A DNA stretch of 64,000 nt, taken from NCBI RefSeq assembly GCF_023149035.1, contig NZ_JAHXMY010000002.1:496001-560000 (forward strand). Reading direction: 5' to 3'. This stretch comes from Microbacterium sp. EYE_78 (lineage in GTDB: Bacteria > Actinomycetota > Actinomycetes > Actinomycetales > Microbacteriaceae). The first letter of the stretch is position 1. Every line of letters starts with the position of its first letter. The notes below the pieces were generated by a model. The model was not told the origin of the DNA, made no database searches, and worked only from the letters and a program-made list of their open reading frames with translations. The translations under genes and the position numbers were made by a program. This document shows, piece after piece, positions 1 through 64,000 of this stretch.

Positions 1-1976
1 AGCCGGTAGTACGCGCCCTCCGCTCCGATGAGCTCCTCGTGGGTGCCCTTCTCGACGATGTCGCCGTGCTCCATCACGAGGATGAGGTCCGCGTCGCGGA
101 TGGTCGACAGCCGGTGCGCGATGACGAAGGACGTGCGTCCCTGCCGGAGTGCCGCCATCGCGTGCTGCAGCAGCAGCTCGGTCCGTGTGTCGACCGAGGA
201 CGTCGCCTCGTCGAGGATGAGCACCGCCGGCTGCGCGACGAACGCACGCGCGATCGTGATCAGCTGCTTCTCGCCGGCGGACACGTTCGACGCGTCCTCG
301 TCGAGCATCGTGTCGTAGCCGTCGGGAAGCGAGCGGACGAACCGGTCGACGCGCGTCGCGACGGCGGCATCCACGATCTCGTCGTCCGTCGCGGACTCCC
401 GTCCGTAGCGGATGTTCTCGCGGATCGTCCCGGCGAACAGCCACGGGTCCTGCAGCACCATGCCCGTGCGGGAGCGCACGTCGTCGCGGCTCAGCTCCGC
501 GATGTCCTGCCCGTCCAGCAGGATTCGGCCGCCGTCGAGCTCGTAGAAGCGCATGAGGAGGTTCACGAGCGTCGTCTTGCCCGCGCCCGTCGGGCCGACG
601 ATCGCGACCGTCTGGCCGGGCTCTACCCGGAACGACAGGTCGGTGATCAGCGGGTGCTCGGGGGCGTAGGAGAACTTCACGTGCTCGAACTCGATCACGC
701 CGCGACCGCCGCCCCGCACAGGGGCGTCATCGGCGTCGGGCTCCTGCTCGTCGGCGTCCAGCAGCTCGAACACCCGCTCGGCCGACGCGGTGCCGGACTG
801 CACGACCGCAGCCATGCCGCCGAGCTCGGACAGCGGCTGCGTGAACTGCTGCGAGTACTGGATGAAGGCCTGCACATCGCCCAGGCGCAGCTGACCGCTC
901 GCGACCTGCAGCCCACCGAGCACGGCGATGCCCACATAGGTCAGGCTGCCGACGAAGGTCATCGACGGCATGATCATGCCCGAGAGGAACTGCGCCTTGA
1001 ACGCCGCCTGATACAGCTCCTCGTTCTCCTCGCGGAACTTCTCCTGCGCATCGGCCTCACGACCGAAGACCCGCACCAGCGAGTGACCCGAGAAGGACTC
1101 CTCGACGCGGGCGTTCAGGCGTCCGACCTTCTTCCACTGCACGCCGAAGGCCTTCTGCGACTTCGGTCCGATGATCCCGAAGATGACCGCCATGAGCGGC
1201 AGGGCGATGAGCGCGACGATCGCGAGCTGCCACGAGATCGAGAACATCATGATGAGCACGCCGACGACCGTGAGGATCGCCGTGAGCGCGCCGGACAGCG
1301 ACTGCTGCATGGTCTGCGTGATGTTGTCGATGTCGTTCGTGACGCGGGAGATGAGCTCGCCGCGCTGCACGCGGTCGAAGTGCGAGAGGGGCAGGCGGTT
1401 GATCTTCGCCTCGACCTGCTCGCGCAGACGCCACATGGTCCGCACCATGATGACGTTGATCACGTAGCCCTGCATCCAGCCGAGGACCGCCGAGACGACG
1501 TAGATGACGAGCACCCACGTGATGACGACCCGGAGGGCGTCGAAGTCGACGCCGGCGCCGGGGGCGTAGTTCTGCATCGCCGACACGATGTTGGCGAAGT
1601 CGTCCTGGCCCTGGGAGCGCAGCGCGTCGACGGCCTGATCCTGCGTGAGTCCTCGCAGGGCGGGGTTCTCGCCGAGGAAGTTCGACAGGAAGCCCTCGAA
1701 CACGATGTTCGTCGCCTCGCCGAGCACCTTCGGGGCGATGACCGCGAGCACGACGCTCGCAGCGCCGGCGAGGGTGACGAGTCCGAACACCCACTTGTAC
1801 GGCGCGAGCAGGCCGATCATCCGAAGGAAGCTCGGCCCGAACCGCGACGCCTTGCCGGGCGCGACGGAGTCCCAGTCGCCGCTGTTCAGCCGCGCCTGCT
1901 CGGCGAGCTCCGCCTCGAGCTTCTCCTCGTCGGTGAGCTGCGTCTCCTGCGTCTTCACGCGTCCATCCGTGCTCAT
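1..1976 (-). CDS. ABC exporter subunit, MDR type (3' end cut by window)
   Basis: This is one half of an ABC multidrug-type exporter; 658 residues are visible and only the last few lie outside the window. A six-helix transmembrane domain (about residues 55-360) is followed by a nucleotide-binding domain with Walker A GPTGAGKTT near residue 458 and a canonical Walker B LILDEATSSVD near 585. The signature is VSAGEKQ rather than LSGGQ. The start ATG overlaps the stop of the upstream subunit (ATGA), so the two are translationally coupled. The altered signature here pairs with the altered Walker B of the partner, as expected for a heterodimeric exporter with one degenerate ATP site. The substrate cannot be read from sequence. 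Confidence 0.93.
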   Translation of the reverse strand, partial: MSTDGRVKTQETQLTDEEKLEAELAEQARLNSGDWDSVAPGKASRFGPSFLRMIGLLAPYKWVFGLVTLAGAASVVLAVIAPKVLGEATNIVFEGFLSNFLGENPALRGLTQDQAVDALRSQGQDDFANIVSAMQNYAPGAGVDFDALRVVITWVLVIYVVSAVLGWMQGYVINVIMVRTMWRLREQVEAKINRLPLSHFDRVQRGELISRVTNDIDNITQTMQQSLSGALTAILTVVGVLIMMFSISWQLAIVALIALPLMAVIFGIIGPKSQKAFGVQWKKVGRLNARVEESFSGHSLVRVFGREADAQEKFREENEELYQAAFKAQFLSGMIMPSMTFVGSLTYVGIAVLGGLQVASGQLRLGDVQAFIQYSQQFTQPLSELGGMAAVVQSGTASAERVFELLDADEQEPDADDAPVRGGGRGVIEFEHVKFSYAPEHPLITDLSFRVEPGQTVAIVGPTGAGKTTLVNLLMRFYELDGGRILLDGQDIAELSRDDVRSRTGMVLQDPWLFAGTIRENIRYGRESATDDEIVDAAVATRVDRFVRSLPDGYDTMLDEDASNVSAGEKQLITIARAFVAQPAVLILDEATSSVDTRTELLLQHAMAALRQGRTSFVIAHRLSTIRDADLILVMEHGDIVEKGTHEELIGAEGAYYR

Positions 1977-3730
1977 GCGTCCACTCCGAGCTGCGACTCG
2001 ACGATCTCGCGGTAGGTGTCGTTCGACGCGAGTAGTTCGTCGTGGGTTCCGAGTCCGACCATCCGGCCGCCGTCGAGGACGACGATGCGGTCGGCGTCGG
2101 TGATCGTCGACACGCGCTGCGCGACGACGATCTTCGTCACGTGCGGCAGCTCCCGCCACAAGGCTTGTCGCAACCTGGCGTCCGTCGAAAGGTCGAGCGC
2201 CGAGAACGAGTCGTCGAAGACGAGGATGTCGGGCTGATGCACGATCGCCCGTGCGATCGACAGGCGCTGCCGCTGCCCGCCCGACACGTTCGTGCCGCCC
2301 TGCGAGATGCGACCGTCCAGCTGCGCGTCCATCTCCTCGACGAAGTCGCGGCCCTGGGCGATCTCGAGCGCGTGCCAGAGGTCGGCATCCGTCGCCTCCT
2401 CGCGCCCGAACCGCAGATTCGAGGCGACCGTCCCGGTGAACAGGAAGGGCCGCTGCGGGACGAGCCCGATGCCCTTCCACAACAGGTCGAGATCGGCTTC
2501 GCGCACGTCGACGCCGGCGACGCGCACGGTGCCGCTCGTGACGTCGAACAGGCGCGGGATGAGGGAGACGAGTGTCGTCTTGCCCGACCCCGTCGACCCG
2601 ACGACGGCGACCGTCTCGCCCGGCGCGGCGGTGAAGCTCACGCCCGAGAGCACCGGCTCGTCGGCGCCCGGGTAGGTGAAGGTGACGTCGTCGAACTCCA
2701 CCGCGCCGGGCGCGGGGAAGTCGGTCACCGGTGACGCGGGCTTGGCGAGCCCGCCCTCGACCGCGAGCACCTCGCCGATCCGGTCGGCAGACACCGCGGC
2801 GCGCGGGATCATGATCGTGATGAACGTCGCCATGAGCACGCCCATCAGGATCTGGCCGATGTACTGCATGAACGCGAAGAGGGTGCCGATCTGCACGTCG
2901 CCCTCGTTCACCTCGATCCCGCCGAACCAGATGACGCCGACCACGGTGACGTTCAGCACCAGCATCGCGAGCGGGAACATCAGGACGAAGAGCGAGCCGA
3001 CCTTGCGACCGACCACCATGATGTCGGTGTTGGCGCCGCGGAACCGCTCCTCCTCGATGCGTTCGCGGACGAAGGCGCGCACGACCCGGACACCGGTGAG
3101 CTGCTCGCGCATGATGCGGTTCACAGCGTCGAGCTTCTTCTGATAGCTGCGGAAGAGGGGGACCATCCGGCTGATGATCAGGATGCCGACGATCAGCAGC
3201 GTCGGGACCGAGACGCCGATCAGCCAGCTGAGCCCCACGTCCTGCTGGAGCGCCATGATGATGCCGCCGATCGCGAGCAGCGGCGCGGTGACGAGCATCG
3301 TCGCGCCCATCATCGCGAGCATCTGCACCTGCTGGACGTCGTTGGTGTTGCGCGTGATGAGCGAGCCGGCGCCGAACTGGGTCACCTCGCGCTCCGAGAA
3401 GCTGCTCACGCGCTCGAACACATCCCGTCGGATGTCCCGGCCGACGGCCATGGCGGCGCGGGCGGCGAAGTAGGTGGCGATGACGGATGCGACGATCTGC
3501 CCGAGCGCGATCGCGAGCATGAGGACGCCGTGCGACCAGATGTAGGCGATGTCGCCCTGGGTGACGCCGTTGTCGATGATGTCGGCGTTCAGGCGAGGGA
3601 GGTACAGCGCTGCCATGGCGGACGCGAACTGGAAGAGCAGCACGCCGACCACGAGCCATCGGTAGGTCCGCAGGTAGCGGACCAGAAGGGTTCCGAGCAT
3701 GAAGATCAGCGTGCCACCGACCGCCGACAT
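1973..3730 (-). CDS. ABC exporter subunit with degenerate Walker B
   Basis: A 585-residue half-transporter with an N-terminal membrane domain (about residues 15-310). Its ATPase domain has Walker A GSTGSGKTT near 377, signature SGGQRQR near 486 and Walker B LVFDDSFSALD near 507. The residue after the Walker B Asp is Asp where active sites carry the catalytic Glu. In known heterodimeric exporters one composite site is degenerate in this way, so this gene and the one overlapping it downstream probably form one complex. The ribosome-binding site GGGGAGG lies 3 nt before the ATG and is predicted to sit inside a hairpin (see 3726-3755). Confidence 0.93.
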   Translation of the reverse strand: MSAVGGTLIFMLGTLLVRYLRTYRWLVVGVLLFQFASAMAALYLPRLNADIIDNGVTQGDIAYIWSHGVLMLAIALGQIVASVIATYFAARAAMAVGRDIRRDVFERVSSFSEREVTQFGAGSLITRNTNDVQQVQMLAMMGATMLVTAPLLAIGGIIMALQQDVGLSWLIGVSVPTLLIVGILIISRMVPLFRSYQKKLDAVNRIMREQLTGVRVVRAFVRERIEEERFRGANTDIMVVGRKVGSLFVLMFPLAMLVLNVTVVGVIWFGGIEVNEGDVQIGTLFAFMQYIGQILMGVLMATFITIMIPRAAVSADRIGEVLAVEGGLAKPASPVTDFPAPGAVEFDDVTFTYPGADEPVLSGVSFTAAPGETVAVVGSTGSGKTTLVSLIPRLFDVTSGTVRVAGVDVREADLDLLWKGIGLVPQRPFLFTGTVASNLRFGREEATDADLWHALEIAQGRDFVEEMDAQLDGRISQGGTNVSGGQRQRLSIARAIVHQPDILVFDDSFSALDLSTDARLRQALWRELPHVTKIVVAQRVSTITDADRIVVLDGGRMVGLGTHDELLASNDTYREIVESQLGVDA

Positions 3731-3755
3731 CCGCCTCCCCCTGCGGGAGGATGTC
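3726..3755 (-). promoter_or_regulatory. Hairpin covering RBS and start codon of the ABC operon
   Basis: In the mRNA sense, GACAT pairs with ATGTC and CCTCCC pairs with GGGAGG around a 5-nt loop, with a 3-nt bulge. The paired GGGAGG is the ribosome-binding site, and ATGTC contains the start codon of the 585-residue subunit. This would be an 11-bp structure closing translation initiation. It is seen in sequence; the regulatory role is inferred. Confidence 0.5.
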
Positions 3756-3793
3756 CGCTGACGGCGTAGCGACCGGGACCCGGCGCCGGGGCG

Positions 3794-4168
3794 TCAGCAG
3801 GCGAGCGCGAGGAGCTCCCGGACGTGGCCGACGACATCGCGAGGCCGGAAGGGCTTCGCGATGACCTCGTCCACGCCGGCGCTGAGCGCCTGCTCCTGGT
3901 CCGCGGCGTGCGCGCGCGCGGTGAGCATGATGATGTGGGGCTGCGCGATGTCGGCGATCCCGCGGATCTCGGTGGAAGCCTGGATGCCGTCCTTCACGGG
4001 CATCATCCAGTCCATCAGGACGACGCACGGCTGATCGGCGCGGACGCGCGAGAGACCCTCGCGGCCGTCGCCCGCGCGGGCGGCCGAGATGCCGGCGCGC
4101 TCGAGGCTCGAGACGAGGAGCATAGCGATGTCGTCATCGTCGTCAACCACCAGCACCGAGATCGCCAT
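3794..4168 (-). CDS. Single-domain response regulator (CheY-like)
   Basis: A 124-residue receiver domain with no output domain. The acidic cluster VVDDDDD lies at residues 7-13, the phospho-acceptor Asp is in LMDWMMP near residue 53, and the conserved Lys is in AKPFRP near 106. The start chosen is the ATG at 4168 (MAISVLVVDDD); the reading frame runs open far upstream, but that part is antisense to the kinase. It is divergent from a sensor kinase that starts 66 nt away, which suggests the two form one signalling pair. With no DNA-binding domain, it probably acts through protein contacts. Confidence 0.88.
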   Translation of the reverse strand: MAISVLVVDDDDDIAMLLVSSLERAGISAARAGDGREGLSRVRADQPCVVLMDWMMPVKDGIQASTEIRGIADIAQPHIIMLTARAHAADQEQALSAGVDEVIAKPFRPRDVVGHVRELLALAC

Positions 4169-4224
4169 GGACGTACTCTGACACCTATCCGGCCAGGCGG
4201 GTAATCCTTCCGCGGGTGACAGCG

Positions 4225-4229
4225 AGGAG
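4225..4229 (+). promoter_or_regulatory. RBS deciding the kinase start
   Basis: AGGAG lies 5 nt before the GTG at 4235. It overlaps the alternative GTG at 4229, so the downstream GTG is the better start. Confidence 0.6.
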
Positions 4230-4234
4230 TGCAC

Positions 4235-5911
4235 GTGCCGAACCGATTGCTGTGGACCGCGCTGTCCGCAGGCCAGCTGTTCACCCGTCTGCAGCTGCCG
4301 TTCCTCGCGGCGCTCGTCCTCGTCTCGGGAGCGACCGCCGCCGCGGTCCCCGCCCTCCGCGCCTCGGTGCCGCTCGGGGTCGGCCTCGCCGTCGCGGGTG
4401 TCGCATCGGTCGTCTTCGCCGTCCAGCGCCACCGGTGGATGCACTCGCCGTGGGCGATCACCGTCCCGGTCCTCGACATCGTCGCGATCGGCTTCGTGCG
4501 CGCGGCGCTGTATCCGTACCTGCCGGCGGTCGGGATGCTGTGCCTCCTCCCGTTCGCATGGATCGCCTTCCGCTTCCCCTGGCAGGGCCTCCTCCTCGTC
4601 TTCGGCGGCGGCATCGTCGTCGCCGGCCTGCCGTTCGTCCTCGGAGGCGACCCGCTGACGTCGCTGCTGGACGTGCTGAACGTCGTGACGCTGCCGCTCA
4701 TCGCGACCGGCATCTCCGTCGGGGTGCACATCGCCGCCCGCAGCTTCCGTCGCGGGCGCGAGCGCGTCGAGGCGGCGACCACGCGGGCACAGGGGGCCCT
4801 CGCGGCATCCCGCGACGATCAGACCGTCCTGCGCGCCGTCCTCGACACCGTCAACGCCGCGGTCGCGTTCTACGACGCGGACGGTCGCCTCGTGCTGGCC
4901 AACGCAGTCGCGGAGCGGTTCGTCGGCATCGCGGGACTCCGTCTGGACGCGCCGCCGTATGCGGGCGAGAACGTCTTCGCCGCCGACCGCTCGACGCCGA
5001 TCCCGTTCGAGGACCAGATCGTCCCCCGCGCGCTGCGGGGCGAGGTCGTCCCGAGCCACCTCGAATGGGTCGGGCCGCCAGGTGACCGCATCGCCGTGCT
5101 CGTCTCCTCGCGCCGCGTGGAGCGCACGAGTGGCGAGCTGCTGGGCACCGTCGTCGTCGCCCACGACGTCACCGACCTCGCCGATGCGATCGAGATCCGC
5201 GAGGAGTTCCTCACGACCGTCTCGCACGAGCTCCGGACGCCGCTCACCTCGGTGATCGGGTACGCCGACGAGGTGACCGACATCCTCGGCGACGAGGCGG
5301 AGCGCCTGGGCGTCGCCGCCGGACTCGGCGCGATCACGCGCAACGGCGAGATCCTCCTCGAGCGCGTGTCGCAGCTGCTGACGGCGGGGAACAAGAAGCT
5401 GGTGCTCACCCCGACCGTGGTCGATGTCGGTGAGATCGTCGACGAGACCGTCGAGGCGATCCTGCCCGCCGCACGGCACGCCGGGATCAGCGTGACCGTG
5501 ACGGGGGAGCCCGATGTGATCGCCGAACTCGACGCCCGCCGCATCCGGCAGGCCGTCGAGAACCTCCTCACCAACGCCGTGAAGTTCACCGATCGCGGCG
5601 GCGACATCTCCGTGCAGGTGCGCCACGGAGATGACGACGACGTCCTCGTCGTCATCGCCGACGACGGCATCGGCATGACCGCCGACGAGAAGCGGCGCGT
5701 GTTCGACCGCTTCTACCGCTCGACCACGGTCCGCAAGAACGCGGTGCAGGGGATCGGCGTCGGTCTCTCGATCGTGAAGTCGATCGTCCTCGCGCACGAC
5801 GGCTCGATCGACGTCGAGAGCGCACCCGGAGTGGGGACGACGATCTCGCTGAGCCTGCCGCGCATGCGGGAGCGTCAGCAGCCTGCGGACGAGTTCGCCC
5901 TCTCGGCCTGA
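4235..5911 (+). CDS. Membrane sensor histidine kinase (PAS, HisKA, HATPase)
   Basis: A 558-residue kinase. Five or six hydrophobic segments fill residues 15-165, with little sequence outside the membrane. A PAS-like region follows (about 195-305). The HisKA box TVSHELRTP has its His at residue 331. An HATPase domain completes it, with an N box near 439 (ENLLTNAVKF), G1 DDGIGM near 475, and a G2-type stretch VGLSIVKSIV. It is divergent from a single-domain response regulator, its likely partner. The signal is unknown; the compact membrane domain suggests sensing at or within the membrane. Confidence 0.92.
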   Translation: MPNRLLWTALSAGQLFTRLQLPFLAALVLVSGATAAAVPALRASVPLGVGLAVAGVASVVFAVQRHRWMHSPWAITVPVLDIVAIGFVRAALYPYLPAVGMLCLLPFAWIAFRFPWQGLLLVFGGGIVVAGLPFVLGGDPLTSLLDVLNVVTLPLIATGISVGVHIAARSFRRGRERVEAATTRAQGALAASRDDQTVLRAVLDTVNAAVAFYDADGRLVLANAVAERFVGIAGLRLDAPPYAGENVFAADRSTPIPFEDQIVPRALRGEVVPSHLEWVGPPGDRIAVLVSSRRVERTSGELLGTVVVAHDVTDLADAIEIREEFLTTVSHELRTPLTSVIGYADEVTDILGDEAERLGVAAGLGAITRNGEILLERVSQLLTAGNKKLVLTPTVVDVGEIVDETVEAILPAARHAGISVTVTGEPDVIAELDARRIRQAVENLLTNAVKFTDRGGDISVQVRHGDDDDVLVVIADDGIGMTADEKRRVFDRFYRSTTVRKNAVQGIGVGLSIVKSIVLAHDGSIDVESAPGVGTTISLSLPRMRERQQPADEFALSA

Positions 5912-5930
5912 GCCGGCGTCGCCGCCTCGT

Positions 5931-5936
5931 TAGGAT
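5931..5936 (+). promoter_or_regulatory. -10 box TAGGAT, leaderless promoter
   Basis: TAGGAT ends 6 nt before the GTG at 5943. That spacing puts transcription start at the start codon and favours 5943 over the GTG at 5937. Confidence 0.5.
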
Positions 5937-5942
5937 GTGGCC

Positions 5943-6617
5943 GTGACCGAGCCCGGAGCCCCACTGCAGGATGCTCCGACGCGTCAGCGGACGCAGTGGT
6001 TGCACGCGATGACCGACCGTGTGCCCACGACGTGGTTCTCGGGGGCCGCGATCGCCGCCTTCCTGGCCGTCGCCGGCGCCTTCGGTGGGCTGGAGGCGGT
6101 CGCTGCTCCTCCGGTCGCCGAGCTCGAACCGGGACAGACCCATCGGAACGACGCGTTCGAGCTGACCGTCGAGCGCGCCGTGCTCATCGACGCGCTGCCC
6201 GAGGCGGGCGCGTACGAGGAAGAGGGGATGCGGGTGCTCGCCGTCGTCGTCACCGCCGAGAACCGGTGGGACCGGGCGGTGGCCAGCACCGACCGGAGCG
6301 CGTTGGATGGGACCTTCCGCGCGCGCGACCTCGGTTCGGGCGAGCCCGAGTCGATCGCCCGCTTCGACGACACGACCCAGAGTCCCTGGCTGCAGCCGGA
6401 CCTGCCGGTGCAGGTGGTGGTGACCTGGATGGTGCCGGCCGACGCCCTCGCCGACGGCGACGCGGTGCGACTCGACATCCGCGACTACAGGCTCACGTCG
6501 GGGCAGTTCATCACGTCGGGTGAGTCCTGGGAGGATCCGGTCACGACCGCGTTCGTCGAACTCGAGGTGACCGACGTCGGCGCCGGAGCCGACGCCGAGA
6601 GCGGAGACGCCGGATGA
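5943..6617 (+). CDS. Membrane-anchored extracellular protein, DUF4352-like (1 of 3)
   Basis: A 224-residue protein of unknown function. A cytoplasmic stretch of about 30 residues is followed by one membrane segment (about 32-54) and an extracellular domain rich in alternating beta-type residues. Its layout, a G-x-T-h start and a closing acidic tail, resembles DUF4352/Ig-like lipoprotein domains, but I cannot assign the family firmly. It begins 31 nt after the sensor kinase, with its own -10 box, and its end overlaps the next gene (ATGA). The following two genes encode similarly built proteins, so the three probably act together at the cell surface. Confidence 0.75.
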   Translation: MTEPGAPLQDAPTRQRTQWLHAMTDRVPTTWFSGAAIAAFLAVAGAFGGLEAVAAPPVAELEPGQTHRNDAFELTVERAVLIDALPEAGAYEEEGMRVLAVVVTAENRWDRAVASTDRSALDGTFRARDLGSGEPESIARFDDTTQSPWLQPDLPVQVVVTWMVPADALADGDAVRLDIRDYRLTSGQFITSGESWEDPVTTAFVELEVTDVGAGADAESGDAG

Positions 6618-7165
6618 GGCCCTGGGCCGTGTGGGGCACCGGCCTCGTCCTGCTGACGGCCGCGTGGGGCGTCACCCAGCTGACTCCGGGCGAGGAGGTG
6701 GCCGAGGCGCCGTTCACGCAGACGGTCGCGATCGGCGAGACGGCCGTCGGCCGGGAGCTGTCGGTGACGGTGGACGAGGTGGTCGCCGCCGACCGCGTCG
6801 AGGATTCCCGCGGGTGGGCCGCGGACGGCACGTGGGTGGTCGTCGATCTCTCGGCGGCTGCCCGCGGCACCGAGGTGACCGCCGCGCTGCGGACGGCTGA
6901 GCTCGTCATCGACGGCGTGGCGTTCCGGGCGAGCGAGCGCCCGACCAGCATGCTCGGCACCACCCTCCAGGTGGACGTGCCGACACGCGGCAGCGTCGCG
7001 TTCGAACTCCCGCCCGGCCGCCGCGCCGGTCCGGCGGTGCTGCGCTTCGCCGCGAACCTCGTGGACCTGCGCGTCGATTCCGTCGCCGAGGTGCCGATCG
7101 ACCTCACCGCACTCGAGGTCGTGTCGACCCGCGAGCTGCAGCCGCGGACGGGAGGGGGCGTATGA
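6614..7165 (+). CDS. Membrane-anchored extracellular protein, DUF4352-like (2 of 3)
   Basis: A 183-residue protein with an N-terminal hydrophobic anchor (about residues 5-22, no lipobox) and a beta-rich outer domain. The stretch FTQTVAIGETAVG starts the domain and lines up with similar G-E-T starts in its neighbours. It overlaps both neighbours by the ATGA junction, so the three are translationally coupled. Its function is not recognised; the shared design suggests subunits or paralogues arisen by tandem duplication and deep divergence. Confidence 0.75.
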   Translation: MRPWAVWGTGLVLLTAAWGVTQLTPGEEVAEAPFTQTVAIGETAVGRELSVTVDEVVAADRVEDSRGWAADGTWVVVDLSAAARGTEVTAALRTAELVIDGVAFRASERPTSMLGTTLQVDVPTRGSVAFELPPGRRAGPAVLRFAANLVDLRVDSVAEVPIDLTALEVVSTRELQPRTGGGV

Positions 7166-7695
7166 ACGACTGGTGGCGCCGGAATCGCGTCGCTCTCGTC
7201 GCCCTGGTCATCCTGCTGCCGCTGACAGCAGGGGTCGTCGGCGGCTGGGAGTGGTGGAAGCGAGCACAGGGCGACACGGTCTTCCCCGTGACGGCCGCTG
7301 CGGGCGAGACGGTCGAGCTCGCCGGCATCAGCTTCGGTCCCGCTGCGGCGCGGGAGATCTCGATTCCAGGCGAGGAGTTGCCGCCCGGCACGAAGGTCGT
7401 CTCGGTCAGCGTGACCGTCGACCGCGACGGCGGGGCGACCCCGTGCTCCAGGCCACTCCTGCACGAACTGCACGGCGAGGGCCGCACGTGGGGCGATGAC
7501 GCGACGACGGTCACCTGGAAGTCTGCGGGCTTCGCGTTCTGTCCGTCCGACCCGGAGGACGAGTCATTCCCGGACGGGCCCTTCACGATCGAGGTGCCGT
7601 ACGTCGTCCCCGACGACGTCGTCGGTCCGCTCGGCGTCGAGTTCACGGTCGCGAACGAGCTGCCGCGCTACGTCCGACTCGTCGTCGCGCCCTGA
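7162..7695 (+). CDS. Membrane-anchored extracellular protein (3 of 3)
   Basis: A 177-residue protein with a Trp/Arg-rich start, a single membrane segment (about 10-28) and a beta-rich outer domain that begins with AAGETVELAG. Two cysteines (in TPCSRP and FAFCPS) could form a disulfide in the outer domain; its two upstream relatives lack such a pair. The last 132 nt of the gene are antisense to the C-terminal coding region of the convergent membrane-protein gene. Function unknown. Confidence 0.75.
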   Translation: MNDWWRRNRVALVALVILLPLTAGVVGGWEWWKRAQGDTVFPVTAAAGETVELAGISFGPAAAREISIPGEELPPGTKVVSVSVTVDRDGGATPCSRPLLHELHGEGRTWGDDATTVTWKSAGFAFCPSDPEDESFPDGPFTIEVPYVVPDDVVGPLGVEFTVANELPRYVRLVVAP

Positions 7696-8919
7696 GGCGA
7701 CAACGGGAGCTCCGATGAGCGCGCCGACGGTGGCGTCATACGCACCGGCCACCAACGCGGTCCGGATGGGCTCGATCACCAGGGGTGCGATTAGGAGCAG
7801 CGCTCCGCCCGCGGCTCGCCAGAACTCGTACACGTCCTGCGGGCCGACCGCGCGGAACACGGCAATCCGCAGCAGTTCCTGCAGGAGCATCAGCAGGACG
7901 TACGCCAGGACGTAGCCGCCGATGAGGATGGGACCGCCCCGCCACATCAGGACGAGGGCGCGCCAGATCGGCTGGAACCTCGACCCCACGCCCGACCCGA
8001 GGTCGGCGAGTCGTCGCCGCAGCCGCTGCGGAACCGCACCGTACCGCTCGCGGGCGCGGCGCACGAGCGCGCCCTGGAACTGCACACCTTGCGGGGCGAC
8101 CGCCTGACCGTAGACGACACCGGCGATCGTGAGCCAGGCCAGCGGCTCGCCGATGAGGCCGCCGATCTCGCCGAGGATCGCGCCGATCGCATCCCACGCC
8201 CAGCCGACCGGTGCGAACCACTCGCCGACCGTCGCGCGGATGTCCCCGAGCCAGGCGATCGCGCGCCGCGACTGCACCCAGGTCGTGATCTCGCCGAGCG
8301 CTTCGCCGACGAAGTAGGTGGCGAGGAAGACCCACAGTCCCTCGAGGTAGGTCGCGGGGACGGCCGTCCATCGAGGCAGCGCCGCGCGCCACCGCCCCCA
8401 CGCCCACCGGCCCGCGAACGCGAGCACGACCACCGCGAGGGTCCACGGCTCCCACGTCAACTGGTCGACGGAGCCGGAGATGTCGACGGTGGTGCGCTCC
8501 ACGATGGAGCCGTAGATCGAGCGTCCCGATTGGACCTGGAGCGCCGTGTCGAGGTAGGTCGCGACGTCGTCGCGCATGAACCCGAGTGCGGCGTACACCG
8601 CCATGAACGGCAGGATCGACGACAGCAGCGCATCGCTGAACGCGCGCCGGCGCGCGAGCGGATCGGTCGGCGGCGGCGCGATCGCTCCGAGCCGCACCAT
8701 CCCGTCCCGCAGGGTCAGGAACATCGCGACGATGCTGATGAGCTTGGCGAGGATCGCCAGCGGGAGCAGCAGCATGCCACCGAGCGCCGTGTAGCCGCCG
8801 ACGTAGCCCGCCACCTCGAGGCCGATGTAGCGGCCGAGCGTGCCGGCGAGATACCACGCCAGCAGGGCCGGCCAGTGGCGCGCGAGCAGGCGCCACGTCA
8901 GCCCGACCATCGCTCGCAC
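7564..8919 (-). CDS. Polytopic membrane protein of unknown function
   Basis: A 451-residue protein with about eight hydrophobic segments spread over residues 15-395. A soluble stretch around 250-330 contains many Arg (RRARERYGAVPQRLRRR). I do not recognise the family. The GTG at 8919 is chosen because a TACGGT box ends 6 nt upstream; the ATG at 8910 is the alternative. The frame has no stop until 7564, so the last 43 or so hydrophilic residues lie opposite the end of the convergent gene. That tail is low in hydrophobics and may be dispensable or the product of a lost stop. Confidence 0.75.
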   Translation of the reverse strand: MRAMVGLTWRLLARHWPALLAWYLAGTLGRYIGLEVAGYVGGYTALGGMLLLPLAILAKLISIVAMFLTLRDGMVRLGAIAPPPTDPLARRRAFSDALLSSILPFMAVYAALGFMRDDVATYLDTALQVQSGRSIYGSIVERTTVDISGSVDQLTWEPWTLAVVVLAFAGRWAWGRWRAALPRWTAVPATYLEGLWVFLATYFVGEALGEITTWVQSRRAIAWLGDIRATVGEWFAPVGWAWDAIGAILGEIGGLIGEPLAWLTIAGVVYGQAVAPQGVQFQGALVRRARERYGAVPQRLRRRLADLGSGVGSRFQPIWRALVLMWRGGPILIGGYVLAYVLLMLLQELLRIAVFRAVGPQDVYEFWRAAGGALLLIAPLVIEPIRTALVAGAYDATVGALIGAPVVASGRDDESDVARQLVRDRELDAERTDDVVGDDVRHLDREGPVRE

Positions 8920-8964
8920 CGTCCCACCGTAGCGTCGGGGGCCGCGTCGGTGGGACGGTGCGAG
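8913..8964. repeat. Perfect 16-bp inverted repeat bracketing a promoter
   Basis: CTCGCACCGTCCCACC at 8913-8928 is repeated inverted at 8949-8964, separated by 20 nt. One arm covers the -10 box (8926-8931, minus strand) and nearly reaches the GTG at 8919; the other covers the expected -35 position. It also lies 22 nt past the tctA stop. It could be a paired operator, a terminator without a T-run, or both. Confidence 0.7.
8926..8931 (-). promoter_or_regulatory. -10 box TACGGT, leaderless promoter
   Basis: On the minus strand TACGGT ends 6 nt before the GTG at 8919. It lies inside one arm of the 16-bp inverted repeat. Confidence 0.45.
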
Positions 8965-8985
8965 TGATGACCGCGGATGCGGGGC

Positions 8986-10680
8986 TCAGCCGGCCCCGCC
9001 GCCCGAGTCGCCGGTGCCCCGGCGTCCCTGACGCTCCTTCGCCTCGCGCTTCGCGGCGGCCGCGGCCAGCTCGGCCCGGATCGTGTCGGTGCGGACGTCG
9101 GTGGGGCGGGCACCGGCATCCCACATCCGGTCGACGGCGGCCTGCGGGTGGCCCTCGTCGGCGGCGAGGGATGCCTCGAGCGCCCGCTCGTACCGGCTCT
9201 GCCGGCGCTTGAGCCAGAGGCCCGCGACGAGCATCACGATGAGCACGGAGTACGCGACCGCCGCGAACGGGTGCAGCACGAGGTCGGCGAGGTCGCCCTG
9301 GCTCAGCTGCAGCGCCTTGCGGAGCTGCTGCTCGCCCATGGGCCCGAGGATGAGGCCGACGATGAGCGGTGCGATCGGGAAGCCGAACCGCCGCATGAAG
9401 TACCCGAGCGCGCCGACGACGAGGAGGATCGCGATGTCGAGCGTCGAGAAGCTCACGGCGTACGCGCCGAGCACCGCGAACATGATGATCCCGGCGTAGA
9501 GGTAGGGGCGGGGGATCTGCAGCAGCTTCACCCAGATGCCCGCGAGCGGCAGGTTGAGCACGATGAGCAGCACGTTGCCGATGTACAGGCTCGCGATGAG
9601 CGCCCACACCAGGTCGCCCTGGTTCTGGAACAGCTGCGGACCGGGCTGGATGCCGTAGGACTGGAAGGCCGTGATGATGATCGCGGCCGTCGCCGTCGTC
9701 GGCAGGCCCAGGGTCAGCAGGGGGACGAGCACGCCCGCCGCCGCCGCGTTGTTGGCCGCCTCGGGCCCTGCGACGCCTTCGATGGCGCCGCGGCCGAACT
9801 GGCTCTTGTTCTTCGACAGGCTCTTCTCGCTCGCGTACGAGAGGAAGGTCGCGACGTCCGCGCCGCCGGCGGGGATCGTCCCCACCGGGAAGCCGATGAA
9901 CGTGCCGCGCAGCCACGGCTTCCACGACCGCTTCCAGTCCTCGCGCGTCATCCAGTTGCGCCACCCGCGGGTCACCGGGATCACCGGGATCGGTCCGTGC
10001 CGCAGCCGCGCCGCGACGTAGAACGCCTCGCCGATGGCGAACAGGCCGACCGCGACGAGCACCACGCTGATGCCGTCCGACAGGGCCAGGATGCCGAGGG
10101 TGTACCGCGCCTGTCCGGTCGTGACCTCGGTGCCGATGAGCCCGATGAGGAGGCCGATGCCGAGCGAGGCGAGCCCTCGTGCGGGGGACGAGCCGAGGAG
10201 CGCGCCGACGGTGATGAAGGCCACGACGATCAGCGCGACGAAGTCGGCCGGTGCGAGGTTCACGGCGAAGCGGGCGATGAGCGGCGCGAACAGCGTCAGC
10301 AGGGCGGTGGCGATCGTGCCGGCGACGAAGGAGCCGATGGCCGCGGTCGCGAGCGCTGCCGCGCCGCGACCGAGCTTGGCCATCTTGTTGCCCTCGATGG
10401 CGGTGATCACCGACGCCGATTCACCGGGGGTGTTCAGCAGGATGCTGGTGGTCGACCCGCCGTACATGCCGCCGTAGTAGATGCCCGCGAACGTGATGAT
10501 CGCCGCCGTCGGCGACAGGGAGTAGGTGAGCGGCAGGAGCAGCGCCACCGTCATCGCGGGGCCGATGCCGGGGAGCACGCCGACGGCGGTGCCGACGAGC
10601 ACGCCGATGAAGGCGAAGAGGAGGTACTCGGGCTGCAGCGCCGTCGCGAAGCCCTCCATGAGGGAGTTCAGTGCGTCCAT
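8986..10680 (-). CDS. tctA: Tripartite tricarboxylate transporter large permease TctA
   Basis: A 564-residue permease with about 12 membrane segments, the large subunit of a tripartite tricarboxylate transporter. Family-typical stretches are [15 protein letters not shown] near residue 37, the [20 protein letters not shown] region near 68, and a matching second half with [10 protein letters not shown] near 335. The hydrophilic C-terminus (about 500-564) is Arg/Ala-rich. It is the third gene of a tctC-tctB-tctA run on the minus strand, 12 nt after tctB. The substrate is probably a di- or tricarboxylate, but the family also carries other organic acids. Confidence 0.95.
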
Positions 10681-10692
10681 GATCTCTTCCGA

Positions 10693-11250
10693 TCAGCCGA
10701 ACAGGGGACCGGGGCCGTACCACCAGTCGAAGGCCATGCCGCGGGGCAGCGACAGGCCGAGGCCTTCGCCGAACAGCAGCTGCGTGCCGATGCCGAGCCC
10801 GAGCCCGACGAGGAAGGCGATCCAGGGCTTCTTCGCGCCGAGGGTCCATGCGGCGCCGCCGAACAGGAGGGCGGCGACCATCCACCAGCCGAGGATCTCG
10901 AGCAGGACGATGACCCCGACGACGAGCCCGACGAGCTTCAGGATCGTCCACCAGTCGGTCGTCGCGTTCGGGTCGATGTCCTCGCCCTCGTCGGCGGCGG
11001 CCACCTTGCCGCGGAGGGCCGCGACGAGGAGGAAGACGCCGGAGGCGAGGAGGATCGCCGAGACGAGGAAGGGGAAGCCCTGCGGGCCGATCACCTGCCC
11101 GGCCGGGATGCGGATGGAGAACGCACCGACGAGGGCGAAAACGCCGAGCGCCACGATGACGCCCGCGAAGATCACGTTGCCCACGCGGTCCGCCCCCCAG
11201 CCGGGCCGCGGAGTCGCCTCCGCAGCCCGGCCCGGAGCGCGCTCGCTCAT
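10693..11250 (-). CDS. tctB: Tripartite tricarboxylate transporter small permease TctB
   Basis: A 185-residue membrane protein with four hydrophobic segments (about 24-45, 55-80, 105-135, 145-165) separated by an acidic loop, as in the small TctB subunit. Its start ATG overlaps the tctC stop (ATGA). It is expected to bridge the binding protein TctC and the permease TctA, although the exact role of TctB is not well established in the family. Confidence 0.92.
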
Positions 11251-12263
11251 GACACGAGACCGATGTTCCGCAGCGTGTCGGTGACCTCGGTCACGTTGCC
11301 GTCCAGGAACGTGGTGAACTCCTCGCCGGTGAGGAAGGCGTCGGTCCAGCCGTTCTCCTCGAGGGTCTGCTGCCAGGCGTCGGACTCGTGCATCTCGGTG
11401 ACGAGGTCGACCAGGCCCTGGGCATCCGCGTCGTCGATGCCGCCGGGGGCGAGCAGGCCGCGCCAGTTCGTGTACGTGATGTCGTAGCCCTCGTCGATCA
11501 TCGTCGGCGCGTCGGGCAGCAGCTGCGCCGGCTCGTCGCTGGAGACGGCGAGGGCCCGCAGGTCGCCGGATTCGACGTACTCGGCGAACTCGCCGACGCC
11601 CGAGATGCCCGCCGCGGCGTTGTTGCCGAGCAGGAGCGACACGGCCTCACCGCCGCCGGCGTTCGGGATGTAGTTCAGCTTCTCGGTGATGCCTGCGCCG
11701 TCGAGTCCCGCCTCCTCGAGCAGGAGGCCCGCGAGGATGTGGTCCGCGCCGCCCGCCGAGCCGCCGGTGATGGTGACGGACTGGCCGTCGGCGACGACCG
11801 CGTCGACGAGGTCGCCGAGCGTCTGGTACTCGCTGTCGGCGGGGACGACGACGACGAGCGGCTCCTCGGTGAGGCGGGCGATGGGCGTCGTGTCCTCCAT
11901 CCGGTTCTCGGCGGCGTTCGTCTCGACCGCGCCGACCATCACGAGGCCGGTGACCATGAGGGTGAACGGGTCCTTCTCGTTGGCGAGGCTCGCCAGTCCC
12001 ACGGTGCCGCCTGCGCCGCCGATGTTGGTGACCGCGGCGGTGCCGACCATGTCCTCGTCGGTGAGGACGGCCGAGACGGCGCGACCGGTCTGGTCCCAGC
12101 CGCCGCCCGGGTCTGCGGGGACGATGATGCTGACGTCGTCGACCTCGGCGGCCGCATCGGGTTCCGTGCCGCTGCCGCCGACGGCGGCGCCGCGCGGGTT
12201 GCAGCCGGCCAGGGCGAGGGCGGCGACACCGGCGAGGGCGACGATCGCGAGGGACTTGCGCAT
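11247..12263 (-). CDS. tctC: Tricarboxylate-binding lipoprotein TctC
   Basis: A 338-residue extracellular binding protein of the Bug/TctC family. The signal peptide ends in the lipobox LALAGC, with Cys21 as the lipidated residue. Family features include [15 protein letters not shown] near the N-terminus, [11 protein letters not shown], and [14 protein letters not shown] sequence ([12 protein letters not shown]) near 285. The ATG at 12263 is preferred because GGAGAG lies just upstream and it gives a clean signal peptide. As first gene of the tct operon it faces the two-component genes across a 169-nt regulatory gap. Confidence 0.94.
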
Positions 12264-12354
12264 GGGGACTCTCCTTCGAGTTCCGCCGGGGCATCCTCGC
12301 CCCGGCTTCCGTGGGAGTGACGCTAGGCATCGCGGCATCCGCTGTCTCGCTTGC

Positions 12355-12380
12355 GGAACTAAGTGCGACTTCGGTAACTA
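12355..12380. promoter_or_regulatory. Direct repeats in the tctC/kinase intergenic region
   Basis: AACTA occurs at 12357-12361 and 12376-12380, 19 nt apart, each preceded by CGG-type bases. Two helical turns between copies is what a dimeric response regulator site would need. The rest of 12264-12432 shows only the tctC RBS and a GACAAT -10 candidate. Confidence 0.35.
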
Positions 12381-12420
12381 TTGGTCGCGCTCCGGGTGGT
12401 CCTCGATGGGCGGCGCGGAG

Positions 12421-12426
12421 GACAAT
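12421..12426 (+). promoter_or_regulatory. -10 candidate GACAAT for the kinase gene
   Basis: GACAAT ends 6 nt before the GTG at 12433 and lies within the only purine-rich stretch (GGAGGA) upstream. It could serve as either -10 box or distant RBS. Confidence 0.35.
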
Positions 12427-12432
12427 GGGCGG

Positions 12433-14004
12433 GTGCCCCGAGCGATGTCGCTGAGATGGCAGCTGCTGCTGCTGCAAGCCTTCATCGTCTGCGTCGTCAT
12501 CGTCCTCGCCGGGATCGTCGCCATCACGCTGCAGGAGCGCTCCATCCGCGACTCCTACCGGGAGCGGATGGTGGGCGTGGCGCTCTCGATCAGTCGCCTG
12601 CCCACGATCGTCGAGGCCTTCGACGATCCCGACCCGAGCGCGACGATACAGCCGCTCGCCGAGGTCATCCGCGAGGCATCCGACCTCACCTACGTCGTCG
12701 TGACGGATGCCGACGGCATCCGCTACTCGCACCCCAACGAGGACCGCATCGGCGAATCCGTCTCGACCGACCCGTCGGCGCCGCTGTCGGGTCAGGTGTG
12801 GTCGGGCACCGAGACGGGGACCCTCGGGGAGTCCTACCGCGTGAAGGTCCCGCTGTACGCCGGCGGCGGCGAGTCCGGCGAGGTCATCGGGTCCGTCTCG
12901 GTCGGCGTCCTCGAGTCCGAGCTCGCGGCCGACGTGCAGTCGCGGCTCCCATGGCTGCTGCTCGCACTCGGCGGGTCGGCCGTCGTCGGCGTGTTCGGCG
13001 CAGCCGGGGTCGCAGCGCTCATCCGACGCCGCATCCTCGGCCTCGAGCCCGAGCAGATCGCCGAGCTCGTGGGCGAACGCGAGACGATGCTGCACCGCCT
13101 GTCGGAGGGCGTCGTCCGGGTCGACCGCGACGGCGTCGTCGCGAGCGCCAACGACGCCGCCGTGCGCCTGCTCGGGGCGGGGGCGCTCGTCGGCGAACGG
13201 GCGGCGGACGTCCTCGAGGGTCCGATCCTCGACGTGCTCGAGCACGGTGAGCGCGAAGGGCGCCTCGTCCTCGCGGGGGAGCGCCCGCTCATCGCCCGCG
13301 CGACGGGCCTCCGCGACGATGACGGCCGCCCGGTCGGCGGCACGCTGCTGCTGCGCGACCACACCGAGCTGCACCAGGCGGTGCGCGAGATGGACGGCCA
13401 GCAGTCGCTCACTGACGGCCTCCGCGCGCAGGCGCACGAGTTCGCGAACTCGATGCACGTCGTCTCCGGCCTGCTCGAACTCGGCGCCTGGGACGACGCC
13501 CGCGACTTCATCGCGCGGATGCAGCCGGGCGGATCGCTCGACATCGGCACCGCCAGCGAGCAGCTGGGCCCCGAGGTCGCCGCGCTCCTGTCGGCGAAGT
13601 TCGCGCGTGCGAAGGAGCTCGGTATCGCGATGTCGGTCGACGCCGAGGGCGTCGTCCCCGCCGACGCCTTCGGAGACCTCGTCACGGTCGTCGGCAACCT
13701 CGTCGACAACGCCCTCGATGCGTGCCGGTCGGGCGATGCGCTCGCCGTCGCCGTCCGCAGCGGGGCGGACGGCGTCCGCGTGACCGTCGACGACAGCGGC
13801 CCCGGCGTCGACCCCGCGGTCGCGGCACGGGTGTTCGACGAGGGCGTCAGCACGAAGGATCCGAGCGCGCGCACCCGCGGCGTCGGACTCGCCCTCGTCC
13901 GCCGCATCGCGCGTCGGCGGTCGGGTGACGTGCGGCTCGAGCGCTCGCCACTGGGCGGGGCGCGCTTCGCCGTCGTCCTCCCGGTCGAGGCGAGGGTGTC
14001 GTGA
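12433..14004 (+). CDS. CitA/DctB-type sensor kinase, likely controls tctCBA
   Basis: A 523-residue sensor kinase. Membrane segments at about 12-32 and 175-198 flank an extracellular sensor domain. A PAS-like region follows, then the phospho-acceptor His335 in AHEFANSMHVVSGLLEL, which is the SpoOB-like box of the CitA/DcuS family. The HATPase domain has GNLVDNALDA, DDSGPGV and RGVGLALVRRI. The GTG at 12433 is chosen as start; the ATG at 12445 is the alternative. It is divergent from a carboxylate transporter and overlaps its response regulator, so sensing of the transported carboxylate is likely. Confidence 0.92.
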   Translation: MPRAMSLRWQLLLLQAFIVCVVIVLAGIVAITLQERSIRDSYRERMVGVALSISRLPTIVEAFDDPDPSATIQPLAEVIREASDLTYVVVTDADGIRYSHPNEDRIGESVSTDPSAPLSGQVWSGTETGTLGESYRVKVPLYAGGGESGEVIGSVSVGVLESELAADVQSRLPWLLLALGGSAVVGVFGAAGVAALIRRRILGLEPEQIAELVGERETMLHRLSEGVVRVDRDGVVASANDAAVRLLGAGALVGERAADVLEGPILDVLEHGEREGRLVLAGERPLIARATGLRDDDGRPVGGTLLLRDHTELHQAVREMDGQQSLTDGLRAQAHEFANSMHVVSGLLELGAWDDARDFIARMQPGGSLDIGTASEQLGPEVAALLSAKFARAKELGIAMSVDAEGVVPADAFGDLVTVVGNLVDNALDACRSGDALAVAVRSGADGVRVTVDDSGPGVDPAVAARVFDEGVSTKDPSARTRGVGLALVRRIARRRSGDVRLERSPLGGARFAVVLPVEARVS

Positions 14005-14669
14005 GCCTCCGCGTCCTCGTCGTCGACGACGCACCGGCCGTCGCGCAGCTGCACGGCATGTTCGTGAGCGCGCACGCGGCCTGCGAGCTCGTGGGCACCG
14101 CCGCGTCCGGCCCGGACGCGGTCGCCGCGATCCGGGCGCTCTCGCCGGACCTCGTGCTCCTGGACGTGCACCTGCCCGGCTTCTCGGGGATCGAGGCGCT
14201 TCGCGCCGTGCGGGCGGATGCCTCGATCACCCAACCCGAGGTCGTCGCCGTCACCGCGGCGCGCGACGTGGACACCGTCCGCGATGCTCGGCTCATGGGG
14301 GTGCGGCACTACCTCGTGAAGCCGTTCACCGCCCACGAGCTTCACGACCGGATCGACGACGTCATCGCCGAGCGGGGAGCCGCGGCATCCGGAGGGCACC
14401 TCGACCAGTCGCGCATCGACGCGGTCATGCGTCCGGCCGCCCGGCGGTCGCTCCCCAAGGGACTGACCCGCGAGACGCTGGACCTCGTCCACGCGGCGCT
14501 CGTCCGCCTGGACGGCGGCACGGCGGCCGACGTCGCCGGCGAGCTCGGGCTGTCGCGGGTGAGCTGCCGGCGCTACCTGGAGCACCTCGCCGACGAGGGC
14601 GCCGCCCGCCGGACGATGGACTACGCGACGGCGGGTCGCCCGAGCACGCGCTACCTGCTGGCGGGGTGA
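14001..14669 (+). CDS. CitB/DcuR-type response regulator
   Basis: A 222-residue response regulator. The receiver domain carries VVDD at residues 7-10, phospho-acceptor Asp55 in LLDVHLPG, and the Lys of VKPF near 105. The C-terminal part (about 150-222) resembles the helix-turn-helix of CitB-type regulators, with TAADVAGELGLSRVSCRRYLEHL and a following wing. Its GTG start overlaps the kinase stop (GTGA). With the kinase it probably activates the divergent tctCBA operon. Confidence 0.92.
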   Translation: MSLRVLVVDDAPAVAQLHGMFVSAHAACELVGTAASGPDAVAAIRALSPDLVLLDVHLPGFSGIEALRAVRADASITQPEVVAVTAARDVDTVRDARLMGVRHYLVKPFTAHELHDRIDDVIAERGAAASGGHLDQSRIDAVMRPAARRSLPKGLTRETLDLVHAALVRLDGGTAADVAGELGLSRVSCRRYLEHLADEGAARRTMDYATAGRPSTRYLLAG

Positions 14670-14672
14670 GGG

Positions 14673-15245
14673 TCACCGGGCGGGGGAGGCGTACTCCTCG
14701 ATGACGACGCCGGACTCGAAGCTCCGTGTGCGGGTCAGGTCGAATCGGTGCGCTCGGTACGGCGCGCGGCCGAACAGCGGCACACCGGAGCCGAATGCGA
14801 ACGGATTGCGCTTGAGGACGAGCCGGTCGATCTCGGGGAGGAGCGCACCCGCGAGTTCGCCGCCGCCGCACAGCCAGATGTCCTTCCCGGGCTCGCGCTT
14901 GAGCTGTCGCACCGTCTCCAGGGGGTCGGACGTCGGGGTGATGGCGGGGTCGAGGTTCGTCTCGGAGCGCGTCGCCACGATCTGCGCGAGGTGCGGATAG
15001 GGGCTGGGGATGCCGGCGGCCAGCGCCGGGGCGAGGGTCTTGCGGCCCATCAGCACGGTGTCGAACCGGCCGGGACCCGGGGGCAGGCCGAGGGCGCGCG
15101 CCACGTGAGCAGGCACGGTGTCGGCGTACTCGTCGAACAGCACGGGCGCATGATCCCCCTCGGCGAGGAAGGCGTCGAACTCGCCGTCGGGGCCGGCGAT
15201 GAAGCCGTCGAGGCTGACGGCGACGTAGTAGACGAGGTCTCGCAT
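14673..15245 (-). CDS. Dihydrofolate reductase-like (RibD C-terminal domain) protein
   Basis: A 190-residue protein of the DHFR-like/RibD C-terminal fold. It has the opening YYVAVSLDGFIAGPDGEFD, the NADPH-site stretch TVLMGRKT near residue 65, and DIWLCGGGELAGALL near 122. Such reductases act on unknown small molecules; this is not housekeeping FolA. RBS GGAG lies 5 nt before the ATG. It is divergent from a TetR gene across a 69-nt gap with two matching palindromes, so it is very probably the repressed target of that regulator. Confidence 0.88.
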   Translation of the reverse strand: MRDLVYYVAVSLDGFIAGPDGEFDAFLAEGDHAPVLFDEYADTVPAHVARALGLPPGPGRFDTVLMGRKTLAPALAAGIPSPYPHLAQIVATRSETNLDPAITPTSDPLETVRQLKREPGKDIWLCGGGELAGALLPEIDRLVLKRNPFAFGSGVPLFGRAPYRAHRFDLTRTRSFESGVVIEEYASPAR

Positions 15246-15256
15246 GATGCTCCAAT

Positions 15257-15272
15257 CACGACGTGTGTCGTG
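15257..15272. promoter_or_regulatory. TetR operator, copy 1
   Basis: CACGAC-GTGT-GTCGTG is a near-perfect 16-bp palindrome, only the central 4 nt being asymmetric. It is followed by GTT as in copy 2 and lies 12 nt before the reductase start. Confidence 0.7.
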
Positions 15273-15280
15273 GTTACGTT

Positions 15281-15294
15281 ACGACATATGTCGT
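15281..15294. promoter_or_regulatory. TetR operator, copy 2
   Basis: ACGACATATGTCGT is a perfect 14-bp palindrome sharing ACGAC/GTCGT arms with copy 1. The two centres are 23 nt apart. It overlaps the likely -35 of the tetR gene. Confidence 0.75.
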
Positions 15295-15302
15295 GGTTCC
15301 GC

Positions 15303-15308
15303 TAGGGT
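15303..15308 (+). promoter_or_regulatory. -10 box TAGGGT, leaderless tetR promoter
   Basis: TAGGGT ends 6 nt before the ATG at 15315 and there is no RBS. The second operator lies just upstream, so autoregulation is likely. Confidence 0.55.
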
Positions 15309-15314
15309 CGCCTC

Positions 15315-15881
15315 ATGGTCCGGAATGCGGCACGACGCACCGCGCTGACGGATGCCGGCATCCGTGTGCTGGCCGATGAGGGCGCGCGCGGGCTCACGCA
15401 CCGAGCCGTGGATGATGCCGCGGGAACCCCTCGCGGGACGGCGTCGAACTACTTCGCCCGGCGTGAGGATCTCATCTCGGCGCTCGTCGACCGCATCGGC
15501 GAGCGTCTCGCGCCCGACCCCGGGGTCGCGGAGGCGCTCCGACAGCGCCGGCCCGGCCCGGAGGTGTTCGGCGCGTACGTGCGCGACATCGTGCGCCGGC
15601 TGACGGCGGACCCGCATGCGACCCTCGCGCTGTTCGAGCTGCGTCTCGAGGCATCCCGGCGTCCCGCCGTCGCCGCCGCGATCGGTGCGTGGCGGGACCG
15701 GGGGTTCGCCGACGACCTCGCGTTCACCGTGGGCGAGGGCCTGCCCGGCGGTCGCCTGGAGATCGCGCTGCTCCACTTCGCGGTCGACGGCCTCGTCTTC
15801 GACCGCCTCACGCAGCCCCTCGACGACGGGGTCGAGCTCGACGAGGCGATCGACGCCCTCGTCAGCCGCCTGCTGCGGTGA
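15315..15881 (+). CDS. TetR-family transcriptional regulator
   Basis: A 188-residue regulator. The N-terminal DNA-binding region includes LADEGARGLTHRAVDDAAGTP followed by GTASNYFARREDLI, the TetR recognition helix and start of helix 4. The rest is helical and would hold the ligand-binding and dimer regions, ending with LEIALLHFAVDGLVFDRL near 150. It is divergent from the DHFR-like gene and flanked by the two palindromes above. The ligand is unknown. Confidence 0.92.
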   Translation: MVRNAARRTALTDAGIRVLADEGARGLTHRAVDDAAGTPRGTASNYFARREDLISALVDRIGERLAPDPGVAEALRQRRPGPEVFGAYVRDIVRRLTADPHATLALFELRLEASRRPAVAAAIGAWRDRGFADDLAFTVGEGLPGGRLEIALLHFAVDGLVFDRLTQPLDDGVELDEAIDALVSRLLR

Positions 15882-15912
15882 GGCACGGGACATCGAGGCA
15901 TGCCCGGACCGG

Positions 15913-15967
15913 GCCGCACGCTCCGAACCGGCCGCACGCTCCGAACCGAGCCGCACGCTCCGAACCG
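15913..15967. repeat. 18-bp tandem repeat, three copies
   Basis: The unit GCCGCACGCTCCGAACCG occurs at 15913-15930, 15931-15948 and 15950-15967; one base separates copies 2 and 3. It fills most of the gap between tetR and the SRPBCC gene and ends just before that gene's -10 box. Confidence 0.85.
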
Positions 15968-15970
15968 AGC

Positions 15971-15976
15971 TAGGTT
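15971..15976 (+). promoter_or_regulatory. -10 box TAGGTT, leaderless promoter
   Basis: TAGGTT ends 6 nt before the ATG at 15983. The matching -35 position falls inside the third copy of the 18-bp repeat. Confidence 0.5.
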
Positions 15977-15982
15977 GGCGGG

Positions 15983-16438
15983 ATGACGGCGACCTTCACG
16001 GAGGTGACGTGGGTGGCCTGCCCGCCCGAGGTGCTGTTCGACCTGTCGCTGTCGATCGACGCGCACCTCGCCTCGATGCGGCGTTCTGGTGAGCGTGCCG
16101 TCGGCGGGGTGACGTCGGGCATCATCGGCCTCGGCGAGAGCGTCACGTGGCGCGCGCGGCACTCCGGTGTGGTGTGGACCATGACCTCGCGGATCACCGC
16201 GCTCGACCGCCCGCACCGCTTCGTCGACCAGCAGGTCGCCGGGCCGTTCCGGTCGTTCCGGCACGAGCACGTCTTCGATGCGGACGGTGCCGGCACGCGC
16301 ATGACCGACCTCGTGACGCTGCGCTCGCCGCTGCTCGGCCCGGTCGTCGAAGCTCTGCTGCTGCGCCCGTACCTGCGACGGCTCATCCGCTCCCGCAACG
16401 CCGCCCTGGTCGAGATGGCGACGCAGAAGCGGACCTGA
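15983..16438 (+). CDS. SRPBCC (START/Bet v1-fold) family protein
   Basis: A 151-residue protein that looks like a polyketide cyclase/dehydrase-type SRPBCC domain. It opens with a beta strand (TFTEVTWVACPPEVLFDLSLS), has the family-typical DRPHRFVDQQVAGPFRSFRHEH segment near residue 75, and ends in a long helix (PVVEALLLRPYLRRLI). These proteins bind hydrophobic ligands in a cavity; no substrate can be named. It stands alone downstream of tetR, with its own promoter. Confidence 0.8.
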   Translation: MTATFTEVTWVACPPEVLFDLSLSIDAHLASMRRSGERAVGGVTSGIIGLGESVTWRARHSGVVWTMTSRITALDRPHRFVDQQVAGPFRSFRHEHVFDADGAGTRMTDLVTLRSPLLGPVVEALLLRPYLRRLIRSRNAALVEMATQKRT

Positions 16439-16485
16439 CGAGGCCGGGTATGCCCGTCGACCGGGGATTTCGGCGCCCCGCGCGA

Positions 16486-16491
16486 TAGCGT
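16486..16491 (+). promoter_or_regulatory. Candidate -10 box TAGCGT, ParA-like gene
   Basis: TAGCGT lies about 110 nt before the ATG at 16603, implying a leader of about 100 nt, unlike the leaderless neighbours. AAAGGA sits just upstream of the ATG. I see no riboswitch-like structure in 16439-16602. Confidence 0.3.
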
Positions 16492-16602
16492 GGGAGCGCG
16501 TCCTCCGTCGGCGCGCGGTGTCCGGTCGTCCCTGCGGCCGCGCCTGCCGCTGCCGAACCCCCGGACCGGTCTGCCCACGCGGCCGGTCCCCGAAAGGAAC
16601 CC

Positions 16603-18324
16603 ATGACGATCAGCAGTGAGCCGGCCCCCGCGTACGCGCACCTGACCGGCGAGACCGCGCGGTTCACCGCGGCGGACGGGAGCGCCGTCACCTTCGAGGC
16701 CGACGACGTCGACACCCTGCGGGCGCACGTGATCGAGCGAGCACGGGCGGATGCCTCTGCCGCCGACGCGCCCCTGAATCTCTTCACGTCGGGCGACCGT
16801 GGCGATCACCACCTCGTGGTCGCGCCGGACGGCGACATCGACGTCGAGCTCGACGAGCGGACCGTCACTCGGGGTGAGCTGCGTCAGCAGGCGTGGTGGA
16901 CGACCGATCCCGAACCTGCGCCGGAGGACGAGGAAGAGGCCCTGCAGGCTGTCGAACCATCCGCCCCCGAGACCGTCGTCGACGAGGTGCCTCGCTTCTT
17001 CCCGCCCGCGACCGCCGCCCCGCCCGTTCCCGCGGGCGAGGCCACGGACGACCGCGACGAGGAGCCGGACGAGGACGAGATGGATGAGGACCTGGACGAG
17101 ACGAGGGATGCGGCCTGGGCCCCGGCGCGGGCGACGGAGATCCCCGTCGCTGTCGGCGCAGGGGACGCGGTGGCGTCGGACGATCACGACGTCGACGCAG
17201 ACGCCTCCGAACCCGCACCCGCATCCGCACCCGCGGACGATGCCCCCGCAGGTGTCACGGATGATGCGCCCGCGGATGACGCACTCCTAGGTGGTTCGGA
17301 TGACGACGCGGCAGCCGACCACGCCGACGCCGCCCGCCCGGCCGAGGGCCTGCCGGCAGCCGACACGGCGTTCGAGGCATCCGTCACCGCGGCCGTCGCC
17401 GCCGTCCGCGGACCCCGCCCGTCGTTCATCGAGCCGCCCGCCGAGCACCCGGCCAAGGTCGCCGGTTGGCGCTCGTTCTTCGTCCGGCTCGGCATCCCGG
17501 TGCGCCCCTCGCGGGCCGAGATCGAACGCGCCGAGCGCGAGAAGGCGGTCTCCCGCCAGTGGGCCGGATGCCGCGCCATCGCCGTCGCCAACGGCAAGGG
17601 CGGCGTCGGCAAGACGATGACGACCGCCGTCCTGTCCGCGGTCTTCGCCCGCCACGGCGGCGGCAACGTGCTCGCGTGGGACAACAACGACACGCGCGGC
17701 ACGCTGGGCTGGCGGACCGAGCAGGGGGATTACGACACGACGATCCGCGACCTCCTGCCCGAGGCGCCGGGGCTGCTCGAGGCAACGGCATCCGTGTCGG
17801 ACATCTCGCGGTTCGTGCACCACCAGTCGGTGGATCGATACGACGTGCTGCGCTCGAACCCCGAGCTCCTCGCCGCCGACCAGCGCATCACCACCGCCGA
17901 TTTCGACCTGCTCGCCCAGGTCGCGGCCCGCTACTACCGCATGGTCATCTTCGACTCCGGCAACGACGAGTCCGCGGACCGGTGGCTGCGCATGATCGAC
18001 TCGGCGCATCAGCTCGTCGTCCCCACCCTCGCGGCGCCCGAGTCGGCGGAGTCCGCTGCGCTCCTGCTCGACGCGCTCCGCTCGCGGGACGAGCACTCGC
18101 GCCGACTCGCCGACGGCGCCGTGGTCGTCGTCGGCCAGTCCGAGCGGTCCGGCATCGGCGCGGCGCAGCGCATCGCCGCGGGCTTCGAGGGACACGTCCG
18201 TGCTGTGGAGATCATCCCCTTCGACGACGCCCTGAAGGCGGGACGCATCCGCTACGACGCACTGCAGTCGCGCACGAAGGATGCGTGGATGCGGGCCGCC
18301 GCCGCCGTCGCCCAGGGTCTCTGA
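16603..18324 (+). CDS. ParA/MinD-like ATPase with long acidic disordered N-terminus
   Basis: A 573-residue protein. Residues about 100-260 are an Asp/Glu/Pro/Ala-rich, low-complexity region; before it is a small ordered stretch (1-100). The ATPase domain starts near 320 with the deviant Walker A KGGVGKT (about 329-335) and continues with WDNNDTRGTLGWR in the A'/switch position and MVIFDSGNDES. Similar architecture occurs in actinobacterial EspI/secretion-associated and partition-like ATPases. No parB or secretion genes are adjacent, so chromosome segregation should not be assumed. Polar localisation or cargo positioning are possible roles. Confidence 0.82.
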   Translation: MTISSEPAPAYAHLTGETARFTAADGSAVTFEADDVDTLRAHVIERARADASAADAPLNLFTSGDRGDHHLVVAPDGDIDVELDERTVTRGELRQQAWWTTDPEPAPEDEEEALQAVEPSAPETVVDEVPRFFPPATAAPPVPAGEATDDRDEEPDEDEMDEDLDETRDAAWAPARATEIPVAVGAGDAVASDDHDVDADASEPAPASAPADDAPAGVTDDAPADDALLGGSDDDAAADHADAARPAEGLPAADTAFEASVTAAVAAVRGPRPSFIEPPAEHPAKVAGWRSFFVRLGIPVRPSRAEIERAEREKAVSRQWAGCRAIAVANGKGGVGKTMTTAVLSAVFARHGGGNVLAWDNNDTRGTLGWRTEQGDYDTTIRDLLPEAPGLLEATASVSDISRFVHHQSVDRYDVLRSNPELLAADQRITTADFDLLAQVAARYYRMVIFDSGNDESADRWLRMIDSAHQLVVPTLAAPESAESAALLLDALRSRDEHSRRLADGAVVVVGQSERSGIGAAQRIAAGFEGHVRAVEIIPFDDALKAGRIRYDALQSRTKDAWMRAAAAVAQGL

Positions 18325-18337
18325 CGGGCGTTCAGCC

Positions 18338-19174
18338 GTGGACAGCGACGACGCGCGGCTGATCGAGATCGCGGCGCGACTCAGCGCCCTGCCGCCGGAT
18401 GCGTTCGTCACCGCGCGCACCGCGGCCGCGGCAGAGACCGGCGACCGCGCCTTGGCCGCCGCCGTCAAGAAGCTCCGCAAGCCCGTCCTCGCCGCGTGGG
18501 TCGTCAACGTGCTCGCCTCCACCGATGCCGACGCGCTGGCTCCGGCCACCGCGCTCGCGGACGAGTTCCGCGAGGCGGTGGATGCCGGAGACGGCGCGGC
18601 CCTCGCCAGGCTCACCGCGCGCCGACGGGACATCCTGCGACAGCTCGTCGCCGCGGCGATGGACGCGGCATCCCGTCATGACGTCGAGGTCGGGCCGGCC
18701 GCCCGTGGCGGCGTGGAGAAGACGCTCGACGCGGCGCTCCGCGATCCCGACGCGGCCGCGGCGGTCGCGACCGCGCGTCTGCTGCGACCCATCGAGGCGA
18801 GCGGAATGGAGCCGCCGGATCTCGACGGCGCCGTCTCCGGGCCGTTCGACCCGGTGGCAGCGGCACCTGCGCCGACCGATGATCTCGCGGACAGGCGCGC
18901 GAAGCGCGAGGCTGCACGCGCGGCGGCCGAGGCTCGTCGGCATGCGGAGAGCGCCGAACGCGAGTTGCGCCGGGTCGAGGAGGAATGGCGTGCGGCGCAG
19001 CAGCGGCTCGCGGATCTGGAGGAGCGGATCGCCGCGCTCGACCTCGAGCGGGAGCGGCTCGACGCGGACGCCGACCGAGCCCGTGACGACGTCGAGGACC
19101 TGGGCTCCCGACGCACGAGCGCACGTCAGGACGCGAGTCAGGCGAGGAAGGCTGCCGACCGCGCGGAGCCTTGA
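18338..19174 (+). CDS. Conserved actinobacterial coiled-coil protein
   Basis: A 278-residue protein of a family often seen in actinobacteria but without an assigned function. Its N-terminal half carries the recognisable VKKLRKPVLAAWVVNVLA segment near residue 43. Residues 180-278 are strongly charged and Ala/Arg/Glu-rich with heptad-like spacing, a coiled coil. The GTG at 18338 is chosen because it starts 13 nt after the ParA-like gene and removes an upstream extension overlapping it. The close spacing suggests co-transcription with the ATPase. Confidence 0.75.
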   Translation: MDSDDARLIEIAARLSALPPDAFVTARTAAAAETGDRALAAAVKKLRKPVLAAWVVNVLASTDADALAPATALADEFREAVDAGDGAALARLTARRRDILRQLVAAAMDAASRHDVEVGPAARGGVEKTLDAALRDPDAAAAVATARLLRPIEASGMEPPDLDGAVSGPFDPVAAAPAPTDDLADRRAKREAARAAAEARRHAESAERELRRVEEEWRAAQQRLADLEERIAALDLERERLDADADRARDDVEDLGSRRTSARQDASQARKAADRAEP

Positions 19175-19489
19175 TCAGCCGCGGGCGCGGAACTGATCGA
19201 GTGCTGTCGTCGCCGTCGACCAGACGAGGGTCTGCGCGATCTCCTCGGCGCGGTCGTAGCGCCGACCCGACAGCACGACGTAGACGGCGCCGACGACGTC
19301 GATGAACCCCACGGTCTCGCCGGCGATGCGCACCTCGTACCGATCGGCTGCGATGAGATCCCACTGGATGCGCGACGCTCGGGCGGACGGCTCGGCAGGA
19401 CGCCGGGCGGGCAGCGCACGGAGGGCATCGACGTCCACGGACACCGGCGCGACGGACTCGGTCTTCACCATCTCAGACTCGACATACAT
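19175..19489 (-). CDS. Small conserved hypothetical protein
   Basis: A 104-residue soluble protein. The conserved-looking core is IAADRYEVRIAGETVGFIDVVGAVYVVLSG, a beta-hairpin-like pattern, followed by YDRAEEIAQTL. I know no function. ATG at 19489 is chosen since GAGGTG lies 4 nt upstream; the ATG at 19471 is possible. Its stop abuts that of the convergent coiled-coil gene in a shared TGATCA. Confidence 0.7.
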   Translation of the reverse strand: MYVESEMVKTESVAPVSVDVDALRALPARRPAEPSARASRIQWDLIAADRYEVRIAGETVGFIDVVGAVYVVLSGRRYDRAEEIAQTLVWSTATTALDQFRARG

Positions 19490-19603
19490 CCCGCACCTCG
19501 TCCCGCGCCACCCAGCCAATGCACCCAGTGGACCCACCTTCGCCCGGCGAGTGAGAAGGGAGCAGGGGATTGACGCGGCTGCGTCGGCCCGCTACCGCTC
19601 GCG

Positions 19604-20485
19604 TCAGACGAGGGCGGGGGAGGATGCCGCGGTGCGCCGGACCGCGTCGGTGACCGTGTCGAGGAGCGTCGACGACAGGTTCCAGCGCTGCCAGTAGAGC
19701 GGGATGTCGACGGTGTCGTCGGCGAGGACGACGAGCGATCCGTCCGCCAGGCCGGACTCGAACTGGCCGGGCAGCAGCATCCCCCACCCGAGGCCCATCC
19801 GGACCGCTTCTGCGAACTCGGCCGACGCGCTGATGATGTGCCGGGGCGCATCGCGCCGGGCGCCGTGTCGCCGCGCGAACGAGGACTGCAGGGTGTCGTG
19901 CCGGTCGAAGTCGACGAGGGGAGCCTGCTCGAGCGCTGCGCGATCGAGCCCGTCTGCGAACCAGCGGTCCGCGAAGTCGCGTTCGGCGACGGCGGTGTAA
20001 CGCATCCGACCGAGCGGCGACGCCACGCATCCCGCGACAGGTTCGCGCTGCGACGTGACCGCCGCCATCACCGTTCCGGCGGCGAGCAGCTGCGCCGTGC
20101 GTTCCTGGTCCTCCCGGTGCAGCTCGAACGTGACGGCGTGCGCGGCGGTGACCGCTGTCAGCGCCGGCAGGAACCACGTGATGAGGGAATCCGCGTTGAC
20201 CGCCAGCGGGACGTGCGCCGCACCCGCGTCTGCGCCGAGTGCGGAGCGCGCGTCGTGCTCGAGGAGGTCGAGCTGACGCGCGAGACGCACGAGCGGCTCG
20301 CCGGCCTCGGTCGCCGTGACGGGTTTCGTACGTCGCAGCACCACACGGCCGACGCGCTGCTCGATGACGCGGATGCGTTGGCTCACCGCGCTGGGCGTGA
20401 TGCCGAGCGTCGCCGCGGCGCGATCGAGCGTTCCCGCGTCGATGACGGCAGCGAGGGTGCGCAGGTGCTCGAGCGGCAGGTCCAT
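19604..20485 (-). CDS. lysG: LysR-family regulator LysG/ArgP
   Basis: A 293-residue LysR-type regulator. The winged helix (LEHLRTLAAVIDAGTLDRAAATLGITPSAVSQRI) covers residues 5-40, and the effector domain follows. It closely matches the LysG/ArgP (IciA) type, which senses basic amino acids and activates an exporter. It is divergent from lysE with an 82-nt gap carrying an LTTR-like inverted repeat. The start codon is preceded by a TAGACT box at leaderless spacing. Confidence 0.93.
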   Translation of the reverse strand: MDLPLEHLRTLAAVIDAGTLDRAAATLGITPSAVSQRIRVIEQRVGRVVLRRTKPVTATEAGEPLVRLARQLDLLEHDARSALGADAGAAHVPLAVNADSLITWFLPALTAVTAAHAVTFELHREDQERTAQLLAAGTVMAAVTSQREPVAGCVASPLGRMRYTAVAERDFADRWFADGLDRAALEQAPLVDFDRHDTLQSSFARRHGARRDAPRHIISASAEFAEAVRMGLGWGMLLPGQFESGLADGSLVVLADDTVDIPLYWQRWNLSSTLLDTVTDAVRRTAASSPALV

Positions 20486-20491
20486 GACTGC

Positions 20492-20497
20492 AGTCTA
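20492..20497 (-). promoter_or_regulatory. -10 box TAGACT, leaderless lysG promoter
   Basis: On the minus strand TAGACT ends 6 nt before the ATG at 20485. The 10-bp palindrome GACTGCAGTC (20486-20495) overlaps it. Confidence 0.5.
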
Positions 20498-20512
20498 TGA
20501 AGCGATGCTTCA
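20498..20512. promoter_or_regulatory. Candidate LysG binding site
   Basis: TGAAGC-GAT-GCTTCA is a perfect 6-3-6 inverted repeat in the divergent lysG/lysE region, directly beside the lysG -10. LysR-family regulators commonly bind such interrupted T...A dyads. Confidence 0.5.
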
Positions 20513-20555
20513 GATGGTGCAGAATCATTCGCTGTACTGCATTCACCTGTCGCCG

Positions 20556-20561
20556 TACCGT
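20556..20561 (+). promoter_or_regulatory. -10 box TACCGT, leaderless lysE promoter
   Basis: TACCGT ends 6 nt before the GTG at 20568, supporting that start codon. Confidence 0.5.
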
Positions 20562-20567
20562 CGACGT

Positions 20568-21227
20568 GTGACCCCCGAACTCCTCGCCCTCCTGTCCGGA
20601 CTCGGCCTCTGCCTCGGCCTCATCGTCTCGATCGGCGCGCAGAACGCGATCGTGCTGCGCCAGGGACTGCGCCGCGAGCACGTGGGGCTCGTCGTGCTGG
20701 TCTGCGTCGTCAGCGACGCGATCCTGCAGACGATCGGTGTGGCCGGCATCGCGACGATCGTGACCGCCCACCCCTGGCTCGAGACCCTCGCCCGGTGGGC
20801 GGGCGCCGCGTTCATCGTCGGGTTCGCGTTCGTGAGCGCGCGGCGCGCGTGGCGCGGCGGCGGCAGCCTCGAGGCGGCCGCGGACGACGCCGACGCCCCG
20901 GCCGGCGCACCGGGCGCGGTCCTCACGAAGCCGCGGACGGCGACCCGGACCGCGACGCTGCTCACGATCCTCGCCGTCACCTGGCTGAACCCGCATGCGC
21001 TGGTGGAGACGACCGTCGTCCTCGGCTCGGTCGCGGGGACGCACGGCGACGCCCGATGGTGGTTCCTCGCCGGCGGCATCGCGGCGAGCACGCTGTGGTT
21101 CGTGGTGTTCGGCTACGGCGCGCGATACCTGGCGCCGCTGCTGCGCACCGAACGCGCCTGGCGCATCCTCGACGGCGGTATCGCCGTGGTGATGGTGATC
21201 ATCGCCGCAGGGCTCGTCCTCGGCTGA
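20568..21227 (+). CDS. lysE: LysE-family amino-acid exporter
   Basis: A 219-residue, six-helix inner-membrane exporter. The LysE hallmark GLCLGLIVSIGAQNAIVLRQGL is near residue 15 and the second-half motif TWLNPHALVETTVVLGSVAG is near 140. The central loop (100-130) is Ala/Asp/Pro-rich. Together with the divergent LysG it should export lysine and/or arginine when internal levels rise. The GTG start fits both the -10 box and alignment with the family N-terminus. Confidence 0.93.
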   Translation: MTPELLALLSGLGLCLGLIVSIGAQNAIVLRQGLRREHVGLVVLVCVVSDAILQTIGVAGIATIVTAHPWLETLARWAGAAFIVGFAFVSARRAWRGGGSLEAAADDADAPAGAPGAVLTKPRTATRTATLLTILAVTWLNPHALVETTVVLGSVAGTHGDARWWFLAGGIAASTLWFVVFGYGARYLAPLLRTERAWRILDGGIAVVMVIIAAGLVLG

Positions 21228-21235
21228 CGCCGGGG

Positions 21236-21261
21236 ACGACGCCGTCAGTTCGCGGCGTCGT
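21236..21261. terminator. Hairpin between lysE and lsr2
   Basis: ACGACGCCG (21236-21244) pairs with CGGCGTCGT (21253-21261) around an 8-nt loop. It lies between the convergent lysE and lsr2 ends and covers the lsr2 stop codon. There is no T-run. Confidence 0.4.
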
Positions 21262-21607
21262 ACGCCTCGAGCACCTGGGCGGGGATCCGCCCGCGCTCGG
21301 AGAGCTGGTAGCCGTTCTTCGCCGCCCACTCGCGCACCGGACCGTAGTCGCGCTGGCCCGAGCGCTTCTGCTTGCGGCCCGAACCGCCGCCCGCTGCCGG
21401 ACGAGCAGCCGCGGTCCGCGACGACACGCGCCGGGCGGCATCGATATAGGGCGCCAGCGCGTCGCGGAGAGCCTCCGCGTTGCCGTGGGTGAGGTCGATC
21501 TCGTAGGCGGTGCCGTCGAGGGAGAACAGGACGGTCTCGCCGTCACCGACCTCGAGGACGGTGCCGTCCAGGTCGTCGACGAGCTGATGCACGATTTTCC
21601 GGGCCAT
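21245..21607 (-). CDS. lsr2: Lsr2 nucleoid-associated protein
   Basis: A 120-residue Lsr2, the xenogeneic-silencing nucleoid protein of actinobacteria. The N-terminal dimerisation domain begins MARKIVHQLVDDLDGT, a basic linker follows (residues 60-85), and the C-terminal DNA-binding domain contains REWAAKNGYQLSERGRIP with the RGR that inserts in the minor groove of AT-rich DNA. Length and domain order match the family. Other Lsr2 paralogues may exist outside the window. The start is preceded by a TAGGCT box at leaderless spacing. Confidence 0.96.
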   Translation of the reverse strand: MARKIVHQLVDDLDGTVLEVGDGETVLFSLDGTAYEIDLTHGNAEALRDALAPYIDAARRVSSRTAAARPAAGGGSGRKQKRSGQRDYGPVREWAAKNGYQLSERGRIPAQVLEAYDAAN

Positions 21608-21613
21608 GGCCGA

Positions 21614-21619
21614 AGCCTA
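21614..21619 (-). promoter_or_regulatory. -10 box TAGGCT, leaderless lsr2 promoter
   Basis: On the minus strand TAGGCT ends 6 nt before the ATG at 21607. Confidence 0.5.
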
Positions 21620-21635
21620 GTGGTGCGGCACGGCG

Positions 21636-22484
21636 CTACGGCAGCAACCCGGCCCGGCGCGCCTTGGCGACGGCCGCGTGGCGCGTCGAGGCATCCAGCT
21701 TCGCCATCGCCGCCTGCAGATAGGACTTCACCGTGCCCTCCTTGAGGGCGAGGGTCGCGCCGATCTCGGCGTTGGTCGACCCGAGTGCGCAGCAGGCCAG
21801 GACGTCGAGTTCGCGAGGGGAGAGCGTCACGTCGAGGGATGCGTCGGTCGAGGCATCGCGGGAGATGCCCGCCAGGCGTCGCTCGACGGCCGCGATGCGG
21901 TCGCGCAGGCGCGCATCGGTGACCGATGCCGCGATGCTCCGCAGCTCCGCGTAGCTCTCACGGAGGTCCTCCTGCGCTGCGGGCGGCAGCGCAGGCTCCG
22001 CCGGAGCGAGCGCCGCCAGGCGGCGATCGACCTCGTCGCGCACCCGAAGCTCGGTGGCGATCATGTCCGCCGCTCGGAACGCGGGCCGGCTCACCAGGTC
22101 ACCCACCGGCCCGGGCGTCCACGAGCCGCAGTAGACGATCCCGCGAGGGCGGCCGGTCACCACGACGGGGACGGCGAGCAGCGTCGAGATGCCCTCGCCC
22201 AGGATCGCGCGGTCGTAGTCGTGCGTGATGGTCCGCGCGGTGCGGTAGTCGAGTGCGAGCCGGGGCCGCTTCTCGACCATCGCGGCGCCCCCGAGTCCGC
22301 GTCCCGATCGGACGACCAGACCGTCGATGCTGCGGGTGCGGGTGCCTGCGATCGCGGTCACGTGGACGGCGCCGTCGTGCTCGAGTCCGCCGAAGACGAC
22401 GGGGAATCGCGTCTGGCGTGCCAGGTCGGACACAGCTCGGGACACGAGCTGCGTGTCCGCATCGCTCTGACCCGACGATCCCAC
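21636..22484 (-). CDS. RamA-like GAF-LuxR transcriptional regulator
   Basis: A 282-residue regulator: a GAF-like N-terminal sensor domain (about 15-150, with SIDGLVVRSGRGLGGAAM and GEGISTLLAVPVVV), a helical linker, and a C-terminal LuxR helix-turn-helix (LSPRELDVLACCALGSTNAEIGATLALKEGTVKSYL, about 215-250). Length and architecture match RamA, the acetate-metabolism regulator of Corynebacterium. It is divergent from the DUF485-actP operon, which fits that role. It starts with GTG. Whether it is a RamA orthologue needs a phylogeny. Confidence 0.85.
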   Translation of the reverse strand: MGSSGQSDADTQLVSRAVSDLARQTRFPVVFGGLEHDGAVHVTAIAGTRTRSIDGLVVRSGRGLGGAAMVEKRPRLALDYRTARTITHDYDRAILGEGISTLLAVPVVVTGRPRGIVYCGSWTPGPVGDLVSRPAFRAADMIATELRVRDEVDRRLAALAPAEPALPPAAQEDLRESYAELRSIAASVTDARLRDRIAAVERRLAGISRDASTDASLDVTLSPRELDVLACCALGSTNAEIGATLALKEGTVKSYLQAAMAKLDASTRHAAVAKARRAGLLP

Positions 22485-22498
22485 GCGTACCTACTTCC

Positions 22499-22513
22499 GG
22501 GGGTGACGGCCCC
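22499..22513. promoter_or_regulatory. G/C-run candidate for RamA-type binding
   Basis: GGGGG at 22499-22503 and CCCC at 22510-22513 lie in the 125-nt divergent region. RamA sites in Corynebacterium are short G or C runs, so these are candidates only. The rest of 22485-22609 holds the AAGGAGG RBS at 22599. Confidence 0.25.
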
Positions 22514-22609
22514 TCTGCCGCCTTCGTACGGTCGAACCTACCACGCGGCCGTTTCTGAGAGACAGCCGTGAAGAGCACCGTCGCTCACCCCATGAGGCAA
22601 GGAGGCCAC

Positions 22610-22957
22610 ATGTCGCACCCACCCCAGGATGGCGCGGGAGGAAGTGCCATCGACTACGTCGCGGTCGAGGAATCGCCCCGCTTCGTGGAACTGAAGAAGA
22701 AGCACCGGAGCGTGGTCTTCCCGCTCGCCGTGCTCTTCCTCGTCTGGTACTTCGTCTACGTCCTGCTGTCGTCCTTCGCCCCCGACTTCATGGCGCAGGA
22801 GGTGTTCGGTCACATCACCATCGGCCTGCTCCTCGGGCTCGGTCAGTTCGTCACCACCTTCGCGATCACGATGGGCTACGTCGCCTTCGCGAACCGCCGC
22901 CTCGACCCGATCTCGTCCGAGATCCGCGCCGACCTCGAGAGGCAGGAAGCCCGATGA
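22610..22957 (+). CDS. DUF485 membrane protein, ActP partner
   Basis: A 115-residue membrane protein with two hydrophobic helices (about 38-60 and 72-95) and the DUF485 signature FVELKKKHRSVVFPLAVLFLVWYF. DUF485 (YjcH-like) proteins almost always precede acetate permease genes. The ATG at 22610 has a strong RBS, AAGGAGG, 4 nt upstream, so upstream in-frame starts are rejected. Its stop overlaps the actP start (ATGA). Confidence 0.92.
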   Translation: MSHPPQDGAGGSAIDYVAVEESPRFVELKKKHRSVVFPLAVLFLVWYFVYVLLSSFAPDFMAQEVFGHITIGLLLGLGQFVTTFAITMGYVAFANRRLDPISSEIRADLERQEAR

Positions 22958-24573
22958 GCCCGATCATGCTCGCCGCCGCGCCCGCGGGCGCCGCCGAGAA
23001 CAATCCGGTCCTCAACATCTCGATCTTCGGCGCGTTCGTCGCGGTGACGCTGTTCATCGTCATCCGCGCGAGCCGCAACAACAAGACCGCAGCCGACTAC
23101 TACGCGGCCGGCCGCTCGTTCACGGGGCCACAGAACGGCTTCGCCATCGCCGGCGACTACCTGTCGGCGGCATCCTTCCTCGGCATCGTCGGCGCGATCG
23201 CGATCAACGGGTACGACGGCTTCCTCTACTCGATCGGCTTCCTCGTCGCCTGGCTCGTTGCGCTGCTGCTGGTCGCCGAGCTCATGCGCAACACCGGCAA
23301 GTTCACGATGGCCGACGTGCTCTCGTTCCGCCTGAAGCAGCGCCCCGTGCGTCTGGCCGCGGCGATCACGACGCTCGCCGTCTGCTTCTTCTACCTGCTC
23401 GCGCAGATGGCCGGTGCCGGAGGACTCGTCTCGCTGCTGCTCGGCATCACCGAGCAGATCGGGCAGTCGATCGTCGTCGCCGTCGTCGGCGTGCTGATGA
23501 TCGTCTACGTCCTCATCGGCGGCATGAAGGGGACGACCTGGGTGCAGATCGTGAAGGCGTTCCTGCTCATCGGCGGCGCCATCGTGATGACCATCTGGGT
23601 GCTCGCGATCAACGGCTTCAGCCTCGACTCCCTCCTCGAGGCGGCCGTGCAGAAGTCGACGACCGACCCCCAGGATGCGATCCTGGGCCCGGGTCTGCAG
23701 TACGGCGCGAACCCGTGGGACTTCATCTCCCTCGCGATCGCCCTGGTCCTCGGCACCGCCGGCCTGCCGCACGTGCTGATGCGCTTCTACACGGTGCCCA
23801 CCGCGAAGGAGGCGCGTCGCTCGGTGGTCTGGGCGATCTGGCTGATCGGCCTGTTCTACCTGCTGACGCTCGTCCTCGGCTACGGCGCGGGAGCGATCGT
23901 CGGGTCGGAGACGATCAAGGCCGCCCCAGGCGGTGTGAACTCCGCCGCCCCGCTGCTGGCGGCGGCGCTCGGCGGACCCGTGCTGCTCGGGTTCATCTCG
24001 GCGGTCGCCTTCGCGACGATCCTCGCCGTGGTCGCGGGTCTGACGATCACGGCTGCGGCCTCCTTCGCGCACGACATCTACGCGAACGTCGTGAAGAAGG
24101 GGAACGTCCCGCCGGACGGCGAGGTCAAGGTCGCGCGTCGGACGGTCATCGTGATCGGCGTCCTGGCGATCCTGGGCGGCATCGGCGTGCAGGGGCAGAA
24201 CGTGGCGTTCCTCGTCGCACTCGCCTTCGCCGTCGCGGCATCCGCGAACCTGCCGACCATCCTGTACTCGCTCTTCTGGCGGAAGTTCACCACGCGCGGC
24301 GCGGTGTGGAGCATGTACGGCGGCCTCGCGACGGCGATCGTCCTCATCGTGCTGTCCCCGGTCTTCTGGGGCACCGAGACGAGCGTCTTCAAGAACGTCG
24401 GCACCGCGATCTGGCCGCTGAACAACCCCGGCATCGTCTCGATCCCGGTGGGCTTCCTGCTCGGCTGGCTCGGATCCGTGACCTCCCGCAAGGCGGAGGA
24501 CGCGAAGAAGGCGGCGGAGATGGAGGTCCGCTCACTCACCGGCTACGGCGCCGAGAAGGCGGTCGACCACTAA
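22954..24573 (+). CDS. actP: Cation/acetate symporter ActP (SSS family)
   Basis: A 539-residue sodium:solute symporter with about 13 membrane segments. It has the SSS hallmarks YYAAGRSFTGPQNGFAIAGDYLSAASFLG near residue 50 and GGMKGTTWVQIVKAFLL near 190. Close resemblance to ActP/MctC-type short-chain carboxylate carriers, plus the coupled DUF485 partner and the divergent RamA-like regulator, make acetate or another monocarboxylate the likely substrate. The gene ends in a 15-bp tandem repeat and is followed by a strong hairpin. Confidence 0.93.
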   Translation: MSPIMLAAAPAGAAENNPVLNISIFGAFVAVTLFIVIRASRNNKTAADYYAAGRSFTGPQNGFAIAGDYLSAASFLGIVGAIAINGYDGFLYSIGFLVAWLVALLLVAELMRNTGKFTMADVLSFRLKQRPVRLAAAITTLAVCFFYLLAQMAGAGGLVSLLLGITEQIGQSIVVAVVGVLMIVYVLIGGMKGTTWVQIVKAFLLIGGAIVMTIWVLAINGFSLDSLLEAAVQKSTTDPQDAILGPGLQYGANPWDFISLAIALVLGTAGLPHVLMRFYTVPTAKEARRSVVWAIWLIGLFYLLTLVLGYGAGAIVGSETIKAAPGGVNSAAPLLAAALGGPVLLGFISAVAFATILAVVAGLTITAAASFAHDIYANVVKKGNVPPDGEVKVARRTVIVIGVLAILGGIGVQGQNVAFLVALAFAVAASANLPTILYSLFWRKFTTRGAVWSMYGGLATAIVLIVLSPVFWGTETSVFKNVGTAIWPLNNPGIVSIPVGFLLGWLGSVTSRKAEDAKKAAEMEVRSLTGYGAEKAVDH

Positions 24574-24600
24574 GCATTCGACCACGGGGCGGTCGACCAC
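24556..24600. repeat. 15-bp tandem repeat across the actP stop
   Basis: Three 15-nt units (24556-24570, 24571-24585, 24586-24600) share the core TCGACCAC at fixed spacing. The first encodes the end of ActP, the second starts with the TAA stop, the third is downstream. Confidence 0.75.
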
Positions 24601-24628
24601 GGAGCCGTCGGGAGACGGATACCGGAAC

Positions 24629-24667
24629 GAGGCGGGAGCGGACGGCCTACACGTCCGCTCCCGCCTC
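24629..24667. terminator. Bidirectional terminator hairpin
   Basis: A perfect 16-bp stem, GAGGCGGGAGCGGACG (24629-24644) with its complement at 24652-24667, and a 7-nt loop. It separates convergent actP and the alkyltransferase-like gene, whose stop is 3 nt away. There is no T-run. Confidence 0.7.
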
Positions 24668-24669
24668 CG

Positions 24670-25185
24670 TCATGCGCGGCCGGCGACCCGCTCCTCGAGG
24701 TCGAGGAGGAACCGCTTGTGCTCGGGGTGGCCGCCGTACTCGCCCAGCGACCCGTCGCTGCGGATCACACGGTGGGCGGGCAGGACGATCGACCAGGGCG
24801 TCCGGGCGCACGCGGTCCCCACCGCGCGATGCGCTCGCGGCGCGCCGGCGGCGATCGCGACCTCGGCGTACGAGGCGGTCTCGCCGTACGGGACGGCGAT
24901 GATCTCCTCGAGGGCCCGCTTGGTGAACCCGCTCGTGAGTCGCCAGTCCAACGGCACCGTGAAGGTCCGGCGGGTACCTGCGAAGTACTCGTCGAGTTCG
25001 GCCGCCGCGGCCGCCGACGGAGCAGCGTCCGGCGTGGGGACGGACTGCAGCAGGATGCTGAGGCGTGCCACCTCGGCGTAGGCGGGGCCGTCGAGGACGG
25101 AGAGCGCGACGAGACCCTCCGCGGTCGTCACCAGAAGGGCCTCGCCGATCGGTGTCGGGTGCACCGAGTACGTTGCGATCGTCAT
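24670..25185 (-). CDS. Alkyltransferase-like protein with Ala at the catalytic Cys
   Basis: A 171-residue relative of O6-alkylguanine-DNA alkyltransferase (Ogt), with both the N-terminal alpha/beta domain (1-85) and the DNA-binding domain: SYAEVAIAAGAPRAHRAVG for the helix-turn-helix and arginine finger. The active-site motif PCHRV is PAHRV here, with Ala137 (codon 24775-24777) where the methyl-accepting Cys should be. The preceding conserved Asn-Pro is Thr-Pro. It therefore cannot repair by methyl transfer. Alkyltransferase-like (ATL) proteins, with Trp or Ala at this site, bind alkylated guanine and recruit other repair. ATG 25185 is the start. It is divergent from the large helicase-like gene. 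Confidence 0.9.
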   Translation of the reverse strand: MTIATYSVHPTPIGEALLVTTAEGLVALSVLDGPAYAEVARLSILLQSVPTPDAAPSAAAAAELDEYFAGTRRTFTVPLDWRLTSGFTKRALEEIIAVPYGETASYAEVAIAAGAPRAHRAVGTACARTPWSIVLPAHRVIRSDGSLGEYGGHPEHKRFLLDLEERVAGRA

Positions 25186-25341
25186 GACCTCATCATGGCG
25201 GGGGCCTCGCGGCCCACGGACGCGGGGGAGGGGACAAGGGGAGAAGCAGCATCCGACCCCCGCTGTGGAGGAAACGCGGCCGGGCACGTCGCCGATCCGC
25301 GAAACTCGGCCGTCGATCCCGCTTTCCGGGACCGACGCGCC

Positions 25342-25347
25342 TAATGT
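25342..25347 (+). promoter_or_regulatory. -10 box TAATGT, helicase-like gene
   Basis: TAATGT ends 7 nt before the GTG at 25355. It is the main reason to prefer 25355 among several in-frame GTG codons. Confidence 0.45.
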
Positions 25348-25354
25348 TCTTCGT

Positions 25355-28300
25355 GTGTGGCGAGCAGAGAGCGGTGCTGTGCGCGGCGAGAATCCCGGGC
25401 AGGTGTCCGCGGTGACCCCGGCGGACGTGACGCTCTCCGACCCGGAGGTGCTCGTGATGCACGCAGCCGTCCCCGAGCGCAAGCGCCTGCGGGAGGAGGC
25501 GGCGCAGCTGGGCGGGCCGTCGACCCTGTTGCACTACCGCGATGAGGGCGACGCCGGCATCGACATCACGAAGGCCCACCCCGGCAGCCTGCCGCAGTTC
25601 ATCACCGGGCGTCCGACGCTCCTGTCCAACATGTTCCGCGACGAGGTAGCGCTTCGCACAGCGCGCCTGGCCGCCGAGCGGATCACCTCGAAGGACGTCG
25701 AGCTGCGCACCGCCCGGGGCCTCGACACCGTGCACCTGGCGATCGGGATGGCTTCGTGGCGGATGGGCGGGGTCAGCTGCATGGCCCCGGTCCTGCTGCG
25801 ACCGCTGACGATCCGCCGTCACCATGCCGACTTCGATCTCCGCCTCCACGGGCAGTTCGTCGTCAACCGCGAACTCGTCACCGCCGCGCGCCTGCACTTC
25901 GGGATCGACCTCCACGGCGGAGCGCTCGCCGAGCTCGCCTACGACGGCGGCGTCTTCCAGCCGCAGCCGGTGATCGACCGCCTCCGTGCGCTCACCGCGC
26001 ACATCCCCTCATTCACCGTCCTGCCGCGCCTGATCGTCTCGACCTTCGCCGACGTCGCCTCCGACATGGAACGGGATGCCGTCGACCTCGACCATCCCGT
26101 GCTCAACGCGCTCGCCGGTCACCCCGCCGACCGGGAGCGGGTCTCGTTCGTGCGCCCGCAGCCCGACGCCGTCGGTCCCGACGACCGCACCCCGGCGTCG
26201 GACCGTCTGCTGCTCGACGCCGACGCCGAGCAGGAAGCCGTCCTCGCGCGGATCACCGAGGGGCAGTCGCTCGCGGTGCACACCCTGCCGGGGACCGGGG
26301 GCACCCAGACCGTCATCAACGCCGTCGGCGAACTGGTCCGCTCGGGCAAGCGCGTGCTCGTGGTGAGCGCGCGACGTTCGACACTCGACGGCGTCCGCCA
26401 CCGCCTCGCGGGGATCGGCCTGCCCGGCCTCGCCGTCTCGCCCTCGAGGCTGCACCGCGACCTCATCCGGGCGATCGCGCGCAACGAGAAGGCCGAGGCG
26501 CCCAAGGTCGCCGAGGTCGACGACGCGCTCGTGCGCCTGCGCACGGTCCTGCGCGACTACCGCTCGGCGCTCACGCAGCGCCACGCGAACGTGGGGATCT
26601 CGCCCCTCGAGGCGCTTCGCGAACTCACCCGCATCGCCGAGCACGAGCCGCAGCCGACGGCGACGACGCGCTTCGACCTCGCCACGGTGCAGCGGCTCGC
26701 GACCCGACGGGTCGAGGCCGCGGACGCGCTCGCCGCCTCTGCGCGCCTGGGCGAATTCCGCATCGGACCGGACGACTCGCCCTGGTACGGCGTCGTCTTC
26801 TCGACGACCGACGAGGCGCGCGCCGCGCACGCCCTCGCCGGCCGCCTCCACCGCACCGAGGTGCCGGGGCTCTTCGAACGCGGGTACGAGCTCATCGGGC
26901 AGACGCGGATGCGCCCCTTCGCCACCGTCGCCGAGATGGGCGCGTACGTCCGCCTGCTGCAGGGCATCCGCGCCTCGCTCGACCGGTTCAGCCCCACGGT
27001 GTTCGAGCGCCCGCTCACCGACCTCATCGCGGCGCACTCGTCGCGGCGCGACTCCGCGGCCATGACCAGCGCGAACCGCCGACGGCTGCGTCGCCTGTCG
27101 AAGGAGTACGTCCGCCCCGGCATGCACGTGACCGACATGCACGAGGCGCTCGTGAACGTGCAGAGCCAGCGGACGGAGTGGCAGCGCCTCGTCGAAGCCG
27201 GCGTCACCCCCGAGATCCCCATCGGACTCGACGACGTCGCCGCCGCCTGGCAGCGCGCGAACGCCGATCTCTCCGAGCTCGACCGCGCGCTCGGACGCAC
27301 GGAGCCCCTCGCGTCGCTCCCGATCCCGCAGCTCCTGCGCACGCTCGCGGGTCTTGCCGCGGCATCCGACGTCTTCGACAACCTCGTCGAGCGTGCGTCG
27401 CTGCGCAGCGAGCTCGCCCAGCTCGGCCTCGAGCCGCTGCTGACAGAGCTGTCGACCCGACACGTCCCCGAATCCGACGTCAAGATCGAGTTCGAGTACG
27501 CGTGGTGGCGGTCGGCCCTCGAGGCGATGCTGCGCTCCGACCGCGCCCTGCTCGGCGCGAACACGACCATCCTCGACCGACTCGAGCGCGATTTCCGCCT
27601 CGTCGACGAAGCGCACGCGGCGTCGGCGGGGCCCCTGCTCGCATCGGAGCTCGCGAAGCGGTGGCGCATCGCGATCGTCGACGAACCGCGTGAGGCCGCG
27701 GCGCTCAAGTCCGCCCTGCGCGCCGGCACCGCCTCGGCCGAGGAGCTCGTCGCCTCGGCGCCGACGCTGCTGCGCGTGCTGGCCCCGGTGTGGCTCGCGT
27801 CGCCCTACGAGGTGCCTCACATCCCCGACCACCCCGAGTTCGACGTCGTCGTGGTCGCGGATGCCGCGGCGCTCTGCCTCGCCGAGGCGACGCCCGCGCT
27901 GCGCCGCGCGCGGCAGGTCGTGCTCGTCGGCGACCCGGTGACGCAGAAGCCCACGCCGTTCCGACTGTGGTCGGGTCGCGGCCCGGACGAGGAGGAACCG
28001 GCCCTCCCGTTCGATGAGACGAGCCTCTTCGAGCGCCTCAGCGAACTCATCCCCGTCGAGACGCTCACCCGCAGCTATCGCGCCGGCGGCGAGGACCTGG
28101 CCGAGCTCGTGAACGACGCCTTCTACGGCGGCGCCATCTCGTCGCTGCCCTGGGCGGGCTCGTACCTCGGACGCGGCAGCCTGAGCGTCGACTACGTCGA
28201 GGGCGGCATGGGCGCACCCGATCCCGACACGGGCGCCGTCGAGAGTCCCGACGCCGAGGTGGCTCGGGTCGTGACGCTCGTCGTCGAGCACGCCATCAAC

Positions 28301-29071
28301 CGACCCGCCGAATCGCTCATGGTCGTGACCGCCTCGACCCGGCATGCCGAGCGGATCCGCGCCGCGGTCGCAGCCGCGTTCGCCGGTCGTTCGGACGTCG
28401 CCGACTTCGTGGGTCGCGAGACCGCGGAGCCCTTCGCCGTCCTCGGACTCGAGGAATCCGTCGCCGAGAGCCGCGACCGTGTGATCTTCTCGCTCGGGTT
28501 CGGTCTGACCCGTCACGGCAGGGTGCTGAGCGACTTCGGCGACCTGTCGACCCCCGACGGCGAACGACTGCTGACGGTCGGCATGACCCGAGCGCGCCGA
28601 TCCATGGTGATCGTCTCGTCCATCCGTCCGTCGGCGTTCGACGAGGGACGACTCACGCACGGTGCGGCGACGCTCATGTCGATCCTGGGTCGCATCGCCG
28701 CGCGCGGGCGCGATGCGCGACTCGAGGACCTCGCCGACCCGCTGACACTCGTGCTCGCCCAGCACCTGCGGAGCCTCGGCGTCTCGGTCGACGTGCACTA
28801 CCGCGGCGGCCAACTGCCCCTCGTGGCGCAGTACAAGGGCAAGGCCGTCGTCGCCGACCTCGACCCCGAGAGCGGGCACGAGAGTCTCCGCGAGACCCTC
28901 CGCCGCCGGCCGCAGCTGCTGCGGCGCCTCGGCTGGCACTACGCCCGCGTCCACGCGTTCGACGTCTACAACGACCCCGCCGGTGTCGCATCGCGGATCG
29001 CGGGGATCATCGGCATCCAGCCCGAGACGCCATCCGCCCACGGGTCGACGCAGCCCATCGATGTCGACTGA
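25355..29071 (+). CDS. SF1 helicase-like protein lacking Walker A Lys and Walker B Asp-Glu
   Basis: A 1238-residue protein built like DUF4011-type superfamily 1 helicases. The Walker A site reads PGTGGTQT, with Gly316 in place of the catalytic Lys. Walker B reads VVVVADAAAL (835-838 ADAA) where relatives have DEAS. Later motifs survive: VLVGDPVTQKPT, ETLTRSYR near 905, and LTVGMTRARRSMVIVSS near 1085. The middle (380-790) is helical; the end (from about 1125) resembles a small nuclease-like DNA-binding domain (DVHYRGGQLPLVAQYKGKAVVADLD). It should not hydrolyse ATP normally. Start codon uncertain; in-frame GTGs at 25379, 25403 and 25412 are alternatives. It is divergent from the ATL-like gene. 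Confidence 0.85.
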   Translation: MWRAESGAVRGENPGQVSAVTPADVTLSDPEVLVMHAAVPERKRLREEAAQLGGPSTLLHYRDEGDAGIDITKAHPGSLPQFITGRPTLLSNMFRDEVALRTARLAAERITSKDVELRTARGLDTVHLAIGMASWRMGGVSCMAPVLLRPLTIRRHHADFDLRLHGQFVVNRELVTAARLHFGIDLHGGALAELAYDGGVFQPQPVIDRLRALTAHIPSFTVLPRLIVSTFADVASDMERDAVDLDHPVLNALAGHPADRERVSFVRPQPDAVGPDDRTPASDRLLLDADAEQEAVLARITEGQSLAVHTLPGTGGTQTVINAVGELVRSGKRVLVVSARRSTLDGVRHRLAGIGLPGLAVSPSRLHRDLIRAIARNEKAEAPKVAEVDDALVRLRTVLRDYRSALTQRHANVGISPLEALRELTRIAEHEPQPTATTRFDLATVQRLATRRVEAADALAASARLGEFRIGPDDSPWYGVVFSTTDEARAAHALAGRLHRTEVPGLFERGYELIGQTRMRPFATVAEMGAYVRLLQGIRASLDRFSPTVFERPLTDLIAAHSSRRDSAAMTSANRRRLRRLSKEYVRPGMHVTDMHEALVNVQSQRTEWQRLVEAGVTPEIPIGLDDVAAAWQRANADLSELDRALGRTEPLASLPIPQLLRTLAGLAAASDVFDNLVERASLRSELAQLGLEPLLTELSTRHVPESDVKIEFEYAWWRSALEAMLRSDRALLGANTTILDRLERDFRLVDEAHAASAGPLLASELAKRWRIAIVDEPREAAALKSALRAGTASAEELVASAPTLLRVLAPVWLASPYEVPHIPDHPEFDVVVVADAAALCLAEATPALRRARQVVLVGDPVTQKPTPFRLWSGRGPDEEEPALPFDETSLFERLSELIPVETLTRSYRAGGEDLAELVNDAFYGGAISSLPWAGSYLGRGSLSVDYVEGGMGAPDPDTGAVESPDAEVARVVTLVVEHAINRPAESLMVVTASTRHAERIRAAVAAAFAGRSDVADFVGRETAEPFAVLGLEESVAESRDRVIFSLGFGLTRHGRVLSDFGDLSTPDGERLLTVGMTRARRSMVIVSSIRPSAFDEGRLTHGAATLMSILGRIAARGRDARLEDLADPLTLVLAQHLRSLGVSVDVHYRGGQLPLVAQYKGKAVVADLDPESGHESLRETLRRRPQLLRRLGWHYARVHAFDVYNDPAGVASRIAGIIGIQPETPSAHGSTQPIDVD

Positions 29072-29237
29072 GCGTCAGCGCATCGAGCGCGTGCCCGGGT
29101 CGCGGCGGGCGCGCCTGACGCCCGTCCCCGGGACGGATCCGTCCCCGGAGACGGCGAATGGGCCGGACGCGGGGGAGGCCCCGGCATCCGGCCCGAACGA
29201 CGATCGCCTGCGGAACGACGTCCCGCCGCACTACTGA
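29061..29237 (+). CDS. Small conserved protein ending DDRLRNDVPPHY
   Basis: A 58-residue, hydrophilic, probably disordered protein rich in Pro, Arg, Asp and Gly. Its ATG overlaps the last codons of the helicase-like gene, so it is translationally coupled. The C-terminal stretch GPNDDRLRNDVPPHY looks like a conserved motif I associate with short actinobacterial proteins of unknown function. There is no membrane segment. It could be a partner of the large protein. Confidence 0.65.
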   Translation: MSTERQRIERVPGSRRARLTPVPGTDPSPETANGPDAGEAPASGPNDDRLRNDVPPHY

Positions 29238-29243
29238 CCCGCG

Positions 29244-29696
29244 TCAGATGGACGGCGACGGCGGCGTCGTGGGCGACGGCGTGTTCGTCGGGCGCTGGCT
29301 CTCGAGGAGGTCGCGGATCTGGACCAGCAGCTCCGCCTCGGTCGGGAGCTTCGCCTCGGGCTCTTCGGCCACGCCCGCGCGTGCAGCCTGGCGTTCCTTC
29401 CATTTGTTCATCGGCATGACGAATGCGAAGTAGACGACCAGTGCGACCGCGAAGAAGCTGATGATCGCGGTGAGCAGACCGCTCAGCGGGAAGGTGACCT
29501 CCTGGCCGTAGATGCCGGTCAACGTCGGTCCGGACTCGCCGTTTTCGTTCGGGATGTAGAACAGGCCGATCAGCGGAGTGATGAGGCTGTCGACGATCGC
29601 GGTGACGATCGCCGTGAACGCGCCGCCGATGACGACCGCGACCGCGAGGTCGATGACGTTGCCCCGCATGATGAAGTCTTTGAAGCCCTGGATCAC
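29244..29696 (-). CDS. mscL: Large-conductance mechanosensitive channel MscL
   Basis: A 150-residue channel subunit. The family N-terminus [23 protein letters not shown] contains the pore-lining first helix; the second helix ([21 protein letters not shown]) is near residue 72 and is followed by the cytoplasmic bundle. The extracellular loop (45-65) has [12 protein letters not shown]. The GTG at 29696 is chosen because GGAAGGAG lies 5 nt upstream and it matches the family start. The C-terminal tail is Pro/Thr-rich and longer than usual. It acts as an osmotic safety valve. Confidence 0.95.
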
Positions 29697-29731
29697 GGCT
29701 GCTCCTTCCTCTGCCGGCACGCGGCCGGACG

Positions 29732-30001
29732 CTATCCCGCGGAGGCGGGCGAAGCGGACGCTTCGGATTTCTTCGATGATGTCGAAGAACCCGAGCTCTC
29801 GCCAGAGGAGGAGCCACCGCTGGTGCCGCGTGAATCCGTGCGGTAGAAGCCGGAGCCGTTGAACGTCACACCGATCGAGCCATACTGCTTGCGGATCGCA
29901 CCGCCGCATTCGGGGCACTCGGTGAGCGCGGCGTCGGAGAAGGACTGGACGGCGTCGAAACGGTGGCCGCACTGCGTGCAGGCATAGGCGTAGGTGGGCA
30001 T
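29732..30001 (-). CDS. FmdB-type zinc-ribbon protein
   Basis: An 89-residue protein. It starts [21 protein letters not shown] and has a second pair CPECGG, the CxxC...CxxC zinc ribbon of the FmdB/CxxC_CxxC_SSSS family. From about 55 on it is Ser/Gly-rich, typical of that family name. It lies 14 nt after 5-FTHF cyclo-ligase and before mscL on the same strand, an arrangement common in actinobacteria. Its role is not established. Confidence 0.92.
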
Positions 30002-30015
30002 GGGACCTCGATGGA

Positions 30016-30606
30016 TCAGCGAGCGGGAAGGGTGAGCGTGCGGGTGGGGGTCACGACCCCCGAGACGGGCTGATCGTGCAGGTCGCGCGGGACCTCGTCG
30101 AGCAGTTCGGAGTCGAAGATGACGGCGTAGACCGGGGGGCACTTCTCCATCGACCCGATCGTCTTGTCGAAGTAACCGCGGCCCCAGCCCAACCGCATCC
30201 CGGTCCGGTCGACGGCGGCGGCGGGGATGACGAGCAGGTCGACGTCGTTCACCGCGACGGGGCTCAACAGCTCGCCGACGGGCTCGGGGAGTCCGAACAT
30301 CCCCTCCGCGGTGAGGCCCTCGTCCTCGGCGACCGCCCAGTCGAGCAGCCCGTCCGCACGTGTGACCGGCAGAAGGACCCGGATGCCGCGCGCCACCGCG
30401 GCGGCGATGAACTCCCGCGTGCCGGGCTCGGTCGTCGTCGACAGGAAGCAGGACATCGAGCGCACGGCGTGCTCATGCACCAGCCGGTCGAGCTGCGCCT
30501 GCACGCCGGCAGCGGCCTCTTCGAGCGATGCGGCGGAACGCTGCTGTCGACGTTCGCGGAGTTCGGCGCGAAGGGCACGCTTCTCGGAGTCGAGGGTGCC
30601 GTTCAT
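30016..30606 (-). CDS. 5-formyltetrahydrofolate cyclo-ligase
   Basis: A 196-residue enzyme that converts 5-formyl-THF to 5,10-methenyl-THF with ATP. Motifs are [14 protein letters not shown] at the N-terminus, [25 protein letters not shown] near residue 125 (the ATP/metal site GxGRGYFD), and the C-terminal [16 protein letters not shown]. Length is standard. It is divergent from galU across 78 nt, each with its own leaderless-type -10 box. Confidence 0.95.
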
Positions 30607-30612
30607 GGTCCG

Positions 30613-30618
30613 ATTGTA
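30613..30618 (-). promoter_or_regulatory. -10 box TACAAT, leaderless cyclo-ligase promoter
   Basis: On the minus strand TACAAT ends 6 nt before the ATG at 30606; this is one of the best matches to the consensus in the window. Confidence 0.55.
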
Positions 30619-30671
30619 AAGGGACGCGGCCACCCGGCCGGTCGCGTCATCTGCAGGACACGCGTCATCGG

Positions 30672-30677
30672 TATGGT
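30672..30677 (+). promoter_or_regulatory. -10 box TATGGT, galU promoter
   Basis: TATGGT ends 7 nt before the ATG at 30685. It overlaps the upstream ATG at 30673, which it argues against. Confidence 0.5.
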
Positions 30678-30684
30678 GAGCATC

Positions 30685-31560
30685 ATGTCTCAGCGCATCA
30701 AGGCCGTCATCCCTGCCGCGGGTCTCGGGACCCGCTTCCTCCCCGCCACCAAAGCCATGCCGAAGGAAATGCTGCCGGTCGTCGACAAGCCGGCGATCCA
30801 GTACGTCGTGGAAGAGGCGGTCTCGGCCGGCATCGACGACGTCCTCATCATCCTGGGGCGCAACAAGAACAACATCTCGAACCACTTCGACTCGGTCCCC
30901 GAGCTCGAGACGAACCTCGCCAAGAAGGGCGACCACGAGAAGCTCAAGCGGGTGCAGGACTCGTCGGACATGGCCGACATCCACTTCGTCCGCCAGGGCG
31001 AGCCGAAGGGCCTCGGCCACGCCGTGCTCCGTGCCCGCTCGCACGTCGGCGACAGCACCTTCGCGGTCCTCCTCGGCGACGACCTGATCGACGCGCGCGA
31101 CGTCCTGCTCGAGAAGATGCTCGAGCAGAACCAGAGCACGGGCCTGACCGTGATCGCGCTCATGGAGGTCTCCCCGGACCAGATCCACATGTACGGGGCG
31201 GCCGCGGTCGAGGCGACCGATGACCCGGACGTCGTCAAGGTCACGGGCCTCGTCGAGAAGCCGAAGAAGGAGGATGCGCCCTCCAACTACGCCGTCATCG
31301 GTCGCTACGTCCTCACCCCGGGCGTCTTCGACATCCTCGAGCGCACCGAACCGGGCAAGGGCGGCGAGATCCAGCTGACGGACGCGCTGCAGGAGCTCTC
31401 CTCGACCGAGGGCGTGCTCGGCGTGGTGTTCCGGGGCCGTCGCTACGACACCGGTGACCGCGCGGACTACATCAAGGCGATCGTCCAGCTCGCCGTCGAC
31501 CGCGACGACCTCGGCACCGAGCTCCGGCCCTGGCTGAAGGACTTCGCATCCGGCCTGTGA
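30685..31560 (+). CDS. galU: UTP-glucose-1-phosphate uridylyltransferase GalU
   Basis: A 291-residue nucleotidyltransferase making UDP-glucose for cell-wall glycans and storage sugars. The signature AVIPAAGLGTRFLPATKAMPKEMLPVVDKP spans residues 7-36, and the active site continues with QGEPKGLGHAVL near 111, LLGDDLID near 135 and VTGLVEKP near 190. ATG at 30685 (MSQRIKAV) is chosen over the ATG at 30673 because of the -10 position. Its end lies 16 nt from the acetyltransferase gene, so the two are probably co-transcribed. Confidence 0.96.
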   Translation: MSQRIKAVIPAAGLGTRFLPATKAMPKEMLPVVDKPAIQYVVEEAVSAGIDDVLIILGRNKNNISNHFDSVPELETNLAKKGDHEKLKRVQDSSDMADIHFVRQGEPKGLGHAVLRARSHVGDSTFAVLLGDDLIDARDVLLEKMLEQNQSTGLTVIALMEVSPDQIHMYGAAAVEATDDPDVVKVTGLVEKPKKEDAPSNYAVIGRYVLTPGVFDILERTEPGKGGEIQLTDALQELSSTEGVLGVVFRGRRYDTGDRADYIKAIVQLAVDRDDLGTELRPWLKDFASGL

Positions 31561-31576
31561 GCCCGGTGACGCGCTG

Positions 31577-32212
31577 ATGGGCATGGACGGGACGATCGTG
31601 CGGGCGCACGGTCCGGTCTCGATCCGGCTCGTGCGCCCGCGCGACGCGAAGGCACTCCAGACGGAGCTGATGGACAACCGGGGTTGGCTGCGGCGCTGGG
31701 AGGCGACCAGCCCCGACGGCCCGGTGTCGATGGACATGCGCAGCGGTGTGCGCAGGCTCCTGCAGCAGTACCGCGACGGCACCGGTGTGCCCTTCGTCAT
31801 GGAGTACGACGGCGAGGTCGCCGGCCAGCTGAACGTGTGGGGGATCGCCCGCGGGTCGCTCGCCTCGGCGACGATCGGCTACTGGGTGAGCGAACGCTTC
31901 GCGGGCCGGGGCATCACGCCGACATCGGTGGCCATGGCGACGGACGTGTGCTTCGAGGAGCTGCGGCTGCACCGGATGGAGATCTGCATCCGGCCGGAGA
32001 ACACGAAGAGTCTGCGCGTGGTCGAGAAGCTCGGGTTCCGTTACGAGGGCCTGCGTCGGCGCTACATCCACATCGACGGGGACTGGCGCGACCACTACGC
32101 CTTCGCGCTCGTCCGCGAAGACGTGCCCGAGGGCGTGCTGAACCGCTGGACCGGCGGTCGCGTGCCGCCGGACGCGGCATCCATCCCTCCCGCCGACCGT
32201 CGCGACGGCTGA
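31577..32212 (+). CDS. RimJ/RimL-type GNAT acetyltransferase
   Basis: A 211-residue GNAT enzyme. The acetyl-CoA site lies in IGYWVSERFAGRGITPTSVAM (about 96-116) with the R-G-R-G-I pattern, and HRMEICIRPENTKSLRVVEKLGFRYEG follows, the standard C-terminal GNAT half. It is placed between galU and the GlpR-like gene; in Mycobacterium and Corynebacterium the corresponding rimJ sits in the same block. The acceptor substrate is unknown. Confidence 0.92.
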   Translation: MGMDGTIVRAHGPVSIRLVRPRDAKALQTELMDNRGWLRRWEATSPDGPVSMDMRSGVRRLLQQYRDGTGVPFVMEYDGEVAGQLNVWGIARGSLASATIGYWVSERFAGRGITPTSVAMATDVCFEELRLHRMEICIRPENTKSLRVVEKLGFRYEGLRRRYIHIDGDWRDHYAFALVREDVPEGVLNRWTGGRVPPDAASIPPADRRDG

Positions 32213-32291
32213 GGCGACGGCGGAACCCCTCACCTTCAACAAGAACGTCAGACACGCCCCGAGGATGCGGTGACATGCCGCGTCGGGAACG

Positions 32292-32297
32292 TACCGT
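32292..32297 (+). promoter_or_regulatory. -10 box TACCGT, leaderless promoter
   Basis: TACCGT ends 6 nt before the ATG at 32304. Confidence 0.5.
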
Positions 32298-32303
32298 TGG
32301 CGC

Positions 32304-33299
32304 ATGGGTGAGCAGGTCATGGGCGGCGGTGTGGTCGTCCTCGTCGCCGTGGTCTTGTGGTTGGTCTACCTCTTGCCGTCCTGGTACGGGCGTCATCAGT
32401 ACCAGGCCGCCGAGCGCAACGCCGTGCGGCTCAACCAGGCGCTGCGCGTGCTGGCGCAGACGAGCGAGACTCCGACCGAGGTGCGCCTCGAGCTGACCGC
32501 CCGGACCGCCCTCGCCCAGCAGAAGCTCGCCCGCCGCGCGCAGGCCGAGCAGGAGAGCGTCGAACTCGAGACCGCCCGCGCCGAACTGGCCGCCGCGAAG
32601 GCTCGCGCCGCGCTGGATCGCGATCTCGCCAAGGCCGAGCGCCGCCGGGCGGTCGCCGACGCCGAGGCCGCCCGCGAGAAGGCACGTGCCGAGGCTGCCG
32701 CGGCGCGCGAGCAGCTGCTCGCCGAGGCGGATGCGGCGCGGAACGCGCCCGCCGTCCGACGCGCCCGCGCCCGTCGCCGTCTGCGCCTGACCGCGACGAC
32801 GTTCGTCGCCGCCTCCCTCGCAGGGCTCGGCTGGGGCGTCTTCCTGACCATCAGCGGAGCGGGCGCCACGATCGCCCTCCTCGCCGCCTCGGTGTTCCTC
32901 GTCGGCGTGACCGTGCTCGGCCGCATCAACGCGGTCGCCCGCCGCGCGGCATCCCGGTCCGTCGCGCTACCGGTGGAGCGGGTCGCTGGGGATCTGCAGG
33001 ACGTCGCGCTCGACTCCGACCGCGCCGAGTGGACCCCGCGGTCGCTCCCGCGGCCCCTCACCGCGTCGACCGGCTCTCGGGCCGCCGCCGTCCTCGATGC
33101 GTCCGAGGCCCAGGATGCGCTGCGGCGAGCCGCTGTCGACGAGGCGCTGCGCGAGCGCGCAGCGCAGGCCGCACCGCCCTCGATCGACACCGCACGACGC
33201 GTGCGCGAGCAGGAGGTCGCCTTCGCCGGACCCGCCGACGACGAGCGCATCGAAGCCCACGTCCGCGACCTCCTGGCCCGTCGCGCGTCGGGCGCATGA
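32304..33299 (+). CDS. GlpR-like membrane protein (divisome-associated family)
   Basis: A 331-residue protein. An N-terminal membrane helix (VVVLVAVVLWLVYLLPSWY, residues 10-28) is followed by a long Ala/Arg/Glu coiled coil (60-150), two membrane helices (about 165-210) and a charged C-terminal region. The position after galU and a rimJ-like gene, and the N-terminal membrane helix followed by a conserved short motif (QALRVLAQT), match the GlpR membrane receptor of the gephyrin-like protein Glp in corynebacterial division. No glp/moeA gene is present between galU and the acetyltransferase. Family placement is inferred mainly from context. Confidence 0.7.
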   Translation: MGEQVMGGGVVVLVAVVLWLVYLLPSWYGRHQYQAAERNAVRLNQALRVLAQTSETPTEVRLELTARTALAQQKLARRAQAEQESVELETARAELAAAKARAALDRDLAKAERRRAVADAEAAREKARAEAAAAREQLLAEADAARNAPAVRRARARRRLRLTATTFVAASLAGLGWGVFLTISGAGATIALLAASVFLVGVTVLGRINAVARRAASRSVALPVERVAGDLQDVALDSDRAEWTPRSLPRPLTASTGSRAAAVLDASEAQDALRRAAVDEALRERAAQAAPPSIDTARRVREQEVAFAGPADDERIEAHVRDLLARRASGA

Positions 33300-33332
33300 G
33301 TCGCCGCGCGTTCGGGCCGACCGCGCGAGCGT

Positions 33333-33338
33333 GATAAT
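33333..33338 (+). promoter_or_regulatory. -10 box GATAAT of the tRNA-Ala gene
   Basis: GATAAT lies 12 nt before the mature tRNA. A weak -35 (TTCGGG) is 16 nt upstream. Confidence 0.5.
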
Positions 33339-33350
33339 GTTGAGGCTCTT

Positions 33351-33426
33351 GGGCCTGTGGCGCAGTTGGTAGCGCGCTTCGTTCGCAATGAAGAGGTCAG
33401 GGGTTCGAATCCCCTCAGGTCCACCA
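33351..33426 (+). tRNA. tRNA-Ala (anticodon CGC)
   Basis: The sequence folds as a cloverleaf. The acceptor GGGCCTG pairs with CAGGTCC including one G-U, the D arm is GCGC/GCGC, the anticodon stem CTTCG/TGAAG encloses loop TTCGCAA, and the T arm AGGGG/CCCCT encloses TTCGAAT. Loop positions 34-36 are CGC, reading GCG (Ala). The discriminator A is at 33423 and the CCA end is encoded (33424-33426). A terminator follows 3 nt later. Confidence 0.95.
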
Positions 33427-33429
33427 CCG

Positions 33430-33456
33430 AAAAGCCCCCGCTGAGCGGGGGCTTTT
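33430..33456. terminator. Rho-independent terminator after tRNA-Ala
   Basis: AAAAGCCCCCGC pairs with GCGGGGGCTTTT around a TGA loop. The T-run works on the plus strand and the mirrored A-run gives one on the minus strand, so it also serves the convergent dehydrogenase gene. Confidence 0.93.
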
Positions 33457-33474
33457 CTGCGGCGTGGGGCCTGC

Positions 33475-34548
33475 TCAGACGCCCGCAGGCTGGCGGCGTC
33501 CTGCGGCGAGCCGTTCGGCGGCGTACGCCTCGGCCGCGTCCAGCGGCGTGACGCCGCGCTCGGCGGCGTCGTCGAAGAGGCGGCGCAGCGTGTCGCCGAT
33601 GCCGTCGATGCGCGAGGCGATCTCGGCCTTGTGGCCGGGGTGCTTCGCCTCGACGTCGAGGTAGATCACGCCGCCGGCGTTCGCGACGAAGTCGGGTGCG
33701 TAGAGGATGCCGCGCCCCGCCAGGCGTTCCGCGCCCGAGCGGTCGGCGAGCGGGTTGTTGGCGGGTCCGCAGACCGACAGCGCCGCGAGTGAGTCGATGA
33801 CCTGGTCGTCGAGGACGCCGCCGATCCCTGCCGGGACGAACACGTCGGCCGGGATGACGTGCTCGGTGCCGGGCTCGACCCAGGTTGCGCCGAGCTCCGC
33901 GGCCACCGACATCTTCGCGGGGTTGACGTCGGTGACGGTGAGTCTCGCGCCCTCTCCCGAGAGGCGGACGGCGAGACGGCTGCCCACCTGACCGAGGCCC
34001 GAGATCGTGATGCGGCGGCCGGCGATCTCGGAGGACCCCGTCACCCGCTCGAGCGTCGCGCGGATCGCGGCGTACACGCCGCGGCTCGTGGGGCCGGCCG
34101 GCTCACCCGAGCCGCCGACGGAGTCGGGGAGGCCCACGACGTGCGACGTGCGCTCGCTGACGACGAGCATGTCCTCGGTCGTCGAGCCGACGTCCTCCGC
34201 GGTGCGGTAGGACCCTCCGAACGACTCGACCGCGTCGCCGAGGTCGAGGAACGCGGCCCGGCGCCGGTCGGCGTCGAGGGTGTCGTCGAGGCCCAGCGCG
34301 ATGACCGACTTGCCGCCCCCGGCATCCAGTCCGGCCGTCGCGTTCTTCAGCGTCATGGCCGCGGACAGCCGCAGCGCGTCGCCCATCCCGTCGGACCAGT
34401 GCGGATAGCGCCACAGGCGCGCGCCGCCGAGGGCGGAGCCGAGGGCCGAGGAGTGCAGGGCGACGGTGACGATCAGACCGCTGCGGCGACCCGTCATCAC
34501 CTCCACGCGCTCGTGGGCGAAATCGGGCAGGGGCAGGGTGTGCGACAT
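33475..34548 (-). CDS. Leucine/valine dehydrogenase family enzyme
   Basis: A 357-residue NAD-dependent amino-acid dehydrogenase. The substrate-binding and catalytic stretch MTLKNATAGLDAGGGKSVIALG (residues 65-86) has the catalytic Lys of GGGK. The Rossmann motif is ISGLGQVGSRLAVRL near 190, and CGPANNPLAD near 270 and DFVANAGGVI near 300 complete the family pattern. It deaminates branched-chain amino acids to keto acids, or the reverse. Start ATG 34548, with AAGGA 6 nt upstream. The Glu/Leu/Phe/Val superfamily is certain; the preferred amino acid is not. Confidence 0.92.
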   Translation of the reverse strand: MSHTLPLPDFAHERVEVMTGRRSGLIVTVALHSSALGSALGGARLWRYPHWSDGMGDALRLSAAMTLKNATAGLDAGGGKSVIALGLDDTLDADRRRAAFLDLGDAVESFGGSYRTAEDVGSTTEDMLVVSERTSHVVGLPDSVGGSGEPAGPTSRGVYAAIRATLERVTGSSEIAGRRITISGLGQVGSRLAVRLSGEGARLTVTDVNPAKMSVAAELGATWVEPGTEHVIPADVFVPAGIGGVLDDQVIDSLAALSVCGPANNPLADRSGAERLAGRGILYAPDFVANAGGVIYLDVEAKHPGHKAEIASRIDGIGDTLRRLFDDAAERGVTPLDAAEAYAAERLAAGRRQPAGV

Positions 34549-34644
34549 TGCAGTCCTTCTCGGCGGGCCTTGTGGGCGCTGCGGAACGGATGCCGCCGAT
34601 CTGCGGCATCCGTCATCATTCTGCCTCGCATTACGCTCGACGCC

Positions 34645-34650
34645 TAGGCT
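34645..34650 (+). promoter_or_regulatory. -10 box TAGGCT, leaderless promoter
   Basis: TAGGCT ends 7 nt before the ATG at 34658. Confidence 0.5.
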
Positions 34651-34657
34651 GTGCACC

Positions 34658-35461
34658 ATGCAGATCGAGCGGTATTCCCACGGCCACCACGAGAGCGTCC
34701 TCCGCGCGCACACCTGGCGGACGGCGGAGAACTCGGTCGCGTACCTGCTGCCGCATCTGCGGCCCGGAGCGTCGCTCCTCGACATCGGCTGCGGCCCCGG
34801 CACGATCACCGTCGACCTCGCCCGGCGGCTCGCGCCCGGCCAGGTCCTCGGGGTGGACGCCTCCGAGGAGGTCATCGCCCAGGCCCGCGCCCACGCCGTG
34901 GCCGAGGGTGTCACGAACGTGTCGTTCAGGGCCGCGAACGCCTACGACCTGGATGCCGCGGACGATTCGTTCGACATCGTGCACACGCATCAGCTGCTGC
35001 AGCACCTCGCGAAGCCGGTGGACGCGCTGCGGGAGTTCCGGCGGGTCGCGGGGCCGGACGGTCTCGTCGCGGCACGCGAGGTCGATTACGCCGGCATCAT
35101 CATCCACCCGCACATCCCGGCACTCGACGACTGGCTCGACCTGCTCCTGCGCATGGGCCGTAACAATGGCGGCGAACCGGCCGCGGGGCGCCGTCTCAAG
35201 ACGTGGGCTCGCGAGGCCGGTTTCGCCGACGTCACCGTGAGCGCATCGACCTGGCTGTTCGAGTCCGATGAGCAGCGAGCCTGGTGGGGCGGGTCCTGGG
35301 CCGACCGCGCGCTCCACTCCAGCTATGCCGAGCACGCGCTCGAGCAGGGGATCGCCGACCGCGCGGATCTCGAGCGGATCGCCGAGGGATGGCGGGAGTG
35401 GGCGGCGTCGTCCGACGGCTGGCTGCTGATGCCGCACGGCGAGATCCTGGCGCGGGGCTGA
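34658..35461 (+). CDS. SAM-dependent methyltransferase (class I)
   Basis: A 267-residue class I methyltransferase. Motif I LLDIGCGPGTITVDLA is at residues 39-54, the acidic residue of motif II is in VLGVDASEEVI, and motif IV-like DIVHTHQLLQHL is near 107. The C-terminal part (150-267) caps the active site and is Trp-rich, as in UbiE/COQ5-like enzymes. The substrate is unknown. It starts with ATG right after a leaderless-type -10 box and is followed after 2 nt by the YbaK gene. Confidence 0.9.
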   Translation: MQIERYSHGHHESVLRAHTWRTAENSVAYLLPHLRPGASLLDIGCGPGTITVDLARRLAPGQVLGVDASEEVIAQARAHAVAEGVTNVSFRAANAYDLDAADDSFDIVHTHQLLQHLAKPVDALREFRRVAGPDGLVAAREVDYAGIIIHPHIPALDDWLDLLLRMGRNNGGEPAAGRRLKTWAREAGFADVTVSASTWLFESDEQRAWWGGSWADRALHSSYAEHALEQGIADRADLERIAEGWREWAASSDGWLLMPHGEILARG

Positions 35462-35463
35462 CG

Positions 35464-35940
35464 GTGGCGGAGGGTCTGAGCCCGCGCAGCCGGCTCGTCC
35501 ACGACGCGATGCGGGCGGCCGGCATCCCCGGCGAGATCGTCGTGCTGCCTGATGCCGCCTCGACCGCGATCCTCGCGGCCGAGGCGCTGGGCGTCGAGGT
35601 GGGTGCGATCGCCAACAGCCTGGTGTTCCAGTGCGACGGCGCGCCGCTGCTCGTGATGACCAGCGGCGCGCATCGCGTCGACACCACAGCGCTCGCAGCG
35701 CGGATCGGCCGCGGCAGGATCGGCCGCGCGACGCCCCAACAGGTGCGCGCGGCGACCGGGCAGGCCATCGGCGGGGTGGCGCCGACCGGGCACCCCGCGC
35801 CGCTCGAGACGCTCATCGACGAGGACCTCGCCCGCTACCCGCAGATCTGGGCCGCCGGCGGGACGCCGCACACGGTCTTCCCGATGACCTTCGACGAGCT
35901 CGTGCGGCTCACGGGCGGCCGCGTCGTCTCGGTCGCCTGA
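35464..35940 (+). CDS. YbaK/EbsC-type aminoacyl-tRNA deacylase
   Basis: A 158-residue protein of the YbaK/ProX editing-domain family. Such domains hydrolyse mischarged aminoacyl-tRNAs such as Cys-tRNA(Pro). Typical pieces are AIANSLVFQCDGAPLLVMTSGAHRVD near residue 48, the Lys-poor ATPQQVRAATGQAIGGVAPTGH segment near 90, and the closing AGGTPHTVFPMTFDELVRLTGG. GTG 35464 follows the methyltransferase stop by 2 nt, so the pair is co-transcribed. Confidence 0.9.
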   Translation: MAEGLSPRSRLVHDAMRAAGIPGEIVVLPDAASTAILAAEALGVEVGAIANSLVFQCDGAPLLVMTSGAHRVDTTALAARIGRGRIGRATPQQVRAATGQAIGGVAPTGHPAPLETLIDEDLARYPQIWAAGGTPHTVFPMTFDELVRLTGGRVVSVA

Positions 35941-36006
35941 CACCGGCGCGCGCGTACTCCTCGGATAGCATGCGCCGGCGGCCCGAATCGGCGCTCGGTG
36001 GCGGCT

Positions 36007-36039
36007 GCGCGCGCGGATCTGAGGAGTTGCCGCGCGCGC
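36007..36039. terminator. GC hairpin between convergent genes
   Basis: GCGCGCGCGG (36007-36016) pairs with CCGCGCGCGC (36030-36039) across a 13-nt loop, just before the stop of the UBP gene. It ends both the YbaK and UBP transcripts. There is no T-run. Confidence 0.55.
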
Positions 36040-36384
36040 TCAGGTGTGGATGAGCTCGCGCCAGTTCAGCGGCACGCGACCGCGGGGCCCGGGGGAGGGC
36101 TGGTCGGCGGGGTGACTCGTCGGCTCGGCGAGTTCGGGGCCCTCGAACATCGCCTCGTCGGCGTAGTCCCAGTACCAGTCCTCGCCGGGCTCGAAGCTCT
36201 GCACGAGTCGATGCCCGGTCTCGCGGAAGTGCGCGGTGGCGTGCTGCCCGGGCGACGTGTCGCAGCATCCGATGTTGCCGCACGACGCGCACCGGCGCAG
36301 GTGCACCCAGAAGCCGTCCTGCTCGTCGCAGGCGCGGCATCCGTTGCCCGAGGGGGCCGCGTTGGTGTCGATGTCTGAGCTCAT
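36040..36384 (-). CDS. UBP-type zinc-finger protein
   Basis: A 114-residue protein consisting of one UBP-type zinc finger. Metal ligands sit in GCRACDEQDGFWVHLRRCASCG, GCCD and the His-containing stretch HATAHFRETGHRLVQSF. In eukaryotes this fold binds ubiquitin C-termini; the bacterial stand-alone role is unknown. It follows the cyclic-nucleotide-binding flavoprotein gene by 14 nt on the same strand, an association I recall from other actinobacteria, and could be its partner. RBS AAGGA precedes the ATG. Confidence 0.9.
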   Translation of the reverse strand: MSSDIDTNAAPSGNGCRACDEQDGFWVHLRRCASCGNIGCCDTSPGQHATAHFRETGHRLVQSFEPGEDWYWDYADEAMFEGPELAEPTSHPADQPSPGPRGRVPLNWRELIHT

Positions 36385-36398
36385 GACGTCCTTCCGTG

Positions 36399-38045
36399 TC
36401 AGTAGGCGAGGGCCCGGTGGACCGAGGCGACCGCGCTCGAGCCCTCGCCGACGGCGGCGGCGACCCGTTTCATCGACCCGCGCCGCACGTCGCCCGCCGC
36501 GAACACCCGCGGCGCCGATGTCTCGAACGGCAGCGGCTCCCGGCCGAGATCCCGCCACTGCGTGATCGACTGCACCGCGACGTCGGCGCCGGTGCGGATG
36601 AAGCCGTCCGCATCCCGGTCGAGCGTCGGCAGCCACGAGGTCGCCGGATCCGCGCCGATGAAACAGAAGAGTCCGCGTGCGTCGACCGCTCCCGCCGAGT
36701 CGATCGTGACGGACTCGAGCGTGCCGTTGCCGTCGAGACCCGTGATCTGGGATGCCGTGTGCACCCGCACCCGCGGATCCTCGGCGAGCCTGTCGGCCAG
36801 GTAGCTCGACATGCGCGTGCGCAAATCGCGCCCCCGGACCACGAGATGGACGGGGGAGCCGTGCGCGGCGAGGTAGAGCGCAGCCTGCCCCGCGGAGTTC
36901 GCGCCGCCGACCACGACCACCGGCTTGCTCTGCACCTGTCGCAGCTCGAGCGGTGTCGCGGCGTAGTACACGCCGGAGCGCTCGAAGTCCTCCCAGCGGT
37001 CGAGCTGCAGCCGGCGGTACGCGGCACCCGAGGTGACGATCGCGCTGCGTGCGCGGATGATGCGACCGTCGGCGAGCGTCACATCCAGCAGGTCGCTGCC
37101 GACCTGGGTGAGCGCGGTCGCCTCGCAGGGCGCGTAGACGCGGACCCCGAACTTCAGCGCCTGCAGGACGGCCTGGCCGATAAGGTCTCCGCCGCTCACG
37201 CCGAACGGGAAGCCGAGGAAGTTCTCGATGCGAGAGGTCGACGCCGCCTGGCCGCCCGGCGCGACCGCGTCGAGGAGGACGGTGCTCAGTCCCTCGGAGG
37301 CGCCGTAGATCGCGGCCGCGAGACCCGCGGGACCGCCGCCGACGACGACGAGGTCGACGATGGCGTCCGCGTCGGCCTCGTAGCTGAGCCCGAGGCGTTC
37401 GGCGACCATCCCCGGTGTCGCGTTGCGGATCGGTTCTCCCTGGATGTACGCGACGGGGAGGTCGTCGGCGGTGACCTCGTGGGCGTCGAGCGTGGCGAGG
37501 TCCTCGGCCGGCAGGGCGACGGCCTTGTGGACGAGGTCGAGCCGCTCGGCGAACCGGCGGAGCGAGAGGAAGTCGTTCGATGTGGTCGTCCCGACGAACT
37601 TGAGCGTCATCGCTGCCGGACCCTTCCGCAGCGACTCGCGCCGGGCCCACAGGGCGTGGAGGATCAGGTCGCAGAGCTCGTCGTCCTCACTCATGATCTC
37701 TCGCAGGGCGGCACGCGAGAGGCGGTGCACGCGTCCCGGCTTCGTGACGCGCGCGGACAGGAACGCGCTCTGGCCGTTCAGGATGCCGAGCTCTCCGGCG
37801 AAGCGCCCGGGGCCGACGGTCGTGATGACCGCCTCACCGACCCAGCGCAGGGCGTCGCGGACGATCTCGACTTCGCCGGTCTCGACGAAGATCAGGTCGT
37901 AGCCGGCGTCGCCGGTGCGGAAGACGTAGTCGCCGACCTCGACGTCCTGGGCCACCGCGGCGGCCATCAGCCGCTGCGAGTGCTCGTCCGTGAGATCCGG
38001 CGTCATCATCGCGTCGATCGCCGTGGGAGCGTTCTCGTCCGTCAT
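36399..38045 (-). CDS. Cyclic-nucleotide-binding, thioredoxin-reductase-like flavoprotein
   Basis: A 548-residue fusion. Residues 20-130 are a cyclic-nucleotide-binding domain (FVETGEVEIVRDALRW, GRFAGELGILNGQSAF). A linker region (150-220) follows, then a thioredoxin-reductase-like FAD/NAD domain: VVVGGGPAGLAAAIYGASEG near 225, GGQAASTSRIENFLGFP near 260, NAD motif VVVGGANSAGQAALYLAAHG near 375, and the C-terminal VFAAGDVRRGSMKRVAAAVGEG. The redox CxxC of true thioredoxin reductase is absent; the equivalent position reads VYYAATPLE. It must therefore pass electrons to another acceptor. A leaderless-type -10 overlaps the upstream gene's stop. Confidence 0.92.
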   Translation of the reverse strand: MTDENAPTAIDAMMTPDLTDEHSQRLMAAAVAQDVEVGDYVFRTGDAGYDLIFVETGEVEIVRDALRWVGEAVITTVGPGRFAGELGILNGQSAFLSARVTKPGRVHRLSRAALREIMSEDDELCDLILHALWARRESLRKGPAAMTLKFVGTTTSNDFLSLRRFAERLDLVHKAVALPAEDLATLDAHEVTADDLPVAYIQGEPIRNATPGMVAERLGLSYEADADAIVDLVVVGGGPAGLAAAIYGASEGLSTVLLDAVAPGGQAASTSRIENFLGFPFGVSGGDLIGQAVLQALKFGVRVYAPCEATALTQVGSDLLDVTLADGRIIRARSAIVTSGAAYRRLQLDRWEDFERSGVYYAATPLELRQVQSKPVVVVGGANSAGQAALYLAAHGSPVHLVVRGRDLRTRMSSYLADRLAEDPRVRVHTASQITGLDGNGTLESVTIDSAGAVDARGLFCFIGADPATSWLPTLDRDADGFIRTGADVAVQSITQWRDLGREPLPFETSAPRVFAAGDVRRGSMKRVAAAVGEGSSAVASVHRALAY

Positions 38046-38052
38046 GCGGCCC

Positions 38053-38058
38053 AACCTA
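38053..38058 (-). promoter_or_regulatory. -10 box TAGGTT, leaderless promoter
   Basis: On the minus strand TAGGTT ends 7 nt before the ATG at 38045 and overlaps the stop codon of the NhaA fusion gene. It lets the flavoprotein be expressed separately from it. Confidence 0.5.
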
Positions 38059-39888
38059 CCGACCCGCGGGTGCGACCGGGGCGTCGGAATCGGACTGCAG
38101 CGCGCGGATGAGGGACTGCGCGTCGTAGGGACCGGTGTGGCGACGTCCGTTCACGAAGAACGTCGGCACCGAGTGGATGTTCATCGCCTCGGCGTCGAAC
38201 ATGTCGTCGCGCACGCGGCTCGCGACCTCGGGCGACGTGAGGTCGCGCTCGAACCGCGCCACATCGAGCCCCAGCGTGCCCGCGAGGCGGACGATGTCCG
38301 ACGGCAGCTGGTTGTCCTGATCGGCGAACAGCCCGCGCTCGAACTCGAAGAACTTTCCCTGACGCGCCGCCGCCTCGGACGCCTCGGCGCCGGCGAGTGC
38401 GTTCGGATGCTGCTGCGTGAGGGGCGCGTGCCGCCAGACGTACCGCAGGTTCGGCCCGAGCTCGGCCATCACCTCCTGGATCGACCCGGACGCCTTCAGG
38501 CAGAAGCCGCACTGGAAGTCGCCGTACTCGACGATCTCGAACGGCGCGTCGGCCGGCCCGTAGACGTGGTCGCGGCGCGGGTCGACGGGCCGCACGAGGG
38601 TCTGGCCCACCTCCTCCTCGGGGTGGCGCGCGTCCGAGATGCGGAACAGGAGCGCGCCGAGGGCGAGCGCGATGACGGATGCCGCGAGCACCCCCACGCG
38701 CGCCTCGTTCTGCGCGTCGGGGTCGTCGATCGCGAGGTCGATGATGAACAGCGAGATTGTGAAGCCGATGCCCGCGAGCGCCGCGCCGCCGCCGATCCGG
38801 TCGAGCGAGAGGCCCGGGCCGAAGTCGCCGATGCGGAGCGCTTTGAGGATCGCCGTGGACCCCCAGATGCCGATGAGCTTGCCGGCGACGAGGCCGACGA
38901 CGATGCCCCAGGTGAGCGGTGACATCGCGGCCGCCGCGAGGATTTCCGGGCTCAGCGTCACGCCGGCGTTGGCCAGGGCGAACAGCGGCAGGATGACGTA
39001 GGCGACGTAGGGCGCGTACGCCGTCTGCAGCCGCTCGTTGATCGAGATCGACTCCCGCAGGCTGTTCGCCGCGGCGCGTGCATACTCGGTGCTCGGCGAC
39101 TGGCGGAAGGTGCGGGCGAGCTCGAGCGCGTGCTCCACGTCTCGGCGATCGGGCCGGTAGACCGGGACGAGGAGGGCGATCGCGACACCCGCGAGCGTCG
39201 GGTGGACGCCCGACGCGAGGAACGCCAGCCAGACGATGATCGCGAGGGTCGCGTAGATCGGGCCTCGGCCGCCGCGCAGGTAGCGGACGAGGTAGATGCC
39301 GACCAGACCCGCCGCGGCGACGAGGAGCGGCATCGGCGTGAAGGTGTCGGTGTAGACGAGCGCGATGATGCTCAGCGCCCCGATGTCGTCGACCACCGCG
39401 AGGGCGAGCAGGAACACCCGCAGGCGACCGGAGCCGCGCGGGCCGATGAGGGCGAGGGCTCCGACGAGGAACGCGGTGTCGGTCGAGATCACGACGCCCC
39501 AGGCATCCGCGTTCCCGGAGGGCCCGGCGATGAGGACGAACAGCAGCGCGGGGAGGGCGAGACCGGCGACGGCGGCGACGACCGGGACCACGGCGCGCGA
39601 CCAGCTGGTCAACTCGCCGATCGCGAACTCGCGGCGCACCTCGAGACCGACGGTGAAGAAGAAGATCGCCATCAGCGCGTCGTTGACGAGGGCGTGCAGG
39701 GTGAAATCGAGCTGAAGGTCGCCGAGCCCGATCGTCATGTGCGTCTCCCAGAACCCGTGATAGGTCCCCGACGAGACGTTCGCCCAGACGATGGCGGCAG
39801 CCGTCGCGATCAGGAGGAGCAGCGCCCCCAGACGGGTGCGTCCCATCCGTCCGATCTGGTCCGCGATCGAGGCGAGTTTCCGCGGCAT
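38056..39888 (-). CDS. nhaA: NhaA Na+/H+ antiporter fused to a DsbA-like thioredoxin domain
   Basis: A 610-residue fusion. Residues 1-410 are a 12-helix NhaA antiporter with VVISTDTAFLVGALALIG and the ion-binding Asp pair in LAVVDDIGALSII (about 165). Residues 430-605 are a DsbA-like thioredoxin domain starting VYGPADAPFEIVEYGDFQCGFCLK, with the redox pair C-G-F-C near 458 and the cis-Pro in SVPTFFVNGR near 575. NhaA exchanges protons for sodium; the added domain could form or reduce disulfides on the same side as the C-terminus. ATG 39888 is preceded by GGAGGATGC. Confidence 0.93.
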   Translation of the reverse strand: MPRKLASIADQIGRMGRTRLGALLLLIATAAAIVWANVSSGTYHGFWETHMTIGLGDLQLDFTLHALVNDALMAIFFFTVGLEVRREFAIGELTSWSRAVVPVVAAVAGLALPALLFVLIAGPSGNADAWGVVISTDTAFLVGALALIGPRGSGRLRVFLLALAVVDDIGALSIIALVYTDTFTPMPLLVAAAGLVGIYLVRYLRGGRGPIYATLAIIVWLAFLASGVHPTLAGVAIALLVPVYRPDRRDVEHALELARTFRQSPSTEYARAAANSLRESISINERLQTAYAPYVAYVILPLFALANAGVTLSPEILAAAAMSPLTWGIVVGLVAGKLIGIWGSTAILKALRIGDFGPGLSLDRIGGGAALAGIGFTISLFIIDLAIDDPDAQNEARVGVLAASVIALALGALLFRISDARHPEEEVGQTLVRPVDPRRDHVYGPADAPFEIVEYGDFQCGFCLKASGSIQEVMAELGPNLRYVWRHAPLTQQHPNALAGAEASEAAARQGKFFEFERGLFADQDNQLPSDIVRLAGTLGLDVARFERDLTSPEVASRVRDDMFDAEAMNIHSVPTFFVNGRRHTGPYDAQSLIRALQSDSDAPVAPAGR

Positions 39889-39943
39889 GCATCCTCCGAG
39901 GGGGTCGAGTCGGATGCCAGTCTCCACCCCCGCGCCGGATCTG

Positions 39944-41833
39944 TCAGCGGATGTGCGTGACGATCTCGTGACAGACGACCGCGGCGGCCGCCGACCACGC
40001 CTGCGGCCGGCAGGCCGCGGGATAGGGGGCCGGCACGGCGACGTCGCCGGCGGCGTCGCCGGCGTGGAGCTCCGGCATGCGATAGGCGAACGCCTCCGCG
40101 GCTGCCAGCATTCCGTCCACGAGCACACCCGCGTGCCGATCGAGACCGGCGTGCGCCATGCCGCGGGCGACGATCGCCGTGTCGTGCGCCCAGACGCTGC
40201 CGCCGTGATAACTGAGCGGCCAGTAGCCACCGGCATCCGTCGACATCGTCCGAAGACCGAAGCCCGACGACATCGACGGCGAGACGAGCAGGTCTGCGAC
40301 GGCGAGCTCCTCGTCCGGATCGAGGATGCCGGTGCCCAGCAGGTGTCCGGCGTTGGAGGTCAGCGTGTCGACCGCGCGACCATCGCGGTCGAGCGCGATC
40401 GCCGGGTACCGGCCCTCGGGCGTCTCGACCCAGAACCGGTCGCGGAAGCGCGTGCGGAGCTCCGCCGCCCAGGCGCGCAGGCGCTCGGCGCCCTCCTCCT
40501 CGAGCGCGTCGAGGAGGTCGGCGGCTCGGACGGCCGCCTCGTAGGCGTAGCCCTGCACCTCCGAGAGGGCGATCGGACCGTCGGCGAGGGTGCCGTCGCG
40601 CCACTGGATCGAGTCGCCGGAGTCCTTCCAGCCCTGATTCGACAGGCCGTGCCCGGTCTCGTCGACGTAGTCGAGGAAGCCGTCGGCGTTCGCCGACGAC
40701 ATCACCCAGTCGAGGGCGTCGTGCATGGTCGGGAGGAGGTCGCGCACCTCGGCCTCCGGCATCCCGGCGGCGTGCGCCTCGGCGAGGAGGGTCACCCAGA
40801 GGGGCGTCGCGTCGACCGTGCCGTAGTAGAGGGGCGGCAGGGTGATGCCCTCGCCGGGCATCGTGAACGTGCCCGCGCGCAGCTCGTGGGCGATCTTGCC
40901 GGGCTGCTCGGCGGTCGCGGGGTCGGTGCCGGCGCCCTGCAGGCGGCCGAGGACGCGGAGGGTGGATGCCGCCATGCCCGGGTCGACGGGGAGGAACAGG
41001 CGCGCCGCCCACAGCGAGTCGCGGCCGAAGAGCGTGAAGAACCACGGTGCTCCGGCGGCGAAGAACTCATCGGGGTTCTCGGGCAGCCGCAAGCGCAGCG
41101 CGTCGAGGTCGTCGAGGGCCTGCCGCAGCCAGCGTCGCAGCCGCGGATCGGTCGTCTCGGGTGCGCTCGCGGCCCAGGACACGGGTCGCTCGGTGCCGCG
41201 GACGACGAGCGTCGGGTCGTCGAGCTCGACCTGCCACGAGACCGTCGCCGTCGCTCTCGGGGGGCACTCCAGCCGCCACGTGAGGACGATGTCGCCGCTC
41301 GATGCCGCGATCTCCGCGCGCGGCGCCGAGAGGTGCATCGACGCCGTCCCGGCGGTGACGGTGACGGCGTCTCCGACGACGGTCCGCTCGGTCGACGCCG
41401 GCGCGGGAAGGCCGGACTTGACCTCCTGCATCGGGGTCGCGTCGGGGGTGACGGCGACCTCCAGCACGACGGAGGTCGGCTCGGTCAGGTGCGAGCGCAC
41501 CGTCAGCTCCTCGACGACTCGGCCGTCGAGCACGATCCGGCGACGCGTGAGGCGCACCTTGGGGTCGGGCGTGTCGTCGTCCACCCGCCGCAGGACGGCC
41601 TCGAACCGCACCTCCGACGCCGAGGCGGCCGAGCGCGACACCCACTCGGGGTCGTGCGTCGCGGCATCCGCTCCGTAACGGATGCGGGTCGCGCGGACGA
41701 ACCGGGTGTCGCCGTGGAAAACGCCGTCGATCGCACCGTCGCCCAGCTCGCCGTCGTCGCGGGACCACACCTGGGTGGGGGCGCGGAGCGCCACGACGGC
41801 GTCGGACAGGAAGGGCTGGAGGCCTGCGGTCAT
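39944..41833 (-). CDS. Debranching-type glycoside hydrolase (amylo-1,6-glucosidase family)
   Basis: A 629-residue cytoplasmic enzyme. Residues 10-210 form the beta-sandwich 'glycogen debranching N-terminal' domain (GVFHGDTRFVRATRIRYG). The (alpha/alpha)6 barrel follows, with WFFTLFGRDSLWAARLFLP near 265, LPPLYYGTVDATPLWVTLLAEA near 330, LSNQGWKDSGDSI near 385 and WPLSYHGGSVWAHDTAIVARGM near 545. The acidic residues in GRDSLW, GWKDSGDS and HDTAI are the likely catalytic and binding groups. It is the last gene of a sugar ABC uptake operon (ATGA overlap), so it probably hydrolyses the imported oligosaccharide. Confidence 0.9.
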   Translation of the reverse strand: MTAGLQPFLSDAVVALRAPTQVWSRDDGELGDGAIDGVFHGDTRFVRATRIRYGADAATHDPEWVSRSAASASEVRFEAVLRRVDDDTPDPKVRLTRRRIVLDGRVVEELTVRSHLTEPTSVVLEVAVTPDATPMQEVKSGLPAPASTERTVVGDAVTVTAGTASMHLSAPRAEIAASSGDIVLTWRLECPPRATATVSWQVELDDPTLVVRGTERPVSWAASAPETTDPRLRRWLRQALDDLDALRLRLPENPDEFFAAGAPWFFTLFGRDSLWAARLFLPVDPGMAASTLRVLGRLQGAGTDPATAEQPGKIAHELRAGTFTMPGEGITLPPLYYGTVDATPLWVTLLAEAHAAGMPEAEVRDLLPTMHDALDWVMSSANADGFLDYVDETGHGLSNQGWKDSGDSIQWRDGTLADGPIALSEVQGYAYEAAVRAADLLDALEEEGAERLRAWAAELRTRFRDRFWVETPEGRYPAIALDRDGRAVDTLTSNAGHLLGTGILDPDEELAVADLLVSPSMSSGFGLRTMSTDAGGYWPLSYHGGSVWAHDTAIVARGMAHAGLDRHAGVLVDGMLAAAEAFAYRMPELHAGDAAGDVAVPAPYPAACRPQAWSAAAAVVCHEIVTHIR

Positions 41834-42744
41834 CCCTTGACTGCTCCTTCGGAGGTGTTCATGATGCGCTTCTGGAAGATGAAGAACACGACGGCGACGG
41901 GGATCGTCATGAGCGCCGCCGCGGCGAGCTTGAGCGGATACTGCGTGCCCTGACTCAGTTGACCGGACGCCAGGCTCGCCACGCCTTTCGTCAGCGTCGT
42001 GAGTTCGGGGGATTGGGTCGAGACGATGAAGTGGGTGAGTTCGTTCCAGGAGCCCTGAAACGACAGGATCACGATCGTGATGAGGGCGGGGCGCGCCATC
42101 GGCAGGACCACCGACCAGAACACGCGGAAGGTGCTCGCACCGTCGATGCGCGCCTGCTCCTCGACGGACGGCGGGATCGACTCGAAGAAGTTCTTCATGA
42201 TGAACACGCCCGCGGCGTCGACGAGCAGTGGCAGCACCATGCCCGCGTAGGAGTCGTACATGCCGAGCTGGTTGAGGACCAGGAACCGGGGGATGAGCAG
42301 GACGACCGCGGGCACCGCCATCACGGCGACGACCAGGGCGAAGATGACACCGCGCCCGCGGAAGGTCAGCCGGGCCAGCGCGTAGCCGGCGAGCGAGACG
42401 AAGAAGACGCGGCCCAAGGTGACGAGGATCGTCACGACAGCGGAGTTCGCGAACCACAACGGGAAGTCGCTGTTGAGGAAGAGGCGCTCGTACGCCGCTG
42501 TCGTGAAGGTCTGCGGCAGCAGGGAGATGGGGCTGGACGCCGCCTCCTGCTCGCTCTTGAACGAGGTCGCGACCTGCACGAGGAACGGATAGATGTACAC
42601 GATCGCCAGGACAGCGAGCATCGCGTACAGGAGCACCTGTCCCGCGACGGAGGTGCGGGTGACGCGCCGCCGTCGGGGCGGAGCGTCGTCGATCGGGGTG
42701 TCGGTGAGTGTCGCGGTTCGGGCGAGCGTTCTGCTGTCGGTCAC
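41830..42744 (-). CDS. Carbohydrate ABC transporter permease (MalG-like)
   Basis: A 304-residue permease with six membrane segments. The EAA loop that contacts the ATPase is visible as EEQARIDGASTFRVFWSVVLPMARP near residue 192. The stretch LLIPRFLVLNQLGMYDSYAGMVLP is typical of MalG-type subunits. It starts with GTG, overlapping the stop of the MalF-like gene. No ATPase gene is in the operon, so a shared MsiK/MsmX-type ATPase elsewhere must energise it. Confidence 0.94.
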   Translation of the reverse strand: MTDSRTLARTATLTDTPIDDAPPRRRRVTRTSVAGQVLLYAMLAVLAIVYIYPFLVQVATSFKSEQEAASSPISLLPQTFTTAAYERLFLNSDFPLWFANSAVVTILVTLGRVFFVSLAGYALARLTFRGRGVIFALVVAVMAVPAVVLLIPRFLVLNQLGMYDSYAGMVLPLLVDAAGVFIMKNFFESIPPSVEEQARIDGASTFRVFWSVVLPMARPALITIVILSFQGSWNELTHFIVSTQSPELTTLTKGVASLASGQLSQGTQYPLKLAAAALMTIPVAVVFFIFQKRIMNTSEGAVKG

Positions 42745-43862
42745 GGCTTCGCTCCCTTCGGTGTGTACGCACGGATGCGGCGTCGGGAGACGGGGCGCTC
42801 ACGCAGGATCCACCGTTGGAAGAGCGTGAAGGCGATGATGATGAGGAAGAGGATGAAGGCGATCGCCGCGCCGATGCCCCAGTCCTGGTTGCTGAACGCG
42901 GACGTGTAGGACAGGTACGCGGGGGTGATGGTGGTCTTGCCGGGCTGTCCCTTCGTGCCGGTGTAGATCTGGTCGAACACCTGCCAGCAGCCGATGAGTC
43001 CGAGCGTGATCACGGTGAACAGGGTCGGGCGCAGCTGGGGCAGGGTGATCCGCCAGAAGCGCTGCCACGCGCTCGCGCCGTCCATCATCCCGGCCTCGGT
43101 GAGCTCGTATCCGACGTTCTGGAGCGCGGCGATGAACAGCAGCATGAAGGTGCCGCTGGTCGTGAACACGGCCATGAGGATGAGGGCACTCATCGCGATG
43201 GAGGGCCCGGCGAGCCAGTCCCACCCCGACAGGCCGAGGAAGCCGGGCGTCGACAAGGCTGCGGGGGCGGCGTCGACGCCGAAGACACCGAGGAACAGGT
43301 GCACGATCCCTCGCGCGTCGTTGAACCAGTTCGGGCCCTCGCCGCCGGTGATCGCAGCGATGACGGCGTTGACCGGGCCGGCCGCACTGAACAGGAACAG
43401 CCAGAGGACGGTGATGGCGACCGAACTCGTCACCGACGGGAAGTAGAAGGCGGTGCGGAAGAAGCCGCGCGCCCACATCATCCGGCGGCTGACCAGCACG
43501 GCGAGGAACAGCGACAGCGCCGTCTGCAGGGGGACGACGAGGACCACGTACCAGGCGTTGTTCCGCAGCGCCGTGCCGAAGTCCCGGCTCCGGAGCCCTT
43601 GGCCGGAGGTGAGCTCGGCGTAGTTGTCGAGCCCGACGAAGCCCACGGTGGGGGAGAGCGGACTGCCGCGCCCGCTCCAGTCCGAGAAGCTCACCCACAG
43701 CGCCATCAGCACGGGGAGGAAGAGGAACACCCCGAGGATCACGACCACGGGGAGGACGAAGAGCCAGCCGGCGGTCCCCTCGCCGCGACGGATGCCGCTG
43801 GTGCGGCGGTCGCGGCGAGGGGACTCCAGGCCTGCCCGGTCCTTCACGACGGGCGTCGACAT
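42741..43862 (-). CDS. Carbohydrate ABC transporter permease (MalF-like)
   Basis: A 373-residue permease with six membrane segments and the EAA loop LTEAGMMDGASAWQRFWRITLPQLRP near residue 260. The extracytoplasmic insertion between helices 3 and 4 (about 155-200) is longer than the minimum, as in some Actinobacteria. It lies 1 nt from the binding-protein gene and overlaps the MalG-like gene. Confidence 0.94.
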   Translation of the reverse strand: MSTPVVKDRAGLESPRRDRRTSGIRRGEGTAGWLFVLPVVVILGVFLFLPVLMALWVSFSDWSGRGSPLSPTVGFVGLDNYAELTSGQGLRSRDFGTALRNNAWYVVLVVPLQTALSLFLAVLVSRRMMWARGFFRTAFYFPSVTSSVAITVLWLFLFSAAGPVNAVIAAITGGEGPNWFNDARGIVHLFLGVFGVDAAPAALSTPGFLGLSGWDWLAGPSIAMSALILMAVFTTSGTFMLLFIAALQNVGYELTEAGMMDGASAWQRFWRITLPQLRPTLFTVITLGLIGCWQVFDQIYTGTKGQPGKTTITPAYLSYTSAFSNQDWGIGAAIAFILFLIIIAFTLFQRWILRERPVSRRRIRAYTPKGAKP

Positions 43863-43863
43863 G

Positions 43864-45126
43864 TCAGCCGACGATCGCCTCGAGGTTGGACTGGGTGCTC
43901 TGCAGGATGGTGGCCGGGTCGGCGTCCTTCAGCGTCGCAAGCTGCGCGTTGAGGTCAGTGAACACGTCGGACACGCCGTCGTTGGTCGGCACGCCCTGGG
44001 CGTAGTCCGCGCCGGCGAGGAATGCCTGCAGGTCAGGGTTGTCGGCCGTCCACTGGTCGGCGGCGGACTGCACGGACGGCATCGGACCGAACGCCTCGGA
44101 GAACGCGAGCTGCTGCTCGGCGCTGGTCAGGTACTGGACGAGGTCGAGCGCGCCCTGCTGGTTGGGGCTGTCGGCAGCCATGCCCCAGCAGTTCGTGAAC
44201 TGCAGCGTGCCCTGCCCCGCAGGTCCCGCGGGCAGCTCGACGACGAGGGGGTCGACATCGGGGAAGTCGCCCAGGGCGCCGGTGATCCAGTTGCCCTCGA
44301 TGGTCATCGCGCCGAGCTGCTTGCCCAGCGCTTCGCCACCCCAGCCGGCCCCGACGTCCGCAGCGTACGCGAACGTACCGTCGGTCAGGTGCTCCTTGAC
44401 GTAGGTCAGTGCCTCGGTGTTCTCAGGGCTGTCCGCGACGGCCTCAGTGCCGTCCTCGGAGACGAGCCGGCCGCCCGCTTGCGCCATGAACGCCCCGACA
44501 CGCTGATACTCGCCGCTGAAGACCAGGCCGGTGGTGTCGCCGGTGGTGAGCTTCTCCGCGGCGGCCGCGAGGGAGTCCCAATCGGTCGGGATGTCGGCGT
44601 CGGTCAGCCCCGCTGCATCCCACAGGTTCTTGTTGATGATGAGCTGGAGCGTCGAGAAGTCCTTCGGGGCGCAGTAGAACTGGTCGTCGTAGGTGAAGTT
44701 CTGCACGAGCGACGGGTAGAAGTCGTCCTTGTTCTCGAGCATGTCGCCGTAGGCGATGACGGAGCCGTTGTCGGCGTAGCCGGCGAGGAGCTCGGTCGCG
44801 AGGTAGAAGAGGTCCGGCGGGTTGCCACCGGCGAAGCCCTGCGAGAGCTGCTGCGTCAGGTCGGTCGCGGCGATGACCTCGACGTCGATGCCGGACTCCT
44901 CCGACCACGCGGCGACGGCATCGTTGACCGCCGCGGTCTCGGCGTCGCCGGACGAGCCGATCATCACGGTGAGCGCGTCATCCGACGACGTGAGCTCACC
45001 GCCGCCGTCGGGTCCGCCGGACGCGGCGGGTCCGTCGTCGAAACCAGATCCGCCGCAGCCTGCCAGCGCGAGTGTCGTGGCGAGGCCGATCCCGCCGAGG
45101 GCCATCAGTCGTCTGCTCTGTCGCAT
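43864..45126 (-). CDS. Extracellular sugar-binding lipoprotein
   Basis: A 420-residue family 1 solute-binding lipoprotein. The signal peptide ends at LALAGC with Cys24 lipidated. The mature part opens with Gly/Ser/Asp linkers and contains the family-typical APKDFSTLQLIINKNLWDAAGL near residue 155 and EGNWITGALGDFP near 285. It is the first gene of the operon, facing a divergent LacI regulator and operator. The enzyme in the operon suggests an oligosaccharide substrate, perhaps an alpha-glucan fragment. Confidence 0.94.
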   Translation of the reverse strand: MRQSRRLMALGGIGLATTLALAGCGGSGFDDGPAASGGPDGGGELTSSDDALTVMIGSSGDAETAAVNDAVAAWSEESGIDVEVIAATDLTQQLSQGFAGGNPPDLFYLATELLAGYADNGSVIAYGDMLENKDDFYPSLVQNFTYDDQFYCAPKDFSTLQLIINKNLWDAAGLTDADIPTDWDSLAAAAEKLTTGDTTGLVFSGEYQRVGAFMAQAGGRLVSEDGTEAVADSPENTEALTYVKEHLTDGTFAYAADVGAGWGGEALGKQLGAMTIEGNWITGALGDFPDVDPLVVELPAGPAGQGTLQFTNCWGMAADSPNQQGALDLVQYLTSAEQQLAFSEAFGPMPSVQSAADQWTADNPDLQAFLAGADYAQGVPTNDGVSDVFTDLNAQLATLKDADPATILQSTQSNLEAIVG

Positions 45127-45186
45127 GTCCGCATCTCCTTCGATCCCGGTGCTGCGATCGTTCCGACCGTGCTGATCTCGGTCGAC

Positions 45187-45200
45187 TTTGAACGATCAAA
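45187..45200. promoter_or_regulatory. LacI-family operator
   Basis: TTTGAACGATCAAA is a 14-bp palindrome with one mismatch and a central CG, the classic LacI/GalR operator form. It is the AT-richest point between the binding-protein gene and the lacI gene. Confidence 0.75.
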
Positions 45201-45263
45201 TTGTGGAATGCTGACCAACGTAAGAGGGTGGTCCCATCACTGTCAAGAGGCGGGGGTGCGCCG

Positions 45264-46271
45264 ATGGGTGAAAAGTCGATAACGATCGAGGACGTGGCGC
45301 AGGCGGCCGGCGTCTCGCGTCAGACGGTCAGCAACGTGCTCAACACGCCCGCCATCGTCAAGGCGACGACGCGCGAGCGGGTGCAGGACGCGATCGCGAA
45401 GCTCGGTTATGCGCCGCACGCGTCGGCGCGCCGCCTCCGCACCCGGCGGAGCGCCACGATCGGCATCCATCTCGATCCCTATGCGGGCGGCATCTCGGGC
45501 GTCGTGCTCGACCGCTTCGTCCACGCGCTCACCGAGAGCGCGGGCGACCGCGGGCTGCGGGTGCTCGTCTATGCGGCATCCGATGAGGACGAGGAGATCC
45601 GCCGGATGTCGGAGCTCGTCGACGCCGGCGACGTCGAGGCGGTCGTCGTCACCGGCACGCGCTACGGCGATCGACGCATCGCATGGCTCACCGAGCGAGG
45701 GGTGCCCTTCGTCTCCTTCGGCCGACCCTGGGATGCGTCGCCCCACGATGACGCCGCGCACCTGTGGGTCGACGTCGACGGCGCCTCCGGCACTCGGGCC
45801 GCGACCGAGCACGCGCTGTCGGTCGGGCCGAGGGTGGCGTTCCTGGGGTGGCCGGCCGGATCGCCGACCGGTGACGACCGCGAGCGCGGCTGGCGCGAGG
45901 CGATGATGGATGCCGGGGCGAGCCCGGATCTGCGACTGTCGGCCGAGGAGCGCGTCGCCGACGCGCGTGACCGGGTCGTCGAGCTGCTCGGGGCGGCGGA
46001 CGTCGACGCGATCGTGTGCGCCAGTGACACCCTCGCCGTCGGCGCCCACGTCGCCGCGGTGGCGGCGCACCACTCCGACCTCGTGATCATCGGCTTCGAC
46101 AACACCCCCGCCGTCGAGGCGCTGGGCCTGCCGAGCGTCGAGCAGCTCCCCGAGCTCGTCGCCGCGGGGACCCTCGACCTGCTGATGGCGGGCGGCACCC
46201 GCATCGAGCGGCGCGCCGCGGGGAGCGGCGTCGCGCACGTGCTCGTCCAGCCGAGGCTCGTCATCCGCTGA
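45264..46271 (+). CDS. LacI-family transcriptional regulator
   Basis: A 335-residue LacI regulator. The helix-turn-helix and hinge cover residues 5-60 (IEDVAQAAGVSRQTVSNVLN, then LGYAPHASARRLRTRRS). A periplasmic-binding-protein-like effector domain follows, with AIVCASDTLAVGAHVAA near 250 and IIGFDNTPAVEALGLPSVEQ near 270. ATG 45264 fits the family N-terminus; an upstream in-frame ATG would add 21 poorly conserved residues. It likely represses the divergent sugar-uptake operon through the operator 64 nt upstream. Confidence 0.94.
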   Translation: MGEKSITIEDVAQAAGVSRQTVSNVLNTPAIVKATTRERVQDAIAKLGYAPHASARRLRTRRSATIGIHLDPYAGGISGVVLDRFVHALTESAGDRGLRVLVYAASDEDEEIRRMSELVDAGDVEAVVVTGTRYGDRRIAWLTERGVPFVSFGRPWDASPHDDAAHLWVDVDGASGTRAATEHALSVGPRVAFLGWPAGSPTGDDRERGWREAMMDAGASPDLRLSAEERVADARDRVVELLGAADVDAIVCASDTLAVGAHVAAVAAHHSDLVIIGFDNTPAVEALGLPSVEQLPELVAAGTLDLLMAGGTRIERRAAGSGVAHVLVQPRLVIR

Positions 46272-46295
46272 GCGTCGTCGGGCAGGGTATGCATT

Positions 46296-46315
46296 CGAAC
46301 GGAGATCTGCGTTCG
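46296..46315. repeat. Dispersed near-palindrome, copy 1
   Basis: CGAACGGAGATCTGCGTTCG is a 20-bp near-palindrome with an AGATCT core. Its AGATCTGCG(C/T)T half recurs at 46351 and at 48842. It lies between the convergent lacI and iclR genes. Confidence 0.65.
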
Positions 46316-46350
46316 CGCGGGTGATCAGCGCCGGATGCGTCCTCGTTGCT

Positions 46351-46367
46351 GCAGATCTGCGCTGGAA
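46351..46367. repeat. Dispersed near-palindrome, copy 2
   Basis: GCAGATCTGC (46351-46360) is a perfect palindrome and runs on as AGATCTGCGCTGGAACG, matching copies 1 and 3 at most positions. It is 36 nt past copy 1 and close to the iclR stop. Confidence 0.55.
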
Positions 46368-46386
46368 CGTCGGCGGATGCCGGGCC

Positions 46387-47199
46387 TCAGCGCCGCCCGA
46401 TGCGGCGCGACAGCTCGGCCGCGGCGTCGCCGGCAAGGTCCACCAGACGCGCCGGGTCGACGTCGGCGTCCTCCGGCCAGGTGACGGCGAGGGCGGCTGC
46501 GGGCCAGTCGGCGTGGTCGCGGACGGCGACGCCGACCGAGCGGAATCCGAGGGTCACCTCACCATCCTCGCTCGCGTGTCCGTCCGCGCGCGCCTGGCGG
46601 AGCAGCTCGCGCAGCTCGCTCGGGCGCTGCGGGCCACGATCGGTGCGGGCGGTGAACGCGCCGGCATCCGGATACAGCGCCCGCACCTGCTCGCGGGGGA
46701 GCGCCGCCAGCATCGCGCGGCCCGTCGCGGTCAGGTGCGCGGGCAGCCGGACGCCGACGTCGGTGATGAGGGCGGGGCGTCGCGGGGCTCGCTCCTCGAC
46801 GATGTACAGGACGTCGCGCCCCGTCATGACGGCGAGGTGCGCGCTCTCGCCGGCGCGGTCGGCGAGTTGCGCGACGATGGGGCGTCCGAGCCGTGCGAGC
46901 GGTTCCTGCCGCGCGTAGCCGCCGGCGAGCTCGAAGGCCGCGGTGCCGAGTCCCCACCGCCGGTCGCCTTCGAGGTGGACGACGAACCCGTGGGCCTCCA
47001 TCGCGGCGAGCAGGTGGTAGACGCTCGAGCGCGGAAGGTCGAGCTGCGTCGCGATCGTCTGCGCCGCGACCGGTCCCCGCTGGCGGGCGAGGAGGGTGAG
47101 GATGCGGAGGGTGTGGTCCGCCGCGGGGACCTTAGGCCTGTCGGGGATCGGCGCCCGCGGCCCGTCTGGGATCGGCGCCCGTTGCCTGTCTGGGATCAC
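46387..47199 (-). CDS. IclR-family regulator, likely of histidine utilisation
   Basis: A 270-residue IclR regulator. The winged helix (TLRILTLLARQRGPVAAQTIATQLDLPRSSVYHLL) covers about residues 30-65, and the effector domain has YIVEERAPRRPALITDVGVRLPAHLTATGRAML near 140. It is divergent from hutH across a 58-nt gap, which suggests it controls the hut genes in response to urocanate or histidine. The N-terminal 22 residues are three copies of an IPDRxxAP repeat. The GTG at 47199 is chosen as the closest start codon upstream of the domain; GTG 47205 is possible. Confidence 0.88.
   Translation of the reverse strand: MIPDRQRAPIPDGPRAPIPDRPKVPAADHTLRILTLLARQRGPVAAQTIATQLDLPRSSVYHLLAAMEAHGFVVHLEGDRRWGLGTAAFELAGGYARQEPLARLGRPIVAQLADRAGESAHLAVMTGRDVLYIVEERAPRRPALITDVGVRLPAHLTATGRAMLAALPREQVRALYPDAGAFTARTDRGPQRPSELRELLRQARADGHASEDGEVTLGFRSVGVAVRDHADWPAAALAVTWPEDADVDPARLVDLAGDAAAELSRRIGRR
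47135..47197. repeat. 24-bp tandem repeat at the iclR start
   Basis: Two full copies (47135-47158, 47159-47182) and a partial third (47183-47197) with core GGGATCGGCGCC. In frame they encode I-P-D-x-x-x-A/V-P octapeptides at the protein's N-terminus. Confidence 0.8.
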
Positions 47200-47257
47200 A
47201 GACACAGGATGCCACGACCGCCTCCCGCGGACCGTCGCCGCGCGCTGGAATCGACGC

Positions 47258-48898
47258 ATGCCCGTCCTCACCGCCGTCACCCTCGGGGACGCCCCGCTCA
47301 CCCCGGCCGAGGTCGTCGCCGTCGCCCGCCATGACGCGCACGTCGTCGTCTCGGACGCGGCGCTCGCCCGCACCGCCGAGACCCGCGCGCTCATCGAGCG
47401 ACTCGCCGACGATCCCCAGCCGCACTACGGCATCTCGACCGGCTTCGGGGCCCTCGCGACGACGTTCATCGCGCCCGACCGGCGCCGTCAGCTGCAGGCG
47501 AGCCTCATCCGCTCGCACGCCGCCGGGACCGGACCCGAGGTCGAGCGGGAGGTGGTCCGCGCGCTGCACCTGCTGCGCCTGCAGACCCTCGCGACCGGCC
47601 GCACCGGCGTGCGTCCCGTGGTCGTCGAGACGTACGCCGCGATGCTCAACGCCGGGATCACCCCGATCGTGCACGAGTACGGCTCGCTCGGCTGCTCCGG
47701 CGACCTCGCCCCCCTCTCGCACATCGCGCTCGCCGCGCTCGGCGAGGGGCCGGTCCGCACGGCGGACGGCACGAAGGTCGACGCCGCCGAGGCGCTGGCG
47801 GCCGCCGGCATCCGCCCCCTCGTCCTCGAGGAGAAGGAGGGGCTCGCCCTCATCAACGGCACCGACGGCATGCTCGGGATGCTGTCGCTCGCCCTCGCGG
47901 ACCTCGACACCCTCCTCGCGACCGCCGACCTGGCCGCCGCGCTGTCGGTCGAGAGTCAGCTCGGCACCGATGCGGTCTTCGCCGCGGACCTCATGGGACT
48001 CCGCCCGCAGTCGGGGCAGGCCGTGTCGGCCGCGAACCTGCGCCACGCGCTCGCCGATTCGCCGATCGTCGCGAGCCACCGCGACCCGGCCGTCTGCACC
48101 CGCGTGCAGGACGCCTACTCGCTCCGCTGCTCGCCGCAGGTGCACGGCGCCGCGCGCGACACCCTCGACCACGCCCGCATGGTCGCCGAGCGCGAGCTCG
48201 CGTCTGCCGTCGACAACCCGGTTGTGACCCCCGACGGGCGCGTCGAGTCGAACGGCAACTTCCACGGCGCGCCGGTCGCGTACGTCTTGGATTTCCTCGC
48301 GATCGCGGTCGCCGACGTCGCCTCGATCTCGGAGCGCCGCACCGACCGCGCACTCGACCGCACGCGCAGCAACGGGCTGCCGCCGTTCCTCGCTGACGAG
48401 GTCGGCGTCGACAGCGGCCTCATGATCGCCCAGTACGCCGCCGCGGGCATCGTCTCGGAGCTCAAACGCCTCGCCGTGCCGGCATCCGTCGACTCGATCC
48501 CGTCGTCGGCGATGCAGGAGGACCACGTCTCGATGGGCTGGGCCGCCGCGCGCAAGCTCCGCCGCGCGATCGACGGCCTCGCCCGCGTGATCGCGATCGA
48601 GGTGGTGACGGGATGCCGCGCCCTCGACCTGCGCGCCCCGCTGCGGCCCGCGCCGGTCACCGGGGCCGTCCGCGACCTGGTCCGCACGGTCGTCGAGGGG
48701 CCCGGGCCCGACCGCTTCGTCGCCCCTGACCTCGAGGCCGCGACGCAGCTCGTCGTCTCGGGCGAGGTCGCCCGCGCCGCGTTCGCACCCGCCAGCGAGC
48801 GGACATCCGCCGCCGCGAGGACGAATCGCCCTGAATCCGTCCGCTCGAGCGCAGATCTCCGCTCGAGCGCCGCACCGTTCGAAGGAGAACAGGCATGA
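47258..48898 (+). CDS. hutH: Histidine ammonia-lyase
   Basis: A 546-residue enzyme that deaminates histidine to urocanate, the first step of histidine breakdown. The MIO cofactor forms from Cys-Ser-Gly in [15 protein letters not shown] (about 140-154). Other family stretches are [13 protein letters not shown] near 51, [13 protein letters not shown] near 200, and QVHGAARD plus [11 protein letters not shown] in the C-terminal half. It exceeds the usual length of about 510 residues by an extra tail of about 35 residues rich in Ser/Ala/Arg, which contains a repeat element (48842-48869). It heads the hutHUI operon. Confidence 0.95.
48842..48869. repeat. Dispersed near-palindrome, copy 3, inside hutH
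   Basis: Two perfect CGCTCGAGCG palindromes (48842-48851 and 48860-48869) flank CAGATCTC. Read on the minus strand it gives AGATCTGCGCTCGAGCG, matching copies 1 and 2. It encodes [10 protein letters not shown] in the extra C-terminal tail of HutH. Confidence 0.7.
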
Positions 48899-50604
48899 CC
48901 GACACCACCACGACCCGCACCGTCCGCGCCGACCGCGGCGCCGAGAGGACAGCCCTGACCCGCACCGTCCGAGCGGAGCGAGGCGCCGAGAGGACAGCGA
49001 AGAGCTGGGGCGCCGAGGCGGCGAAGCGGATGCTGATGAACAACCTCGACCCCGACGTCGCCGAGCACCCGGAGGACCTCGTCGTCTACGGCGGCACCGG
49101 CAAGGCGGCCCGCACGTGGGAGGCGTACGACGCGATCGTCCGCACCCTCGACGAGCTCGAGCCCGACGAGACGCTGCTCGTGCAATCCGGCAAGCCGGTC
49201 GGCGTGTTCCGCACGCACGAGTGGGCGCCCCGCGTGCTCATCGCGAACTCGAACCTCGTCGGTGACTGGGCGACGTGGCCCGAGTTCCGCCGCCTCGAGC
49301 ACCTCGGTCTGACGATGTACGGACAGATGACCGCGGGCTCCTGGATCTACATCGGGACGCAGGGCATCCTGCAAGGCACGTACGAGACGTTCGCCGCCGT
49401 CGCGCGCTCGCTCGGCCGCGACTCGCTCGCGGGCACGCTCACCCTGACCGGCGGCGCGGGCGGCATGGGCGGCGCGCAGCCGCTCGCCGTCACGATAAAC
49501 GGGGGAGCGGTCCTCGTCGTCGACGTCGACGAGTCGCGCCTGCGTCGCCGTGTCGAGCACGGCTACCTCGACGAGCACACCGCCGACCTCGACGCCGCGA
49601 TCCAGCGCGCCGTGGCCGCCAAGGACGCCGGCGAGGCGCGCTCCATCGGCGTCGTGGGGAACGCGGCCGACGTCTTCCCGGAGCTCCTGGCCCGCGGCAT
49701 CCCGATCGACATCGTCACGGACCAGACGAGCGCGCACGACCCGCTCGCGTACCTGCCCTCGGGCGTCGCATTCGAGGATTGGAAGGCCGAGGCGGCCGCC
49801 GACCCCGAGGGGTTCACCGAGCGCTCGCGGGTCTCCATGGCGCGGCACGTCGAGGCGATGGTCGGGTTCCAGGATGCCGGTGCCGCGGTCTTCGACTACG
49901 GCAACTCGATCCGCCGCGAGGCCGAACTCGGCGGTTACGACCGCGCGTTCGCCTTCCCCGGGTTCGTGCCCGCCTACATTCGGCCGCTGTTCGCGGAGGG
50001 CAAGGGGCCGTTCCGCTGGGTGGCGCTGTCGGGCGACCCCGAGGACATCGCGAAGACCGACCGCGCCGTCGCGGAGCTTTTCCCCGACGACGCCCCCCTG
50101 CACCGTTGGCTCGAGAAGGCGGCCGACAAGGTGCAGGTCGAGGGCCTCCCCGCCCGCATCTGCTGGCTCGGGTACAAGGAGCGCCATCTCGCGGGGCTCA
50201 AGTTCAACGAGATGGTCGCGTCGGGCGAGCTGTCTGGGCCCATCGTCATCGGCCGCGACCACCTCGACGCGGGCTCCGTCGCGAGCCCGTACCGCGAGAC
50301 CGAGGCGATGGCCGACGGCTCCGACGCGATCGCCGACTGGCCGCTGCTGAACGCGCTGCTGAACACGGCATCGGGCGCCGCCTGGGTGTCGATCCACCAC
50401 GGCGGCGGGGTCGGCATCGGCCGCTCCATCCACGCCGGTCAGGTCACCGTCGCCGACGGCACCCCGCTCGCCGCCGAGAAGCTCGCGCGGGTGCTCGTGA
50501 ACGATCCCGGGACCGGCGTCATGCGCCACGTCGACGCCGGGTACGACCGCGCGAAGGAGGTCGCCCGCGAACGCGGCCTCACCATCCCCATGCTGGACGC
50601 ATGA
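48895..50604 (+). CDS. hutU: Urocanate hydratase
   Basis: A 569-residue enzyme converting urocanate to imidazolonepropionate with tightly bound NAD+. Family motifs are [14 protein letters not shown] near residue 62, [19 protein letters not shown] near 182 (NAD site), [13 protein letters not shown] near 275 and [12 protein letters not shown] near 340. Residues 7-36 are an exact-type 15-residue duplication absent from what I know of the family N-terminus. RBS AAGGAG precedes the ATG, which overlaps the hutH stop. Confidence 0.95.
48913..49002 (+). repeat. 45-bp in-frame duplication at the hutU start
   Basis: Copies at 48913-48957 and 48958-49002 encode [15 protein letters not shown] and [15 protein letters not shown]. 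Both DNA and protein are clearly duplicated, with few changes, so the event is fairly recent. Confidence 0.85.
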
Positions 50605-50605
50605 C

Positions 50606-51838
50606 GTGGCGACGCTGTTCACGGGCATCGCCGAACTGACGACGAACGCGGATGCCGCGGCCCCGACCGCGACGATCGCCGACGCCGCCCTCCTCGTCGA
50701 CGAGGGCCGGGTCGCGTGGTCGGGTGCGGCCGCTGACGCCGAGACTGCACTCGGAGCCCGAGACAGCGGTCTGTTGCCGCAGTCTCGAGCTGTGGGTGCA
50801 GTCTCGCGGTCGGAGGCCGGGGTCACGCGCGTCGATCTCGGCGGCCGCGCCGTGATCCCGGGGTTCGTCGACAGTCACACGCACCTCGTGTTCGCCGGCG
50901 ACCGGGCCGACGAGTTCGAGGCGCGGATGACCGGCGTGCCGTATGCCGCGGGCGGCATCCGTCGCACCGTCGCCGCGACGCGAGAGGCGACGGACGACGA
51001 ACTGCGCGTGCGGCTCGCCGCGCTCGTCGCCGAACTGCGTGCGCAGGGGACGACGACGTTCGAGGTGAAGACGGGCTACGACCTCACCGTCGACGGCGAG
51101 GCGCGGCTCGCGCGACTCGCGGCTGAGGTCACCGACGAGGTGACCTACCTCGGCGCGCACGTCGTGCCCGAGGGTGCGGAGCGTGCGGCGTACGTCGACC
51201 TCGTGTGCGACGGCATGCTCGCAGCCGCCAGGCCGCACGTCCGCTGGGTCGACGTGTTCTGCGAGCGCGGCGCGTTCACCGAGGCCGAGAGTGAGCGCAT
51301 CCTCCGCGCGGGAGTGGATGCCGGGCTCGGCGTCCGCGTGCACGGCAACCAGTTGGGCGAGGGCCCTGGCGTGCAGCTGGCGGTGCGGCTGGGCGCGGCA
51401 TCCGTCGACCACTGCACCCACCTGACGGATGCCGACATCGCGGCCCTCGCGGGATCGGACACCGTCGCCACCCTGCTGCCCGGTGTCGAGTTCTCGACGC
51501 GGCAGCCGTACCCCGACGCACGTCGCCTCATCGACGCCGGTGTGACCGTGGCGCTCGCGAGCGACTGCAACCCGGGGTCGTGCTTCACGAGCTCGATGCC
51601 GCTCATGATCGCCCTCGCGGTGCGCGAGATGGGCATGACGGTCGGCGAAGCCGTGTGGGCGGCGACCGCCGGGGGAGCGAGGGCGCTGCGCCGCAGCGAC
51701 GTCGGCCACCTCGGCGTGGGGGCGCGTGCCGATCTGGTGGTGCTGGATGCCCCGAGCAGGCGCCACCTCGCCTATCGCCCGGGCGTACCGCTCGTGCACC
51801 GCGTCTATCGCGGCGGCGAGGAGCTCAGTCCGCGCTGA
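50606..51838 (+). CDS. hutI: Imidazolonepropionase
   Basis: A 410-residue amidohydrolase that opens imidazolonepropionate to formiminoglutamate. The metal site HTH is in [13 protein letters not shown] near residue 90; [25 protein letters not shown] near 250, [10 protein letters not shown] and [18 protein letters not shown] near 315 complete the active site. GTG 50606 starts 2 nt after the hutU stop. Residues about 46-75 (around 50741-50830) look like an insertion between two normally adjacent beta strands and carry GTCTCG repeats. The 3' end overlaps the sixA gene by 14 nt, tail to tail. Confidence 0.94.
50741..50806. repeat. GTCTCG-type repeat cluster inside hutI
   Basis: GAGACTGC at 50741-50748 is the inverse of GCAGTCTC at 50779 and 50798; CGAGACAGC at 50759 is a further inverted variant. 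The two GCAGTCTCG copies are 19 nt apart. The block encodes the extra linker of HutI. Confidence 0.6.
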
Positions 51839-52307
51839 CGTCCCGCGGGGTGTCGACGCTCCACCGAGCCGGCGGCACGGATGTTGCGACGTCCCAGTCG
51901 TCGGTGTCCCAGATGAACGTGGCCACCGCGCACGTGGGCATCGCACCGATGCCGCCGTCCGACAGCTGCTCGGCGAGCACCGTCATTCCCGGGTCGTGCG
52001 CGACGACGACCACGTCGGTCACGCCGCTCGCCGCGGCTGATGCGAGCAGACGCGCGCCGGGCGCACCGTAGAGTCCCTCGTCGGTCTCGACGTCGAGCCC
52101 GAGCGCGTCGGCGAACGCCTGCGCCGTCGTGCGCGCCCGGACGGCGGTCGACGACAGGATGCGGGCGGGTCGCACCCCGGTCGTCGCGAGCCGTCGCGCC
52201 ATCACCGGCGCGTCGCGGCGACCGCGGTCGTTCAGGGGACGCTCGTGGTCGTCCTGACCGGTGCCCCAGTCGCTCTTGGCGTGACGGACGAGGATGAGGG
52301 TGATCAT
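51825..52307 (-). CDS. SixA-type histidine phosphatase
   Basis: A 160-residue phosphohistidine phosphatase-like protein of the histidine phosphatase superfamily. It has [10 protein letters not shown] (catalytic His in RHA) at residues 6-15, the conserved Arg in [14 protein letters not shown] near 52, and the second His in VVAHDPGM near 105. SixA in E. coli acts on phosphohistidine of signalling proteins; the substrate here is not known. Its ATG overlaps the hutG stop (ATGA), so it is translated with HutG. Confidence 0.9.
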
Positions 52308-53203
52308 GCGAGAGCCCTTCCGGCGAGGAGTTCCAGGACGCAGAGCGCGGCGAGTCTGACGGTGCGGCCGTCCGGGGCATCCGCGGTCGCGTCGACCTCG
52401 ACGACGTCGGCGCTCACGACGCGCCGGTCGCCGGTCGCCGCGCGGACGAGGGCGCGCAGCTCCCACGCCTCGAGGCCGCCGGGGACGGATGCCGGGCACC
52501 CCGGCGCGACGGAGCGGTCGCACACGTCCACGTCGATGTCGAGGTGCACGTCGCCGGCGGCACCGGCGATCGACAGGGCCTGGATCATGACGTCCTCGGC
52601 GCCGCGTCGGCGGACCTCGTCGAGGGTGATGACGGTGATGCCGAGGTCGGCGGCTCGCTGCGCGTACGCGACCGAGTTGGCGAAGTCGGCGATGCCGATC
52701 TGCACGATCCGCCGCGGGTCGAGGCCGTCCTCGACGAGGCGGCGGACGGGCGAACCGTTCGAGACGCCGTCGCGCAGGTCGAAGTGGGCATCCAGCGTGA
52801 TCAGCCCCGACACGCCGGCGCCCTGCGCGGTCGCATAGGTCACCGAGTTGTCGCCGCCGAGCGCGATCACGAGGCCCGCGCCGTCGGCACGCAGCTCGCG
52901 GACGCGGTCGCGCACCCGGGCCTCGCCCTCGGGGCCATCCGGGTCGTCGACGTCACCGGCGTCCGCGACGCGCAGCGCCTCGGTCAGGTCGACCGGGGGA
53001 GGGCCGAGCAGCGTCGGGCTGAACCGGCGGAGCGCCTCACGGACCGCGGTCGGCGTCGCGTGCGCACCTGTGGGCGACAGCGACGTGCGGAAGGCGGGGA
53101 GGCCGAGCAGGACGGCATCCATCCGTCCGTCGGGTGCGGGCCAGTCGCCGGCGCGGGGCCAGAGTGGGTCTGCGGAGAGGGGAGGGTCGGTCGAGAGCGC
53201 CAT
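52304..53203 (-). CDS. hutG: Formimidoylglutamase-like arginase-family enzyme
   Basis: A 299-residue ureohydrolase-fold protein, expected to split formiminoglutamate to glutamate and formamide, the last hut step. The metal motifs are GGDNS near 116, DAHFD near 137, and DIDVDVCDRSVAPG near 225. The first motif has Asn where arginases carry a manganese-binding His (GGDHS). It is on the strand opposite hutHUI, convergent with it. The call as HutG rests on the family and gene neighbourhood; agmatinase-like activity cannot be excluded. Confidence 0.85.
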   Translation of the reverse strand: MALSTDPPLSADPLWPRAGDWPAPDGRMDAVLLGLPAFRTSLSPTGAHATPTAVREALRRFSPTLLGPPPVDLTEALRVADAGDVDDPDGPEGEARVRDRVRELRADGAGLVIALGGDNSVTYATAQGAGVSGLITLDAHFDLRDGVSNGSPVRRLVEDGLDPRRIVQIGIADFANSVAYAQRAADLGITVITLDEVRRRGAEDVMIQALSIAGAAGDVHLDIDVDVCDRSVAPGCPASVPGGLEAWELRALVRAATGDRRVVSADVVEVDATADAPDGRTVRLAALCVLELLAGRALA

Positions 53204-53205
53204 GG

Positions 53206-54477
53206 TCAGGGCAGCAGCAGGTGGGCGACGGTGAAGATCGCGAGTCCCGCGAGGGCGCCGACGATCGTGCCGTTCAGGCGGATGTACTGCAGGTCGCGGC
53301 CGACCTGCAGCTCGATCTTCTGGCTCGTCTCATCGGCGTCCCAACGCTCGACGGTGTCGGTGATGATCGAGGCGATGTCGTGTCGGTAGCGGTCGACGAG
53401 GAAGACGGCGGCGTCGGCGATGCGCTTGTCGACGCGCTGCTGCAGCGCCGTGTCGCTCGCCAGGCGGTCGCCCAGGTCGCCGAGGGCGGCGGTGACGCGC
53501 CGACGCAGCGGACTGTCCTCGTCGGCGAGCGAGCGCAGAAGCCCGGCCTTCGCGGTGTTCCAGGCGTCGGCGGCGAGGGCGCGCACGCGCGGGCTGTCGA
53601 AGACGGCGCTCTTCGCACCCTCGAGCCGGCCGATGGTCTCGGGGTCGTGCTGCAGGTTGTCGGCGAGGCGTTCGAGGTACTGGTCGAGCGCCTTCCGGGC
53701 CGGGTGGTCGGGGTCGCGCTGCACGGCCGCGACGAACTTCGTGGCCTCGTGGTAGACGGTGTCGTCGACGAGGCGCATGGCGACCGACGGCACCCACGAC
53801 GGCAGACGCCGCGAGACGAGTCCGTCGAAGGCCTCGCGGTTCGCGTCGAGCCAGCGGGCGATGCTGTCGACGCCCAGGTCGACCGCGCCGCGGTGGGCGT
53901 CGGCATCCACCACCCGCGACAGCCAGGTGCCGAGCGAGGGACCCCAGGACGGCGACAGCAGGTGCTCGTGCGCGAGGTCGCTGATGAGGTCCTGCACCTC
54001 GTCGTCGCTGAGGGCGGTGAGGATGCCGGTGGCCATCGTCGAGGCCTCCGCCGCCACGGTCTTCGCATGCGCGGGGTCCTGCAGCCAGGTGCCTGCGGTG
54101 CGGGCGATGTTCGTCGACTCGAGCTTCTGGCGGACGACACCGCCCTCGAGGAAGTTCGTCTCGACGAATTCGCCGAGTGTGCGCCCGATCTCGTCCTTGC
54201 GCCTCGGGATGATCGCCGTGTGGGGGATCTTGATGCCGAGCGGATGCCGGAACAGCGCCGTCACCGCGAACCAGTCCGCGAGCGCACCGACCATGCCGCC
54301 CTCGGCGGCGGCGCGCACGTACCCCCAGCCCGAGATGTCCTTCTCGAGGATGAAGGCGATGACGAAGACGATCGCCATGAAGACGAGGGCACCGAGCGCG
54401 ACGGCCTTCATGGTGCGGAGCCCGCGGGAGCGCTGCTGGTCGGCGGCGCTCAGCGAGTCGTACGGGATGCGGGCCAT
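53206..54477 (-). CDS. DUF445 membrane protein
   Basis: A 423-residue DUF445 (YjiN-like) protein. It has a membrane helix near the N-terminus (about 23-46), a GGMVGALADWFAVTALFRHPLG motif typical of the family near 60, a long helical middle, and a C-terminal membrane helix (IVGALAGLAIFTVAHLLL). The two anchors would hold a large soluble domain on one side of the membrane. The function of DUF445 is unknown. It sits 2 nt past the hutG start on the same strand. Confidence 0.9.
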   Translation of the reverse strand: MARIPYDSLSAADQQRSRGLRTMKAVALGALVFMAIVFVIAFILEKDISGWGYVRAAAEGGMVGALADWFAVTALFRHPLGIKIPHTAIIPRRKDEIGRTLGEFVETNFLEGGVVRQKLESTNIARTAGTWLQDPAHAKTVAAEASTMATGILTALSDDEVQDLISDLAHEHLLSPSWGPSLGTWLSRVVDADAHRGAVDLGVDSIARWLDANREAFDGLVSRRLPSWVPSVAMRLVDDTVYHEATKFVAAVQRDPDHPARKALDQYLERLADNLQHDPETIGRLEGAKSAVFDSPRVRALAADAWNTAKAGLLRSLADEDSPLRRRVTAALGDLGDRLASDTALQQRVDKRIADAAVFLVDRYRHDIASIITDTVERWDADETSQKIELQVGRDLQYIRLNGTIVGALAGLAIFTVAHLLLP

Positions 54478-54518
54478 TCGGCCATCCTGCCACGGCGCCT
54501 CTCAGGCACCGGGGAGAC

Positions 54519-55676
54519 TCACGGCTCGATCGGACCCAACCAGGCGTTCGCGAGCGCGCTGTGGACCGACTCGGGATCGGAGGGGTGGAACATGCCGGCG
54601 AGGACGTCGCGGTAGAGCCGGCTGAGCTCGTTCCGGGTGAAGAACGAGGAGCCGCCCGCCACGAGCATCGCCTCGTCGACGACCTGCTTCGCCGCCGTGA
54701 CCGCGTGGTGCTTGATCGCGGACAGCTTCGGGAACCACATCGCACCGTGGTCGACGAGCCCGTCGACGTCGGCTGCGAGGGTCTCGACCTGCACCGGCAG
54801 GGCGTCGTACGCGAGGGCCATGTCGGCCACGCGCCACCGGATGTCGGGATCCTGACTGTAGGTGCGGCCCGTCTTCTTCGAGGTGCGCGAGCGGGCGGTC
54901 TCCACTGCCAGGTCGAGCGCGCGGCGGGCGATCCCCGTGTAGACGGAGGCCAGCAGGATCTCGAAGGCGCTGAAGATCCCGAAGACGAGCGGGTCGGGGC
55001 TCGGACCCACCGGCAGGCGGCGGACGATCCGGTCCGCCGGGGCGACGGCGCCGTGCAGCTCGGTCGTCCGGGACTGCGTTCCGCGCATGCCGAGGGTGTC
55101 CCAGTCGTCGCGGGTCACGACGGCGTCGCTCCGGGGGACGAACGCGAACACCAGTCGCGGGTCGTCCGGATCGGATGTGTCGAGGCCGTGGAGCCCCAGG
55201 TGCGTCCACACCGGTGCGAGCGACGTGAAGATCTTGGTGCCCGTGAAGGCGTACGAGCCGCCCGGCCGGGGCGCGGCATCCGTGTCGCTGCCGAACAGCA
55301 CGAGGTCGTTGCCCGCTTCGCTGATGCCGAATGCGAAGACCTCGCCGGCCGCGGCGCCCTCCTGCACGAAGCGGAGCGCGTCGTCGCCGCGGTCCGCCAT
55401 CACCTTCGCGACGCCCGTCCAGACGAGGTGCATGTTGATCGCGAGCGCGGTTGCGGGGGCGGCGCCCGCGAGCCGCTGCTGCAGGACGGATGCCTCGCGC
55501 AGGCCCAGTCCCGCGCCGCCGAGCCCGGCGGGAACGAGGATCGCGAGGTAGCCGGCGGCGCGGAGGTCGGCGAGGTCCTCCTCGGGGAAGACGTTCGCGG
55601 CATCGACGGCGGCGGCGCGCGAGCGGATGCGCTCGAGCAGGTCGTCCGGCAGATGGGCGCCGGGATCGAAGGTCAT
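54519..55676 (-). CDS. Acyl-CoA dehydrogenase-family flavoprotein
   Basis: A 385-residue member of the acyl-CoA dehydrogenase fold. Visible parts are the helical N-domain with FPEEDLADLRAAGYLAILVPAGLGGAGL, the FAD-contacting ISEAGNDLVLFGSDT and YAFTGTKIFTSLAPVWTHLGLHG (beta domain, about 110-165), and the C-terminal helices with KHHAVTAAKQVVDEAMLVAGGSSFF. The catalytic Glu is not obvious, and the TKIFTSLAP pattern is also seen in DszC/HpaA-type monooxygenases. A flavin-dependent monooxygenase role is thus possible. ATG overlaps the hydrolase stop. Confidence 0.85.
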   Translation of the reverse strand: MTFDPGAHLPDDLLERIRSRAAAVDAANVFPEEDLADLRAAGYLAILVPAGLGGAGLGLREASVLQQRLAGAAPATALAINMHLVWTGVAKVMADRGDDALRFVQEGAAAGEVFAFGISEAGNDLVLFGSDTDAAPRPGGSYAFTGTKIFTSLAPVWTHLGLHGLDTSDPDDPRLVFAFVPRSDAVVTRDDWDTLGMRGTQSRTTELHGAVAPADRIVRRLPVGPSPDPLVFGIFSAFEILLASVYTGIARRALDLAVETARSRTSKKTGRTYSQDPDIRWRVADMALAYDALPVQVETLAADVDGLVDHGAMWFPKLSAIKHHAVTAAKQVVDEAMLVAGGSSFFTRNELSRLYRDVLAGMFHPSDPESVHSALANAWLGPIEP

Positions 55677-56446
55677 GACGGCAGCCCCCAGGTGGTGAGC
55701 GTGTGAAGGAGTGCCGCGGCGGCGGCATCCGGATCATCCCGATGCGGCGAGTGCCCTGTGCCCGGGACGACCGACATCGTGACGACCGGGTTCCGCCGCA
55801 CCTCTTCGGCGAGGCCCCCCGTGAAGATGGAGTAGACCGCGGGATCGCCGCCGATCACGTGGGTCGGAACGGACAGGCGGGATGCCGCGTCGCGCACGTC
55901 CCAGGGGGTGTTCTGCTCGCTCGTCTGCTCCACCGCGTACCGGCTGGCCTGGGCGGCGGCGACCGCCTTCAGCTCGACGTCGAGATCGAGCCAGTCGGGG
56001 TGCGCCGCGCGGACCGCGGTGGCGGAGGTGTCGGCGAACGCCTGCTCCTGACTGGCCCGGACGACGTCGCGATCGGCGTCGGCGAGGTGGATGGCGGGGT
56101 CGACGAGCACGAGGTGCCGGGTCCACGCCGGGGTGTCAGCGCTCGCCACCGTGGCCGCCGCGCCGCCGAGGGAATGGCCGAGGACGAGGTCCCACGGCTC
56201 GTCGTCCGACGGGCCGGTGTGACGGAGGTCGGCGGCGTAGGCGTCGATGCCGTAGTCGAGGGTGCGGGGCGCGGCGCCATGGCCCCGGAGGTCCACGGCA
56301 TCCACCCGCCAGCCGGCGTCCGCCAGGGCGACGGCGTAGCGCCACATGAGCGCGCCGCTCGACCCGAGCCCGTGGACGAGGAGGGCGTGATGTTCGGCGC
56401 GCGGGTCGCCCCAGCTCAGCCGGGGGAGGGTGACGGGTGACGGCAT
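55673..56446 (-). CDS. Alpha/beta hydrolase
   Basis: A 257-residue alpha/beta hydrolase. The oxyanion stretch HGLGSSG is at 25-31, the nucleophile Ser92 lies in LGHSLGGAAA, and the catalytic His is in PGTGHSPHRDDP near 231. An acidic residue in VIGGDPAVYS near 198 would complete the triad. The substrate is unknown; coupling to the acyl-CoA dehydrogenase-like gene (ATGA overlap) suggests a small degradative pathway. The ATG follows a leaderless-type -10 box. Confidence 0.9.
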   Translation of the reverse strand: MPSPVTLPRLSWGDPRAEHHALLVHGLGSSGALMWRYAVALADAGWRVDAVDLRGHGAAPRTLDYGIDAYAADLRHTGPSDDEPWDLVLGHSLGGAAATVASADTPAWTRHLVLVDPAIHLADADRDVVRASQEQAFADTSATAVRAAHPDWLDLDVELKAVAAAQASRYAVEQTSEQNTPWDVRDAASRLSVPTHVIGGDPAVYSIFTGGLAEEVRRNPVVTMSVVPGTGHSPHRDDPDAAAAALLHTLTTWGLPS

Positions 56447-56452
56447 GCTCTC

Positions 56453-56458
56453 AGCCTA
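56453..56458 (-). promoter_or_regulatory. -10 box TAGGCT, leaderless hydrolase promoter
   Basis: On the minus strand TAGGCT ends 6 nt before the ATG at 56446. Confidence 0.5.
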
Positions 56459-56498
56459 GGACGGGCCCCACCCCGCACAGCCGCGCCAGGATGGGGTG

Positions 56499-56903
56499 AT
56501 GATCTCCACCGACCTGGCACGCGAGCTGCGCGCGAGCGGCCTGCTCTGGCGCCCCCGCTCCGGTGATCGCTTCCAGCTCGACGAACCCGAGTTCGAGGCC
56601 GACGTCTACACCGTCAGCGAGATGACCGTCGAGGCGCGCAGCTACCCGACCGGCGACCTGCTCGCCTTCAACGGGACCACCGAGTGGGCGCTGGATTCCG
56701 TCGCGCTCGAGGACGCGCTGTGGCTGCCGTCCGAGGCGCAGCTGCGCGAGATGCTTCGTGGCGCCTTCCGGTCGCTGCGGCGGCTGCCCGACATCCACGA
56801 GGTCGAGATCGAGGTGGATGCCGCGCCGCACCGGTTCCGGCATCCCGAGCCGTCCGACGCCTACGGGCAGGCGGTGCTGTTCCTCCTGCGCCGCGCCCAG
56901 TGA
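56499..56903 (+). CDS. Small conserved actinobacterial protein
   Basis: A 134-residue soluble protein. The stretch EFEADVYTVSEMTVEARSYPTGDLLAFNGTTEWALDSVALEDALWLPSE is typical of a widespread actinobacterial family sometimes labelled 'pilus assembly protein CpaE', a name the sequence does not justify (no ATPase motif). Its function is unknown. ATG 56499 is chosen, directly after an in-frame GTG. The stop codon begins an 18-bp tandem repeat. Confidence 0.75.
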   Translation: MISTDLARELRASGLLWRPRSGDRFQLDEPEFEADVYTVSEMTVEARSYPTGDLLAFNGTTEWALDSVALEDALWLPSEAQLREMLRGAFRSLRRLPDIHEVEIEVDAAPHRFRHPEPSDAYGQAVLFLLRRAQ

Positions 56904-56954
56904 TCGGCTTGGTCAGGGTGATCGGCTCGGTCGGGGTGATCCGCCCGGTCAGGT
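56901..56954. repeat. 18-bp tandem repeat at convergent gene ends
   Basis: Three 18-nt units (56901-56918, 56919-56936, 56937-56954) share TGATCNGC...GGTC. The first opens with the stop of the plus-strand gene, and the third contains the stop of the MFS gene on the other strand. Confidence 0.8.
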
Positions 56955-58154
56955 GACCAGCGGCACCGGTTCGGTGTCGGGGATCGGGCTCGCGTCCCGG
57001 CCGCGCAGGTCGGGGAAGCCGCGGACGAACACCGCGGCGACGAGCGTCCCCGCCAGCGCGAAGCCCGACGCCGCGACGAAGGCGCCCACCGGACCCGTGC
57101 CGTCGATGAGGAACCCCGCGACCGCGGAGCCCGCCGCCGCGCCGATGAGCTGACCGGTGCCGATCCAGCCGTAGGCCTCTGCCGTCTCGCTGAAGCGGAC
57201 GCTCGCGCTCGTGATGGCGAACATCACCGCGAGGGCCGGGGCGATGCCGAGGCCCGCGATGAAGAGGGACGCCCCCATCCACCACGCGTTGAGGCTGATC
57301 ACGACGAGGCTGACGCCGACGGTGACGATCGCCAGACGCCGCGCCATCGCCCACCGTCCGATGGGGATGTGCCCGAAGCCGAGCCCGCCGGCGAGGCTGC
57401 CGACGGCGAAGACGGCGAGGACGATGCCGGCCTCGAGTCCGTCGTGGCCGAACGTCGCGACGACGCCGGCCTCGACCGCGGCGCAGGCGCCGATCAGGAG
57501 GAAGCCGGTCACCGTCGACAGCAGGACGACCGGCTTGCCGAGCACGCGCCCGAATCCGCGGCGGCTGCGCGGGATGCGGACCCTGCCGACCTCGGGGGAG
57601 GCGATGAACCACGCGCATCCGCCGATGAGGATGACGACGATGAGGAAGAGCGCGGGGACGGTGCCGATCTGCGTCGCGACGAGGGTGATGACGACCGGCG
57701 CGAAGATCCAGATGATCTCCTGCAGGCTCGCGTCGAGCGAGAACAGGGGCGTCAGCTGCCGCGAGGTGACGATCTTCGGGTAGATCGTGCGCACCGCCGG
57801 CTGCACCGGGGGATTGGCGATGCCGGCGATGAAGCCGAAGACGATGAAGCCGGCCATGCCGAACGGGTTCACCGCGAGGGCGAACACGGCCGCGGCGCAC
57901 ACGGCGGCGGTCAGGGTGAGGACGCGCCGCATCCCCCAGATCCCCATCCAGCGGCTGGTGACCGGGCCCGAGATCGCCTGGCCGATCGAGACGGCCGCGA
58001 GCACGATGCCGGCGGCGCCGTACGACCCCGTCGACTGCTCGACGTGCAGCAGGACCGCCAGGCTCGTCATGCCGCTGGGGAACCGCGCCGTCAACTGTGC
58101 CGCGATGATGCGCGCGACCCCCGGTGCGCGCAGGAGCTCCGAGTATCCCGCCAC
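56949..58154 (-). CDS. MFS transporter
   Basis: A 401-residue major facilitator with 12 membrane helices. The loop 2-3 motif A region reads SRWMGIWGMRRVLTLTAAV near residue 60, and the second half has HIPIGRWAMARRLAIVTVG. The N-terminal GYSELLRAPGVARIIAAQLTARFPSGM is typical of actinobacterial drug-efflux-like MFS proteins. GTG 58154 is chosen because a TACGGT box ends 6 nt upstream; the reading frame is open further up without a plausible domain. The substrate is unknown. Confidence 0.88.
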   Translation of the reverse strand: MAGYSELLRAPGVARIIAAQLTARFPSGMTSLAVLLHVEQSTGSYGAAGIVLAAVSIGQAISGPVTSRWMGIWGMRRVLTLTAAVCAAAVFALAVNPFGMAGFIVFGFIAGIANPPVQPAVRTIYPKIVTSRQLTPLFSLDASLQEIIWIFAPVVITLVATQIGTVPALFLIVVILIGGCAWFIASPEVGRVRIPRSRRGFGRVLGKPVVLLSTVTGFLLIGACAAVEAGVVATFGHDGLEAGIVLAVFAVGSLAGGLGFGHIPIGRWAMARRLAIVTVGVSLVVISLNAWWMGASLFIAGLGIAPALAVMFAITSASVRFSETAEAYGWIGTGQLIGAAAGSAVAGFLIDGTGPVGAFVAASGFALAGTLVAAVFVRGFPDLRGRDASPIPDTEPVPLVT

Positions 58155-58160
58155 CCCTCC

Positions 58161-58166
58161 ACCGTA
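58161..58166 (-). promoter_or_regulatory. -10 box TACGGT, leaderless MFS promoter
   Basis: On the minus strand TACGGT ends 6 nt before the GTG at 58154. Confidence 0.5.
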
Positions 58167-58430
58167 CTGCGGGCGGCGGACGCTCCGGATGCCGCCCCGT
58201 GGCCGGACCGCGACACGCCGCGACACGCCCGACGCACCGATTTCCCCGCGATCCGATGTCGGTGGCCCGGCATAGCGTCCGACCTGTGGAGAACGAGGTC
58301 GCCGCCGCGACGAATGGGCCGGAATCCTGGCCTTTTCGAACCCCGATCGGGACCGCCTGATTGGGGATGAATCAGTGGACAAGTTGTGTTGTACCTGTGG
58401 AGGGATGCGGAAAAACTACACGGATGTAAC

Positions 58431-58476
58431 TACTACCCCTTGTGGTGCTTCCCGGTGTCGGTACCCATATGTAGTA
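58431..58476 (+). promoter_or_regulatory. Candidate NrdR boxes upstream of nrdHIEF
   Basis: Two similar sites, ACTACCCCTTGTGGT (58432-58446) and a partner at 58462-58476 ending TATGTAGTA, lie about 30 nt apart in the nrd promoter. NrdR usually binds paired boxes of this size near class Ib nrd promoters. The match to a consensus is imperfect. Confidence 0.35.
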
Positions 58477-58610
58477 TTGAGCTCCCGGCGGGCTCCCACC
58501 CCTCGGAACCGGTGATCCGGGCGGAGGACCGCCGGATCCCGCAGACGGATTTCACGACGAGAACGACCCCGTGCGGGCACGGGTGCAACGGACAAGGAGA
58601 GGGTCGACAG

Positions 58611-58844
58611 ATGGCGATCACTGTGTACACGAAGCCGTCCTGCGTGCAGTGCAACGCGACGTACCGCGCGTTGGACTCCAAGGGCATCGAATACGAGGTC
58701 CTCGACCTCTCCGAGGACCCGGCGGCGCTCGAGCACGTCAAGTCGCTCGGCTACCTGCAGGCGCCGGTCGTCGTCACCGACGAGGACCACTGGTCGGGCT
58801 TCCGTCCCGACAAGATCGACGAGCTCGCCTCGCGCCTGGTCTGA
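58611..58844 (+). CDS. nrdH: NrdH glutaredoxin-like electron donor
   Basis: A 77-residue redoxin. The active site is CVQC at residues 11-14 within VYTKPSCVQCNATYRAL, and the C-terminal SGFRPDKIDEL is the NrdH motif that sets it apart from ordinary glutaredoxins. It supplies electrons from thioredoxin reductase to the class Ib ribonucleotide reductase encoded downstream. The RBS AAGGAGA lies 10 nt upstream. First gene of nrdHIEF. Confidence 0.96.
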   Translation: MAITVYTKPSCVQCNATYRALDSKGIEYEVLDLSEDPAALEHVKSLGYLQAPVVVTDEDHWSGFRPDKIDELASRLV

Positions 58845-58847
58845 CCG

Positions 58848-59281
58848 ATGAGCGCGGCCGTCATGACGAACGTGCCGCTGCTCGTCTACTTCTCGAGCGT
58901 ATCGGGCAACACGGCGCGATTCATCGAGAAGCTCGGGATGCCGGCTCGTCGCATCCCGCTCCACTCCACCGAACCGGCTCTCCGCATCGATGAGCCGTTC
59001 GTCCTGGTCACCCCCACCTACGGGGGCGGCCAGGGCAAGGGGGAGGAGAAGGGCGCGGTCCCCAAGCAGGTCATCCGCTTCCTCAACGACGAGGGCAACC
59101 GGAGCCTGCTGCGCGGAGTCATCTCCGCCGGCAACAGCAATTTCGGCGAGGCGTTCTGCCTCGCCGGCGACATCATCAGCCGCAAGTGTCATGTGCCGCA
59201 CTTGTATCGGCTCGAAGTATTCGGCACGCCCGAGGACGTCGACCGCGTGAGCGGCGGATTGGAAGACTGGTGGAAGCTGCA

Positions 59282-59285
<4 letters not shown>
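58848..59285 (+). CDS. nrdI: NrdI flavodoxin-like activator
   Basis: A 145-residue flavodoxin-like protein that helps build the dimanganese-tyrosyl radical cofactor of NrdF. The FMN-phosphate loop is [16 protein letters not shown] (15-30), and the flavin-contacting loops [27 protein letters not shown] and [16 protein letters not shown] are clear. Three nt separate it from nrdH, and its end overlaps nrdE (GTGA). Confidence 0.96.
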
Positions 59286-62429
<3,144 letters not shown>

Positions 62430-62443
62430 GCGTCTGACGCGAC

Positions 62444-62485
62444 GCCCCCGGATCGGCTGCTCATTGCGAGCACCGTGCCGGGGGC
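62444..62485 (+). terminator. Terminator after nrdF
   Basis: GCCCCCGG (62444-62451) pairs with CCGGGGGC (62478-62485). The 26-nt loop holds a smaller hairpin, GCTC/GAGC. CTTCG follows instead of a T-run. Confidence 0.6.
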
Positions 62486-62563
62486 TTCGTCGTCCCAGAC
62501 GATCGGGCCGCTCCGCATGACGCCGGAGGTCGGTGCGCGGCCCTCGGGTGGGTGCACGGCTCC

Positions 62564-62569
62564 TAGCCT
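62564..62569 (+). promoter_or_regulatory. -10 box TAGCCT, leaderless selO promoter
   Basis: TAGCCT ends 6 nt before the ATG at 62576. Confidence 0.5.
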
Positions 62570-62575
62570 GGGACC

Positions 62576-64000
62576 ATGAGCGCTCCCACACGGACAGGAG
62601 TCCGCCTGCACGCCCGGTTCGCGCACGATCTGCCCGAGCTCGCGGTGCCGTGGCAGGCGGAGCGGTTCCCCGACGCACGGATCCTCGTGCGCAACGACCC
62701 CCTGGCGCGGGAGCTCGGCATCGACCCCGACTTCCTCCGCACCGAGGCCGGGCTCGGCTTCCTCACCGGCGCGGCGCTGCCCGAGGGGGCCGTCCCCGTC
62801 GCGCAGGCATACGCGGGGCACCAGTTCGGCGGGCTGTCCCCGCGCCTCGGGGACGGCCGTGCGCTGCTCCTCGGCGAGGTGACGACCCCGCAGGGTGAGC
62901 TCCGCGACATCCATCTGAAGGGGTCCGGGCCCACGCCCTTCGCCCGCGCCGGCGACGGATTCGCCGCTGTCGGGCCCATGCTCCGCGAATACGTCATCAG
63001 CGAAGCGATGCACGCGCTCGGCATCCCCACGACGCGCTCGCTCGCCGTCGTCGCCACCGGGCGCACCGTCCAGCGCGACGAGCCGCTCCCGGGGGCCGTC
63101 CTGACGCGCGTCGCGCGGAGCCACCTGCGCGTCGGCAGCTTCACCTATGCGCGGCTCTCAGACGACCCGCAGCTGGTCGGGCGCCTCGCGGACGTCGCCA
63201 TCCGCCGCCACCATCCTGAGGCGGCCGACGCCGAGAACCCCGCGCTCGCACTGCTGCAGGCGGTCACGGCCGCGCAGGCCGAGCTCATCGCGCGCTGGGT
63301 GCTGGTCGGGTTCGTCCACGGTGTCATGAACACCGACAACATGACCATCTCGGGGGAGGCGATCGATTACGGCCCGTGCGCGTTCCTGGACGTCTTCGAT
63401 CCGTCGACGTCGTTCAGCTCGATCGACCGCGGCGGCCGCTACGCGTTCGGCAACCAGCCGGGCATCGGCCAGTGGAACCTCGCGCGTCTGGCAGAGGCGC
63501 TGCTGCCCCTGATCGACGCCGACAGCACGCGCGCGATCGAAGCGGCCGAGCTCGTGCTCACCGCGGAGTACACGGAGCGCTATCAGGCGACCTGGCGTGA
63601 GGGGATGCGCGCGAAGCTCGGCCTCCCGGCGTCGGTCGACGCTGCGACGGTCTCGGCGGTGGCATCCGGGTTCCTGGGACTGCTCGAAGCGCAGCAGGCG
63701 GACTACACCTCGTCCTTCCGGGCGTTGGCGGCGGTGGCCCGGGGCGAGTTCCGCCCTCCGACCGTCGTCGATTCCCTCGCCCTCGCCCCGTGGGTCGCGC
63801 GGTGGCGGGACCTGGCGCCGGATGCCGCGCTGATCGAGCGCACGAACCCCGTCTACATCCCACGCAACGCCCTCGTCGAAGAGGCGCTGACGGCGGCCGA
63901 AGCCGGCGACATCGCACCCCTCCACGGACTGCTCGACGCGGTGACCGATCCGTATGTCGCGCGGCCCGGGCTCGAGCGCTACGCGGACGCCCCCGCGGGC
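62576..64000 (+). CDS. selO: SelO/YdiU protein adenylyltransferase (3' end cut by window)
   Basis: 475 residues are visible, close to the family's full length of about 480-490, and the frame is open at the window edge. SelO is a pseudokinase-fold enzyme that transfers AMP to Ser/Thr/Tyr of redox proteins. Family stretches are [25 protein letters not shown] near 80, [17 protein letters not shown] near 112 (ATP-binding), [24 protein letters not shown] near 137, and [25 protein letters not shown] near 250, where the metal-binding Asn/Asp lie. [23 protein letters not shown] follows. Confidence 0.95.

Follow-up and report, generated by a model that had tools for sequence, protein, structure and literature searches.

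A core gene for a putative pseudo-helicase-nuclease in the order of Microbacterium

The gene and its surroundings

The window, i.e., the whole stretch of 64,000 nucleotides of Microbacterium sp. EYE_78 contig NZ_JAHXMY010000002.1 that was analysed, contains an open reading frame of 1,238 uninterrupted codons (25355-29071, plus strand). The initial annotation had described it as full length and free of frameshifts, which it is, and as giant, which overstates a protein of 1,238 amino acids. A search of the bacterium's own genome returned this single match. The features of the locus are as follows:

25342..25347, plus strand: -10-like box TAATGT, 7 bases upstream of the GTG, suggesting a leaderless transcript
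25355..29071, plus strand: pseudo-helicase-nuclease gene, 1,238 amino acids, GTG start
25697..25876, plus strand: DUF4011-like N-terminal stretch, residues 115-174 (Pfam PF13195, E 0.0039, 17.6 bits against a cut-off of 22.2)
26288..26311, plus strand: pseudo-Walker A PGTGGTQT, residues 312-319, with the Gly316 codon at 26300-26302 (alignment)
26945..27274, plus strand: helical middle region with conserved arginines, residues 531-640 (identity comparison and predicted model)
27857..27868, plus strand: pseudo-Walker B ADAA, residues A835-D836-A837-A838 (against DEAS), Asp lost, Glu replaced by Asp
27929..27952, plus strand: motif III GDPVTQKP, residues 859-866, kept (alignment)
28586..28600, plus strand: motif VI arginines TRARR, residues 1078-1082, kept (invariant in 35/35 same-genus rows)
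28742..29020, plus strand: MTES_1575-type (Vsr-like) nuclease region (PF18741, 20.3 bits, cut-off 38.2)
29244..29972, minus strand: convergent mscL neighbour, open reading frame with MscL domain at residues 94-224 (Pfam PF01741), conserved neighbour
29732..30142, minus strand: conserved neighbour, presumably an FmdB-like zinc-ribbon protein
30016..31800, minus strand: open reading frame with 5-formyltetrahydrofolate cyclo-ligase domain at residues 407-585 (Pfam PF01812)
30076..31560, plus strand: open reading frame with nucleotidyl transferase domain at residues 209-471 (Pfam PF00483), conserved neighbour that we take to be galU

The GTG start at 25355 with its TANNNT box fits a leaderless transcript; the same pattern was matched at -12/-13 in 27 of the 30 same-genus loci whose start was scored (34 loci were tried). 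No operon partner was found at the locus. The constant neighbour, mscL, is mostly convergent and is therefore not co-transcribed with the pseudo-helicase gene. Outside Microbacteriaceae, mscL or fmdB adjoins the gene in 53 of 63 loci of the order.

Like the DUF4011 match, matches of the window protein to Pfam AAA_11 (22.1 bits) and AAA_12 (21.9 bits) lie under the cut-off (27 for each). The DUF4011 cut-off is passed by a live orthologue (L034) and by L033, a row of family f7, and precomputed MTES_1575 or AAA_12 labels are carried by some close relatives.

Damage to the ATPase and nuclease centres

At residue 316, where SMUBP-2 (4b3f) and live orthologues have the Walker A Lys (PGTGKTTT / PGTGKSQT), the window protein has Gly, as the initial annotation had read it. 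Lys is missing from all 118 Microbacteriaceae rows with a residue at that column (the column is gapped in 3 of 121 rows), in a family table that leaves out the window itself (L001), the second pieces L083-L089, the two loci without a match (L062 and L063) and a short piece of G180; L158-L168 duplicate earlier genomes, and the set includes neither the split gene of same-genus G016 nor further same-genus loci. Since Gly316 is invariant in 35/35 same-genus rows, where three of the four synonymous codons are used, and since Lys is found in none of the 118 family rows, the substitution is not a chance event or a sequencing error. One genome among the rows listed (G238) has an internal stop.

Both Walker motifs had been called destroyed. 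Lys has indeed gone from Walker A and Asp from Walker B, but Walker B is only half gone: Asp is replaced by Ala, and the Glu position is held by Asp. Among the 121 family rows, 120 have a residue at the Walker B Asp position and none of these is Asp; 119/121 carry Asp at the Glu position. A DEAH sequence at residues 751-754 sits outside motif II. Of the residues expected of an active SF1 helicase, the window protein has motif III GDxxQ and the motif VI Arg, both kept as initially proposed; Lys of Walker A and the Asp-Glu pair of Walker B are missing. A pattern scan found no second GK[ST] or A/GxxxxGK[ST] anywhere in the protein, and hence no intact ATP site elsewhere. With both Walker residues lost in every readable family row, the protein is probably non-hydrolysing, in agreement with the first reading. 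Most Microbacteriaceae keep the Q-motif Gln, the P-loop glycines, GDxxQ and the motif VI Arg, so that nucleotide binding without turnover is possible in this family.

The C-terminal nuclease is a third damaged centre, one that the initial annotation did not mention. Its first acidic residue, the Asp of IDLAV in live rows, is Pro1155 in the window protein, and only 1 of 121 Microbacteriaceae rows has Asp there. The second acidic pair, ExD, reads Asp1168-Leu-Asp1170 (Glu replaced by Asp, Asp1170 kept); across Microbacteriaceae the Glu position holds Glu in 100/121 rows and Asp in 19/121. Several rows of four families keep the nuclease site despite a lost ATPase site.

The AlphaFold model (pLDDT 91) predicts an intact Upf1-like SF1 fold, with two RecA-like domains in the SF1B arrangement and a mostly helical middle region. 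The top structural matches are helicases, several of them solved with RNA or DNA; in the structure comparison, identity to IGHMBP2/SMUBP-2, Dna2, Senataxin and Upf1 was 15-19%. Unlike the window protein with its lost Walker residues, these four hydrolyse ATP and have both Walker motifs intact.

Spread, selection and number of losses

The gene is present in 197/199 Microbacteriaceae genomes and in 197/198 genomes of the order, including genomes of 0.8-0.9 Mb. The ATPase site is missing in 67 of 76 order rows and intact in 9; in the most decayed rows (f4 and others) the P-loop could be placed in the alignment only to within a few residues. Positional orthologues with intact motifs occur in Angustibacter and Dermatophilaceae. 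The entire motif set is gone, and the gene is kept, in Bifidobacteriaceae, Cellulomonadaceae and further families (these names and that of Microbacteriaceae are taken from nearest protein or contig matches). Because of the intact positional orthologues, the ancestor was most likely active. The nine intact rows, which are more distant positional orthologues, point to such an ancestor and leave the claim made for the window protein standing. A close relative with an intact motif, which would have refuted that claim, was sought, and Lys was found in 0/118 family rows.

Within Microbacterium, dN/dS is 0.03-0.07, the dead ATPase core included. A decaying pseudogene is ruled out by this ratio, by the open frames and by the near-universal presence of the gene; its conserved place and confidently predicted fold likewise agree with the original view that it is kept. 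Where decay is greatest, the ATPase motifs are no longer the conserved part of the protein; the fully dead families keep best the nuclease region, the helical middle region and portions of the N-terminal domain. In a comparison of 16 fully dead and 11 live rows, hand-picked from 110 rows and differing in divergence between the two sets, the mean pairwise identity of the middle region was 0.46 and 0.45, respectively, and that of the nuclease region 0.45 and 0.51. Arginines R565, R575, R576 and R587 of the middle region are invariant or nearly so in the 16 fully dead rows. Since the nuclease region is still well conserved in these rows, some residual nuclease-related role is conceivable.

Gene trees (FastTree and quick IQ-TREE, LG+G4; L039 and L044 left out) require four changes between the dead and live states with 108 rows, or three with 40 rows, and one loss behind all dead rows was therefore rejected. 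In the 40-row tree, whose rows were hand-picked from 110 and whose deepest split is weak (53), a single clade for all 29 dead rows was disfavoured (AU p 0.016); grouping the order's own 25 dead rows in one clade was not rejected (AU p 0.061).

Relatives and possible role

The window protein aligns across both helicase and nuclease parts with the DUF4011 helicase-nucleases of the ProA (NF058533), PDC-S37 and Hhe kind. It scores 314.7 bits with NCBIfam ProA, 295 bits with PADLOC PDC-S37 and 121 bits with PADLOC Hhe, and PDC-S37 reaches 811 bits with L034, a live orthologue, all of which would favour a role in anti-phage defence. However, the scores are far under the NCBIfam cut-offs (1,500 bits for ProA, 2,000 bits for Hhe), and, in contrast to these systems, the window protein is shorter, has lost catalytic residues in both its helicase and nuclease centres and is encoded by a core gene of the order. 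A near-universal gene, mostly at one housekeeping locus and kept in 0.8-0.9 Mb genomes, is unlike a patchy defence island, and we hold a defence function to be very improbable. A mobile defence gene was also rejected: a plasmid search matched 325 of 72,556 records, all below 60% identity, and a query coverage of 80% was reached by a single record, a 415-kb replicon of Actinomyces oris.

The Vsr-like nuclease domain takes its name from MTES_1575 of Microbacterium testaceum, described by Anantharaman et al. 2013 (PMC3710099) as an SF1 helicase with a Vsr REase and as a protein more than 2,000 residues long that also has HEPN, transglutaminase and winged-helix parts. At 1,238 residues the window protein differs from it, and large motif-intact relatives such as L058 would seem to resemble MTES_1575 more. 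Among the matches listed, titles and abstract openings on anti-phage ProA, DUF4011, MTES_1575, PDC-S37 and inactive helicases gave no description of this protein family. In a Bifidobacterium breve TraDIS paper (PMC5514069), "helicase" occurs 0 times in the main text, and the passages available do not name the gene.

The best analogy for a possible mode of action is provided by AddB and RecC, which, according to PMC4824097, contain dead SF1 helicase domains without motor motifs that are reused for reading single-stranded DNA. The window protein does not itself belong to this group: AddB is UvrD-like (PMC4824097), whereas the window protein is closest to Upf1-like folds. The RecC domain (PF04257, Exonuc_V_gamma) had no Pfam match in the window protein and none in its genome, and 5 of the 38 genomes searched carry it; no recB, recD or addA was seen among the neighbours scanned. 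To our knowledge, the pseudo-helicases that can be named (AddB, RecC and yeast Utp25) are each a subunit of one complex.

Taken together, we lean towards the view that this core gene of the order encodes a helicase-nuclease of predicted Upf1-type SF1B fold that has lost its Walker residues and one nuclease residue, is full length and under purifying selection in Microbacterium, and likely serves as an ATP-free nucleic-acid-binding scaffold. The ancestor would have unwound and cut nucleic acid; ATP turnover would have been lost early in the order and the nuclease site later in some lines. The helical middle region and both RecA-like domains may have been kept as a clamp or reader of single-stranded nucleic acid, or as a docking surface for an active partner. 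AddB and RecC show SF1 folds reused in this way.

A purely structural scaffold, with a helicase fold that keeps a complex together but has given up contact with nucleic acid, would leave the same picture. The fully dead families, which conserve the middle region, N-terminal parts and the nuclease region without ATPase motifs, are in line with it; the nearly invariant middle-region arginines, and best structural matches to helicases, several of them solved with RNA or DNA, are not, and we regard it as rather unlikely. Somewhat less likely still is a Microbacteriaceae switch or sensor that binds nucleotide without hydrolysis. The genus keeps PGTGGTQT (the pseudo-Walker A is invariant in 35/35 rows), the Q-motif Gln, GDPxxQ and TRARR, but both the Lys and the Asp of Walker B have gone, and the gene is kept in Bifidobacteriaceae, Cellulomonadaceae and others without the whole motif set, so that a shared role is unlikely to need these motifs. 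An unusual active ATPase with substitute residues is hardly credible: Arg replaces the Lys in six rows outside the order (five of f35, one of f25) and in one row of the family (L100), and 119/121 family rows have Asp at the Glu position, but other rows of the order replace Lys by Gly, Ala, Leu, Ser, Val, Tyr, Gln and further residues without sharing any basic substitute, and the window protein has no other P-loop.

The database names "helicase" and "AAA family ATPase" are unsupported by the motifs, and the match to a defence-gene library serves as a warning that the library flags this core gene as a phage-defence candidate. A gene of ~3.6 kb is kept in nearly every sampled genome of the order, mostly at one locus, and in most lineages encodes a damaged enzyme, while sister lineages with an intact gene at the same locus offer a ready comparison, dead against live, of a helicase fold without ATP. 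More tentatively, the order of Microbacterium, Bifidobacterium and Cellulomonas might have a core factor for genome maintenance or RNA that has so far escaped recognition. This ancient pseudo-helicase-nuclease would have lost ATP hydrolysis basally in most of the order, would still be dying in one family, and would read or clamp nucleic acid without fuel and steer an active partner.

Helicase motifs of the window gene

The gene product, which the initial annotation had described as an SF1 helicase-like protein with both Walker motifs destroyed, indeed carries Gly316 in place of the Walker A Lys (P-loop PGTGGTQT) and has ADAA at motif II versus DEAS in relatives with an intact site. The protein retains motif III (GDPVTQKP) and the arginines of motif VI (TRARR), as had also been claimed. 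No second P-loop was found by a motif search of the whole protein, which, judged by its motifs, is not an active SF1 helicase. The protein has a single match within its own genome; its closest relative among the matches listed is a Microbacterium oleivorans protein (92% identity), labelled "DEAD/DEAH box helicase" at source. The features of the locus are as follows.

25355-29071, forward strand: pseudo-helicase-nuclease gene, an open frame encoding 1,238 residues
25342-25355 region: TANNNT box at -12/-13 relative to the GTG start, conserved in the genus
26009-29041, reverse strand: antisense 1,010-codon open frame within the gene, which the high G+C (70-74%) probably explains

A TAATGT box is located 7 bases 5′ of the GTG start at 25355, and TANNNT is present at -12/-13 in 27 of 30 scored loci (34 same-genus loci were examined). 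This recurring box before the GTG points to a probable leaderless start of the window gene and suggests a leaderless transcript genus-wide.

Distribution of the gene and loss of Walker residues

The gene is a core gene of the order Actinomycetales. It is present in 197 of 199 Microbacteriaceae genomes (85/85 genera) and 197 of 198 order genomes (69/69 genera), including genomes of 0.8-0.9 Mb (G072, G509 and G613). The two family genomes without it are 82% and 94% complete, and the order genome without it is a 580-contig assembly.

Close relatives with an intact Walker A motif, sought as a refutation, were not found among Microbacteriaceae: in an alignment of 121 family rows (35 from the same genus and 86 from other genera), Lys occurs in 0 of 118 readable rows. 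Its column contains Gly (89), Ala (11), Leu (4), Ser (4), Val (3), Tyr (3), Ile (2), Thr (1), Arg (1) or a gap (3). The Walker B Asp is present in 0 of the 120 rows having a residue there, and Asp takes the place of the Glu in 119/121. All eight residues of PGTGGTQT are invariant in 35/35 Microbacterium rows; since Gly316 is encoded there by three of the four Gly codons, it is kept by selection.

Outside the family, Lys and Asp-Glu are kept ("live" rows) in 9 of 76 order rows and not in 67, one of which has a gap at the Lys column. The live rows comprise 2/2 of family f5, whose protein matches Angustibacter and, at ~60% identity, the Dermatophilaceae genera Pedococcus, Phycicoccus and Oryzihumus, and 7/10 of family f18. 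The entire motif set is lost in Bifidobacteriaceae (f4) and Cellulomonadaceae (f9) rows, and a named-genome scan found Lys missing in all 80 loci retained (of 452). Some genomes add a ~2,000-residue relative of the large MTES_1575/Hhe kind (L058, L059, L060 and L061) with intact GKSQT, DEAS and VTRAR.

The gene is usually convergent to mscL, with fmdB, folate cyclo-ligase, galU and GNAT genes near. Of the 69 family loci with flanks, 58 have mscL and 61 have fmdB; 66 have one or more of mscL, fmdB and the cyclo-ligase ORF. Elsewhere in the order, mscL or fmdB is present at 53/63 loci; neither was found at any of the four f12 loci, and two others of the ten exceptions are truncated by contig ends. 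Both genes adjoin 8/8 live loci with flanks (L161, L162, L163 and L242-L246), which makes the order's live genes positional orthologues. In the order survey, where three candidates were scored for every genome, each of these eight genomes yielded one match.

At E 1e-20 or better, 60 of 246 class genomes matched, 26 inside the order and 34 outside. Among the matches listed outside the order, full-length ones come from f35, f39, f33 and f25, and the remainder mostly form parts of larger proteins. None of the five neighbour genes was found at the three loci of f33, f39 and f25 (single rows); mscL or fmdB is near in 5/5 f35 loci, and in all five f35 rows (L252-L256) Arg replaces the Walker A Lys. 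A relative named DNA helicase (30% identity over 82% of the query) is present on NZ_CP116225.1, a 415-kb Actinomyces oris replicon recorded as a plasmid.

History of the loss and the C-terminal nuclease

With the motif columns removed, a FastTree analysis of 108 rows places 84 dead order rows (22 from the family) in one group with support 100, beside f5 and f18. The same split (22 dead rows, support 99) was recovered by a quick IQ-TREE run on 40 of these rows. The minimum changes of state were 4 and 3, respectively. By the AU test on the 40-row tree, a single clade for all 29 dead rows is disfavoured (p 0.016), and one for the 25 dead order rows is not rejected (p 0.061). The most likely course is one early loss basal to most of the order, a later one within f18 and, outside the order, independent replacements of Lys by Arg.

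Live rows carry an MTES_1575-type C-terminal domain with IDLAV...ExD. In the window protein, Pro1155 replaces the first Asp and Asp1168 the Glu; Asp1170 is retained. Across family rows, the first acidic column has Asp in 1/121 and the second acidic pair is mostly retained. In four other families, some rows keep both nuclease Asp and Glu despite lost Walker sites.

Rows with Walker sites lost and nuclease residues kept
f7: 3/4 (L033, L217, L219)
f6: 5/9 (L031, L032, L210-L212)
f16: 2/5 (L238, L241)
f15: 1/2 (L237)

This combination suggests that loss of the ATPase site came first in those lines, and such rows possibly represent an ATP-free nuclease stage.

Possible role and defence models

Since the gene is kept by families that lost the whole motif set, its shared role probably does not depend on ATP hydrolysis. 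A putative ATP-independent nucleic-acid clamp or reader, perhaps paired with an active partner, is favoured by the retention of the predicted fold, the conserved middle-region Arg and the type of proteins among its structural relatives. A precedent for an ATP-free helicase fold, to which the window protein may be likened by analogy, is provided by AddB and RecC, whose inactivated SF1 domains have lost most or all of the motor motifs and scan single-stranded DNA (PMC4824097). A linked partner gene was not found among the neighbours of the gene's loci, which counts against a clamp or reader, and a protein-only scaffold would be almost as good an explanation.

The window protein was assigned neither to RecC nor to anti-phage ProA (314.7 bits against a 1,500-bit cut-off). 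The PADLOC model PDC-S37, a phage-defence candidate, scores 172-811 bits over P0001, L034, L033, L048 and L207, with 295 bits for the window protein and 811 for the live orthologue L034. Because it matches both, defence scans may flag the gene, and PDC-S37 is likely to give false defence calls for what is an order-wide core gene.
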